Assembly (NCBI GenBank): GCA_016182655.1
Contig: JACPGB010000020.1
Coordinates: forward strand, 1 to 37,574
Origin: Deltaproteobacteria bacterium
GTDB lineage: Bacteria > Desulfobacterota > GWC2-55-46
Direction: 5' to 3'
DNA length: 37,574 bases
Shown: in pieces, positions 1 through 37,574 of the stretch
How positions within the stretch are numbered: the stretch's first letter is position 1
Layout of the letters: every line of letters begins with the position of its first letter
Translations under genes and position numbers: made by a program
Notes under the pieces: generated by a model
The model's database searches: none
Seen by the model: the letters and a program-made list of their open reading frames with translations, nothing else
Told to the model about the DNA's origin: nothing

Positions 1-2
1 CC

Positions 3-128
3 TCGGACAGGATCATAAACGCCATAGGCGAAAAGGGCGCTCTCGGCATCTCGAAGGTCATATCGCTCCTCCTTGCCGCCATAGCCGTCATGATGATAAG
101 GCGCGGCATACAGAGCTTCATAATGTAG
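3..128 (+). CDS. MarC-family integral membrane protein, C-terminal fragment
   Basis: The window opens inside this gene; 41 C-terminal residues can be read before the TAG stop. The fragment has a polar stretch (SDRIINAIGEKGALGISK) followed by a hydrophobic helix (VISLLLAAIAVMMI) and a short basic tail. This pattern, with a Gly-rich turn before the last membrane helix and a RRGIQ tail, is typical of the end of MarC/NAAT-family inner-membrane proteins of about 200 residues, whose physiological role is poorly defined. The assignment rests on this tail alone. No terminator is visible between it and the next gene, which has the same direction. Confidence 0.6.
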   Translation, partial: SDRIINAIGEKGALGISKVISLLLAAIAVMMIRRGIQSFIM

Positions 129-283
129 CGCCCGTACACGCCCCTCTTTATCCCGCTTTTAAAATCTCCCGAAATGTCATATAATCCGTGCGGCCCGAAG
201 ACTGATTTAGGTCATATATGGGCAGAAGCCCCAGGGGTATAATAGCTTACGGGGCCTGGAAGGCCCGCTCAAGGAGGTAAAGG
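129..283 (+). other. Intergenic leader with two TATAAT hexamers
   Basis: The 155 bp between the MarC-like gene and the CopD-like gene hold two TATAAT hexamers at 180-185 and 238-243. Neither has a good -35 hexamer at 16-18 bp (TTTTAA sits 17 bp before the first), so promoter activity is possible but not shown. A strong ribosome-binding site, AAGGAGG at 271-277, precedes the next start codon. Confidence 0.35.
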
Positions 284-757
284 ATGGTTTTAAAGGTCGC
301 ACTATTTCTGCATATCATCTCGGCAATATTCTGGATAGGCGGGATGCTCTTCCTCGTCGCGGTCGTCGCGCCGTATCTGAAGACCCTCTCAGACCCTAAG
401 GACAAGGCAAAAATCTACCAGATCGTCGGCACCCAGTACAGGAAGTGGGGTTGGGTGGCCATAATAACGCTCCTCATAACCGGCCCCGTCATACTATATA
501 CGCTTTACGGGCTCCCGCCGTCGGCGATAACGGACCCGTCGCTCCATGCGTCATCCTGGGGCAGGACGCTCGTGATAAAGCTCTCGCTCGTCTTCATAAT
601 CGTATTAAGCGCGCTCGTCCACGACTTCTGGATCGGCCCGCAGGCGAGGAACTCGCCCGGGTTCTCGAAGATTGCGAGGCTCTTCGGCAGAGTGAACCTC
701 ATACTTGCGCTCCTCATAGTCATATTCGCCGTGCTCCTCCGGGCCGGGGGGATGTAA
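284..757 (+). CDS. CopD-like four-helix integral membrane protein
   Basis: A 157-residue protein with about four membrane segments: residues 2-28, 53-75, 93-113 and 135-155. The first helix carries a His and ends in FWIGGMLF, the pattern of the CopD/DUF2269-type membrane domain found in copper-resistance and haem-related proteins. A second His (ALVHDFW) lies at the end of the third helix. Family knowledge suggests a metal- or haem-linked inner-membrane role, but no specific substrate can be named. The ATG start is fixed by AAGGAGG seven bases upstream. It lies on the same strand as its neighbours but is separated from the methyltransferase by a 109-bp gap with a GC-rich hairpin. Confidence 0.6.
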   Translation: MVLKVALFLHIISAIFWIGGMLFLVAVVAPYLKTLSDPKDKAKIYQIVGTQYRKWGWVAIITLLITGPVILYTLYGLPPSAITDPSLHASSWGRTLVIKLSLVFIIVLSALVHDFWIGPQARNSPGFSKIARLFGRVNLILALLIVIFAVLLRAGGM

Positions 758-866
758 TGGGCTGCAACGCGGAAGACTGGGGATATCGCTTTTAACCTCC
801 CCTCCCCCGTCAAGGGAGAGGCGATAGAGATTCGGCAAGCCACGAGGCATTAAGCCATAGAAAAAA
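758..866. other. Gap with pyrimidine-rich CTCCCC motif and short hairpin
   Basis: The gap contains ACCTCCCCTCCC at 795-806, with CTCCC at 802-806 able to pair with GGGAG at 814-818. The same ACCTCCCCTCCC start recurs at 17831-17842 after the PilZ gene, so this is probably a small dispersed intergenic motif rather than a terminator; there is no T-run. Confidence 0.4.
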
Positions 867-1436
867 ATGCACAAGTACAGCCCTGAGAAGATAGGAAGGC
901 TCTTACGGCCAGCGCGGGCCCGCGAGATAAGGCCACTTGCGGTCCTCAAGGACGCCGGGCTTAAAAAGGACGACTTCTTTGCCGACATCGGCTCCGGGCC
1001 GGGGTTCTTCTCCCTGCCGGCATCGAGGGTCGTCGGCAAGAAAGGCGTCGTCTACGCCATAGACACACAGGCGGAGATGCTCGAAGGACTCAAAAATCAG
1101 TCCCCGCCCCCGAATGTCGTCCCCGTCCTCTCAGGCGAGAACTCGATACCTCTTGGGCCGTCCATCGTAGACTTCGCCCTCATTGCCTATGTCCTCCACG
1201 AGGCCGATAACAAGGCAAGGTTCTTAAAGGAAGTACGGCGTATAATGCGCCCCGGAGCGCGCCTCCTTATCATAGACTGGAAGAAAAAGAAGGAGGAGCA
1301 CGGCCCTCCGCGCGAAGAAAGGCTCTCGATAAGGACGGTCGAAGGGCTTTTGAGAAAGGCGGGGTTCGTGTCCGTCAAGGCCTCTCCATTAAGCGGCTCC
1401 CACTACAAGATACAGGCCCTGAAACCCTCAAGATAA
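867..1436 (+). CDS. Class I SAM-dependent methyltransferase
   Basis: A 189-residue protein with the Rossmann-type SAM-binding fold. Motif I is DIGSGPGFFSL near residues 40-50, an acidic residue after the second strand is in YAIDTQAEML, and motif IV/post-I is FALIAYVLHEADN followed by the RRIMRPGARLLIIDW strand. These are features of the Methyltransf_11/31 group that includes UbiE- and ArsM-like small-molecule methyltransferases. No Cys triad of ArsM type is seen and the substrate is unknown. The ATG at 867 has a poor ribosome-binding site (A-rich stretch). The end of the gene is 191 bp before the macrodomain start, with a TATAAT in between. Confidence 0.75.
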   Translation: MHKYSPEKIGRLLRPARAREIRPLAVLKDAGLKKDDFFADIGSGPGFFSLPASRVVGKKGVVYAIDTQAEMLEGLKNQSPPPNVVPVLSGENSIPLGPSIVDFALIAYVLHEADNKARFLKEVRRIMRPGARLLIIDWKKKKEEHGPPREERLSIRTVEGLLRKAGFVSVKASPLSGSHYKIQALKPSR

Positions 1437-1457
1437 GCACGCCCGCCCCGTCTAAGG

Positions 1458-1463
1458 TATAAT
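1458..1463 (+). promoter_or_regulatory. Candidate -10 hexamer before the macrodomain leader
   Basis: TATAAT at 1458-1463 lies directly before the structured stretch 1487-1611 and the macrodomain gene. No good -35 hexamer is visible at the expected spacing, so this is a weak promoter candidate. Confidence 0.35.
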
Positions 1464-1486
1464 CTAACAGGATGTTGAAAAAGTAC

Positions 1487-1611
1487 GGTTTGGCCGGAGT
1501 CAATCCCGCCAAACCTCATAAGCCGCTTCGCGCATTGCTCGACTTTTCAAGTCTTGCAATTCGGCAATCCATCCATGGATTGCGTAGCAGGGTGTTTTAC
1601 AGCACCCTGCT
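1487..1611 (+). repeat. Three-hairpin intergenic element ahead of the macrodomain gene
   Basis: Three perfect stems occur in succession. GGTTTGGC (1487-1494) pairs with GCCAAACC (1508-1515). GCAATCCA (1564-1571) pairs with TGGATTGC (1576-1583). AGCAGGGTG (1586-1594) pairs with CACCCTGCT (1603-1611). The last stem ends seven bases before the ribosome-binding site (AGAGG, 1618-1622). The open frame of the downstream gene continues through this stretch by chance from 1472, but the stems and the ribosome-binding site indicate non-coding sequence. It is either a mobile-type repeat or an mRNA leader. Confidence 0.55.
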
Positions 1612-1627
1612 GATAAAAGAGGTCGTT

Positions 1628-2161
1628 ATGGAAGCGAAGGTCAACAGCGCCGTCATATCGCTCATAAAAGGCGATATTACGCTTGAGGCAACCGACGCGA
1701 TAGTGAACGCGGCCAACTCGCGCCTTGCGGGGGGCGGCGGCGTCGACGGCGCGATACACAGGGCAGGCGGCCCCGGGATAATGGCCGAGTGCAGGAAGAT
1801 CGGGGGGTGCCCCACCGGAGGGGCCGTGATAACCACCGCAGGCTTGCTCAAGGCCAAGAAAGTCATCCACACCGTCGGCCCCATTTACAAGGACGGCAAG
1901 CACCGGGAGGCGGAACTACTCGCCTCCGCATACTTATCAAGCCTCAAGCTCGCCGCGGACCACCGCCTTAAAAGCGTTTCGTTCCCGTCCATAAGCACGG
2001 GCGCCTACGGCTACCCGGTTGAGGAAGCCGCCGAGGTGGCCATAAAGGCGGTGATCTCTTTTTTAACGGCAAACACCGGCATAGACCTTGTGAGGTTCGT
2101 TCTGTTCTCGAATGCGGACCTCGAGACATATGCGGGGGTCCTGAGGAAACTGACAAGCTGA
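1628..2161 (+). CDS. Macrodomain protein (ADP-ribose binding/deacetylase type)
   Basis: The 177-residue product is a single macrodomain. The N-terminal strand and loop read SLIKGDITLEATDAIVNAAN, followed by the Gly-rich GGGGVDGAIHRAGG that binds the distal ribose and diphosphate, and later by SISTGAYGYPVEEAA, the second phosphate-binding loop. The Asn in VNAAN and the loop Gly/Asp residues match the MacroD/YmdB class that hydrolyses O-acetyl-ADP-ribose and removes mono-ADP-ribose from proteins. ATG 1628 is chosen because AGAGG lies at 1618-1622 and the domain begins immediately; an in-frame ATG at 1472 would add 52 residues encoded by the hairpin element. It is followed after 27 bp by the first rhodanese gene. 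Confidence 0.88.
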   Translation: MEAKVNSAVISLIKGDITLEATDAIVNAANSRLAGGGGVDGAIHRAGGPGIMAECRKIGGCPTGGAVITTAGLLKAKKVIHTVGPIYKDGKHREAELLASAYLSSLKLAADHRLKSVSFPSISTGAYGYPVEEAAEVAIKAVISFLTANTGIDLVRFVLFSNADLETYAGVLRKLTS

Positions 2162-2188
2162 CCCTCGCCGCTTTAAACGGAGGCGGCT

Positions 2189-2650
2189 ATGGAACGGAAA
2201 GACAGAGGCGAGGACTTCAGGTGGTACGAAAAAAGGGGTGTTCGGCCGATGGAAGACTTTAACAAGGACAACGAGGTCGGCATATTTGCAGGAGGCCTCG
2301 AAGCGATGTACTCGACCGTCACCAAGGATGAACTCAAGGCGCTCCTCGACAGGGGCGAAAATATCGCGCTCTTGAATGTCTCCCCCCATGAAGAGTTCGT
2401 TAAAGAGCACATCTGCGGCTCCATAAACATCCCGCTCCCCGAGATCGAAAGGGACTCCGTAAGGCTCCTCGGGAGGGACGACCTCATCGTCGTATACGCC
2501 GGAGGCTCCAGGTCTCAGGCGAGCGCAGTAGGCGTCGATAAGCTCCAGACCCTTTCCTTCAAGCACGCGCTCCGGTTCCGGGGCGGGCTCGAAGAGTGGA
2601 AAAAGGCCGGATATTGCGTCGAGGGCAGTGCCTTGCACAAGGCCGCGTAG
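2189..2650 (+). CDS. Rhodanese-fold protein lacking the catalytic cysteine
   Basis: A 153-residue protein with one rhodanese domain from about residue 43 to 145: the CH2A-like EEFVKEHICGSINIP segment and the C-terminal FRGGLEEWKKAGY helix are clear. In the active-site loop the position normally held by the persulfide Cys is Ala104 (VVYAGGSRSQAS), so sulfurtransferase activity is not expected. The first 40 residues are hydrophilic extra sequence. The start has ACGGAGG upstream. A paralogue with an intact Cys follows at 2810. The role could be structural or sulfur-binding; it is not determined by sequence. Confidence 0.8.
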   Translation: MERKDRGEDFRWYEKRGVRPMEDFNKDNEVGIFAGGLEAMYSTVTKDELKALLDRGENIALLNVSPHEEFVKEHICGSINIPLPEIERDSVRLLGRDDLIVVYAGGSRSQASAVGVDKLQTLSFKHALRFRGGLEEWKKAGYCVEGSALHKAA

Positions 2651-2733
2651 GCCCCGCGTCATAGGGGGGGACCTTCCGAAGAGTCCCCCGGGCAATCCCC
2701 CAAAGAAGATCCCTGAATGCCGTGCGCCATCCC

Positions 2734-2762
2734 TTGACCCGGGGCCCGTCAGGGGATATAAT
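2734..2762 (+). promoter_or_regulatory. Sigma70 promoter of the second rhodanese gene
   Basis: TTGACC (2734-2739) and TATAAT (2757-2762) are separated by exactly 17 bp. The predicted start of transcription, about 2769, falls at the edge of the Fur box. The hexamers match the consensus in 5 of 6 and 6 of 6 positions. Confidence 0.75.
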
Positions 2763-2768
2763 TTAAAT

Positions 2769-2787
2769 GAAAATGATAGTCATTATC
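2769..2787 (+). promoter_or_regulatory. Fur box overlapping the predicted transcription start
   Basis: GAAAATGATAGTCATTATC matches the classical 19-bp Fur box GATAATGATAATCATTATC in 17 of 19 positions. Its position right after the -10 hexamer is where a repressor blocks initiation. Iron-dependent repression of the downstream rhodanese gene is inferred. Confidence 0.8.
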
Positions 2788-2809
2788 ATTTATGCGGGAG
2801 GTGCAAGTC

Positions 2810-3154
2810 ATGATAAGGGAGATAGACAGGGACGAGCTTAAAGGGATGATGGACGCCGGAGAAAGCTTCGTGCTTGTGAATGTCCTCGGGAGGCACGATT
2901 TCGAGCAGGAGCACATCTGCGGCTCCATAAACATGCCATTGGAGGAGATCGGGGTTGAGGCGCTGAAGCTCATAAATAAGGATGAAACTGTCATTCTCTA
3001 TTGCGGAGGGCCTGCATGCGCGGCCAGTTCCATAGCAGGAGAGAAGCTCTCAAAGCTCGGTTACAAGGACATCTGGAGGTTTGAGGGCGGCATGGAGGCT
3101 TGGAAAGAGGCCGGGTACTGTCTTGAGGGCCTTGGACAGAGGGTAGCGGCATAA
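2810..3154 (+). CDS. Single-domain rhodanese-like sulfurtransferase
   Basis: A 114-residue, single-domain rhodanese. The EHDFEQEHICGSINMP-type segment and the FEGGMEAWKEAGY helix frame the active-site loop YCGGPACAAS, with catalytic Cys65 present. Single-domain rhodaneses carry persulfide sulfur for thiosulfate detoxification, Fe-S or thiol metabolism; the acceptor is not evident. ATG 2810 is preferred over an upstream ATG at 2792 because GGGAGG (2796-2801) is correctly spaced for the former. It is a close relative of the gene at 2189 but has its own Fur-box promoter, so it is probably induced under iron limitation. A strong terminator follows. Confidence 0.85.
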   Translation: MIREIDRDELKGMMDAGESFVLVNVLGRHDFEQEHICGSINMPLEEIGVEALKLINKDETVILYCGGPACAASSIAGEKLSKLGYKDIWRFEGGMEAWKEAGYCLEGLGQRVAA

Positions 3155-3231
3155 GACTTCCGGGCTGACAATCGCGTGGCGTCCGAAAAAAGGGCAATAC
3201 CAGATGCCGGCCCGGAATCATTCCTTCTAAC

Positions 3232-3277
3232 AAAGAGGCGCTTTTCCCGCCTGGGGACAAAGCGCCTCTTTTTTTAT
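3232..3277 (+). terminator. Rho-independent terminator after the rhodanese gene
   Basis: A 13-bp perfect stem, AAAGAGGCGCTTT (3232-3244) with AAAGCGCCTCTTT (3259-3271), is followed on the plus strand by a run of T. The T-run overlaps the last codons of the convergent ABC permease gene. On the minus strand the tail is only weakly T-rich, so it may act in both directions but is best oriented for the plus strand. Confidence 0.9.
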
Positions 3278-4077
3278 TCCCCAACCTTTGCGAGCAACCC
3301 TTTTTTTTTCACCACCTTGAAGTTCCACCAGAAAAAAAGGATGGCAATTGTTATGTAGGCCGAGTTCAAGAGCGCGGCCCAGAGGATGTCCTCTGTCGGC
3401 GCGCCTCCGCCCCCGACTACTACCTCCCTCATCCCCTCGAAGACATGGGCCGAAGGCACAAATAAGGCGATCGACTGGACCCATCCCGGCAGGACAGAGA
3501 CCGGGTAGAAGACCGCGGAGACCGGCTGAAAAAGGAGGGCGATGCCCCAGGCCAGGACCTCGGCCTCCTGGCCGAACCTCATGATGAGCGCGGTCGTGAT
3601 TATGCCGATGGACCACCCCATGACTATGAGATTAAGGACGAGCGGGATGAGCGTGAACCCGAGCATGAATATGTCGAAGGAGTAGAGGAGCCACGCGAGC
3701 GTCACCATCACGGCCGAGGTCAGAAGGAGCTTGATGATGGAGAGGAAGAGGAGCGAGGTTATGTACTCGGCCGGGGAGAGCGGGCTTACGAATATGTTCA
3801 GGAGGTTCCTCGACCAGACATCCTCGAGGAACGATACCGATATCCCTTGCTGGCTTCTGAAGAGTATGTCCCAGAGTATGAGCGCGCCCAGAAAAAATGT
3901 GATGAAGTCCGGGAGCTCGCCCTTCTGTTTTGAGAGATAGATGGAGACGAACCCCCAGACCACGAGGTCGAGCACCGGCCAGTAGAAGACCTCCATGAGG
4001 CGCGGGAGGCTCCTCTTGTAAAGGTAGAGATGGCGGGCGGTGTAGGCGAATATGCGCTCGGCTTTCGTAGTCTTCAT
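3274..4077 (-). CDS. ABC-2 type transporter permease
   Basis: A 267-residue inner-membrane protein with about six hydrophobic segments and the ABC-2 architecture: a cytoplasmic amphipathic N-terminus (RHLYLYKRSLPRLMEVFYWP), membrane helices, and the conserved periplasm-proximal VLPGWVQSIALFVPSAHVFEGM element before the last helices. Such permeases work with a separate ATPase to export lipids, polysaccharides or drugs. The start codon overlaps the stop of the ATPase gene by 4 bp (ATGA), showing translational coupling. The substrate cannot be named. The last codons overlap the T-run of the convergent terminator. Confidence 0.85.
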   Translation of the reverse strand: MKTTKAERIFAYTARHLYLYKRSLPRLMEVFYWPVLDLVVWGFVSIYLSKQKGELPDFITFFLGALILWDILFRSQQGISVSFLEDVWSRNLLNIFVSPLSPAEYITSLLFLSIIKLLLTSAVMVTLAWLLYSFDIFMLGFTLIPLVLNLIVMGWSIGIITTALIMRFGQEAEVLAWGIALLFQPVSAVFYPVSVLPGWVQSIALFVPSAHVFEGMREVVVGGGGAPTEDILWAALLNSAYITIAILFFWWNFKVVKKKGLLAKVGE

Positions 4078-4796
4078 GGCCTCGCGAGCATGAGGAAGAC
4101 CTCTTCGAGGTCGGCCCTCCCGTACTTCCGTTTTATCTCGTCGGGCCTGCCGGTCTCGATGACCCTCCCCTTGTCTATGAATATTATCCTGTCGCTCATC
4201 TCCTCCATCTCCCTCATGTTGTGGGAGGTGTACAGGATGGAGATCGACTGCTCCGCCTTTATCCTTTTGAGGAGCCTCCGCGTCTTGTCCGCTATGTCCG
4301 GGTCGAGGGAGGCGGTCGGCTCATCCAGAAAGAGGACCTCCGGCGAGTTCAAGAGCGACTTGCATAAGCAGACCCTCGTTATCTGGCCGGACGAGAGCCT
4401 CCGGACAGGGGTGTGCTTAAGCCCTTCTATCTCGAATGTGCGGAGCAACACCTCTATCCGCTTTTTGGGCGACGGAACGCCGTAGAGGCGCGCGAAGACC
4501 ATGAGGTTCTCCCAGACCGTCAGAGAAAACGGGAGAGAGATGTAGGAGGAGGAGAAGTTTACCCTTGAGAGTATCTCCTGCCTGTCCGAGGACATGTCGA
4601 GGCCTAATATCCTTATCGTGCCCGAGGTGGGTGTGGTCAGCCCCAGGAGCATCTGTAGCGTCGTCGTCTTTCCGGCCCCGTTCGGGCCGATAAGGCCGAG
4701 TATCTCCCCCTTGGAGACGTCGAAGGAGATGTCATCGACGGCCCTGAAGCCGTCGAAGTCCTTGGTAAGCCCCCTTACCTCGACTATGGGCTCCAT
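4074..4796 (-). CDS. ABC transporter ATP-binding protein
   Basis: A 240-residue nucleotide-binding subunit. Walker A is GPNGAGKTT, the Q-loop follows, the signature motif is degenerate (RRLSSGQITR), Walker B is EVLFLDEPTASLD and the switch His is in ILYTSHNM. The C-terminal REMEEMSDRIIFIDKGRVIETG is typical of exporters of the DrrA/CcmA class. I place the start at ATG 4796 (MEPIVEVRG); a TTG eight codons upstream at 4820 overlaps the stop of the metallo-hydrolase gene but has no ribosome-binding site. It forms an operon with the overlapping permease and the upstream exported hydrolase. Confidence 0.88.
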   Translation of the reverse strand: MEPIVEVRGLTKDFDGFRAVDDISFDVSKGEILGLIGPNGAGKTTTLQMLLGLTTPTSGTIRILGLDMSSDRQEILSRVNFSSSYISLPFSLTVWENLMVFARLYGVPSPKKRIEVLLRTFEIEGLKHTPVRRLSSGQITRVCLCKSLLNSPEVLFLDEPTASLDPDIADKTRRLLKRIKAEQSISILYTSHNMREMEEMSDRIIFIDKGRVIETGRPDEIKRKYGRADLEEVFLMLARP

Positions 4797-4812
4797 CGCC
4801 CTTGCCGCGCCC

Positions 4813-5709
4813 TTAATCAAGCTCTGTATATACCCTGGCGGCGTTGGCCGGGAGCCACTCGTTATACTTCGACCAGAGCGAATATTTTGGAAGCCTTATG
4901 GAGCTCTTTACCTCTTCGAGCGTCTTGCCAGATTCCTTAAGCCTCTTGACCTCGGCCCTCAAATCCGTCAAATACCCCTTGTAAGCGGCCGCGTCGTCCT
5001 TCCCTGAGAGCCCTCCGTGGCCCGGCACTATCTGCGTAGCGTCGTTTTTAAGGAGCTCGTCTATCGCCTTTATCGCACCCAGGCTGTCCCCGTCGTTCAT
5101 GAACGGGAGCCTCCCCTTGTAAACGAGGTCCCCGGCGAAGAGTATCTTCTCTTCCCTCATATACACGAATATATCGCCTTCGGTGTGCGCCCTGGGCACA
5201 TGGACGAGCTCGAGCGTCTTCTCCCCTGCCCGGAGGGTAAGCCTGTCGTTGAATGTGACCTGCGGAAGCGTCAGCCTGAAATCCAGGAGAGACTCGGGGC
5301 CGAAGAACTTAAGGAACATGTCCCTGTGCCGCGCGTCCCGCTCGACAAGCAACTCGCGGGTCGCCTCATGCGAGATTATCGCGCGGAGGTCCTCCGTAAA
5401 ATACTGGTTCCCGAAGGTATGGTCGCCGTGGTAGTGGGTGTTTATCACATAGATGACGGGCTTGTCCGTCACCGACCTTATCTTCGACCTCAAGGTGAGG
5501 GCGAGCTCGCGCGGCCCCTGCGAGTCTATGACGACGACGCCTTCCTCGGTAACGACGAACCCTGAGTTCGTGCCTCCATTCTCCCCTATGAAGGCGTATA
5601 CGCCGTCGGCGAGCCTTAGAGCCTCCGGGCCCGCGGCGTCTGCAACGGTAACAAGGAAGAGGAAGATAAATAGAAGTGCAAAGACTGACCGCGCGCGCCT
5701 GAGTGCCAT
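4813..5709 (-). CDS. Exported metallo-beta-lactamase-fold hydrolase
   Basis: The 298-residue product starts with a signal peptide (basic MALRRARS, hydrophobic core, likely cleavage after VADA near residue 25). The metallo-beta-lactamase zinc ligands are His92, His94, Asp96 and His97 (THYHGDH), His175 (AHTEGD), Asp194 (FAGD) and His231 (VPGHG). This ligand set supports a binuclear hydrolase of the broad family that includes SoxH- and quinoprotein-relay-type periplasmic enzymes; the substrate is unknown. ATG 5709 is supported by GAGGTGA just upstream and by the signal peptide; the frame stays open further 5' without coding character. It is followed by the ABC ATPase 16 bp later. Confidence 0.85.
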   Translation of the reverse strand: MALRRARSVFALLFIFLFLVTVADAAGPEALRLADGVYAFIGENGGTNSGFVVTEEGVVVIDSQGPRELALTLRSKIRSVTDKPVIYVINTHYHGDHTFGNQYFTEDLRAIISHEATRELLVERDARHRDMFLKFFGPESLLDFRLTLPQVTFNDRLTLRAGEKTLELVHVPRAHTEGDIFVYMREEKILFAGDLVYKGRLPFMNDGDSLGAIKAIDELLKNDATQIVPGHGGLSGKDDAAAYKGYLTDLRAEVKRLKESGKTLEEVKSSIRLPKYSLWSKYNEWLPANAARVYTELD

Positions 5710-5776
5710 AGTCACCTCGTTCGAGTTGCCGGGAGCGGCAAAGGGCTTTAACAGGATGCAACTGCAATCGGATAGG

Positions 5777-5805
5777 TTAATATTAGCAGGGGGATTGCGT
5801 ATAAT
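5777..5805 (+). promoter_or_regulatory. Candidate promoter for the site-2 protease gene
   Basis: TTAATA (5777-5782) and TATAAT (5800-5805) are spaced by 17 bp in the divergent region. The -10 is perfect; the -35 matches 4 of 6. It would give a leader of about 105 nt. Confidence 0.45.
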
Positions 5806-5916
5806 CAAGTGAGCGCACCTGAAAGCGGCGACCGGTTGCGGCCTGTATACCCTTCTGATAGACTCAAATAGGGATACATCAGCCGCTTGAGGGTCTTTAA
5901 AAGCGGGGTAATAAAC

Positions 5917-7044
5917 ATGGCAAGGGGGATAAAGCTCTTCAGGGTGCTCGGCATCCGGATATCGATCGACTGGACATGGTTCATCGTATTCGTCCTCTTC
6001 TCGTGGTCCTTGTCCGCCGGTTATTTCCCGTTTAGGCATCCGGGCTTCTCACCCGGGACCTACATCGCTATGGGTGTCGTTTCAGCCCTCCTCCTCTTCG
6101 TCTGCGTCCTTATACACGAACTCTGCCATTCGTACACCTCAAACAGGCTCGGGCTCGAGATAAGGGAGATAACGCTATTCATATTCGGAGGTGTCGCCGA
6201 GCTCACAAAGGAGCCGGAGGACCCGGCTACCGAGTTCAAGATAGCGGTCGCAGGCCCTCTGGCGAGCGGGCTACTCGCGCTCGTCTTCGGCATATCCTCG
6301 ACTATCTTCACGGCCGGGGCCTTTCCGGTCGTCAACGCCATCCTCGCCTATCTCGCGCTCATAAACATAGTCCTCCTCGTCTTCAATATGATACCCGGCT
6401 TCCCTCTTGACGGCGGCAGGGTGCTAAGAGCCGCGTGGTGGGCGCGGACCGGCGACGTCGACAGGGCGACGAGAGTCGCCTCCCTTATCGGCAAGGGCTT
6501 CGCCGTATTCCTCATACTCACGGGCTTTCTCCAGATGTTCACCGGAAACTTTACGGGCGGGCTCTGGTCTGTGCTCATAGGGGTGTTCGTCCAGCAGGCG
6601 GCGGAGTCCGGCTACAGGCAGGTCGTCATAAAGAGGGCCCTTAACGGCCTCAAGGTAAAGGACATCATGTCAAAGGATGTGGTGACGGTCCCGGAGGAGA
6701 AGAGGATCTCGGAGGCCGTCGACGACTACTTCATCAAGTACCACCACGCGACCTTCCCGGTCACATCGAACAGCCATGTCTCGGGGTTGCTCACGCTCAA
6801 CCAGGTGAGGAACATCGACAAGAACGAATGGGAGAGCAAATCCGTCGGAGAGATCATGGCGCCGCTCGGGCCCAAAGACACGCTCTCCCCTGACGACGAC
6901 GCCGTAGACGCGCTCCAGAAGATGGCCTCGGAGAGCAACTCCGGGAGGTTCCCGGTGCTGGACAAGGGCGGGAAGCTCGTGGGGATACTCTCGAGGACGG
7001 ATATAATGAAGCTAATAGAATTCAGGGCAGGGCTACAGAAGTAA
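5917..7044 (+). CDS. Site-2 protease family (M50) zinc metalloprotease with CBS domains
   Basis: A 375-residue membrane protein. The zinc motif is HELCH in a membrane helix ([16 protein letters not shown]), and the third ligand lies in [11 protein letters not shown], the NPDG-like motif of the second core helix. About six membrane segments occupy residues 1-225. The rest carries two CBS motifs ([15 protein letters not shown] and the region ending [13 protein letters not shown]), a domain pair that binds adenine nucleotides and is common in prokaryotic S2P homologues. The role is regulated intramembrane proteolysis, target unknown. ATG 5917 is preferred; a TTG at 5887 in frame is less likely. 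It is divergent from the metallo-hydrolase. Confidence 0.9.
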
Positions 7045-7061
7045 ACTCATAGAAAGCAGAT

Positions 7062-7186
7062 AGCGGACGCAAGAAATGGCCTTTAGACAAGGCGCACGAC
7101 GAGGAAAACCGCAGGCGTACTTGGTGTGTACGTCGAGGATTTTCAGAGGAGTGCAACGCAGTATAAAGACATTTATTGCGTCCGCT
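7062..7186. repeat. 125-bp imperfect fold-back element
   Basis: AGCGGACGCAA (7062-7072) near the left end pairs with TTGCGTCCGCT (7176-7186) at the right end. Further complementary blocks lie inside, including GCGTAC with GTACGTC around the centre and AAATGGCCTTTA with TAAAGACATTT, so the whole stretch folds back on itself. It lies between the convergent ends of the protease and EamA genes and touches the EamA stop codon. It could act as a two-way terminator or be a small non-autonomous mobile repeat. Confidence 0.6.
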
Positions 7187-7608
7187 CACTTGAGAAGCAC
7201 GACCCCGCCCACTACGAGTCCGATGCCTATGAGCTTCTGAATCGTAAAGCTCTCACCCAGGAACAAGACCGACACGACAAGCGCGACAAGCGGGTATGTG
7301 GCGGCCACAGGCACCGCGACCGATGCCTCCCCGTACTTCAAAGCCGAGTAGAAGGCGAGTTGTCCCAGGAGCCCGGCTATGAGCCCGCCGGCGGCTACAA
7401 GCAAAGCGCTCTTGACGTCGACCGTTGCTATCGCCCCTGTCCTTCCCATCGCCGCAAGCCCCACGAAGGCGATTATGGCAACCGGTATAGACCTTATCAC
7501 CACCCCGAGATAGGGGTCTATCTTGCCGTCGAGGCCGAGCTTTTCGAACGCAGGCGCGAACCCCCAGATGAGCGCGGTTAGAGCCGCGAACATGAATGAC
7601 TTGGACAT
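7186..7608 (-). CDS. EamA-family (DMT superfamily) membrane protein, single-domain size
   Basis: A 140-residue protein with about five hydrophobic helices and the EamA signature near its end (VAVPVAATYPLVALVVSVLFLGE, read in overlapping parts, then IGIGLVVGGVVLL). Most DMT carriers are about 290 residues with two EamA repeats; this one has a single repeat and would need to dimerise, as SMR-like and short EamA proteins do. The substrate is unknown. GGAGGAAAG precedes the ATG. The carbonic anhydrase terminator lies upstream, so it probably has its own promoter. Confidence 0.82.
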   Translation of the reverse strand: MSKSFMFAALTALIWGFAPAFEKLGLDGKIDPYLGVVIRSIPVAIIAFVGLAAMGRTGAIATVDVKSALLVAAGGLIAGLLGQLAFYSALKYGEASVAVPVAATYPLVALVVSVLFLGESFTIQKLIGIGLVVGGVVLLK

Positions 7609-7711
7609 GGTCTTTCCTCCGTAAAGGTCTACCCTTATTTTAGCTTATGTGGAAGACGGGTAAAAGGGATTTCGGGGGCGAAAAGGCCTCATTAAAGCCG
7701 GGGATGGAAAT

Positions 7712-7744
7712 AAAAAAGGGCGGGGCCGAAAGGCCCCGCCCTTT
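7712..7744 (-). terminator. Rho-independent terminator of the carbonic anhydrase gene
   Basis: A 13-bp perfect stem with GAAA/TTTC loop: 7715-7727 with 7732-7744 (GGGCGGGGCC core). Read on the minus strand it is followed by a T-run (complement of the A-run at 7712-7717). It starts 13 bp after the carbonic anhydrase stop. Confidence 0.93.
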
Positions 7745-7756
7745 CAAAGAAAAGGC

Positions 7757-8527
7757 TTAGTGCGTGATCGAATCCGCCGTGACCTTCCTGTCGTGCATCG
7801 GCTGTACCGGCCTGTTGTTCTTGTGCATGATCTTCTGTATCGCGTCTATCTGCTTCTTCGACATCTGGATGGGGGTCTTCAGCACATTCCAGTTGACGCT
7901 CTCGGAGCAGGGAGGTGTAGTAAGGGAGCCCGAGTACCTGTAGAAGGACTTCGTCTCCGGCAGGAGCTTCGAGGCGTCGATGGCGACCTTCACGTCCTTC
8001 TTGTCGCCGGACTTCTTCGGGAGGTTCGACCAGATGGCCTTGAACGCCGGGTTCTCCTTGCCCTCTTCTATGAGTACGCCGACGACCGCGAGCTCTCCCT
8101 TGTCGTTCTTGTGGACGAGGTGAAGCTCGTTGCCGAAGTACTTGCCGTTTAGCGTATGCTCGCTCGGGGTGTGGAAGTGAAACTGTATGAGGTTGTACTG
8201 GACCCCGTCTATGGTTATGGAGGAGCCCGAGTCGTAGTTTACCTGTACGGTGTGTCCGTTGTTGAGTATGTGGAGCTCGGAAGTCTTATAGTCGAACTTT
8301 ATGTCCGCCAGGTCCGCGCTCTCGGTAGCCGTGATATTTATCGGCGACTGCTGTTTCCCTTCTGAGCAGGCGGCGAAGTCCTTCGACATCGAGCCCCAGT
8401 GCTCGGGCCCGCCCTCGCCCTCGTAACTCCAGTGGCCGTGTCCGCCGGAGGCGTTGGCATAAGAGTACGAGCAAAGTCCGACGGTGACTGCAAAGGCCAG
8501 GGTCAAAAACCTCTTTCCTAACTTCAT
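7757..8527 (-). CDS. Alpha-type carbonic anhydrase, exported
   Basis: A 256-residue protein with a signal peptide (MKLGKRF, hydrophobic core to about residue 24). The family motif QQSPINI is at 59-65. The three zinc ligands are His117 and His119 (FHFHTPSEH) and His136 (ELHLVH), and the substrate-pocket motif is SLTTPPCSESVNW. Cys54 and the Cys of PPCSE are positioned for the disulfide usual in bacterial alpha enzymes. It interconverts CO2 and bicarbonate in the periplasm. AAAGGAG precedes the ATG. The short TauE/SafE gene lies 56 bp upstream in the same direction, with two small palindromes between them. Confidence 0.96.
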   Translation of the reverse strand: MKLGKRFLTLAFAVTVGLCSYSYANASGGHGHWSYEGEGGPEHWGSMSKDFAACSEGKQQSPINITATESADLADIKFDYKTSELHILNNGHTVQVNYDSGSSITIDGVQYNLIQFHFHTPSEHTLNGKYFGNELHLVHKNDKGELAVVGVLIEEGKENPAFKAIWSNLPKKSGDKKDVKVAIDASKLLPETKSFYRYSGSLTTPPCSESVNWNVLKTPIQMSKKQIDAIQKIMHKNNRPVQPMHDRKVTADSITH

Positions 8528-8545
8528 CTTTGATGCTCCTTTCCT

Positions 8546-8582
8546 CGCCTTAAGGCGGGTGTTATTTATGCGCTTTAAGCGC
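8546..8582. promoter_or_regulatory. Two adjacent palindromes before the carbonic anhydrase gene
   Basis: CGCCTTAAGGCG (8546-8557) and GCGCTTTAAGCGC (8570-8582) are both symmetric, share a TTAA-type centre and lie between the TauE-like stop and the carbonic anhydrase start. They may be operator half-sites or weak hairpins; no T-run follows. Confidence 0.35.
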
Positions 8583-8583
8583 G

Positions 8584-8943
8584 TTACTTCCAGAATATCA
8601 TCCTCAGGGAGACGATGAGGAGCGCGCCGCCGAAGACCTTCTTCAAAACGCCGGTCGGGATGGCGTTCGCGGTCTTGGCCCCTATGAGCCCTCCGATGAA
8701 AAACCCGATACAGAGGAGCCCAGCGACCTTAAGGTCGGCGTTCCCCGCCTTGTAGTAAGTCCATGCGGCAAGGAGCCCGATGGGCGGGACCATCATGGCA
8801 AGCGTCGTGCCCTGCGCCTGGTGCTGGGTGAACCCGAAGAGTAGGACGAGCGCCGGGACCACGACGATCCCGCCCCCTATGCCGACGAGCCCGCTTACGG
8901 CCCCGGCCAACACCCCCAGTACGATGAATGAGATTATATCCAT
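8584..8943 (-). CDS. Short TauE/SafE-family (TSUP) membrane protein
   Basis: A 119-residue protein with about four hydrophobic segments. The N-terminal VLGVLAGAVSGLVGIGGGIV is the hallmark Gly-rich first repeat of TauE/SafE (DUF81) proteins, and GFFIGGLIGAKTA matches the conserved end of the repeat. Typical members have two such repeats in about 250 residues and export sulfite, sulfoacetate or related anions; this is a half-length member that would have to dimerise. The sequence after the stop shows no second half, so it does not look like a recent truncation. It is immediately upstream of the carbonic anhydrase gene. Confidence 0.8.
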   Translation of the reverse strand: MDIISFIVLGVLAGAVSGLVGIGGGIVVVPALVLLFGFTQHQAQGTTLAMMVPPIGLLAAWTYYKAGNADLKVAGLLCIGFFIGGLIGAKTANAIPTGVLKKVFGGALLIVSLRMIFWK

Positions 8944-8980
8944 AAAGGCATCTTTTCAAGCAAAAAAAATTATGGCTAAA

Positions 8981-9108
8981 TCTAAAAATTAGGAATTTTT
9001 TCCGAGGTCAAGGAAGGGCGGAAATAAAAAGCGCAGCATATATTTTAATATGTGAGCACTTTTATTTCCGTCCTGACGCAGAAATCAGGAAAAATAACAA
9101 TTTTTAGA
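8981..9108. repeat. Long palindromic repeat, copy A (uninterrupted)
   Basis: TCTAAAAATT (8981-8990) at the left end is matched by AATTTTTAGA (9099-9108) at the right. Inside, GGCGGAAATAAAAAGCGC pairs imperfectly with GAGCACTTTTATTTCCGTCC, around an AT-rich centre (ATATTTTAATAT). A second copy with nearly identical arms lies at 12099-12324. It sits between the TauE-like and zinc-ribbon genes and carries no open frame. Confidence 0.85.
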
Positions 9109-9124
9109 GGCATTTATAACATTC

Positions 9125-9730
9125 TCAAACCTTTAAAACAAGCCTCACGAGGGATTGCAGTATAAGGAAGCCTATGTCCTTGGCGACCTCCTTTGTCTCT
9201 ATCGACCCCTCCTCCATTGCGGCGGAGAGTTCGAGCTCTTTTAATGTCGGCGTCGGCGCGATGGTGGCGGTGTCGAGCACTTTCTGCAGGTTCTTGAGGA
9301 CATTGAGCTCGCCCTGCGGCCTGTCGGCCACGGCGTTCTTGCCGAATGCGCTCTCCTTGTGGTTGGCGTATTTCGTGAGCTCGCCACGGTTGAGCCAGAG
9401 GCCGCTACATTTGCCGCACCTCTCTATGAGGGCGTCCTTCGGGAGCATCGGGTCTTTGAAGGGTATGAGCGTTTCGTCGCACCTCGGGCACTTCTCGGTG
9501 CCTTTCCGCAAGGGGTTGTCCGCAAGGAGGCTTTTGATATCCACCGTGTCGAGGGACTTTAACGACGAGCCCTTGGCGAAGTAGAGCTCCCACCTGTCGA
9601 ACCAGACCCCGCCGCATCCGGCGCACTGGTCGAGCAGGATCACCCTGCCGTAGGTCGCCTCGGCGTAGACCTCGTTTAACGCGCCCCCGCACTCCGGGCA
9701 CTTGAGTTTTGCGTCGGACTTGTCCGTCAT
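9125..9730 (-). CDS. Double zinc-ribbon (zf-TFIIB-like) protein
   Basis: A 201-residue protein with two zinc ribbons of the zf-TFIIB type. The first is CPECGG (residues 11-16) with CAGCGGVWFDRWEL about 20 residues later; the second is CPRCDE near 82 with CGKCSGLWLNRGEL. In each the CxxC pairs and the W-[FL]-[DN]-R-x-E-L tail are intact. The C-terminal 80 residues include a hydrophobic end (DIGFLILQSLVRLVL). Proteins of this family are widespread and without a settled function. AAAGGAA precedes the ATG. The HEPN-like gene lies 63 bp upstream in the same direction. Confidence 0.8.
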   Translation of the reverse strand: MTDKSDAKLKCPECGGALNEVYAEATYGRVILLDQCAGCGGVWFDRWELYFAKGSSLKSLDTVDIKSLLADNPLRKGTEKCPRCDETLIPFKDPMLPKDALIERCGKCSGLWLNRGELTKYANHKESAFGKNAVADRPQGELNVLKNLQKVLDTATIAPTPTLKELELSAAMEEGSIETKEVAKDIGFLILQSLVRLVLKV

Positions 9731-9793
9731 ATTCCTTTAGGGTTTATGAAAAGCACCTTTGAGGCATAATCCCGGGGCATTTTCTACAGGCTT

Positions 9794-10375
9794 CTATAAA
9801 TTGGAGTAGGCTGCATAAGCGACACACCTGCTTAGTGCTTGCCAAAATGATAAATCTTTCTGTTCAACCTCGAACTTTTCAAGCGATTCATTTGGGTTGC
9901 TGCCCTTGCGAGCCCAATAGGTGATTGCCTGAAAATCTGAACGGTATGTCCAATTGGCGTGAGCGATTGCATTCCGCAATGCACGTATGGGATTATTGCA
10001 CAGAAACTGTGCACACTTCTTCGTTGCTGACCCATTTGGGCAAACATCAGCCAAGACGCGGAAGCATGCCTCCGGCAGATAAACAAAACAGATGTAATTT
10101 TGTGATAAAATCTGGGCGCGGGTGATAAAAGGATTGCCCCGAGTAGCACCTGCTAGCTCCATCCACCCCTGAAAGGCTTTAAGTTCGGAAAATCTATCTT
10201 CAAGCGGGACTGGCGAAACAGCTCTTATTTTGTCTTTTTGCTCTGACGATAGAAAACGAACATCGGCGGCGATAGTAGTCGCAAGTCTTCCGGTCATTTC
10301 TGGAGTTAGTTTTATTTCACTCATCAGGCGAGTAGCAAAACTTTGCATTTGTGCATCGATATAATGCCAGTTCAT
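9794..10375 (-). CDS. HEPN-like protein of foreign codon usage
   Basis: A 193-residue, mainly helical protein. R134-N-A-I-A-H139 in the segment PIRALRNAIAHANWTY is the Rx4H motif of HEPN-fold proteins, many of which are RNases in toxin-antitoxin, abortive-infection or CRISPR effectors. The segment after it (FQAITYWARKG) resembles the helix that follows the motif in such proteins. No second domain, signal peptide or adjacent antitoxin is seen. Codon usage is unlike the neighbours: AT-richer, with few ATA and AGG codons. That points to horizontal transfer. AAGGTG precedes the ATG. The fold assignment is from the motif only and should be treated as tentative. Confidence 0.55.
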   Translation of the reverse strand: MNWHYIDAQMQSFATRLMSEIKLTPEMTGRLATTIAADVRFLSSEQKDKIRAVSPVPLEDRFSELKAFQGWMELAGATRGNPFITRAQILSQNYICFVYLPEACFRVLADVCPNGSATKKCAQFLCNNPIRALRNAIAHANWTYRSDFQAITYWARKGSNPNESLEKFEVEQKDLSFWQALSRCVAYAAYSNL

Positions 10376-10486
10376 TGTTTACACCTTTTTTATAAGGGGA
10401 GGAGTCTCGTAGACAAATCCATATTTATTCCCCTCCCACGCACTCATCAAACGCCATCTCCCACACCGAGCCTCATTCCCTGATTC

Positions 10487-11461
10487 TCAGGCCTTCTTGT
10501 CCTCTTTCTTCTCGAACTGATAGCCCATCTTTTTAAGCCTCGCGACCCTCTCGTGTATCGGAGGATGCGTCGAGAACACGTCGGCCACAAAGCCTGTCTT
10601 CTCGTCGAGCTTTCTTTGCAACGGGTCGCTGATAAATAAGTGCGCCGTCCCTCTCCGGGCGGTCCTCAATGGAGAAGTCGCTCCCGCTATCTTTTCCAGG
10701 GCGGAAGCGAGCGCAAGCGGGTTCCTGGTAAACTCGGCCGAGCTCACATCGGCCTGGTACTCCCTGTTCCTCGAGACCGCCATTGCGATGATGCGCGAGA
10801 TTAGCGGGGATATGAGGACGAAGAGGGCGATGATAAGGAGCGCTATCGGGTGAATGCCGCCCTTGTCCTTTACCGACCTCCGGGGCCGGATGCCGCCGTA
10901 GCGCCATGTGCGGACGGCCCAGTCAGAGAGTATCGATACCGTGCCTACAAGGACCGTCACGACCGTCATGGTGAGTATGTCGTTCGATTTTATATGCCCC
11001 ATCTCGTGGGCTATGACCGCCTGTAATTCCTCCCTGTTCATGGTGTCCAGCAGGCCCTGCGTCACTCCAACTACGGCGTTTTCCGGCCCCCTGCCGGTCG
11101 CAAAGGCGTTCGGGGCCGGGTCGTTTATTATGTAGACCTTGGGCATGGGGAGGCCTGAGGCGAGCGCCATCTCGGTCACCACATTGTGGAGCCTCTTGTG
11201 CGATGGGTCCTCGAAGACCGGTGGCTCCGCCCCGAGCGAGCGGAGCACGATGGAAGAGCCGTAGAAGTATGAGATGAAGCCGTTGAAGGAGGCGAGGGAT
11301 ACGGCGAAGACCGTGGCCACGGGGACTCTCGTAAGGCTTACCCCGCCGTAGGTGTATATGTCGACGGACGCGCCCACGAGGACGACGAAGACGAAAAAAC
11401 CGAGCATGAGGAGGACGGTTGTCCTCCTGTTTCTCGCCTGCTGGGAATAGATGTCTGTCAT
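10487..11461 (-). CDS. htpX: HtpX-type membrane zinc metalloprotease (M48)
   Basis: A 324-residue protein with membrane helices near 15-35, 48-68, 165-182 and 205-230. The zinc site is H152-E153-x-x-H156 (HEMGHIKSND), with the third ligand Glu234 in SRNREYQAD. The loop FATGRGPENAVVGVTQGLL before the active helix is standard for HtpX. The enzyme degrades damaged membrane proteins from the cytoplasmic side. The gene starts 27 bp after lemA, with GAGG before the ATG; the lemA-htpX pair is a recurring arrangement in bacteria. The C-terminus is lysine- and aspartate-rich. Confidence 0.93.
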   Translation of the reverse strand: MTDIYSQQARNRRTTVLLMLGFFVFVVLVGASVDIYTYGGVSLTRVPVATVFAVSLASFNGFISYFYGSSIVLRSLGAEPPVFEDPSHKRLHNVVTEMALASGLPMPKVYIINDPAPNAFATGRGPENAVVGVTQGLLDTMNREELQAVIAHEMGHIKSNDILTMTVVTVLVGTVSILSDWAVRTWRYGGIRPRRSVKDKGGIHPIALLIIALFVLISPLISRIIAMAVSRNREYQADVSSAEFTRNPLALASALEKIAGATSPLRTARRGTAHLFISDPLQRKLDEKTGFVADVFSTHPPIHERVARLKKMGYQFEKKEDKKA

Positions 11462-11488
11462 AAAGGCCTCTTTTACCTTATCCGGCCT

Positions 11489-12049
11489 TTATTTCATCTT
11501 GAGGTCCACAGTGGGGGCCTCGCGCTCCGCTCCCCCGGCCTGGAAGTACTCGGCCTTCTTGAAGCCGAAGACGGAGGCGATAATGAGCGTGGGGAAAACA
11601 GACTGCCTGGTGTTGAACTGAGCGACGATGTCGTTGTAGAACTGGCGGGCAAAGCCGATGCGGTTCTCGGTCGAGGTGAGCTCTTCCTGCAACTGTAGGA
11701 TGTTCTTGTTCGATTTGAGGTCCGGGTAGTTCTCGACGAGCATGAAGAGCCTGCCGAGCGCCTGCGTGAGCATGTTCTCTGCGATGCCCTTATCCGCAAT
11801 CGACCCCGCGCCCATCGCCTTTGCGCGGGCCTCTATGACCTTCGACAAGGTCTCGCGCTCGAACTCCATCGCGCCCTTGACCGTGTTGACGAGGTTGGGG
11901 ATGAGGTCGTAGCGCCTTTTCAATTGGACATCTATCTGTTGCCAGGCGTTCTCGACCTGGTTCTTTAGCGTCACCAAGCCGTTGTAGGCGAGTATTACCC
12001 AGAGGATGATGAGACCAATTATGCCGAGGACTATTATTGTTCCGTACAA
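11489..12049 (-). CDS. lemA: LemA-family membrane protein
   Basis: A 186-residue protein with one N-terminal membrane helix (residues 3-23) and a long alpha-helical body. The family pattern is clear: NGLVTLKNQVENAWQQIDVQ, then RRYDLIPNLVNTVKGAMEFE, and later the NRIGFARQFYNDIVAQFNTR block. LemA proteins are of uncertain function and are often paired with HtpX, as here. The start is a TTG codon at 12049 with AGGAGG correctly placed upstream; no ATG would retain the whole membrane helix. The upstream 278 bp are occupied by the interrupted long palindrome. Confidence 0.92.
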   Translation of the reverse strand: MYGTIIVLGIIGLIILWVILAYNGLVTLKNQVENAWQQIDVQLKRRYDLIPNLVNTVKGAMEFERETLSKVIEARAKAMGAGSIADKGIAENMLTQALGRLFMLVENYPDLKSNKNILQLQEELTSTENRIGFARQFYNDIVAQFNTRQSVFPTLIIASVFGFKKAEYFQAGGAEREAPTVDLKMK

Positions 12050-12098
12050 GCAATCCTCCTACTTAAGGGTGAATACCGGGGAATCCCCCTTGTTTTAG

Positions 12099-12324
12099 GC
12101 TACCTCTAAAAATCAGGTATTTTTTCTGAGGTCAAGGAAGGGCGGAAATAAAAAGCGGAGCATATGTGTGTTATATGTGAGCACTTTTATTTCCGTCCTG
12201 ACGGTCCTTGCCGGACTGGCAAATCCATACCAGGTGGCTGAAAATTTGGTTTGCCCCAAAGGCTCCGTTCGAGCCTGGCCCTGCGCCGAGCAGTCAGGAA
12301 AAATAACAATTTTTAGTGGTAGCC
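12099..12324. repeat. Long palindromic repeat, copy B, interrupted by a fold-back unit
   Basis: The outer ends GGCTACCTCTAAAAAT (12099-12114) and ATTTTTAGTGGTAGCC (12309-12324) are inverted repeats matching in 15 of 16 positions. The arms AAGGAAGGGCGGAAATAAAA and CACTTTTATTTCCGTCCTGA are as in copy A at 8981-9108. After CCTGACG the copy is split by 88 bp of the separate fold-back family (12205-12292), then resumes with TCAGGAAAAATAACAA. No coding sequence is evident. Confidence 0.85.
12205..12292 (-). repeat. Fold-back element unit at 12.2 kb
   Basis: The ends are TCCTTGCCGGACTGGCAAAT and CCTGGCCCTGCGCCGAGCA, as in the other family members. The centre has two own hairpins: TTTGG (12245-12249) with CCAAA (12256-12260), and GGCTC (12261-12265) with GAGCC (12271-12275). 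Strand is given as the one on which the CTCGGCG end comes first. Confidence 0.8.
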
Positions 12325-12327
12325 TGC

Positions 12328-12822
12328 CTACCTGTCCGGCTTCCTGAAGAACAGGTCGTGGAGCGTGTAGATCTCGTTTACCGCGTACTCCTTATTACCC
12401 GACGGGAGCACTATCTTAACCTCATCGCCCACGGCCTTGTTGAGGAGCGCCTTTCCGATGGGCGAGCTGACCGATATCTTCCCGTTCCTGGGGTCTACCT
12501 CCTCGGGGGTGACGAGCTCGAAGACGACCTCCTCGCCGGTGTTCTGGTCCTCGAGATGTATCCGGGAGCCGAAGCCGACGGCGTCCTTGGGTATGTTCTC
12601 AAGTTTCAGAGAAGAGAGCGTGTTTATGCGGGTCGTCAGGTGCGCGCACCTCGCCTGGAGGAACGACTGCCTCTGCTTTGCCGCCTCGTACTCGGCGTTC
12701 TCCCGAAGGTCCCCGTGGGCCGCGGCCTTCTGCAGTTCCTTCGGCACGTCGACCCTGAGTTCCTTTTCGACCTTCTGGAGCTCTTCCTTGAGCTGTTTTA
12801 CTATGGGAAGCTCGAGTATCAT
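12328..12822 (-). CDS. GreA/GreB-family transcript cleavage factor
   Basis: A 164-residue protein of the usual length. The N-terminal coiled-coil domain has the tip sequence AHGDLRENAEYEAAKQRQ, whose acidic residues (DxxENxEY) enter the polymerase secondary channel and support cleavage of backtracked RNA. The C-terminal half is the FKBP-like domain with the SSPIGKALLNKAVGDEV signature. GAGGAGAT precedes the ATG. The very short gap to the upstream methyltransferase gene (36 bp) suggests co-transcription. GreA is more likely than GreB from the motif and length, but the two are not separated with certainty here. Confidence 0.92.
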   Translation of the reverse strand: MILELPIVKQLKEELQKVEKELRVDVPKELQKAAAHGDLRENAEYEAAKQRQSFLQARCAHLTTRINTLSSLKLENIPKDAVGFGSRIHLEDQNTGEEVVFELVTPEEVDPRNGKISVSSPIGKALLNKAVGDEVKIVLPSGNKEYAVNEIYTLHDLFFRKPDR

Positions 12823-12858
12823 CTATCTCCTCGCGCGGCAAAGGCCGGGATATTCAAA

Positions 12859-14142
12859 TCATTTACCAAGTTCAAGGCTTGCGACGCACTCTATGTGGTA
12901 AGTCTGGGGGAACATGTCGACAAAGGAGGCCCTTTTGACCTTGTAGCCGCATGCGCTCAATGTGGACAAGTCCCGCGCAAGCGTCGGGGGACTGCAGGAG
13001 ACATATACGATCCTCTCAGGCCTCGCCCCGGAAAGCATGCTTACGACCTCGGGCCCTCCGCCCCTCGGCGGGTCTAATACTATCACACAAGGTCTTGTCT
13101 TTTCAAGGCTTTTAATCTCCTGTTTAAGCCACAGGGCGGCCTCGGATGACACGAAACTCGCGGACTTTATCCCGTTTATTTTCGCGTTTTCCTCGGCGAA
13201 TTCGGTCGCCTCGATGGACGACTCCACCCCGGTAGCCGCCCTTGCGCCCTTGGATAACGGGAGGGTGAGGTTCCCGACGCCTGAAAAGAGGTCTACGACC
13301 GTCTCCGTGCCTGAAAGTCCGGCGTATTCGACCACCTTCTCTACGAGCCGTTCGTTCTGAGCCGGGTTCACCTGGGAAAAGAGGCCGATGCCTGCGTTGA
13401 ACCTTAGCCCCTGGACACTGTACGAAAGTACGGTGTCGCCTTCGGAATATATCCTCTTTCCCTTGCCCTTCCTTTCGGGCGAGAGCCTTACTTCGAACCC
13501 CTTGAGCCCTTCGATACCGGAGAGGCACCCGTGCCAGTCTATTTTCTTTTCCTCGTGGATATAGAAAGCGGCGACGGCCTTTCCGTCAACGGGGCTTGCC
13601 CCTACCTCGACGGTGTATATCCCATGTTTTTTCCCGGAGAGCGCCCCTTTTATCCCCTTGAAGGCCCTGTTAACGGCCGGGTCTGCTATGGGGCATTCGT
13701 CTATGTCAATTACGATATGGCTCTTCTCGCCGAAAAAGCCCCAGCCGTTCCTGTCCACATGAAAAGACGCCCTGGACCGGTAATTCCAGGGGTTTACCGC
13801 CTTAATCGGCTCTCCGAACTCGGCCCCTTCGACCTTGCCTATCCGTTTAAGGGTCTCCTCGAATATCCGCTCCTTCCACTCCACCTGCCCTTCGTAGGAG
13901 ATGTGCTGTAGGGCGCACCCGCCGCACGCGCCGAAGACCGGGCAGGGCGGCTTGGCCCTTAAGGGCGACGGCGAGACGACTTCGACGAGCGCCCCCTCCG
14001 AGAATCCCTTCTTCTCTGTGACTACCGCAATGCGCGCCCTGTCACCGGGCGCGGTAAACGGCACGAATACGACCTTGCCGTCTATCCTTCCGATGCCCCT
14101 GCCTCCGAAGGCGAGGGCTGTTATATCAACGATGTGTTCCAT
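12859..14142 (-). CDS. 23S rRNA uracil-C5 methyltransferase (RlmD/RumA type)
   Basis: A 427-residue enzyme. Residues 1-55 form a TRAM-like RNA-binding domain. The 4Fe-4S site is CPVFGACGGC (Cys-x5-Cys-x2-Cys) with a preceding pattern typical of RlmD and RlmC. The SAM fold has DLFSGVGNLTLPLSKGA, the catalytic region has VLDPPRGGG, and the nucleophile is the Cys in YVSCSPPTLARDL. It methylates a uracil of 23S rRNA (U1939 or U747); which one cannot be told from sequence. GGAG lies six bases before the ATG. It is 69 bp downstream of metH with a GC hairpin between. Confidence 0.88.
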   Translation of the reverse strand: MEHIVDITALAFGGRGIGRIDGKVVFVPFTAPGDRARIAVVTEKKGFSEGALVEVVSPSPLRAKPPCPVFGACGGCALQHISYEGQVEWKERIFEETLKRIGKVEGAEFGEPIKAVNPWNYRSRASFHVDRNGWGFFGEKSHIVIDIDECPIADPAVNRAFKGIKGALSGKKHGIYTVEVGASPVDGKAVAAFYIHEEKKIDWHGCLSGIEGLKGFEVRLSPERKGKGKRIYSEGDTVLSYSVQGLRFNAGIGLFSQVNPAQNERLVEKVVEYAGLSGTETVVDLFSGVGNLTLPLSKGARAATGVESSIEATEFAEENAKINGIKSASFVSSEAALWLKQEIKSLEKTRPCVIVLDPPRGGGPEVVSMLSGARPERIVYVSCSPPTLARDLSTLSACGYKVKRASFVDMFPQTYHIECVASLELGK

Positions 14143-14154
14143 TATACTCCAAAA

Positions 14155-14188
14155 GGTTCGCGGGGCCTGCCTCAGGACCGGCCCCGCG
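14155..14188 (-). terminator. Candidate terminator after metH
   Basis: CGCGGGGCC (14159-14167) pairs with GGCCCCGCG (14180-14188). On the minus strand the stem is followed by AACCTTTTGG, a short T-run. It could end the metH transcript or merely attenuate read-through into the methyltransferase gene, whose start is 17 bp further on. Confidence 0.5.
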
Positions 14189-14211
14189 CCTGATTAAATA
14201 GCCAAACTTCC

Positions 14212-16626
14212 TTACTGCTTCATCATCCTCTTCATCTTCTCGACCGCTGATAAGGCGTCGCCGCCGTACTCGTTGGCCCCGACCTTGTCCGAGAACTCCT
14301 TTGTGACTACCGCGCCCCCGACGATGGTCATGACCTTTACGCCCTTGTCCTTCAACTCCCTTATGACCTTGTCCATCTCCATGACCGTCGTGGTCATGAG
14401 CGCGGAGAGCCCGACTATATCGGCCTTTTTACTCACCGCCTCCTCGACTATCCGGGCAGACGAGACGTTCTTGCCGAGGTCGATGACCTCGAACCCGTGG
14501 TTCTCAAGGAGGGTCGCGAGGATGTTCTTGCCGATGTCGTGTATGTCGCCTTCGACGGTAGCGAGTATGACTTTGCCGAGCGACGGGCCGGTCTTGCCCT
14601 TGAGCTCCTTTTTAAGCCTCTCGAAGGCCCTCTTCATGGTGTCGGCCGAGAGCATCACCTGCGGCAGATAATACTTGTTGCAGGCAAAGAGCCTGCCGAC
14701 CTCTTCGAGGCCGGGGACGAGCCCTTCTCCGCTTATCCTGATCGGGTCCCAGCCCTCATTCAAAGCCGCCTCGACTATTCCGACGATATTCTCCTCGTCG
14801 CCCTCGATAACGGCTTTTTTGAGCCTCGCCTCCAGCGTCGTTGGTGCGTTGGCCGGTGCAACGGCCGCGGGCTTATCCGCGCCCGCCTCAGCCGTCTGCG
14901 CCTGATGCCTCTTTATATATCTCTCGGCGCGGATGTCCTGGTTGAGGAGCACGAGCGACGAATGATAGGCGTCCATCATCGCCTTGTTGTTCGGGTTGAT
15001 GATGGCGGAATCCAGCCCCGCGGCTATGGCCATCGTAAGGAAAGAGGCGTTTATTACCTCGCGCGCGGGGAGCCCGAACGAGATGTTCGAGACCCCGAGT
15101 ACGGTCGTGAGCCCGTGCCTGTCTTTAAGAAGCCTTATGGCCTTGAGCGTCTCTATGGCGCTCAAGGGCGCGGCCGAGACCGTCATGGCGAGACAATCGA
15201 AGATAAGGTCCTCTTTCCTCATCCCGGCCTCGAGAGCCTTGTTCAATATGCGCTCGGCGACGGCTACCCTGCCTTCGGCGGTGTCCGGTATGCCCGAGTC
15301 GTCGAGCGTGAGCGCCAAAACGGCGGCACCATATTTCTTCGCGAGCGGGAGTATGGTCGAGAGCTTTTTTTCCTCCCCGCTTATCGAGTTTACGAGGGGC
15401 CTTCCGTCAGCGGCCTTGAGCCCTGCCTCGACCGCCTCGGGGCTTGAAGAATCTATGACTATCGGCAATGTCGAGTTCTCGTTCACCGCGAACACGGCCC
15501 TCCCCATCGCCTCGGTCTCGTTTATGCCCGGCACGCCGACATTGACATCGAGCGCGTGCGCGCCGCTCAAGGCCTGCGCCCTCGCCTCGTTTCTTATACC
15601 GGCGGTCTTCCCCTCCTTTATCTCCTGCGCGAGCGCCTTCCTCCCCGTCGGGTTTATCCTCTCGCCTATGACTATCGGAGGGAGCCCGGCGCCGAATAGC
15701 GTAAAAGATGTCCTGCTGGCGAGCGCCGTAAAGTTCTTCTTCTCGCGGGTAACGGGCTTCAAGGACTTGAAGGCCGCACCCATCTTCCTAATGTGCTCCG
15801 GTGTCGTGCCGCAGCATCCCCCGAGCACGCGCACGCCGGCATCCACGAGCTTCGGCACGAACGAGGCCATCTCCTCGGGCGAGGCCGGAAAGACCGTCTC
15901 GGTCCCCTTGAGTACCGGTATCCCGGCGTTCGGCTGAACGATAAGGGGGATGTCAACCACCCTCGACATCGCGCTAATCGCCTGATAGATCCCCTCGATG
16001 CCCAATGAGCAGTTCGCGCCTATGCAGTCCGCCCCCAATGCGGCGGCCATTATCGCGAACGACTCAGGCGGCGTGCCGAGGACCGTCCTCATCGTCTGGT
16101 CGAATGTCATGGTGGCGGCTACAGGCAGGCCGACTGACCTGGCGGCCATGATCGCGGCCTTCATCTCTTTTATGTCCATCATCGTCTCGATGATGACGAG
16201 GTCCGCCCCGCCTTCCTTGAGCGCTTCGGCCTGCTCGGTATAGATAGCGAACGCCTCGTCGAAGGTCATGTCGCCGACTGGCTCGACGAACCTCCCCGTA
16301 GGCCCGAAACCCCCGGCGACGAACCGCTCTTTACCGGCTTCATCTCGCGCGCACCTTGCGGCCGCGATGTTTATCTCTTTCAGCTTGCCTTCGAGGCCGT
16401 ACTCGGCGAGCTTGGCCCTGTTAGCGCCGAAGGTGTTTGTCGTCACGATATCAGAGCCCGCCTCTATATAGGCGGCGTGGACCTTCCTGACCATCGCGGG
16501 GTCTTTAAGGCTAAGCTCGTCCGGGCAGCCTCCGGGCTTCAGGCCGAGCCTCTGGAGCATGGTGCCGGTCGCCCCGTCAAAGAGGAGCGGGCGGTCTTTC
16601 AGGACTTCAAGGAATCTCTTTTTCAT
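14212..16626 (-). CDS. metH: Cobalamin-dependent methionine synthase lacking the reactivation domain
   Basis: An 804-residue protein with three of the four MetH modules. The homocysteine domain (about 1-295) has GATGTMLQ, GANCSLG and the zinc Cys pair in GGCCGTTPEH. The pterin domain (about 310-560) has VIGERINPTGRKAL and DVNVGVPG. The cap and cobalamin domains (about 600-804) include the His-on motif DIHDIGKNI and SALMTTTVMEMD. It transfers methyl from methyltetrahydrofolate to homocysteine. The C-terminal SAM-binding activation domain of the 1200-residue E. coli form is absent; short forms of this kind rely on a separate activation protein, which is not in this window. The ATG at 16626 has only a weak ribosome-binding site. 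Confidence 0.93.
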   Translation of the reverse strand: MKKRFLEVLKDRPLLFDGATGTMLQRLGLKPGGCPDELSLKDPAMVRKVHAAYIEAGSDIVTTNTFGANRAKLAEYGLEGKLKEINIAAARCARDEAGKERFVAGGFGPTGRFVEPVGDMTFDEAFAIYTEQAEALKEGGADLVIIETMMDIKEMKAAIMAARSVGLPVAATMTFDQTMRTVLGTPPESFAIMAAALGADCIGANCSLGIEGIYQAISAMSRVVDIPLIVQPNAGIPVLKGTETVFPASPEEMASFVPKLVDAGVRVLGGCCGTTPEHIRKMGAAFKSLKPVTREKKNFTALASRTSFTLFGAGLPPIVIGERINPTGRKALAQEIKEGKTAGIRNEARAQALSGAHALDVNVGVPGINETEAMGRAVFAVNENSTLPIVIDSSSPEAVEAGLKAADGRPLVNSISGEEKKLSTILPLAKKYGAAVLALTLDDSGIPDTAEGRVAVAERILNKALEAGMRKEDLIFDCLAMTVSAAPLSAIETLKAIRLLKDRHGLTTVLGVSNISFGLPAREVINASFLTMAIAAGLDSAIINPNNKAMMDAYHSSLVLLNQDIRAERYIKRHQAQTAEAGADKPAAVAPANAPTTLEARLKKAVIEGDEENIVGIVEAALNEGWDPIRISGEGLVPGLEEVGRLFACNKYYLPQVMLSADTMKRAFERLKKELKGKTGPSLGKVILATVEGDIHDIGKNILATLLENHGFEVIDLGKNVSSARIVEEAVSKKADIVGLSALMTTTVMEMDKVIRELKDKGVKVMTIVGGAVVTKEFSDKVGANEYGGDALSAVEKMKRMMKQ

Positions 16627-16721
16627 CAGGCTCAGGTCTCCGAATAGGGATTAAACCGTATATTTTATACTGTTAGCCGTCCGCAGGCAAGAAGGAGTTT
16701 TGGTGCGCATTAAACCGGCCA

Positions 16722-16750
16722 TTGAAATTATCCCTGTTTGCCGATATAGT
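16722..16750 (+). promoter_or_regulatory. Sigma70 promoter of the lipoprotein gene
   Basis: TTGAAA (16722-16727) and TATAGT (16745-16750) are 17 bp apart, each matching 5 of 6 consensus bases. The predicted start, near 16757, gives a leader of about 20 nt before the ATG at 16778. Confidence 0.7.
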
Positions 16751-16777
16751 ACCTTAAATTTTCAATCCGGAGCCTCT

Positions 16778-17116
16778 ATGAAACGAATGCTCGTAATATT
16801 CCTGCTCATGCTCACGGCCTGCGCCGTACAAAAGACCGTCGTTGAAGAGCCGGAGATAAAAAAAGAGCTCTCATTCCTCCAGGTGCTCCGGTACAAGGCC
16901 CCCGGGGAGACGCTCCTCGCACACGAGGACAAATGGTATCTCTACGACGCCAGGTTCGATTACGTGGTCAAGGGCGCGTTCGACAACGCGAACATGATAT
17001 ACGGCTCGTGCCCTATAGCAAAGGCCGACTACAAGGTGACGGACAAGGAGACGGGGCAAGTCATACGGGCGGCGAGCTATAACCAGCGGCCGTGCGACCC
17101 GTGCCACGCCAGATAG
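16778..17116 (+). CDS. Small putative lipoprotein of unknown function
   Basis: The 112-residue product starts with a lipoprotein signal: basic MKR, hydrophobic VIFLLMLTA and Cys at residue 15 in the lipobox LTAC. The mature part is soluble, with a WYLYDARFDYVVKG strand-like stretch, and ends in RPCDPCHAR, a CxxC-containing tail. CDPCH resembles a CxxCH haem-c attachment motif, so a single covalent haem is conceivable, though no cytochrome fold is evident. ATG 16778 is chosen from the lipobox and the promoter at 16722-16750; an upstream in-frame start would lie within that promoter. It is followed after 19 bp by the PilZ gene. Confidence 0.65.
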   Translation: MKRMLVIFLLMLTACAVQKTVVEEPEIKKELSFLQVLRYKAPGETLLAHEDKWYLYDARFDYVVKGAFDNANMIYGSCPIAKADYKVTDKETGQVIRAASYNQRPCDPCHAR

Positions 17117-17135
17117 ACAAAGACAAGGAGAAGAG

Positions 17136-17816
17136 ATGAGCCAGCCAGCGCACACAGCCGCACCGCATCCCGACATACCTATCACCGTAGGGACCGAGCT
17201 ACTCCTCGAACTCCTCGACTTGAAGCTCAAGATGCGCGGAGAGCTCGTAGGCGGCGAGCACCGGAGATACCTCATAGTGAAGCTCCCCGGAGAGGACCTC
17301 GGCTTCGGCGTCGAGTCGCTCAAGGGGTCCAGGATGATAATCCGCTATCTCTTCAAGGGCTCGATCTACGGGTTCAAGTCGGAGGTCGTGAACACCCTCG
17401 CCTCGCCTTCGAGGCTCGCCTTCGTCGCCTATCCCGAGAAGGTCGAGGAGTTCAAGGTGCGGAACACCCCGAGGTACGAGTGCATACTGCCGGGATCGGC
17501 CGAGCTCGGCAGCGAGGCAATCGAGATCGTCGTCATCGACATAAGCCTCAAGGGGTGCAGGGCGATAATAAATACGGGAGAGCTCCGGGACAGGGAAAAG
17601 GCCCTCGGCGCGCTCGACGTAGGCAAGGAGCTCGTCGTCTCCGTGCAGCTCCCTGGCGCCGAGGAGAGGCTCCACTTCCATTGCGAGGTAAAGAACCATT
17701 CAAGGGACAGCGAGCGGGTGGTCGTTGGCCTGCTGTTCAACGAGTCCGACAACAGGTCCGAAGGCAGGCTCTCCTCGTTCCTGAACCTTATCTCAGCGGT
17801 AAAGCCGAGGGAGTGA
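17136..17816 (+). CDS. PilZ-domain c-di-GMP-binding protein, YcgR-like layout
   Basis: A 226-residue protein. Residues 15-105 form an N-terminal beta domain like the YcgR flagellar-brake N-terminus (EVVNTLASPSRLAFVAYP just before the linker). The PilZ domain begins at KVRNTPRYECILP, where R109 and R113 give the RxxxR motif, followed by D135-x-S137-x-x-G140 (DISLKG). Both nucleotide-binding motifs are intact, so binding of cyclic di-GMP is expected. The output is probably motility or surface behaviour. AAGGAG precedes the ATG. It is likely co-transcribed with the lipoprotein gene upstream. Confidence 0.88.
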   Translation: MSQPAHTAAPHPDIPITVGTELLLELLDLKLKMRGELVGGEHRRYLIVKLPGEDLGFGVESLKGSRMIIRYLFKGSIYGFKSEVVNTLASPSRLAFVAYPEKVEEFKVRNTPRYECILPGSAELGSEAIEIVVIDISLKGCRAIINTGELRDREKALGALDVGKELVVSVQLPGAEERLHFHCEVKNHSRDSERVVVGLLFNESDNRSEGRLSSFLNLISAVKPRE

Positions 17817-17870
17817 GTTGAATCTACCAAACCTCCCCTCCCTCGATGGGAGGGGATAGAGGGGAGGGTG

Positions 17871-17960
17871 ACTGCTCGGCGCAGGGCCAGAGTATCCGGA
17901 GACGACTATAATCTAAACACCCCGCTATCGTTGTATATGAACTTTGCCCGTCCGGCAAGG
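17871..17960 (+). repeat. Fold-back element unit 1 at 17.9 kb
   Basis: Begins ACTGCTCGGCGCAGGGCCAG and ends ACTTTGCCCGTCCGGCAAGG. The centre differs from the following units. It abuts unit 2 directly. Confidence 0.75.
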
Positions 17961-18050
17961 ACTGCTCGGCGCAGGGCCAAAGTCGGTACGGAGTCTCCGG
18001 GTAAATCGATTCTCCTGCCGTTCGATACCGAATTGCCCGCCCGGCCAGGG
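17961..18050 (+). repeat. Fold-back element unit 2 at 17.9 kb
   Basis: Begins ACTGCTCGGCGCAGGGCCAA and ends AATTGCCCGCCCGGCCAGGG. The centre contains CGGAGTCTCCG, a small hairpin. Confidence 0.75.
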
Positions 18051-18079
18051 CTTCACCCCCACCCCGTGTCCGAGGTCAA

Positions 18080-18168
18080 GGCGCTCGGTGCGCGGCCAAA
18101 GTTTTACCGGAGCCTCCGGGGTAGATCGAATCCCTGCCGTTCATTACGGATTTGCCCGGCCGGCCAGG
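18080..18168 (+). repeat. Fold-back element unit 3 at 18.1 kb
   Basis: Begins GGCGCTCGGTGCGCGGCCAA and ends TTTGCCCGGCCGGCCAGG. The centre holds CCGGAGCCTCCGG, a counterpart of the hairpin in unit 2 with changed bases. It is separated from unit 2 by 29 bp. Confidence 0.75.
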
Positions 18169-18346
18169 CCCCCCTCACCCTCCGCCCTCTCCCACAAGGG
18201 GAGAGGGGACCATAAAACCCTGCCTTTGTACTACCTTCCGATAGTCCCCCGGACGGCCCCCCACCCTCCAAAGGCACTGCGGTGTTCAAAAACCGCACAC
18301 TTTGATTAATGCAGTATTAAAAAAAGCACGCCTGCACTGAATCCCG

Positions 18347-18373
18347 TAAAGCCCTTTTTTGCCTTGCCGATAT
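18347..18373 (+). promoter_or_regulatory. Sigma28 (FliA)-type promoter
   Basis: TAAA (18347-18350), 15 bp, then GCCGATAT (18366-18373). The consensus is TAAA-N15-GCCGATAA, so the -35 core and spacing are exact and the -10 matches 7 of 8. It lies 52 bp before the start codon of the 59-residue basic protein. Confidence 0.6.
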
Positions 18374-18425
18374 ATAAACTAAGTACAGGGATGTAGAGGC
18401 AAGCAATTCACAGGGAGGTGACCGT

Positions 18426-18605
18426 ATGCCGTACTTACAGCACCATCTGAACAGCCTGCACATATTCTGCAGGCTCCGCGCACTGGGGTTCAGCAAGCGG
18501 ACGGCGATAAGGCTATCAAGGGTCTGGGAGTTCCTCGTCCACCCGTTCGTCTACCTCCGGGTCCAGAGAATACCGGCAAAGGTCGTCGTCAGACGGAGGC
18601 TTTGA
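18426..18605 (+). CDS. Small basic protein, 59 residues, not recognised
   Basis: The frame encodes 59 residues beginning MPYLQHHLNSLHIF and ending VVVRRRL. It is strongly basic, with about 11 Arg and 2 Lys, and contains a likely amphipathic segment (CRLRALGFSKRTAIRLSRVW) and a hydrophobic one (EFLVHPFVYLRV). Coding is supported by an excellent ribosome-binding site, GGGAGGTGA, just before the ATG, by codon usage like the neighbours (ATA, AGG) and by the sigma28-type promoter upstream. It ends 24 bp before the convergent uvrB stop. I do not recognise the family; membrane or nucleic-acid association would both fit. Confidence 0.65.
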   Translation: MPYLQHHLNSLHIFCRLRALGFSKRTAIRLSRVWEFLVHPFVYLRVQRIPAKVVVRRRL

Positions 18606-18629
18606 TAATGTGCGCGAAAACGGAGGAGG

Positions 18630-20651
18630 TCAGCCGAGCTTAAGCTCCTCATCCTCGAGCTCTTTTATCCTGTCCCTGAGCTCGGCGGCCTTCTCGAACT
18701 CAAGACCCTTGGCCGCCTTCTCCATCTCCTTCCTGAGCGACTTCAAAAGATTCGGCAACTCGTGCGGCGGCACATACTCGGCCGTCTTCTCCGCCGCGAC
18801 CGGCCCCTTGACCGTATAGTAATCCCCCTCGTAGATCGAGCTCAGTATGTCCTTTATACTGCTTTTGATCGTCTCCGGAGTTATCCCGTTCGCCTCGTTA
18901 TAGCCCGCCTGTATGAGCCTCCTCCTCCCGGTCTCGTCCATGGCCGCGCGCATCGAGTCCGTGACCCTGTCCGCGTACATGATGACCTTGCCGTTCACGT
19001 TCCTCGCGGCCCTGCCGCAGGTCTGTATGAGCGAGCGGCCCGAGCGGAGAAACCCTTCCTTGTCGGCGTCCAGTATGGCGACGAGAGAGACCTCGGGAAT
19101 GTCCAGCCCCTCGCGGAGGAGGTTTATGCCCACGAGGATATCGAACTCGCCCAATCTTAAGTCCCTGAGTATCTCGATCCTCTCGAGCGTCTCTATGTCC
19201 GAATGGAGGTACTTTACCTTTAGCCCGGCCTCGGCGTAGTGCTGTGTAAGGTCCTCTGCCATCCGCTTCGTAAGGGTCGTTACAAGCACCCTCTCGCCGT
19301 TCCTTACGCGCTTCCTTATCTCAACGAGGAGGTCGTCCACCTGGTGGGCCGCGCCCCTCACCTCTATCTCCGGGTCCATTAGTCCCGTGGGCCTTATTAT
19401 CTGCTCCACGACTCGGCCTCCGGCGACCGAGAACTCGTAGGGGCCGGGGGTGGCAGAGACATGGACAGTCTGGTTGATCTTCCGCGCGAACTCGTCGAAT
19501 TTAAGCGGCCTGTTGTCGAGGGCCGACGGCAGCCTGAAGCCGTACTCGATGAGCGTTTCCTTCCTCGACCTGTCGCCGTGGTACATACCGTTCAGCTGGG
19601 GGACCGTTATGTGGCTCTCGTCTATGAAGAGGACAAAATCCTCGGGGAAGTAGTCTATGAGCGTATATGGCGGCTCGCCCGGGAGCCTTCCGGTGATGTG
19701 GCGCGAGTAGTTCTCTATGCCGGGACAGTAGCCCATCTCCTCCATGAACTCGAGGTCGAACTGGGTCCTCTGCTCGAGCCTCTGGGCCTCGAGAAGCTTG
19801 TTCTGCGTCTTCAGGAATACGAGCCTCTCGCGTAGCTCCTCCCTTATCGCCTTTATGGCGCGGTGGAGGTTGTCCCTCGTCGTAACATGGTGGCTCGCCG
19901 GGTGGATGAGGGCGCGCTCCATCTTCCTTACGGGCTTCCCCCTCATCGGGTCTATCTCGGTTATCGCTTCTACCGTATCTCCGAAGAACTCTATCCGTAC
20001 GGCGGTCTCTGCCTCGTAGGCCGGGAATATGTCGACGACGTCGCCCCTCACCCTGAAGGTGCCCCTGTGAAAGTCGTAGTCGTTCCTTACGTACTGCATC
20101 TCTATGAGGCGGTTGAGGAGCGCGGACCTCTCCGTCTCCATGCCGCGCTCTACAAAGACCTGCATCTGGCCGTAGTCTTCGGGCGAGCCTATGCCGTATA
20201 TGCAGGAGACGGATGCGACGATAATGGAGTCCCTTCTCGTAAGGAGGGAGTGCGTCGCCGAGTGGCGGAGCTTGTCTATCTCGTCGTTAATTGAAGCGTC
20301 CTTCTCTATGTACATGTCGGTCGTCGGCACATACGCCTCTGGCTGATAGTAGTCGTAGTACGAGACGAAGTACTCCACGGCATTCTCGGGGAAGAGGTCC
20401 TTGAACTCGGCGTAAAGCTGGGCCGCCAAGGTCTTGTTCGGCGCGATGACGAGCGCGGGTCTGCCGGTCTCCTCGATGACCTTGGCCATGGTAAAGGTCT
20501 TGCCCGAGCCCGTGACCCCGAGGAGTATCTGGTGTGGATACCCTTTCCCGAGCCCCTCGCCGAGCGCCTTTATCGCCCTGGGTTGGTCGCCCTTTGGGAC
20601 GAAGTCCGTCCTTATCCTGAATGGTGTAGACATATCCTTATAAAATACCAT
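18630..20651 (-). CDS. uvrB: UvrABC system protein B
   Basis: A 673-residue protein of standard length. The Walker A is [14 protein letters not shown], the beta-hairpin region is [19 protein letters not shown], the DEAD-type box is LFIDESH, and helicase motifs V-VI are in [13 protein letters not shown] and QTCGRAARN. The C-terminal UVR motif ([17 protein letters not shown]) recruits UvrC. It loads on damaged DNA after UvrA. Two ATGs are possible: 20651 (SD-like AGGA five bases upstream, inside the repeat end) and 20633 (MSTPFRIRT, more like other UvrB proteins but with AAGGA only one base away). I keep 20651. Fold-back units lie directly upstream. Confidence 0.97.
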
Positions 20652-20656
20652 GAAAT

Positions 20657-20745
20657 CCTGGCCGGATGGGCAAAATTCAAATCAAGCGGCTATAGTACTC
20701 GAACTCCTAAGAGGTATCCAACGGCTTTGGCCGTGCGCCGAGCGC
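20657..20745 (-). repeat. Fold-back element unit 1 at 20.7 kb
   Basis: Ends CCTGGCCGGATGGGCAAA and TTTGGCCGTGCGCCGAGCG. The centre has CTC-CTAA-GAG. It is directly followed by unit 2. Its left end lies 6 bp from the uvrB start codon. Confidence 0.78.
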
Positions 20746-20831
20746 CCTGGCCGGATGGGCAAAATTCAAATCGAGTGCTATAGTAAACGAACTCCTAAGG
20801 TATCCAACGGTTTTGGCCGTGCGCCAAGCAC
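20746..20831 (-). repeat. Fold-back element unit 2 at 20.7 kb
   Basis: Ends CCTGGCCGGATGGGCAAA and TTTGGCCGTGCGCCAAGCA. The centre is closely similar to unit 1 with small deletions. It occupies the uvrB-ileS divergent region together with unit 1. Confidence 0.78.
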
Positions 20832-20907
20832 CAAAAAGCTGTTTTAATTTCGCCTCCCTTGTGTTATTAGAATACATCCTGATAAATACGAGAAAGAGGC
20901 CAAAAAA

Positions 20908-23703
20908 GTGGCGGAAATAGACTATAAGAACACGCTAAACCTCCCGAAGACCGACTTCCAGATGAGGGCCGAGCTCCCGAAGAAAGAACCCGAGACGCTT
21001 AAATACTGGGAGGAGAGCGGGCTTTACAAAAAGATAACAGAGGCCGGAAAGGGCCGGGACAAGTACATACTCCACGACGGCCCGCCGTACGCGAACGGGA
21101 ACATCCACATAGGCCACGCGCTCAATAAGCTCCTCAAGGACTACATCGTAAAGTCCAGGTCGATGATGGGGTTCGCGACGGACTATGTGCCGGGGTGGGA
21201 CTGCCACGGGCTCCCCATAGAGCTACAGGTCGAAAAAGAGCTCGGCGGCAAGAAGCAGGGGTTATCGAAGGCCGAGATAAGGAAGAGGTGCAGGGCGTAC
21301 GCCTCGAAGTTCATCGACATCCAGAGAGCCGACTTCAAGAGGCTCGGCGTATTCGGCGAGTGGGAGAACCCCTATCTCACCATGAATTTCTCCTACCAGG
21401 CCTCGATAATGAGGGAGCTCGGCAGGTTCGTGGAAAAAGGTCTCGTCTACAAGGGGAAGAAGCCCGTCCACTGGTGCTCCTCTTGCGCGACCGCGCTCGC
21501 CGAGGCCGAGGTGGAGTACGCCGACAAGACATCGCCTTCGATATTCGTCAGGTTCGCACTCGACGCAAAGGAGCTCGGGGCCAGGCTCAAGACAGATATC
21601 ACAGGAAACGCCTTTGTCGTCATCTGGACGACTACCCCGTGGACTTTGCCCGCGAACCTCGCAATCGCGCTCCATACGGAGCTCGACTATGTCCTTGTAG
21701 ATCATAACGGTGATGCGCACATCGTCGCCGAGGGGCTCCTCGAATCCGTCTCGGCCAAGTTCGGCTGGGCGGACGCGAGGGTCATCAAAAAATTCCGCTA
21801 CTCGGACGTCGAAGGGCTTAAGGCGCGCCACCCGTTCATCGACCGCGCTTCCGCCTTACTCCCCGGAGAGCATGTAACGCTCGAAGCCGGGACCGGCTGT
21901 GTCCATATAGCGCCCGGACACGGACAGGAGGACTACGAGATCGGACTTAAGTTCGGGCTGGACATTTACAACCCGGTCGACAACCACGGCAAGTTCACGA
22001 AAGAGGTCCCGGAGCTCGAAGGCCAGTTCGTATTCAAGGCCAACGAGAGCGTCATAAACATCCTCAAGGAAAAGGGCGCGCTCCTCCTGAAAGAGGACAT
22101 AAGGCACTCGTACCCGCACTGCTGGAGGTGCAAGTCCCCTATCATATTCCGCGCGACCGAGCAGTGGTTCGCCTCGATGGAGGCCGGTGACTTAAGGAAA
22201 AAGGCGCTCGAGGCGATAGACAAGCAGGTCGAGTGGATACCTTCCTGGGGCCGGGACCGCATCTATAACATGATAGTCAACAGGCCCGACTGGTGCCTGT
22301 CGAGACAGAGGGCGTGGGGCGTGCCTATCCCGGCGCTCAGGTGCAAGTCGTGCCTGAATTCGTTCCTCGACGTGAAGGTGACGGAGAAGCTCGCCGACGA
22401 CTTCGAGAAGGACGGCGCGGACATATGGTTTGAAAGGGAGCTTAAAGACCTCATCCCCGGAGATGTAAAGTGCCCTAAGTGCGGCGCAACGGAATTCGAC
22501 AAGGAAGAGGACATACTCGATGTCTGGTTCGACTCGGGCGTGTCCTTCGCGGCAGTGTTGGAAAGGAGAGGCAACCTCAAGTTCCCGGCAGACCTCTACC
22601 TCGAAGGGAGCGACCAGCACAGGGGCTGGTTCCATTCATCCCTCCTCGCATCCGTCGGAACCCGCTCGACCCCTTCGTACAAGGCGGTGCTCACACACGG
22701 GTTCGTCGTAGACGGCGAGGGGAGGAAGATGTCGAAGTCCCTCGGCAATGTCATCGCGCCCCAGGAGGTCATAAACAAATACGGGGCAGAGGTATTGAGG
22801 CTCTGGGTCGCGGGCGAGGACTACAGGGAGGACATACGTATCTCCGAAGAGATATTGAAGAGACTCTCCGAGGCGTACAGGAGGATAAGGAACACCTTCA
22901 GGTACATACTCGGCAACCTCTACGACTTCGACCCCGCCAAGGACATCGTGGACTTCAACGAGCTCGAGGAACTCGACAGGCTCACGCTCCACAAGCTCTC
23001 GAGGCTTACGGAGCGGGTGCTGGAGGCCTACAGGACATTCGAGTTCCATGTCATATACCACTCTGTCCACAACTTCTGCACCGTGGACCTGAGCGCATTT
23101 TACCTCGACGTCATCAAGGACAGGCTCTACACATACGGGGCGGATTCAAAGGGCAGAAGGGCCGCGCAGACGGCCATCTACCACGTCCTCGACCACCTCG
23201 TGCGGCTCACGGCCCCGATACTCGTATTCACATCCGACGAGGCGTGGTCGTTCATGCCCGGTAAAAAGGCCGAGAGCGTCCACCTCTCGACGATGCCGGT
23301 TCCGAACGCCTCCTGGATAGACGACAAGCTCGAGGAGAAGTGGGACGAGCTCATGCGCGTAAAGGCCGATATCTCCAAGGCCCTCGAAGGCGCGAGGCAG
23401 GTAAAGCTCATCGGACACCCGCTCGACGCAGAGGTCGTCGTATACCCGAAAAAAGACGAGGCACTCATAAAAGAAGAGGCCCATGCCCTCGAAGAGGTCC
23501 TCATCATATCGAAGCTCTCAATCGGCTCTGGTGCGACTGACACGGCCGGGGAAGCGCACCTCCACTCGACCGAGATAGCCGACTTCGTTGTAAGGAAGGC
23601 CCCGGGCGGCAAGTGCGAGAGGTGCTGGCACTACAGCACCCACGTCGGAGAGAGCTCCGCGCACCCCACGCTTTGCGACAGATGCACGGAGGCGATGAGA
23701 TAA
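20908..23703 (+). CDS. ileS: Isoleucyl-tRNA synthetase
   Basis: A 931-residue class I synthetase. The HIGH motif is HIGH at residues 67-70 (ANGNIHIGH), the signature KMSKS is in [10 protein letters not shown] around residue 610, and the editing (CP1) domain contains the [11 protein letters not shown] motif. The C-terminal zinc ribbon is CERCW with CDRC at the very end. The start is GTG 20908 with AAAGAGG eight bases upstream and matches the usual N-terminus ([12 protein letters not shown]). It overlaps the start of lspA by 22 bp. This ileS-lspA order is common in proteobacteria. No T-box is seen upstream; the leader holds fold-back units. Confidence 0.98.
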
Positions 23704-24170
23704 AAAACTTCAAGCTCCTCGTCATAGCGGCGCTGGCCGTTCTTGTGATCGACCAGGTCTCCAAGCTCATCGTCGTCCATTATCTCTGGGAGGGAGAGGT
23801 CATCGAGGTCGCCGGGTTCTTCGACCTCGTCCACTTCAGGAACCCCGGCGCGGCATTCGGCATTTTCAACGAGGGCGGCGTCGCGCGGAGAGTCTTTCTC
23901 GTCGCGACTTCGGGCGCGGCGCTCGCGGTGATATTCTTTCTCTTGAGGGAGACAAAAGACTCCCTCGTCGCGCTCGGCCTCTCGCTCGTCGCGGGGGGCG
24001 CGGCAGGTAACCTCATCGACAGGGTCAGGTTCGGCTCGGTCGTCGACTTCCTCTACTTCCACGCGGGCTCGTATTACTGGCCCGCCTTCAATATCGCCGA
24101 CTCGGCGATTTCGGTCGGCGTGGGCCTGTCAGCGATATTCTACTACCTCAGGCACCACGACAGGCAATAA
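23682..24170 (+). CDS. lspA: Lipoprotein signal peptidase (signal peptidase II)
   Basis: A 162-residue inner-membrane aspartyl protease with four membrane helices. The catalytic aspartates are in [15 protein letters not shown] and FNIADSAI, the two conserved motifs of the family; [11 protein letters not shown] is the third conserved block. It removes the signal peptide of prolipoproteins, and several are encoded in this window. The start is placed at ATG 23682 within the ileS zinc-ribbon codons; the frame is open further upstream but inside ileS. Translation is probably coupled to ileS. Confidence 0.95.
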
Positions 24171-24194
24171 CCGGGGCACAGCGCGCCTATAAAC

Positions 24195-24227
24195 AAAAAA
24201 TCCCGGAGACCCCTTGCGTCTCCGGGA
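24195..24227 (-). terminator. Rho-independent terminator of the response regulator gene
   Basis: TCCCGGAGAC (24201-24210) pairs perfectly with GTCTCCGGGA (24218-24227). On the minus strand a TTTTTT run follows. It ends the long minus-strand gene run; lspA converges from the other side and may share the stem. Confidence 0.9.
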
Positions 24228-24262
24228 CAAACGACCCTCATTTTTTTATCCCTCAAAAACCT

Positions 24263-25012
24263 CTAAACCTGCTCCCCCTCCGCCAGCTTCCTGCTCTCGT
24301 TTGCGATAAAATCCCTGAGTATCTCCTGGTCTTCGTCCGTTACGGACGTATACATGAGGCCGTAGCCGCCGAAGAGGGTCTTCGAGGCCACCTCGGAGGT
24401 GGACCACTTTATTATGCACTTCAGGTCTATGACCTTGCCCGCGTTGGGTATCGAAAATTTAAGCCTGAGCATCGCGCCGGTCAGGAGCTCCGCCTTTGTG
24501 TGGAGGAACGCGCCGGACTCGCTGATGTTCAGGAGAAAGCCGGTCCTGGCGAGGTCGCCCAATATGAAGTCCACGGGTATGGAGACCGGGACCCTCTCCC
24601 TGCTTATGCCCTTGGAGGCCTTGTCCGGAAAGAGAGTCCTGTTGACCCTGAATATGATCTGCTCCGGGGTGTATCCCTTTGTCATGAGCCCGGAGGCCCC
24701 TAATTCCTTGAGCTTCTCCACGATGTTGCCGGGCTCGTATACGCCTGTCAGCGCGAGTATCGGGAACTTGCCCCTGTACCCGTTCTCGTTAAGCCACTTC
24801 AAGACCCCGAACCCGTCTATGTCCGGCATCTGGAGGTCGAGGATGAGGAGGTCTATCCCGTTCGAGTCTATTCTTACCTCGTTGATGAGCTCCCTGCCGT
24901 CCTTCGCGAACCTGACCTTGTGGCCGGCCTCGACGAGTATGTCGGAGAGCTTGGTCCTGAAAAAGACGGAGTCGTCCGCGACGAGGACGTTCCTGGAATC
25001 TTTGGTGATCAT
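24263..25012 (-). CDS. Response regulator receiver fused to a PilZ domain
   Basis: A 249-residue protein. Receiver domain, residues 8-125: acidic pair Asp13/Asp14, phosphoacceptor Asp59 (LILDLQMPDIDG), Thr89 and Lys112. A PilZ-like domain follows from about 138: SRERVPVSIPVDF, then NISESGAFL with N162, S164 and G167. The NxSxxG motif is intact but the RxxxR motif is degenerate (only R/K at neighbouring positions), so cyclic di-GMP binding is uncertain. Receiver-PilZ proteins couple phosphorelay to motility or development. No histidine kinase is adjacent. It is 222 bp downstream of topA. Confidence 0.87.
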   Translation of the reverse strand: MITKDSRNVLVADDSVFFRTKLSDILVEAGHKVRFAKDGRELINEVRIDSNGIDLLILDLQMPDIDGFGVLKWLNENGYRGKFPILALTGVYEPGNIVEKLKELGASGLMTKGYTPEQIIFRVNRTLFPDKASKGISRERVPVSIPVDFILGDLARTGFLLNISESGAFLHTKAELLTGAMLRLKFSIPNAGKVIDLKCIIKWSTSEVASKTLFGGYGLMYTSVTDEDQEILRDFIANESRKLAEGEQV

Positions 25013-25234
25013 GCGGCTTCCTTCTGAGGGTTATCCCTTTGCGGGAGACGGTACAAGGAGCGCCTCTAAAACCGGGACGGGGAAGTCATTGATGAGGGAA
25101 TCTTGAAGGCGTGAGCGCGCCACCGGCCTGAAAATACTTCATATCCGCCATGGGACGGGATTTCAAGGACTTTCTCGATCTGAGCCTCCAACGGACCCCG
25201 TCCACCAGGATTATAGCTGAAAATACGAATTTCA

Positions 25235-27373
25235 TCAATCCCCCGCGGGCTTGGGCAACTCCCAAGTGGCGTAACTGCACTTAGGGTATTTGGAACAGCT
25301 GAAAAAGACCCGCCCCTTTTTCGTCCTCCTCTCGACGAGCATGCCGCCATCGTCGTTCGGGCACGGGATGCCGGTCGATACCGGCAAAGTCGACTTGCAG
25401 TTCGGGTAGTCCGAGCAGGCGAGGAAGCGTCCGAACCTGCCGCTCTTTAATACCATCTGCTTTCCGCACTTCGGGCACTGCGTCTCGACCGTCTCGGCGA
25501 CGCGCTCGACGGCAACTACCTTGCCGTCGCTGCCTGTCGTGAAGTCCTTGGTGTTCTTGCATTCCGGGTATCCGGAGCAGGCGAGGAACTTGCCCTTCCT
25601 TCCCCATTTTATCATCATCTGCTTCCCGCACTTCTCGCAGACTATGTCCGTAGGGGTCTCCTCGGCCTTGAGGTTCTTCATGTCCTTTTTGGCCTTTTCG
25701 AGGGATTCCCTGAAGGGGGCGTAGAACTCCCCCATGGTCTTCCGCCACTGGATCTGCCCCTCCTCTATCTGGTCGAGCTCCTCTTCCATGTGGGCGGTGA
25801 ACTCGACGTCGAGTATCTCGGGGAAAGACCCTATGAGGAGGTCCGTGACCGTGAAACCGAGCTCTGTCGGCTTCAACTGGGTCTTGTCCTTAATGACATA
25901 CTCCCTGTCCTGGATGGTCGAAAGTATCGCCGCGTAGGTAGAAGGCCTGCCTATGCCCTTCTCCTCGAGCTCCTTTACAAGCGACGCCTCTGTGAACCTC
26001 GGGGGCGGCTGGGTGAAGTGCTGGGCAGGGTTGAGGTTCACGAGCTTCAATGGCTCGTCCTTCTTGAGTTGCGGGAGTTTCTCCTCCTTTTCCTCCTCGA
26101 CGTCCTGCCCCTCGATGTAGACGGCCATGAAGCCGTGGAACTTTATCGTCGAGCCCGAGGCGGTAAAGAGGTACGCGCCGGCCGTTATCTGCGCCCTCGT
26201 CTGGTCGATGAGGGCGCTCGCCATCTGGCAGGCGATGAAGCGGTTCCAGATAAGCTGGTAGAGCCTGAACTGGTCCTTCGAGAGGTGCTTCTTTACGGTA
26301 TCCGGCGCGTACTGGAAGTAAGTCGGCCTTATGGCCTCGTGCGCATCCTGCGCCTTTTTCTTCGTCTTGTATATCGCGGGGCTCTTCGGAAGGAAGTCCG
26401 CGCCGTACCTCTCGCCTATGTATGCGCGCGCGGCAGTGATCGCCTCGTTCGATATCCTTGTGGAATCCGTCCTCATGTACGAGATGAGCCCGACCGGCCC
26501 CTCATCGCCCAGATCCACCCCTTCGTACAACTGCTGAGCGAGCATCATCGTCTTCTTCGCGGTGAACCCGAGCTTTCTCGCCGACTCCTGCTGGAGCTTC
26601 GATGTCGTGAACGGGGCCGCGGGGTTCCTCTTGGTCTCCCTCGTCTCGACCTCCGCCACCTTGAACGCCGCGCCGTTGAGGTCGGAGAGGACCTGTTTTG
26701 CATCAGATTCGTTCCCGAGCTCTATCTTTTCATTGTTCTTTTTAGCAAGCTTGGCGATGAACCTCGCGCTCGCCCCGGTCTCGAGCTCCGCCTCAACCGA
26801 CCAGTACTCCTTGGGCACGAACGCCTGTATCTCCCGCTCGCGGTCGCAGATGAGGCGCACGGCGACGGATTGGACCCTCCCGGCGCTCAACCCCCTCCTC
26901 ACCTTGTCCCAGAGGATCGGGCTCACCTGATAGCCGACGAGCCGGTCGAGGACGCGCCTGGCCTGCTGTGCGTCGAACTTGTTCCTGTCAAGCGAGATAG
27001 GGTGCTCTATCGCCTCCCGCACCGCCTTCTCTGTTATCTCGTTAAAGAGGACCCGGAGGGTCTTCTCGTTCTTCTTGTCTATCTCCTCGGCTATGTGCCA
27101 GGCTATGGCTTCGCCCTCCCTGTCAGGGTCGGGGGCGAGGTATATCCTCTCAGCCGTCTTTCCGGCCTTCTTGAGTTCCTTGATGGTATTGGCCTTGCCC
27201 TTTATGACCTCGTAATGGGGCTCGAAGCCGTTCTCTATCTCGACCCCGAGCTTGCTCTTGGGAAGGTCCTTTATATGTCCGATGGATGCAAGGACGGTAA
27301 AGTCTTTCCCGAGGAATTTGTTTATCGTCTTCGCCTTTGCGGGCGACTCGACTATTACAAGCGATTTTCCCAT
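25235..27373 (-). CDS. topA: DNA topoisomerase I
   Basis: A 712-residue type IA enzyme. The TOPRIM domain has VIVESPAKAKTI and APDPDREGEAIAWH, and the active-site Tyr is in GLISYMRTDSTRIS. Three C-terminal zinc-ribbon repeats follow, CEKCGKQMM, CPKCGKQMV and CPNDDGGML, each with a CS-x-YP-x-C second half. In the third the usual second Cys of the first pair is missing (CPND instead of CPxC), so that ribbon probably does not bind zinc normally. It relaxes negative supercoils. It is downstream of dprA, as often in bacteria, but here a 432-bp repeat array separates them. Confidence 0.97.
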   Translation of the reverse strand: MGKSLVIVESPAKAKTINKFLGKDFTVLASIGHIKDLPKSKLGVEIENGFEPHYEVIKGKANTIKELKKAGKTAERIYLAPDPDREGEAIAWHIAEEIDKKNEKTLRVLFNEITEKAVREAIEHPISLDRNKFDAQQARRVLDRLVGYQVSPILWDKVRRGLSAGRVQSVAVRLICDREREIQAFVPKEYWSVEAELETGASARFIAKLAKKNNEKIELGNESDAKQVLSDLNGAAFKVAEVETRETKRNPAAPFTTSKLQQESARKLGFTAKKTMMLAQQLYEGVDLGDEGPVGLISYMRTDSTRISNEAITAARAYIGERYGADFLPKSPAIYKTKKKAQDAHEAIRPTYFQYAPDTVKKHLSKDQFRLYQLIWNRFIACQMASALIDQTRAQITAGAYLFTASGSTIKFHGFMAVYIEGQDVEEEKEEKLPQLKKDEPLKLVNLNPAQHFTQPPPRFTEASLVKELEEKGIGRPSTYAAILSTIQDREYVIKDKTQLKPTELGFTVTDLLIGSFPEILDVEFTAHMEEELDQIEEGQIQWRKTMGEFYAPFRESLEKAKKDMKNLKAEETPTDIVCEKCGKQMMIKWGRKGKFLACSGYPECKNTKDFTTGSDGKVVAVERVAETVETQCPKCGKQMVLKSGRFGRFLACSDYPNCKSTLPVSTGIPCPNDDGGMLVERRTKKGRVFFSCSKYPKCSYATWELPKPAGD

Positions 27374-27483
27374 TTCAGTCCCTGTTTCTCCCCGAAATTT
27401 TCTTTTTCTCTTTTCTTGACGATCGGCCGGACTAAAACTCCCAGCCGCTAATTATTATAGCACATGATAAAATTTTTTCCGGG

Positions 27484-27567
27484 TGCTGGCCGCACGGGCA
27501 AATCCGTATCGGGCGGCTGTGCGTCAGGAACCTTGCGCATCCCGTTTTGAATCTGGCCGTACGCCGA
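27484..27567 (-). repeat. Fold-back array unit 1
   Basis: Begins GTGCTGGCCGCACGGGCAAA and ends CTGGCCGTACGCCGA. The centre TGCGTCAGG/CCTTGCGCA forms a hairpin with one mismatch. Nearly identical to unit 2. Confidence 0.85.
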
Positions 27568-27653
27568 GTACCTGGCCGCACGGGCAAATCCGTATCGGGC
27601 GGCTGTGCGTCAGGAACCTTGCGCATCCCGTTTTGAATCTGGCAGTACGCCGA
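27568..27653 (-). repeat. Fold-back array unit 2
   Basis: Begins GTACCTGGCCGCACGGGCAA; the rest is identical to unit 1 except for GGCAGTACG in place of GGCCGTACG near the end. Confidence 0.85.
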
Positions 27654-27709
27654 GTACCTGTATGTCAGGAAGCCTTGCGCATCCCGTTTTGAATCTGGCC
27701 GTACGCCGA
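27654..27709 (-). repeat. Fold-back array unit 3, internally deleted
   Basis: Begins GTACCTGTATGTCAGGAAGC and lacks about 30 bp of the left arm, then follows the unit consensus to CTGGCCGTACGCCGA. Confidence 0.8.
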
Positions 27710-27796
27710 GTACCTTGCCGCACTGGCAAATCCGTATCGGGCGGCTGTAAGTCAGGAAGCCTTGCGCATCCCGTTTTGAATCTGGCCGTACGCCGA
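27710..27796 (-). repeat. Fold-back array unit 4
   Basis: Begins GTACCTTGCCGCACTGGCAA; TTGCC and GGCAA form a small end hairpin. It is otherwise like units 1 and 2. Confidence 0.85.
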
Positions 27797-27915
27797 GTAC
27801 CTTGCCGGACGGGCAAAGTTCATATCGAATGACCAGGATACCATTGCGTATATAGCTCCCGAAGTGCATTGGCCCAGCGCCGACGGGTCCTCGCCGGACT
27901 GGCAAAGTTTAAAAA
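27797..27915 (-). repeat. Fold-back array unit 5 (diverged) and partial unit 6
   Basis: Unit 5 (27797-27883) keeps the end blocks CTTGCCGGACGGGCAAAG and TGGCCCAGCGCCGA but has a different centre. A partial unit 6 (CTCGCCGGACTGGCAAAGTT) follows and ends before the dprA stop at 27947. Confidence 0.75.
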
Positions 27916-27946
27916 CAACTATCACCCTCAAAATCTTACGAGGACA

Positions 27947-29035
27947 TCACCTCTTTAAAAACCTCTTTCCCGTCTCCTGTCTTACAAGCCCCTTGAGTTC
28001 CATCTGGAGAAGGACGGCCGAGGCCTTTGCCGCGCTCAAGCTCGTCACCACCGCGATGTCGTCTATGTGGAGAGCCTCGTCCTTGAGGGCCTTCCAGACG
28101 AGGAGTTCGTCCCCGGCTATCTCCAGCTTTCCCTTTTGAGCGTCGTTCTCTTCCCTCGGCGAGACCGTTATCGAGAGCGCCTCGAATATGTCGTCGACCG
28201 ACGTGACTATCGCCGCGCCTTCCTTTATGAGCCTGTTCGTCCCGGCGGACCTGCCTGAAGTCATCTGCCCCGGCGCCGCGAGGACCTCTCTGTTATAATC
28301 GAGCGAAAGCCTCGCGGTCATGAGCGCGCCGCTCCGGAGGGGCGCTTCGGCGACGACGACTCCGTCGGAGACGCCGCTTATTATCCTGTTCCTTTTCGGA
28401 AAATTATATCCGACCGGAGGCGTCCCCATCGGGTATTCGGAGACGACGAGCCCCTTGTCGATTATCTCGTTATAGAGCTTCGCGTTCTCTCCCGGGTACG
28501 GCACATCCACCCCCGTGCCGAGTACCGCCACGGTAAACCCGCCCACGGAGAGCGCGCCCCTGTGCGCGTAGGTGTCGCACCCGCGCGCCATGCCGCTTAT
28601 TATCGTCACACCAGCTGAGGCGAGTTCTCTCGCCAGCGTCTCCGAGACCTTTAGCCCGTAATGCGTAGGCCGCCTCGTGCCGACTATGGCGACCGAGGGA
28701 GCTTCGTAATCGATTCTCCCGCCCTTGAAATACAACAGAGCGGGCGCATCCGGTATCTCCCGTAAAAGGGGCGGGTACTCGGGGTCGTCGAACGGGACGA
28801 CTCGCGCCCCGGCCTCCTTTACGAGCGCTATTTCCCTGTCCACCCAGTCCCAGTCGCCGAATGCCTTTATCGGCGCCGCGAACCCGGTAGCGTATGCGTC
28901 AAGCACGGCCTTCGACCCGGCGAAGACCGCCTCGATCGCGCCGAAACTCTCCAGGACCTCCGCTATCGGAAAGCGCCCTATACCCTTTACTCGGCTAAAG
29001 GCAAGCCAGTGCTTCAATGTGCTTTCAACATTCAT
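27947..29035 (-). CDS. dprA: DNA-processing protein DprA
   Basis: A 362-residue protein with the DprA layout: an N-terminal helical domain, a Rossmann-like core (VAIVGTRRPTHYG, then GMARGCDTYAHRGAL and GVDVPYPGENAKLY) and conserved RNRIISGVSDGVVVAEAP and SGALMTARLSLDYNREVLAAPG segments. The C-terminal 60 residues form a winged-helix-like domain. It loads RecA on incoming single-stranded DNA during natural transformation. The ATG at 29035 has no obvious ribosome-binding site. It lies downstream of the LysM gene with a strong hairpin in the 83-bp gap. Confidence 0.94.
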   Translation of the reverse strand: MNVESTLKHWLAFSRVKGIGRFPIAEVLESFGAIEAVFAGSKAVLDAYATGFAAPIKAFGDWDWVDREIALVKEAGARVVPFDDPEYPPLLREIPDAPALLYFKGGRIDYEAPSVAIVGTRRPTHYGLKVSETLARELASAGVTIISGMARGCDTYAHRGALSVGGFTVAVLGTGVDVPYPGENAKLYNEIIDKGLVVSEYPMGTPPVGYNFPKRNRIISGVSDGVVVAEAPLRSGALMTARLSLDYNREVLAAPGQMTSGRSAGTNRLIKEGAAIVTSVDDIFEALSITVSPREENDAQKGKLEIAGDELLVWKALKDEALHIDDIAVVTSLSAAKASAVLLQMELKGLVRQETGKRFLKR

Positions 29036-29080
29036 ACAGGGCCGGAAAACTGCCTGGTTTAAGGGGATACGGGCTTAAGA

Positions 29081-29111
29081 GCGCTGGCGGGAGCATTTGC
29101 CCCGCCAGCGC
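29081..29111. other. Strong hairpin between the LysM gene and dprA
   Basis: An 11-bp perfect stem: GCGCTGGCGGG (29081-29091) with CCCGCCAGCGC (29101-29111). No T-run follows on the minus strand (TCTTAAGCC), so it is more likely an mRNA-stabilising or attenuating structure than a full intrinsic terminator. Confidence 0.55.
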
Positions 29112-29118
29112 CATCCGG

Positions 29119-30291
29119 TCAATTGGTGCGGAGCGTTGATATCCTGTCGCCCAGGTTGATGGGCATGAAGCTCTTTATCACGATGCAGGACGATGTTGTC
29201 TCGCCGGGCTCCAGGACCACGGCCGCTCCGAGCTCGATGGGGGGCAGAGTCACGTCCCTGTCGTCGTCATAAGGGTCCGGCGCGGATTTTTGCGGCCTGA
29301 AGACCCGGAGCAGGTTGCCCTTCTTGAGCCCGTCCTTCGCGCCTCTGTCCACATACGCGATATTGCCTTCGACAAGGTTCTCGGTCCCTTCCGCGCCAAA
29401 GACGACGACGCCGGAGAGGTCGCTATCGGCCTCGGTTATCTCGACCTCGGTCTCCACGGTCTGCACTGCGTCGAGCCTTGCGCCCGTAGGTATCTCCTTG
29501 TAAGAGAAGTCTATCCGCGCCTCGGCAACGTCGCCTTTTACCCCGGTAACGACCAGGTCTCCGAGTATGTCCACGACTGAGCCTATCTTTTTGCCTGTCT
29601 CAGGGTGCTTCAACTCCCCATCCTCGAGGAATATCGAGAACCTCTCGCCTTCTTTAACAGGCCTCTTGAACGAGGCGTAGACGAGATCGCCCTGGCTTAC
29701 ATATACATTCGAATCCTGCTTGACCGCGACGATAGCCCCTGTCGAGGCGAGGTCTGTTACGGAGATGAAGCCCCTCCTCGCGATTGAGTGCGACTTTACG
29801 GACGGCTTCGGCTCGGCCTGCACGGCGACTGCGGCGGCTTCCACCGGCGCGGCTTCCGTTGCCGCCTCGGCCTGTTTCCCGGCTTCCGCGCCCGGCTCAA
29901 GCACCACCACCTTGCCATCCGCGCCGGAAGACGCGTCCTCAAGCGTAACGACGGGCAGCGACTCGGCCCCCGCCTCCTTCTTGCTCACTATCTCGATCCC
30001 GTTCGGCGTGATCCTGACGATGTCGCCCGGGTATATGAGGTCGGGGTTCTTTATATACGGGTTTATCTTCCAGATGGCGGGCCACTTGAACGGGTTCTTC
30101 AAGAACCTCTTGGAGATGTCCCAGAGCGTGTCGCGCGGCACTATCTTGTATTCGACCGGGGCTTGCGCCTCGACGGCCTTATCCACCGGCGCGTCCTTGA
30201 CCGCCGCGTCATCATCCGACGCAATTGACGCACCCGGCGCGGCAAGAATCAGGACAAAAGCAAACGCAGTTAAGAGATTCCTTTTCATCAC
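29119..30291 (-). CDS. Exported LysM-domain protein
   Basis: A 390-residue protein with a signal peptide (MMKRN, hydrophobic core, cleavage near ASIAS at 25). One LysM domain occupies residues 47-97 and reads YKIVPRDTLWDISKRFLKNP to YPGDIVRI; the N-PY/IK-PDLIYPGD pattern is that of peptidoglycan-binding LysM in proteobacterial envelope proteins. An Ala/Glu-rich linker (about 120-165) leads to a beta-rich C-terminal half with repeated GDLVYASF and GNIAYVDRG motifs, not assigned to a family. It probably binds the cell wall in the periplasm. It lies 35 bp downstream of the CpoB-like gene and is likely co-transcribed. Confidence 0.82.
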   Translation of the reverse strand: MMKRNLLTAFAFVLILAAPGASIASDDDAAVKDAPVDKAVEAQAPVEYKIVPRDTLWDISKRFLKNPFKWPAIWKINPYIKNPDLIYPGDIVRITPNGIEIVSKKEAGAESLPVVTLEDASSGADGKVVVLEPGAEAGKQAEAATEAAPVEAAAVAVQAEPKPSVKSHSIARRGFISVTDLASTGAIVAVKQDSNVYVSQGDLVYASFKRPVKEGERFSIFLEDGELKHPETGKKIGSVVDILGDLVVTGVKGDVAEARIDFSYKEIPTGARLDAVQTVETEVEITEADSDLSGVVVFGAEGTENLVEGNIAYVDRGAKDGLKKGNLLRVFRPQKSAPDPYDDDRDVTLPPIELGAAVVLEPGETTSSCIVIKSFMPINLGDRISTLRTN

Positions 30292-30326
30292 CCCTCCTTA
30301 AGGGTCCAGACCCATCCTTTATGAGG

Positions 30327-31073
30327 TCAGCGCCTAATGATCCTGTCAAGCGCCTTCCTGGCCTTGCCCGCGGCCTCGGTGCCGGGGTACTTCCTTACGA
30401 CCTTTTCGAGATATTCTTTCCCATTATCGAGGTCTTCCATCTCCATGCAGGAGTACGCCGCCTTGAGCAAAGCGTCCGGGGCCTTGTTCTCCCCCGGATA
30501 CCGGTCGGCTACTTCCCTGAATTTGGCGAGAGCGCCCGCGAAGTCCTTTTCCGAATAGTACGACTCGCCTACCCAGTAGAGGGCGTTGTCCGAAAGCGAA
30601 TGGTCCGGATAGGCCTTGAGGAACTTCGACAAGACCTTCCTCGCCTCCTCGAAGTTGCCGTTAAGGAAAAAGTCCTGTCCCCTGTTGTAAAGCTCTTCCG
30701 GGCCTTTAGGGCGTTCGTCCTCGCTCTCCGCGGCCTTTATCGGCGCGGCCTCGGCCTTTGCCGGGGCAGTTGCCGCAATAGGCTGAACCGCGCCCGATGT
30801 GCCCTCCTCAAGCGACACGACCTTAAGCCCTTCGGGCACCACCGGGTGTGAAAGCCTCTCTATGTCGGCTTTCGCTGTCTCGAGCTTCTCCTGGAGGAGG
30901 TTCAACTTATTATTGAGGCCCTCGACCTTCGCGTCACGCTCGTCGATAGACGCCTTGAGCGCCGTTACCGTGCGCCCGAGCTCGTCGACCTTCTTCTCGT
31001 GCTCGGCCATACCGGCGCAACCCGCAAGGGAAAACGCCGCCACAACGCTAAATACCATTATCCTGTTCTTCAT
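30327..31073 (-). CDS. CpoB/YbgF-like TPR lipoprotein
   Basis: The 248-residue product has a lipoprotein signal with lipobox LAGC, then a coiled coil (about 25-75, EKKVDELGRTVTALKASIDE), a Pro/Ala/Glu-rich linker, and a C-terminal TPR domain of about three repeats with YNRGQDFFLNGNFEEARKVL and ALYWVGESYYSEKDFAGAL. This is the layout of CpoB/YbgF, which links peptidoglycan synthesis with outer-membrane constriction in the Tol-Pal system; tol genes are not nearby. ATG 31073 is chosen because it gives the lipoprotein signal; an upstream in-frame start falls inside the promoter. A start at 31058 (AGGA four bases before) is an alternative. Confidence 0.8.
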   Translation of the reverse strand: MKNRIMVFSVVAAFSLAGCAGMAEHEKKVDELGRTVTALKASIDERDAKVEGLNNKLNLLQEKLETAKADIERLSHPVVPEGLKVVSLEEGTSGAVQPIAATAPAKAEAAPIKAAESEDERPKGPEELYNRGQDFFLNGNFEEARKVLSKFLKAYPDHSLSDNALYWVGESYYSEKDFAGALAKFREVADRYPGENKAPDALLKAAYSCMEMEDLDNGKEYLEKVVRKYPGTEAAGKARKALDRIIRR

Positions 31074-31080
31074 TTTTCCA

Positions 31081-31109
31081 AAAATATCCCCCGCCGCCGT
31101 CTTTGTCAA
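31081..31109 (-). promoter_or_regulatory. Sigma70 promoter of the CpoB-like gene
   Basis: On the minus strand TTGACA (31109-31104), 17 bp, TATTTT (31086-31081). The -35 is perfect. Transcription is expected to start at about 31074, next to the ATG at 31073. Confidence 0.72.
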
Positions 31110-31110
31110 G

Positions 31111-31145
31111 GAAAAACAACGAAAGCTGAGGACTTTTCAGCTTTC
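31111..31145 (-). terminator. Rho-independent terminator after engB
   Basis: GAAAGCTGA (31121-31129) pairs perfectly with TCAGCTTTC (31137-31145). On the minus strand the stem is followed by GTTGTTTTT. It separates the hisS-engB group from the CpoB-dprA-topA group. Confidence 0.75.
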
Positions 31146-31233
31146 ATTGACCTCCCCGGCAGACCTATTTCCTGGGGCTTTTCGCCTCCTGTTATATTTA
31201 CGCCTTTGAGGCGTTTGAAGTCAGTGACCGCTA

Positions 31234-31827
31234 TCACGCCCGGGTATCCGGGGCTGAGAGCAACCCGGAGATCTTTTTCCCGAGCTCGAGCCTCCCGTCG
31301 CCTGTCGCGGCCGAAAACAACACCGCCTCGTGCGCCGGGATGATCTTCTTCAAGACCTTCAGACGGGACGCGAGCTGGTTTTTCGAGAGCTTGTCGGTCT
31401 TGGTAAAGACCGTGGAGACCGGGATGCCGAAGCCCTCTATCCAGTCGTACAGTTTCAGCTCCGCCTCTCCGGCGTCCCTTCTCGGGTCGAGGATGAGGAA
31501 CGCGCCCTTGAGGTTCTGTCTTTGAGAGAGGTATTCTCCCATCATCCCCTCCCACGAGCGCCTCTCCTCGTGGGAGACCTTGGCGTATCCGAAACCCGGG
31601 AGGTCTACGAGGCGGAACTCCCCGTTGATCGAGTAGAAATTTATGGTCCGGGTCTTTCCGGGCGTGGAGCTCGTCTTGGCCAGCGCCTTTCTCATGGTAA
31701 AAGAATTTATGAGCGAGGATTTCCCCACGTTCGACCTGCCGATGAGCGCTATCTCGGGGAGCCTGTCCTTTGGCCAGCCGATCGCGGCCACGGCGCTTGT
31801 AATGAACTCGGCGGACGTTATCTTCAA
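31234..31827 (-). CDS. engB: Ribosome biogenesis GTPase YihA/EngB
   Basis: A 197-residue TRAFAC-class GTPase: G1 GRSNVGKSS, G2 within STPGKTRTIN, G3 DLPGFGYA, G4 TKTDKL and G5 SAATGDG. Length and motifs match EngB/YsxC, which acts in late assembly of the 50S subunit. It starts 8 bp after the stop of the secretion-type ATPase gene and is therefore in the same transcript. It is followed by a 160-bp gap with a terminator and a new promoter. Confidence 0.95.
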   Translation of the reverse strand: MKITSAEFITSAVAAIGWPKDRLPEIALIGRSNVGKSSLINSFTMRKALAKTSSTPGKTRTINFYSINGEFRLVDLPGFGYAKVSHEERRSWEGMMGEYLSQRQNLKGAFLILDPRRDAGEAELKLYDWIEGFGIPVSTVFTKTDKLSKNQLASRLKVLKKIIPAHEAVLFSAATGDGRLELGKKISGLLSAPDTRA

Positions 31828-31834
31828 TATGTCC

Positions 31835-33622
31835 TCATGTGACGGAGATGACCTCCTCGTAGGTGGTGACGCCCTGCAGCATCTTCCTTATGGCGGACTC
31901 GCGGAGCATCGACATGCCTTCGGCGCGCGCGGCCTTTTGTATCACGGTAGAGTCGGAGGTCTTGGCGACTATCGCCTTTATCTTGTCTGAAAAGTCCAAA
32001 ATCTCGAATACGCCCGTCCTGCCCTTGTAGCCCGTCCCCCTGCACTCGGTGCACCCCTCGCCGTAATAGACCTTGTACTCTTTCTCCTTGAGCCGGAGGT
32101 ACTCGACCTCCTCGTGTTTCAGCACCCTCGTCTTCCTGCAGTTCGAGCAGATCTTTCTTACGAGCCTCTGGGCTATTATGCCGACGACCGTGGAATTTAT
32201 GAGAAAGCCCGGTATCCCCAGGTCCATGAGCCTCGTTACGGATGATGGCGCGTCGTTCGTGTGGAGCGTGGAAAATACGAGGTGGCCGGTGAGCGCGGCC
32301 TGCACGGCGTTGTCGGCCGTCTCCTTGTCCCTTATCTCGCCGACCATGATGATGTCGGGGTCCTGGCGGAGTATCGTGCGAAGGCTCCCTGCGAAGTCGA
32401 CGCCTATCTGGGGCTGTACCCCTACCTGGTTGAACTCCTCGACTATCATCTCTATCGGGTCCTCTATCGTGACTATGTTAACTTCAGGCGACGAGAGGGA
32501 TTTGAGCGCCGAATAGAGCGTCGTCGTCTTGCCGGAGCCCGTGGGGCCCGTCACAAGCACGATGCCGTAAGTCCTTTTTATGAAAGAGTTGAAGACCTCG
32601 AGCTCCGCGGGTAAAAACCCGAGACCGCTCAAGTCCTGAAAGAGGACCTCGGGGTCGAATATCCTTATGACGACCTTCTCGCCGAACGCCGTCGGGAGGG
32701 TTGATACCCTGAGCTCTATTTCCCTCCCCCTGAACTCGGTCTTGATGCGCCCGTCCTGCGGCTTTCTCTTCTCCGCAATATCCATCCTCGACAACATCTT
32801 TATGCGCGAGAGTATCGAGGGGTGGACGACCTTCGGGACCGTGTGTATGTAGTGGAGGACGCCGTCTATGCGGAGGCGGACATGCGAGCGCTCCCTCTTG
32901 GGCTCTATGTGTATGTCGCTCGCCCGCTGGTCGTAGGCGTAGTGGAGGAGGTACTCTACGGCGTTTACGATGTGCTGGTCGGTGGCGTCTAATTCTACCG
33001 CGCCCTTCAGCCTCACGTACTGTTCGAGGTTGCCCAGCTCGGTCGAGTGCGAGTACTCTTTTTCAGCCGCGCCGACCGAGTACCTGAAGCCGTAGAACTC
33101 GCGGACGATCTTCAGTATATCGGACTTGGAGCTCAGGACGAGGTCGACCTTCATCTTCCTCGTGGCCTTAAGGCTCTCCACGGCCTCGAGGTTGAACGGG
33201 TCCGCGACGGCGAGCGTCACGACGCGGTCCTTCTCCTCTATCGGGACTACGAGGTATCTCTGCGCGAACGGTCTCGGGATGTGCGAGGTGACGATGTCGA
33301 GGTTGAGCTTAAGGGGGTCTATCTTCCTGTACGGGAGGCCGACCTCCTCGGCGATGACCTCGGTTATCATGTCCTCGGTGAGGGTCTTTCCGGGGGCGGT
33401 TGCGAGCGGCAGGCTGAGCGAGGCGATGACCTCGGCGGGCGAGACGAATTCGGACGAGGTCTGCCTTTTGGCGGAATACATCGTTTCCTGGGACTTCTTG
33501 ATCCGCGCCCTCTGACCTTCGCCGCGGATAAGTATCTCCCTCTCTTCGGTCTCGCCGATGAGCTTCTTTTTTTTGAGGAGCGCGGTTACGAACTCGATTG
33601 TTAGGGACTTCTTTTCCGTCAT
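31835..33622 (-). CDS. GspE/PilB-family secretion or pilus assembly ATPase
   Basis: A 595-residue ATPase. The N-terminal 170 residues hold a T2SSE-N (MshEN-like) domain, of which the second half is clear (ITEVIAEEVGLPYRKIDP and ALP-type QRYLVVPIEE). The core has Walker A GPTGSGKTTT (about 359-367), the Asp box, His box and Walker B DPDIIMVGEIRD (about 421-432). A tetracysteine zinc site (Cys492, 495, 524, 527) is typical of GspE and PilB. It powers pseudopilus or type IV pilus assembly. ATG 33622 is chosen; the frame is open to a TTG at 33655. No other secretion or pilus genes are adjacent. Confidence 0.88.
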   Translation of the reverse strand: MTEKKSLTIEFVTALLKKKKLIGETEEREILIRGEGQRARIKKSQETMYSAKRQTSSEFVSPAEVIASLSLPLATAPGKTLTEDMITEVIAEEVGLPYRKIDPLKLNLDIVTSHIPRPFAQRYLVVPIEEKDRVVTLAVADPFNLEAVESLKATRKMKVDLVLSSKSDILKIVREFYGFRYSVGAAEKEYSHSTELGNLEQYVRLKGAVELDATDQHIVNAVEYLLHYAYDQRASDIHIEPKRERSHVRLRIDGVLHYIHTVPKVVHPSILSRIKMLSRMDIAEKRKPQDGRIKTEFRGREIELRVSTLPTAFGEKVVIRIFDPEVLFQDLSGLGFLPAELEVFNSFIKRTYGIVLVTGPTGSGKTTTLYSALKSLSSPEVNIVTIEDPIEMIVEEFNQVGVQPQIGVDFAGSLRTILRQDPDIIMVGEIRDKETADNAVQAALTGHLVFSTLHTNDAPSSVTRLMDLGIPGFLINSTVVGIIAQRLVRKICSNCRKTRVLKHEEVEYLRLKEKEYKVYYGEGCTECRGTGYKGRTGVFEILDFSDKIKAIVAKTSDSTVIQKAARAEGMSMLRESAIRKMLQGVTTYEEVISVT

Positions 33623-33682
33623 TTTACGGTTTTCTTCGCCCCCGGAGAAATTCAAAACGCGTTAAGCCATCTGTAGCGGCTG

Positions 33683-33943
33683 CTAATGCAGGTCATCTCT
33701 TTTTTCGGCAATTTCGTCCTTTTCTTTATACGCCTCCCTGTAGAGGGAGGCGTCCAGGATGGTCTTCAGGAGCTTGTTCGTCTTTTCCTGCTCCTGTATG
33801 AGCTTCTTTAAAAGCGGCTTGGTGCCGAAGACCGAGAAGGGCATGGCTATCCAGAGGACGAGGATGACGCCGACCGAGACGATCAGGAATATCGCGAAGG
33901 CGCCGAGGACTACAAGTATCGAATGAAGGTATGAAGGGTCCAT
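33683..33943 (-). CDS. Small single-helix membrane protein, not recognised
   Basis: An 86-residue protein with one or two hydrophobic stretches (residues 6-36, LVVLGAFAIFLIVSVGVILV) followed by a charged helix (LIQEQEKTNKLLKTILDASL) and a highly charged end. It resembles small inner-membrane proteins with a cytoplasmic coiled coil; I do not recognise the family. It lies 9 bp downstream of hisS and 60 bp upstream of the secretion-type ATPase, so it is co-transcribed and may be an accessory of one of them. Confidence 0.6.
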   Translation of the reverse strand: MDPSYLHSILVVLGAFAIFLIVSVGVILVLWIAMPFSVFGTKPLLKKLIQEQEKTNKLLKTILDASLYREAYKEKDEIAEKRDDLH

Positions 33944-33952
33944 TTGAGCCTT

Positions 33953-35197
33953 TTATCCCTGTGATATCCTCGCCAAAGCGGCGTCGAACGAGAGTCTCTC
34001 CTGCGCCGAGGTCCTCATGTCCTTTACCGAGACAGAGCCTTCGGCGAGCTCGTCATCACCCATTATGACAGTATACCTCGCCCCGAGTCTGTCCGCCCGT
34101 TTCATCCTGCTCTTTAAAGACCCCTGGGAGAACTCCTCCATCACCTTGAGCCCCTTTTCCCTCCAGCCTTTGAGTATGGCAATAGCGGCCTCCTCGGCTT
34201 TTTCCCCCAGGGCGACGAAGACCGTAAGGGGTCTTCCTGAAACGGCGGAGGTCTCCTTTAGTATGAGCGCGACTCTCTCTATGCCAATGGCAAAACCGAA
34301 GCACGGTGTCTCGGGGCCGCCGAGTTCTTTTACAAGCCCGTCGTACCTGCCGCCAGCGGCTACCGCGTTCTGGGAACCCAATCCCGTTGAAGTTATCTCG
34401 AATGTCGTCTTGGTGTAATAGTCGAGCCCCCGGACCATCCTCGGGTTTATGCGCGCCTCTATCCCGGAGAGCTTGAGGTGTTTTTTGACGGTCCCGAAGT
34501 GCGTAGCGCACCCTTCGCAGAGGGAGCCCACTATGGACGGCGCGTCTTTCGTAGCCTCGATACAGCCCGTTGACTTGCAGTCGAGCGCACGGAGTGGGTT
34601 GGTGTCGATCCTCCGGAGACAGTTCTCGCAGAGCGCACCCTTTACGCCTTCAAGGTACGCCTTCAGCTTCTCTTTATATCCGGGCCTGCAATTGGCGTCC
34701 CCCAGTGAGTTTATCTGGAGCTCGACCCCGGAGATGCCAATGCTTTTAAAAAACGACATGAGCATTGAGAGGGCCTCCGCGTCCGCGCGCGGGGACTCGT
34801 CCCCCATGACCTCGGCCCCTATCTGATAGAACTGGCGGTATCTCCCCTTCTGCGGCCTCTCGTAGCGGAACATCGGCCCGGTGTAGTAAAGCTTGGAGAC
34901 CGGCGCGGTATATAATTTATGCTCTATATAGGCCCTCACCACGGGCGCGGTCCCCTCGGGCCTCAATGTGAGCGGGTCTCCGTGCCTGTCCTGAAAGGTA
35001 TACATCTCTTTTTCGACTATGTCGGTCGTCTCTCCAATGGAGCGGAGGAAGAGCTCGGTCTTCTCGGCGACCGGCGTCTTTATCTCGGAGAATCCGTACC
35101 CGGAGAATATCCGGTAGGCCTCCTCCTCGACCCGCCTCCATATCTCGGAATCGCCGGGGAGTACGTCGTTAAAGCCCCTTATCGCCGTTATGGACAT
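33953..35197 (-). CDS. hisS: Histidyl-tRNA synthetase
   Basis: A 414-residue class II synthetase. Motif 2 is in FRYERPQKGRYRQF, the His-specific motifs are RPEGTAPVVRA, RGLDYYTKTTFE and AAGGRYDGLV, and the C-terminal anticodon-binding domain follows from about residue 325. A four-Cys insertion (CENC at about 190 and CEGC at about 226) suggests a small zinc-binding loop as seen in some bacterial enzymes. The start overlaps the upstream 95-residue gene by 10 bp. Translation is probably coupled. Confidence 0.97.
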   Translation of the reverse strand: MSITAIRGFNDVLPGDSEIWRRVEEEAYRIFSGYGFSEIKTPVAEKTELFLRSIGETTDIVEKEMYTFQDRHGDPLTLRPEGTAPVVRAYIEHKLYTAPVSKLYYTGPMFRYERPQKGRYRQFYQIGAEVMGDESPRADAEALSMLMSFFKSIGISGVELQINSLGDANCRPGYKEKLKAYLEGVKGALCENCLRRIDTNPLRALDCKSTGCIEATKDAPSIVGSLCEGCATHFGTVKKHLKLSGIEARINPRMVRGLDYYTKTTFEITSTGLGSQNAVAAGGRYDGLVKELGGPETPCFGFAIGIERVALILKETSAVSGRPLTVFVALGEKAEEAAIAILKGWREKGLKVMEEFSQGSLKSRMKRADRLGARYTVIMGDDELAEGSVSVKDMRTSAQERLSFDAALARISQG

Positions 35198-35475
35198 CCC
35201 TTGTCCTTGCCTTCCTCGAATTTTTTCTTCTCGAAAAGACCCGACTTCAACTGCTTAAGCACAAGCGTATGCTGTTCCCTCATTATCTCGCCTACGGCTA
35301 CGTCGAGCTTTTCCGACCCGAGTATCTCCTCATAGGCGGTCTTCTTCGACGCCAGTATCGCACCATTCTTGAAGAGGACGGTCGTGACCACCGGGTTTTT
35401 CCTCCCGCCGTCCTCGGTCTGTATGTGGTAGACCTCGCCGTTCAGGCTTATGTTCTGGTTTAGGCCGAAGTTCAT
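35188..35475 (-). CDS. Conserved-looking 95-residue protein upstream of hisS, not recognised
   Basis: The product is a small soluble protein. The first half has beta character (NISLNGEVYHIQTEDGGRKN, VVTTVLFKNGAILASKKTAY), the second is helical and basic (LDVAVGEIMREQHTLVLKQLKSGLFEKKKFEEGK). Its stop overlaps the hisS start by 10 bp. I place the start at ATG 35475, at the beginning of the well-behaved sequence; the open frame extends to 35577 through the fold-back unit region but that part has no coding character. Function unknown. Confidence 0.6.
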   Translation of the reverse strand: MNFGLNQNISLNGEVYHIQTEDGGRKNPVVTTVLFKNGAILASKKTAYEEILGSEKLDVAVGEIMREQHTLVLKQLKSGLFEKKKFEEGKDKGCP

Positions 35476-35551
35476 ATGGGCTGCAAAGGCCTCATGCAGG
35501 CCTGTAGAATAAATTTTTAACACATTATAGGGGTTTATGCAACCGCTCGGC

Positions 35552-35643
35552 GGTACTCGGCGTACGGCCAATGTCAAATCGGGTCACTTCAGACTACCTG
35601 AAGCACAGCCGCCCGATACGAATTTGCCCGTCCGGCCAGGACC
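35552..35643 (+). repeat. Fold-back element unit at 35.6 kb
   Basis: Begins GGTACTCGGCGTACGGCCAA and ends TTTGCCCGTCCGGCCAGGACC-type sequence. The centre has CTTCAG (35587-35592) with CTGAAG (35598-35603), and ATCGGG with CCCGAT further out, so the unit folds almost end to end. Its right half matches the 27.5-kb array (CAGCCGCCCGATACG). Confidence 0.85.
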
Positions 35644-35672
35644 TTGACACCCCACGCCCGTTGGGTTATCTT
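35644..35672 (+). promoter_or_regulatory. Sigma70 promoter of the acetyl-CoA synthetase gene
   Basis: TTGACA (35644-35649) and TATCTT (35667-35672) are 17 bp apart. The -35 is perfect and starts right after the fold-back unit. The leader to TTG 35718 would be about 38 nt. Confidence 0.6.
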
Positions 35673-35717
35673 TTTAGTCGGTCCCTGACGATTTCACCTT
35701 GAAATAAGGAGGCTTGA

Positions 35718-37574
35718 TTGAAGGAACGGACTAAAGAGAATATCGAAGTGCTCCTGCGCGAGGAGCGCGTCTTCGCGCCCCCGGCAGAGCTCGAAAAGAA
35801 TGCCTATATAAAAGGGCCCGCAGAGTACGAGAGGCTCTACAACGAATCCGTCGCGGACCCGGACAAGTTCTGGGGGCGCGAGGCATCGATAATAGACTGG
35901 TCGAGGGGGTGGGATAAGGTCTCTGAGTGGGACTTTCACAAGCCCTCGATAAAATGGTTTTTGGGCGGCAAGCTCAACGCCTCTTACAACTGCATAGACC
36001 GGCATCTTCAGACCTGGCGGAGGAACAAGGCCGCCATAGTCTGGGAAGGCGACGACGGCTCTTACAGGTCGTTCACATATCAGCAGGTCGCTTTCGAAGT
36101 GACGCGCATCGCGAACGTCCTCAAGGCAAAGGGTGTCAGGAAGGGCGACCGGGTGACCATTTACCTGCCCATGATACCCGAGCTCGCGTTTTCCGTGCTT
36201 GCCTGCGCGAGGCTCGGCGCGATACACAGCGTGGTCTTCGGCGGCTTCTCGCCTACCTCACTTAGGGACAGGATAAACGACTCGGCCTCCACGCTCGTCA
36301 TCACATCCGACGAGGGAGTGCGCGGCGGCAAGTTCATCCCCATGAAGGAGAACTGCGACTCTGCCCTCTCCGAATGCCCGACTGTTACGACCGTCCTCGT
36401 CGTAAAGAGGACCGGCAACAAGGTCGACATGAAGGCTGGGCGCGACCACTGGCTCTCGGACGAGATAGCCGCGACCCCCGGCGTAAACAACTACTGCGCG
36501 CCCGAGGAGATGGACTCCGAAGACCCTCTATTCATCCTGTACACCAGCGGCTCCACGGGAAAGCCCAAGGGGGTCCTCCACACTACGGGCGGGTACATGG
36601 TCTTTTCCGCCCTCACCTTCAAGTGGATATTCGACTGCAAGGACGAGGACGTCTATTTCTGCACCGCCGACATAGGCTGGGTCACTGGACACACCTACAT
36701 ACTCTACGGCCCGCTCGCGTGCGGCGCGCCCTCGCTCATGTTCGAGGGCATCCCGACCTACCCCGACCCGGGCAGGTTCTGGGAGATAGTCGAAAAACAC
36801 AGGGTAAACATCTTCTACACCGCGCCTACTGCGATAAGGGCGCTCATGAGGAGCGGCGCGGAGTGGGTAGAGAGGCACGACCTCTCCAGCCTCAAGGTAT
36901 TGGGCTCGGTAGGAGAGCCCATAAACCCCGAGGCGTGGATGTGGTATCACACGGTCGTCGGAAAGGGCAAGCTCCCCATCGTCGACACATGGTGGCAGAC
37001 CGAGACCGGCGGCATACTGATATCGGCTCTGCCTGGAGCTACGACCCTGAAGCCGGGCTCGGCGACAAAGCCGTTCTTCGGCATAGTCCCGAAGGTACTA
37101 AAAGAGGACGGGAAAGAGGCAGGGGTGAACGAGGGCGGCTACCTTGTCATCGAGAAGCCCTGGCCCGGCATGCTTCGCGGCACATACGGAGACCCCGAGA
37201 ACAAGCGCATAAAAGAGGTCTACTTCAGCAGGTTTCCCGGCAAATATTTGAGCGGCGACGGCGCGCGCGTCGATGAGGACGGCTGTTACTGGCTCATGGG
37301 GCGCATAGACGATGTATTGAATGTCTCGGGCCATAGATTAGGCACGGCGGAGATCGAAAGCGCGCTGGTCTCGGAAGAGTCCATAGCGGAGGCGGCGGTC
37401 GTCGGATACCCGCACGACATAAAGGGCGAGGGTATCTACGCCTTCGTGGTCTTGAAGGAGCACGTAAAGGCTACGCCCACGCTCCTGCAAAAGCTGGAGG
37501 ACCATGTAAAGAAGGAGATAAGCCCCATAGCCAAGCCCGACAAGATCCAGTTCACTGCTGGTCTGCCGAAGACC
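35718..37574 (+). CDS. acs: Acetyl-CoA synthetase, C-terminus beyond the window
   Basis: The frame is open for 619 codons to the window end. Motifs of AMP-forming acetyl-CoA synthetase are in order: an N-terminal ACS segment ([13 protein letters not shown]), VVFGGFSP, the phosphate loop [19 protein letters not shown] and the ring-closing [14 protein letters not shown] segment. The last residues seen ([12 protein letters not shown]) precede the conserved catalytic and acetylation-site Lys, so some 30-40 residues lie outside. It forms acetyl-CoA from acetate, ATP and CoA. The start is TTG 35718 with AAGGAGG at 35706-35712; no ATG fits. Confidence 0.95.

Follow-up and report, generated by a model that had tools for sequence, protein, structure and literature searches.

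The window analysed here, a contiguous stretch of 37,574 nucleotides (37.6 kb), carries on its forward strand a gene of 59 codons, with the ATG at 18426 and the stop codon ending at 18605. It encodes a basic protein of an unnamed family, with 59 aa, a pI of about 12 and a charge of about +11. Upstream, positions 17136-17816 of the forward strand encode a YcgR-type PilZ protein (PF07238 and PF12945), in agreement with the initial annotation, which had placed a PilZ gene before the repeat region; downstream, uvrB is convergent, at 18630-20651 of the reverse strand. Both neighbours are found at other loci, where, by eye, a PilZ-like ORF adjoins the small gene in L013 and L019, and uvrB adjoins it in L013, L015, L016 and L030. 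The PilZ gene lies about 530 bp upstream, behind repeats, so that co-transcription of the two genes is unlikely. Repeats flank the small gene together with uvrB, at 17868-18170 (90-119 nt apart) and at 20657-20832 (86-89 nt apart).

The ORF had been proposed as an unannotated gene, and comparative sequence analysis upholds it as a real gene under purifying selection, because homologues are present in all five genomes of the genus and in 23 of the 59 relatives' genomes overall, a count that takes in G000, and dN/dS ranges from 0.12 to 0.57 within the genus (six pairs of four genomes). The reading frame is kept in the relatives. Twelve residues are invariant across 19 aligned members, picked from 25 matches, and the family core reads [QC]HxxN[SP]LHx[FY]CRLRxxGxxKxxA...[WY]E. 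No Pfam, NCBIfam or PHROGs family scored over its cut-off for the small protein, and the literature search found no paper on such a small protein family. Two AlphaFold2 runs predicted three to four helices at pLDDT 65 and 68, a low to moderate confidence, and a Foldseek search with the first model gave nothing significant (best E 3.9). A PDB sequence search gave no hit over the cut-off, the best having an E of 0.011 over 20 residues; COMMD4 chains appeared there at E 0.011-0.02, matching 20 residues of one helix, and were judged to be chance.

A sigma28 (FliA)-type promoter lies in front of the gene, at 18347-18373 of the forward strand, with TAAA at 18347-18350, a spacer of 15 nt and GCCGATAT at 18366-18373. 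By direct reading, TAAA-N15-GCCGATAT matches 11 of the 12 bases of the consensus TAAA-N15-GCCGATAA. Sites with at least 11 of 12 bases and a spacer of 15 or 16 nt occur once on the forward and once on the reverse strand of the window, where first-order Markov resampling gives an expectation of 0.07 per strand. On the reverse strand, TAAA-N15-GCCGAAAA (33728 to 33702) also has 11 of 12 consensus bases and lies about 50-80 nt before an ORF at 31835-33655, named by eye as a GspE/PilB-like ATPase. Genome-wide, the pattern TAAA-N12..17-GCCGATA gave 22 matches versus 9 for its reversed control, so the box alone is weak evidence and, as the bare pattern is not rare, the argument for the promoter is carried by conservation.

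The alignment of the window with L009, L011, L030 and L031, covering two genera, presented TGCCGATA, TACAnGGAnGT and ACAnGGAGGT as invariant. The promoter spacer measures 15 nt in the window and, in most relatives, 16 nt, and the flagellar promoters of the own genome use both lengths, 15 nt for flagellin and 16 nt for flgM; sigma28 boxes with spacers of 15-16 nt precede flgM, flagellin and some genes named by eye. L008 and L010 keep the promoter as well; in them, a 139-bp insertion with TACAGG duplicates on either side separates it from the leader and its CsrA-type sites. This insertion is a MITE-like element that has inverted ends and duplicates its TACAGG target; copies similar to it were observed elsewhere in the own genome (L040 and L061/L074 belong to the same observation). 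The sigma28-type promoter with exact spacing, as claimed in the initial annotation, is confirmed as a sequence element ahead of the 59-aa gene by the direct reading and by its conservation upstream of the homologues.

Between promoter and gene, GGGAGGTGA is found at 18413-18421, upstream of the ATG at 18426, and the leader holds two CsrA-type sites that the initial annotation overlooked. The first (GTACAGGGATGT / GUACAGGGAUGU, 18383-18394, forward strand) matches 12 of 12 positions of the SELEX consensus RUACARGGAUGU and is the sole such match on either strand of the window; ACA and GGA are described as fully conserved in this consensus in excerpts of PMC7652899. The second (UCAC-AGGGAG-GUGA, 18408-18421, forward strand) lies over the Shine-Dalgarno sequence. 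The GGA motifs of the two sites are 22 nt apart here and 16-22 nt apart across seven loci, inside the range of 10-63 nt that CsrA can bridge according to the same excerpts (PMC7652899).

Both sites fit GGA hexaloops closed by 3-4 pairs, the first as a putative hairpin UAC-AGGGAU-GUA at 18384-18395. In the hairpin alignment, a standard pair is present in 95.9% of the cells, with one compensatory pair, in L030/L031, and 33 of 500 shuffles reach the same; covariation was rejected as proof of the hairpins, since the data are too few and consist of a single event in one lineage that 33 of the 500 shuffles equal. The minimum-energy fold predicted for the leader (18380-18440) contains hairpin 2; in place of hairpin 1, it has site 1 paired with codons 2-4, through UAAGUAC in the leader and GUACUUA in the coding sequence, a pairing that would be in competition with CsrA-type site 1.

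Two ACANGGANGT sites within 75 nt of the start were found in seven of the 75 chromosomal loci, in two genera, and the other 68 do not have even one such site at that distance; among the chromosomal loci examined, the other uvrB-linked homologues do not have the dual CsrA-type sites. The promoter and both sites recur together upstream of the homologue in the seven loci. The combined pattern GCCGATAN{5,30}TACANGGANGT presented matches in seven of 15 genomes, and its reversed control presented 0 in the same 15. The match is the small gene alone in G000, G001, G002, G013 and G020, and falls elsewhere than the small gene in G005 and G018; a looser promoter/site pattern added two further matches in the own genome. 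An Rfam search of 17700-18800 gave no match at E up to 1. A flagellin leader, L069 (C39:80468 onward), contains CGGC-AAGGAT-GCCG and AAGGAGG, a possible CsrA pair.

All the trans-acting genes that such a leader would call for are present in the genome. FliA, whose absence would have spoken against the promoter, is encoded (TIGR02479, 268 bits, over the cut-off), and a cluster flgM-flgN-flgK-flgL-csrA-fliW was found, in which FlgM, FlgK, CsrA and FliW were named by Pfam, flgL was matched as Flagellin_N/C and flgN was named by position only. The genome also encodes flagellin. By its translation, CsrA retains R44 and N55, residues that are tied to RNA binding (PMC7652899) and, in Geobacter, to FliW binding (PMC13407953). 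Flagellin is present in 34 of 38 family-positive versus 209 of 357 family-negative genomes (p = 9e-5), the four positive genomes with no flagellin match being G048, G100, G117 and G140. The motility link conceived in the initial annotation is supported only indirectly, by the promoter box shared with flgM and flagellin and by the flagellin enrichment, but it is not exclusive, given those four genomes and the phages that carry the family.

At E up to 0.001, a profile built from 19 members detected the family in 39 of the 395 phylum genomes; a broader profile detected it in 38 at E up to 1e-5, and a single genome can have as many as five copies. Searches of phage GenBank records and of PLSDB plasmids, each with one query, gave no match. 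The sigma54 consensus used for site scoring is TGGCAYRNNNNTTGCW. In the 200 nt upstream, sites with at least 11 of 12 bases occur in 16 of 75 chromosomal loci for sigma54 and in 10 of 75 for sigma28; other, mostly coding parts of these loci give expectations of 0.45 and 0.17. When the upstream stretches themselves were resampled with a Markov model (first 46 loci, 180 nt), the expectation was 0.09 versus 10 observed for sigma54 and 0.03 versus 9 observed for sigma28. A control stretch 800-980 nt upstream in the 46-locus set contained three sigma54 sites with at least 11 of 12 bases, and the reverse strand of the same region contained one. The promoter hypothesis arose on the first loci; the 29 counted loci fetched later include six with sigma54 and one with sigma28 sites at the same threshold.

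For these analyses, L027, L028 and L029 (degraded or chance) were excluded from the alignment and the promoter counts, L017, L021 and L026 from alignment A1 only, and L136, with 22 nt upstream, from the counts. L126 and L157 are a duplicate entry for one locus, neither having a promoter match, and the 75 loci are therefore 74 distinct ones; the members of the pairs L129/L146, L019/L020 and L030/L031 are closely related to each other, not independent; and in L008 and L010 the insertion pushes the promoter past the 200 nt counted.

Because rpoN is predicted to drive fliA in Geobacter (excerpts of PMC2725144), the sigma54 and sigma28 promoters of the family members could, by analogy, belong to one cascade. 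The sigma54-type copies L019, L020 and L022 present a palindrome, TGTAAAGN3-4CTTTACA, which is possibly the site of a dedicated activator. In G005, G013 and G020 it occurs only at the small gene, so that it gives no support to a shared flagellar activator there, and a single regulator for all sigma54 copies was rejected on this restriction.

The domain is also encoded at 51 loci in IMG/VR viral contigs, some of which are host or provirus DNA, since L198 is nearly identical to the chromosomal copy L128. An alternative is that the small gene came from a phage and was domesticated, its product affecting the envelope or phage growth, and that the flagellar link is a convenient promoter only. Besides the number of viral loci, this explanation draws on copies by lysis genes, L223 coming after a transglycosylase-type endolysin and L234 before a holin, and on fusions in which the domain forms the N-terminus of phage proteins with a membrane anchor (L205, L221, L223, L237 and L241, named by eye). 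However, peptidoglycan hydrolases make up 8 of 71 neighbours of the phage copies versus 2 of 68 farther genes (p = 0.10), a count in which the viral loci were reduced from 51 to 37 and each domain match among the eight was taken as one protein. With this enrichment not significant and other phage copies adjoining primase or structural genes, lysis was rejected as the main role of the family. Moreover, sigma54 or sigma28 promoters mark many chromosomal lineages and almost no phage copies (one of 50 for sigma54 and none of 50 for sigma28, near-duplicate contigs included; p = 8e-6 for chromosome versus phage copies with either promoter type), and we regard the phage explanation as unlikely.

In L152, L156 and L157, too, the domain stands at the N-terminal end, there of PAP2 proteins (PF14378, E 1.8e-16 for L152); these fusions to a PAP2-type membrane phosphatase fall within one taxonomic family. 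From the fusions to PAP2 and to membrane-anchored phage proteins, a role in the cytoplasm near the membrane is deduced, and it is proposed, with low confidence, that the product could be a basic cytoplasmic adaptor of three helices that works near the inner membrane.

Also unlikely, and slightly less probable than the phage explanation, is that the leader serves chiefly as a sponge for CsrA, in the form of an RNA that FliA drives and that titrates CsrA while flagella are built, with the protein being secondary. Two putative hexaloop sites at a spacing of 16-22 nt would suit such an RNA, and the Campylobacter flaA leader, with two GGA hexaloops 21 nt apart, is reported in excerpts of PMC4894983 as both target and antagonist of CsrA; but the protein is under purifying selection and conserved far past the range of the leader, and a single dimer site per RNA demands an abundant transcript. 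It is very improbable that the boxes are chance, with a housekeeping promoter transcribing the gene and the second site being merely a strong Shine-Dalgarno sequence, since a sigma28 box that by itself is not rare in the genome (22 versus 9) and the GGAGG within ACAGGGAGGT are set against boxes invariant in two genera, a first site that is not a ribosome site and matches 12 of 12, and a family-wide promoter enrichment.

The reading that we favour, and consider probable, is that the small gene is a late (class-3-like) gene of the flagellar regulon, governed by a two-lock switch of FliA and CsrA/FliW. As the first lock, FlgM would have to be exported before FliA could transcribe the small gene. 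As the second, a CsrA dimer would bridge the two GGA hexaloops of the leader of about 45 nt and hide the Shine-Dalgarno sequence, until flagellin leaving the cytoplasm frees FliW, which would take CsrA away and allow translation. With these two locks, the small protein would therefore appear at the same time as flagellin, after completion of the hook.

More tentatively, the family may be an undescribed domain of about 40 residues, common to phages and to Desulfobacterota-type bacteria (with one member from a Nitrospirae record), which chromosomes have set under sigma54 or sigma28 in many lineages and here also under the CsrA-FliW flagellin checkpoint. It could then be a common small effector that ties the completion of the flagellum to some process on the membrane side which phages exploit as well; we hold this wider proposal to be possible, though on balance doubtful. 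The domain common to phages and chromosomes offers a handle on where phages and motility regulation meet. If the favoured two-lock reading is true, the control that the CsrA-FliW checkpoint is known to exert on flagellin extends to a small non-flagellin protein in uncultured Deltaproteobacteria, and an unnamed protein family under flagellar-class regulation becomes testable.

Among known systems, the hag/flaA-type leader is the closest, as two ACA/GGA sites, one of them over the Shine-Dalgarno sequence, are found here, with csrA and fliW in the genome. The Campylobacter jejuni flaA leader, of the CsrA-FliW network, has two GGA hexaloops about 21 nt apart, to which the two putative hexaloops here correspond, and CsrA and FliW are encoded in this genome too; unlike flaA, the downstream gene here encodes an unrelated 59-aa protein, not flagellin, and is known from sequence alone. 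For the hag leader of Bacillus subtilis, excerpts of PMC7652899 describe a pair of CsrA sites, one of which covers the Shine-Dalgarno sequence, and CsrA acts with FliW; the arrangement here is alike, whereas the phylum and the gene product are other ones. The family also resembles the sigma54-to-sigma28 cascade of Geobacter sulfurreducens in its use of alternative sigma factors, since its members carry one promoter or the other; there, the rpoN-to-fliA hierarchy is a predicted one, and the likeness of the family to it is one of promoter type.
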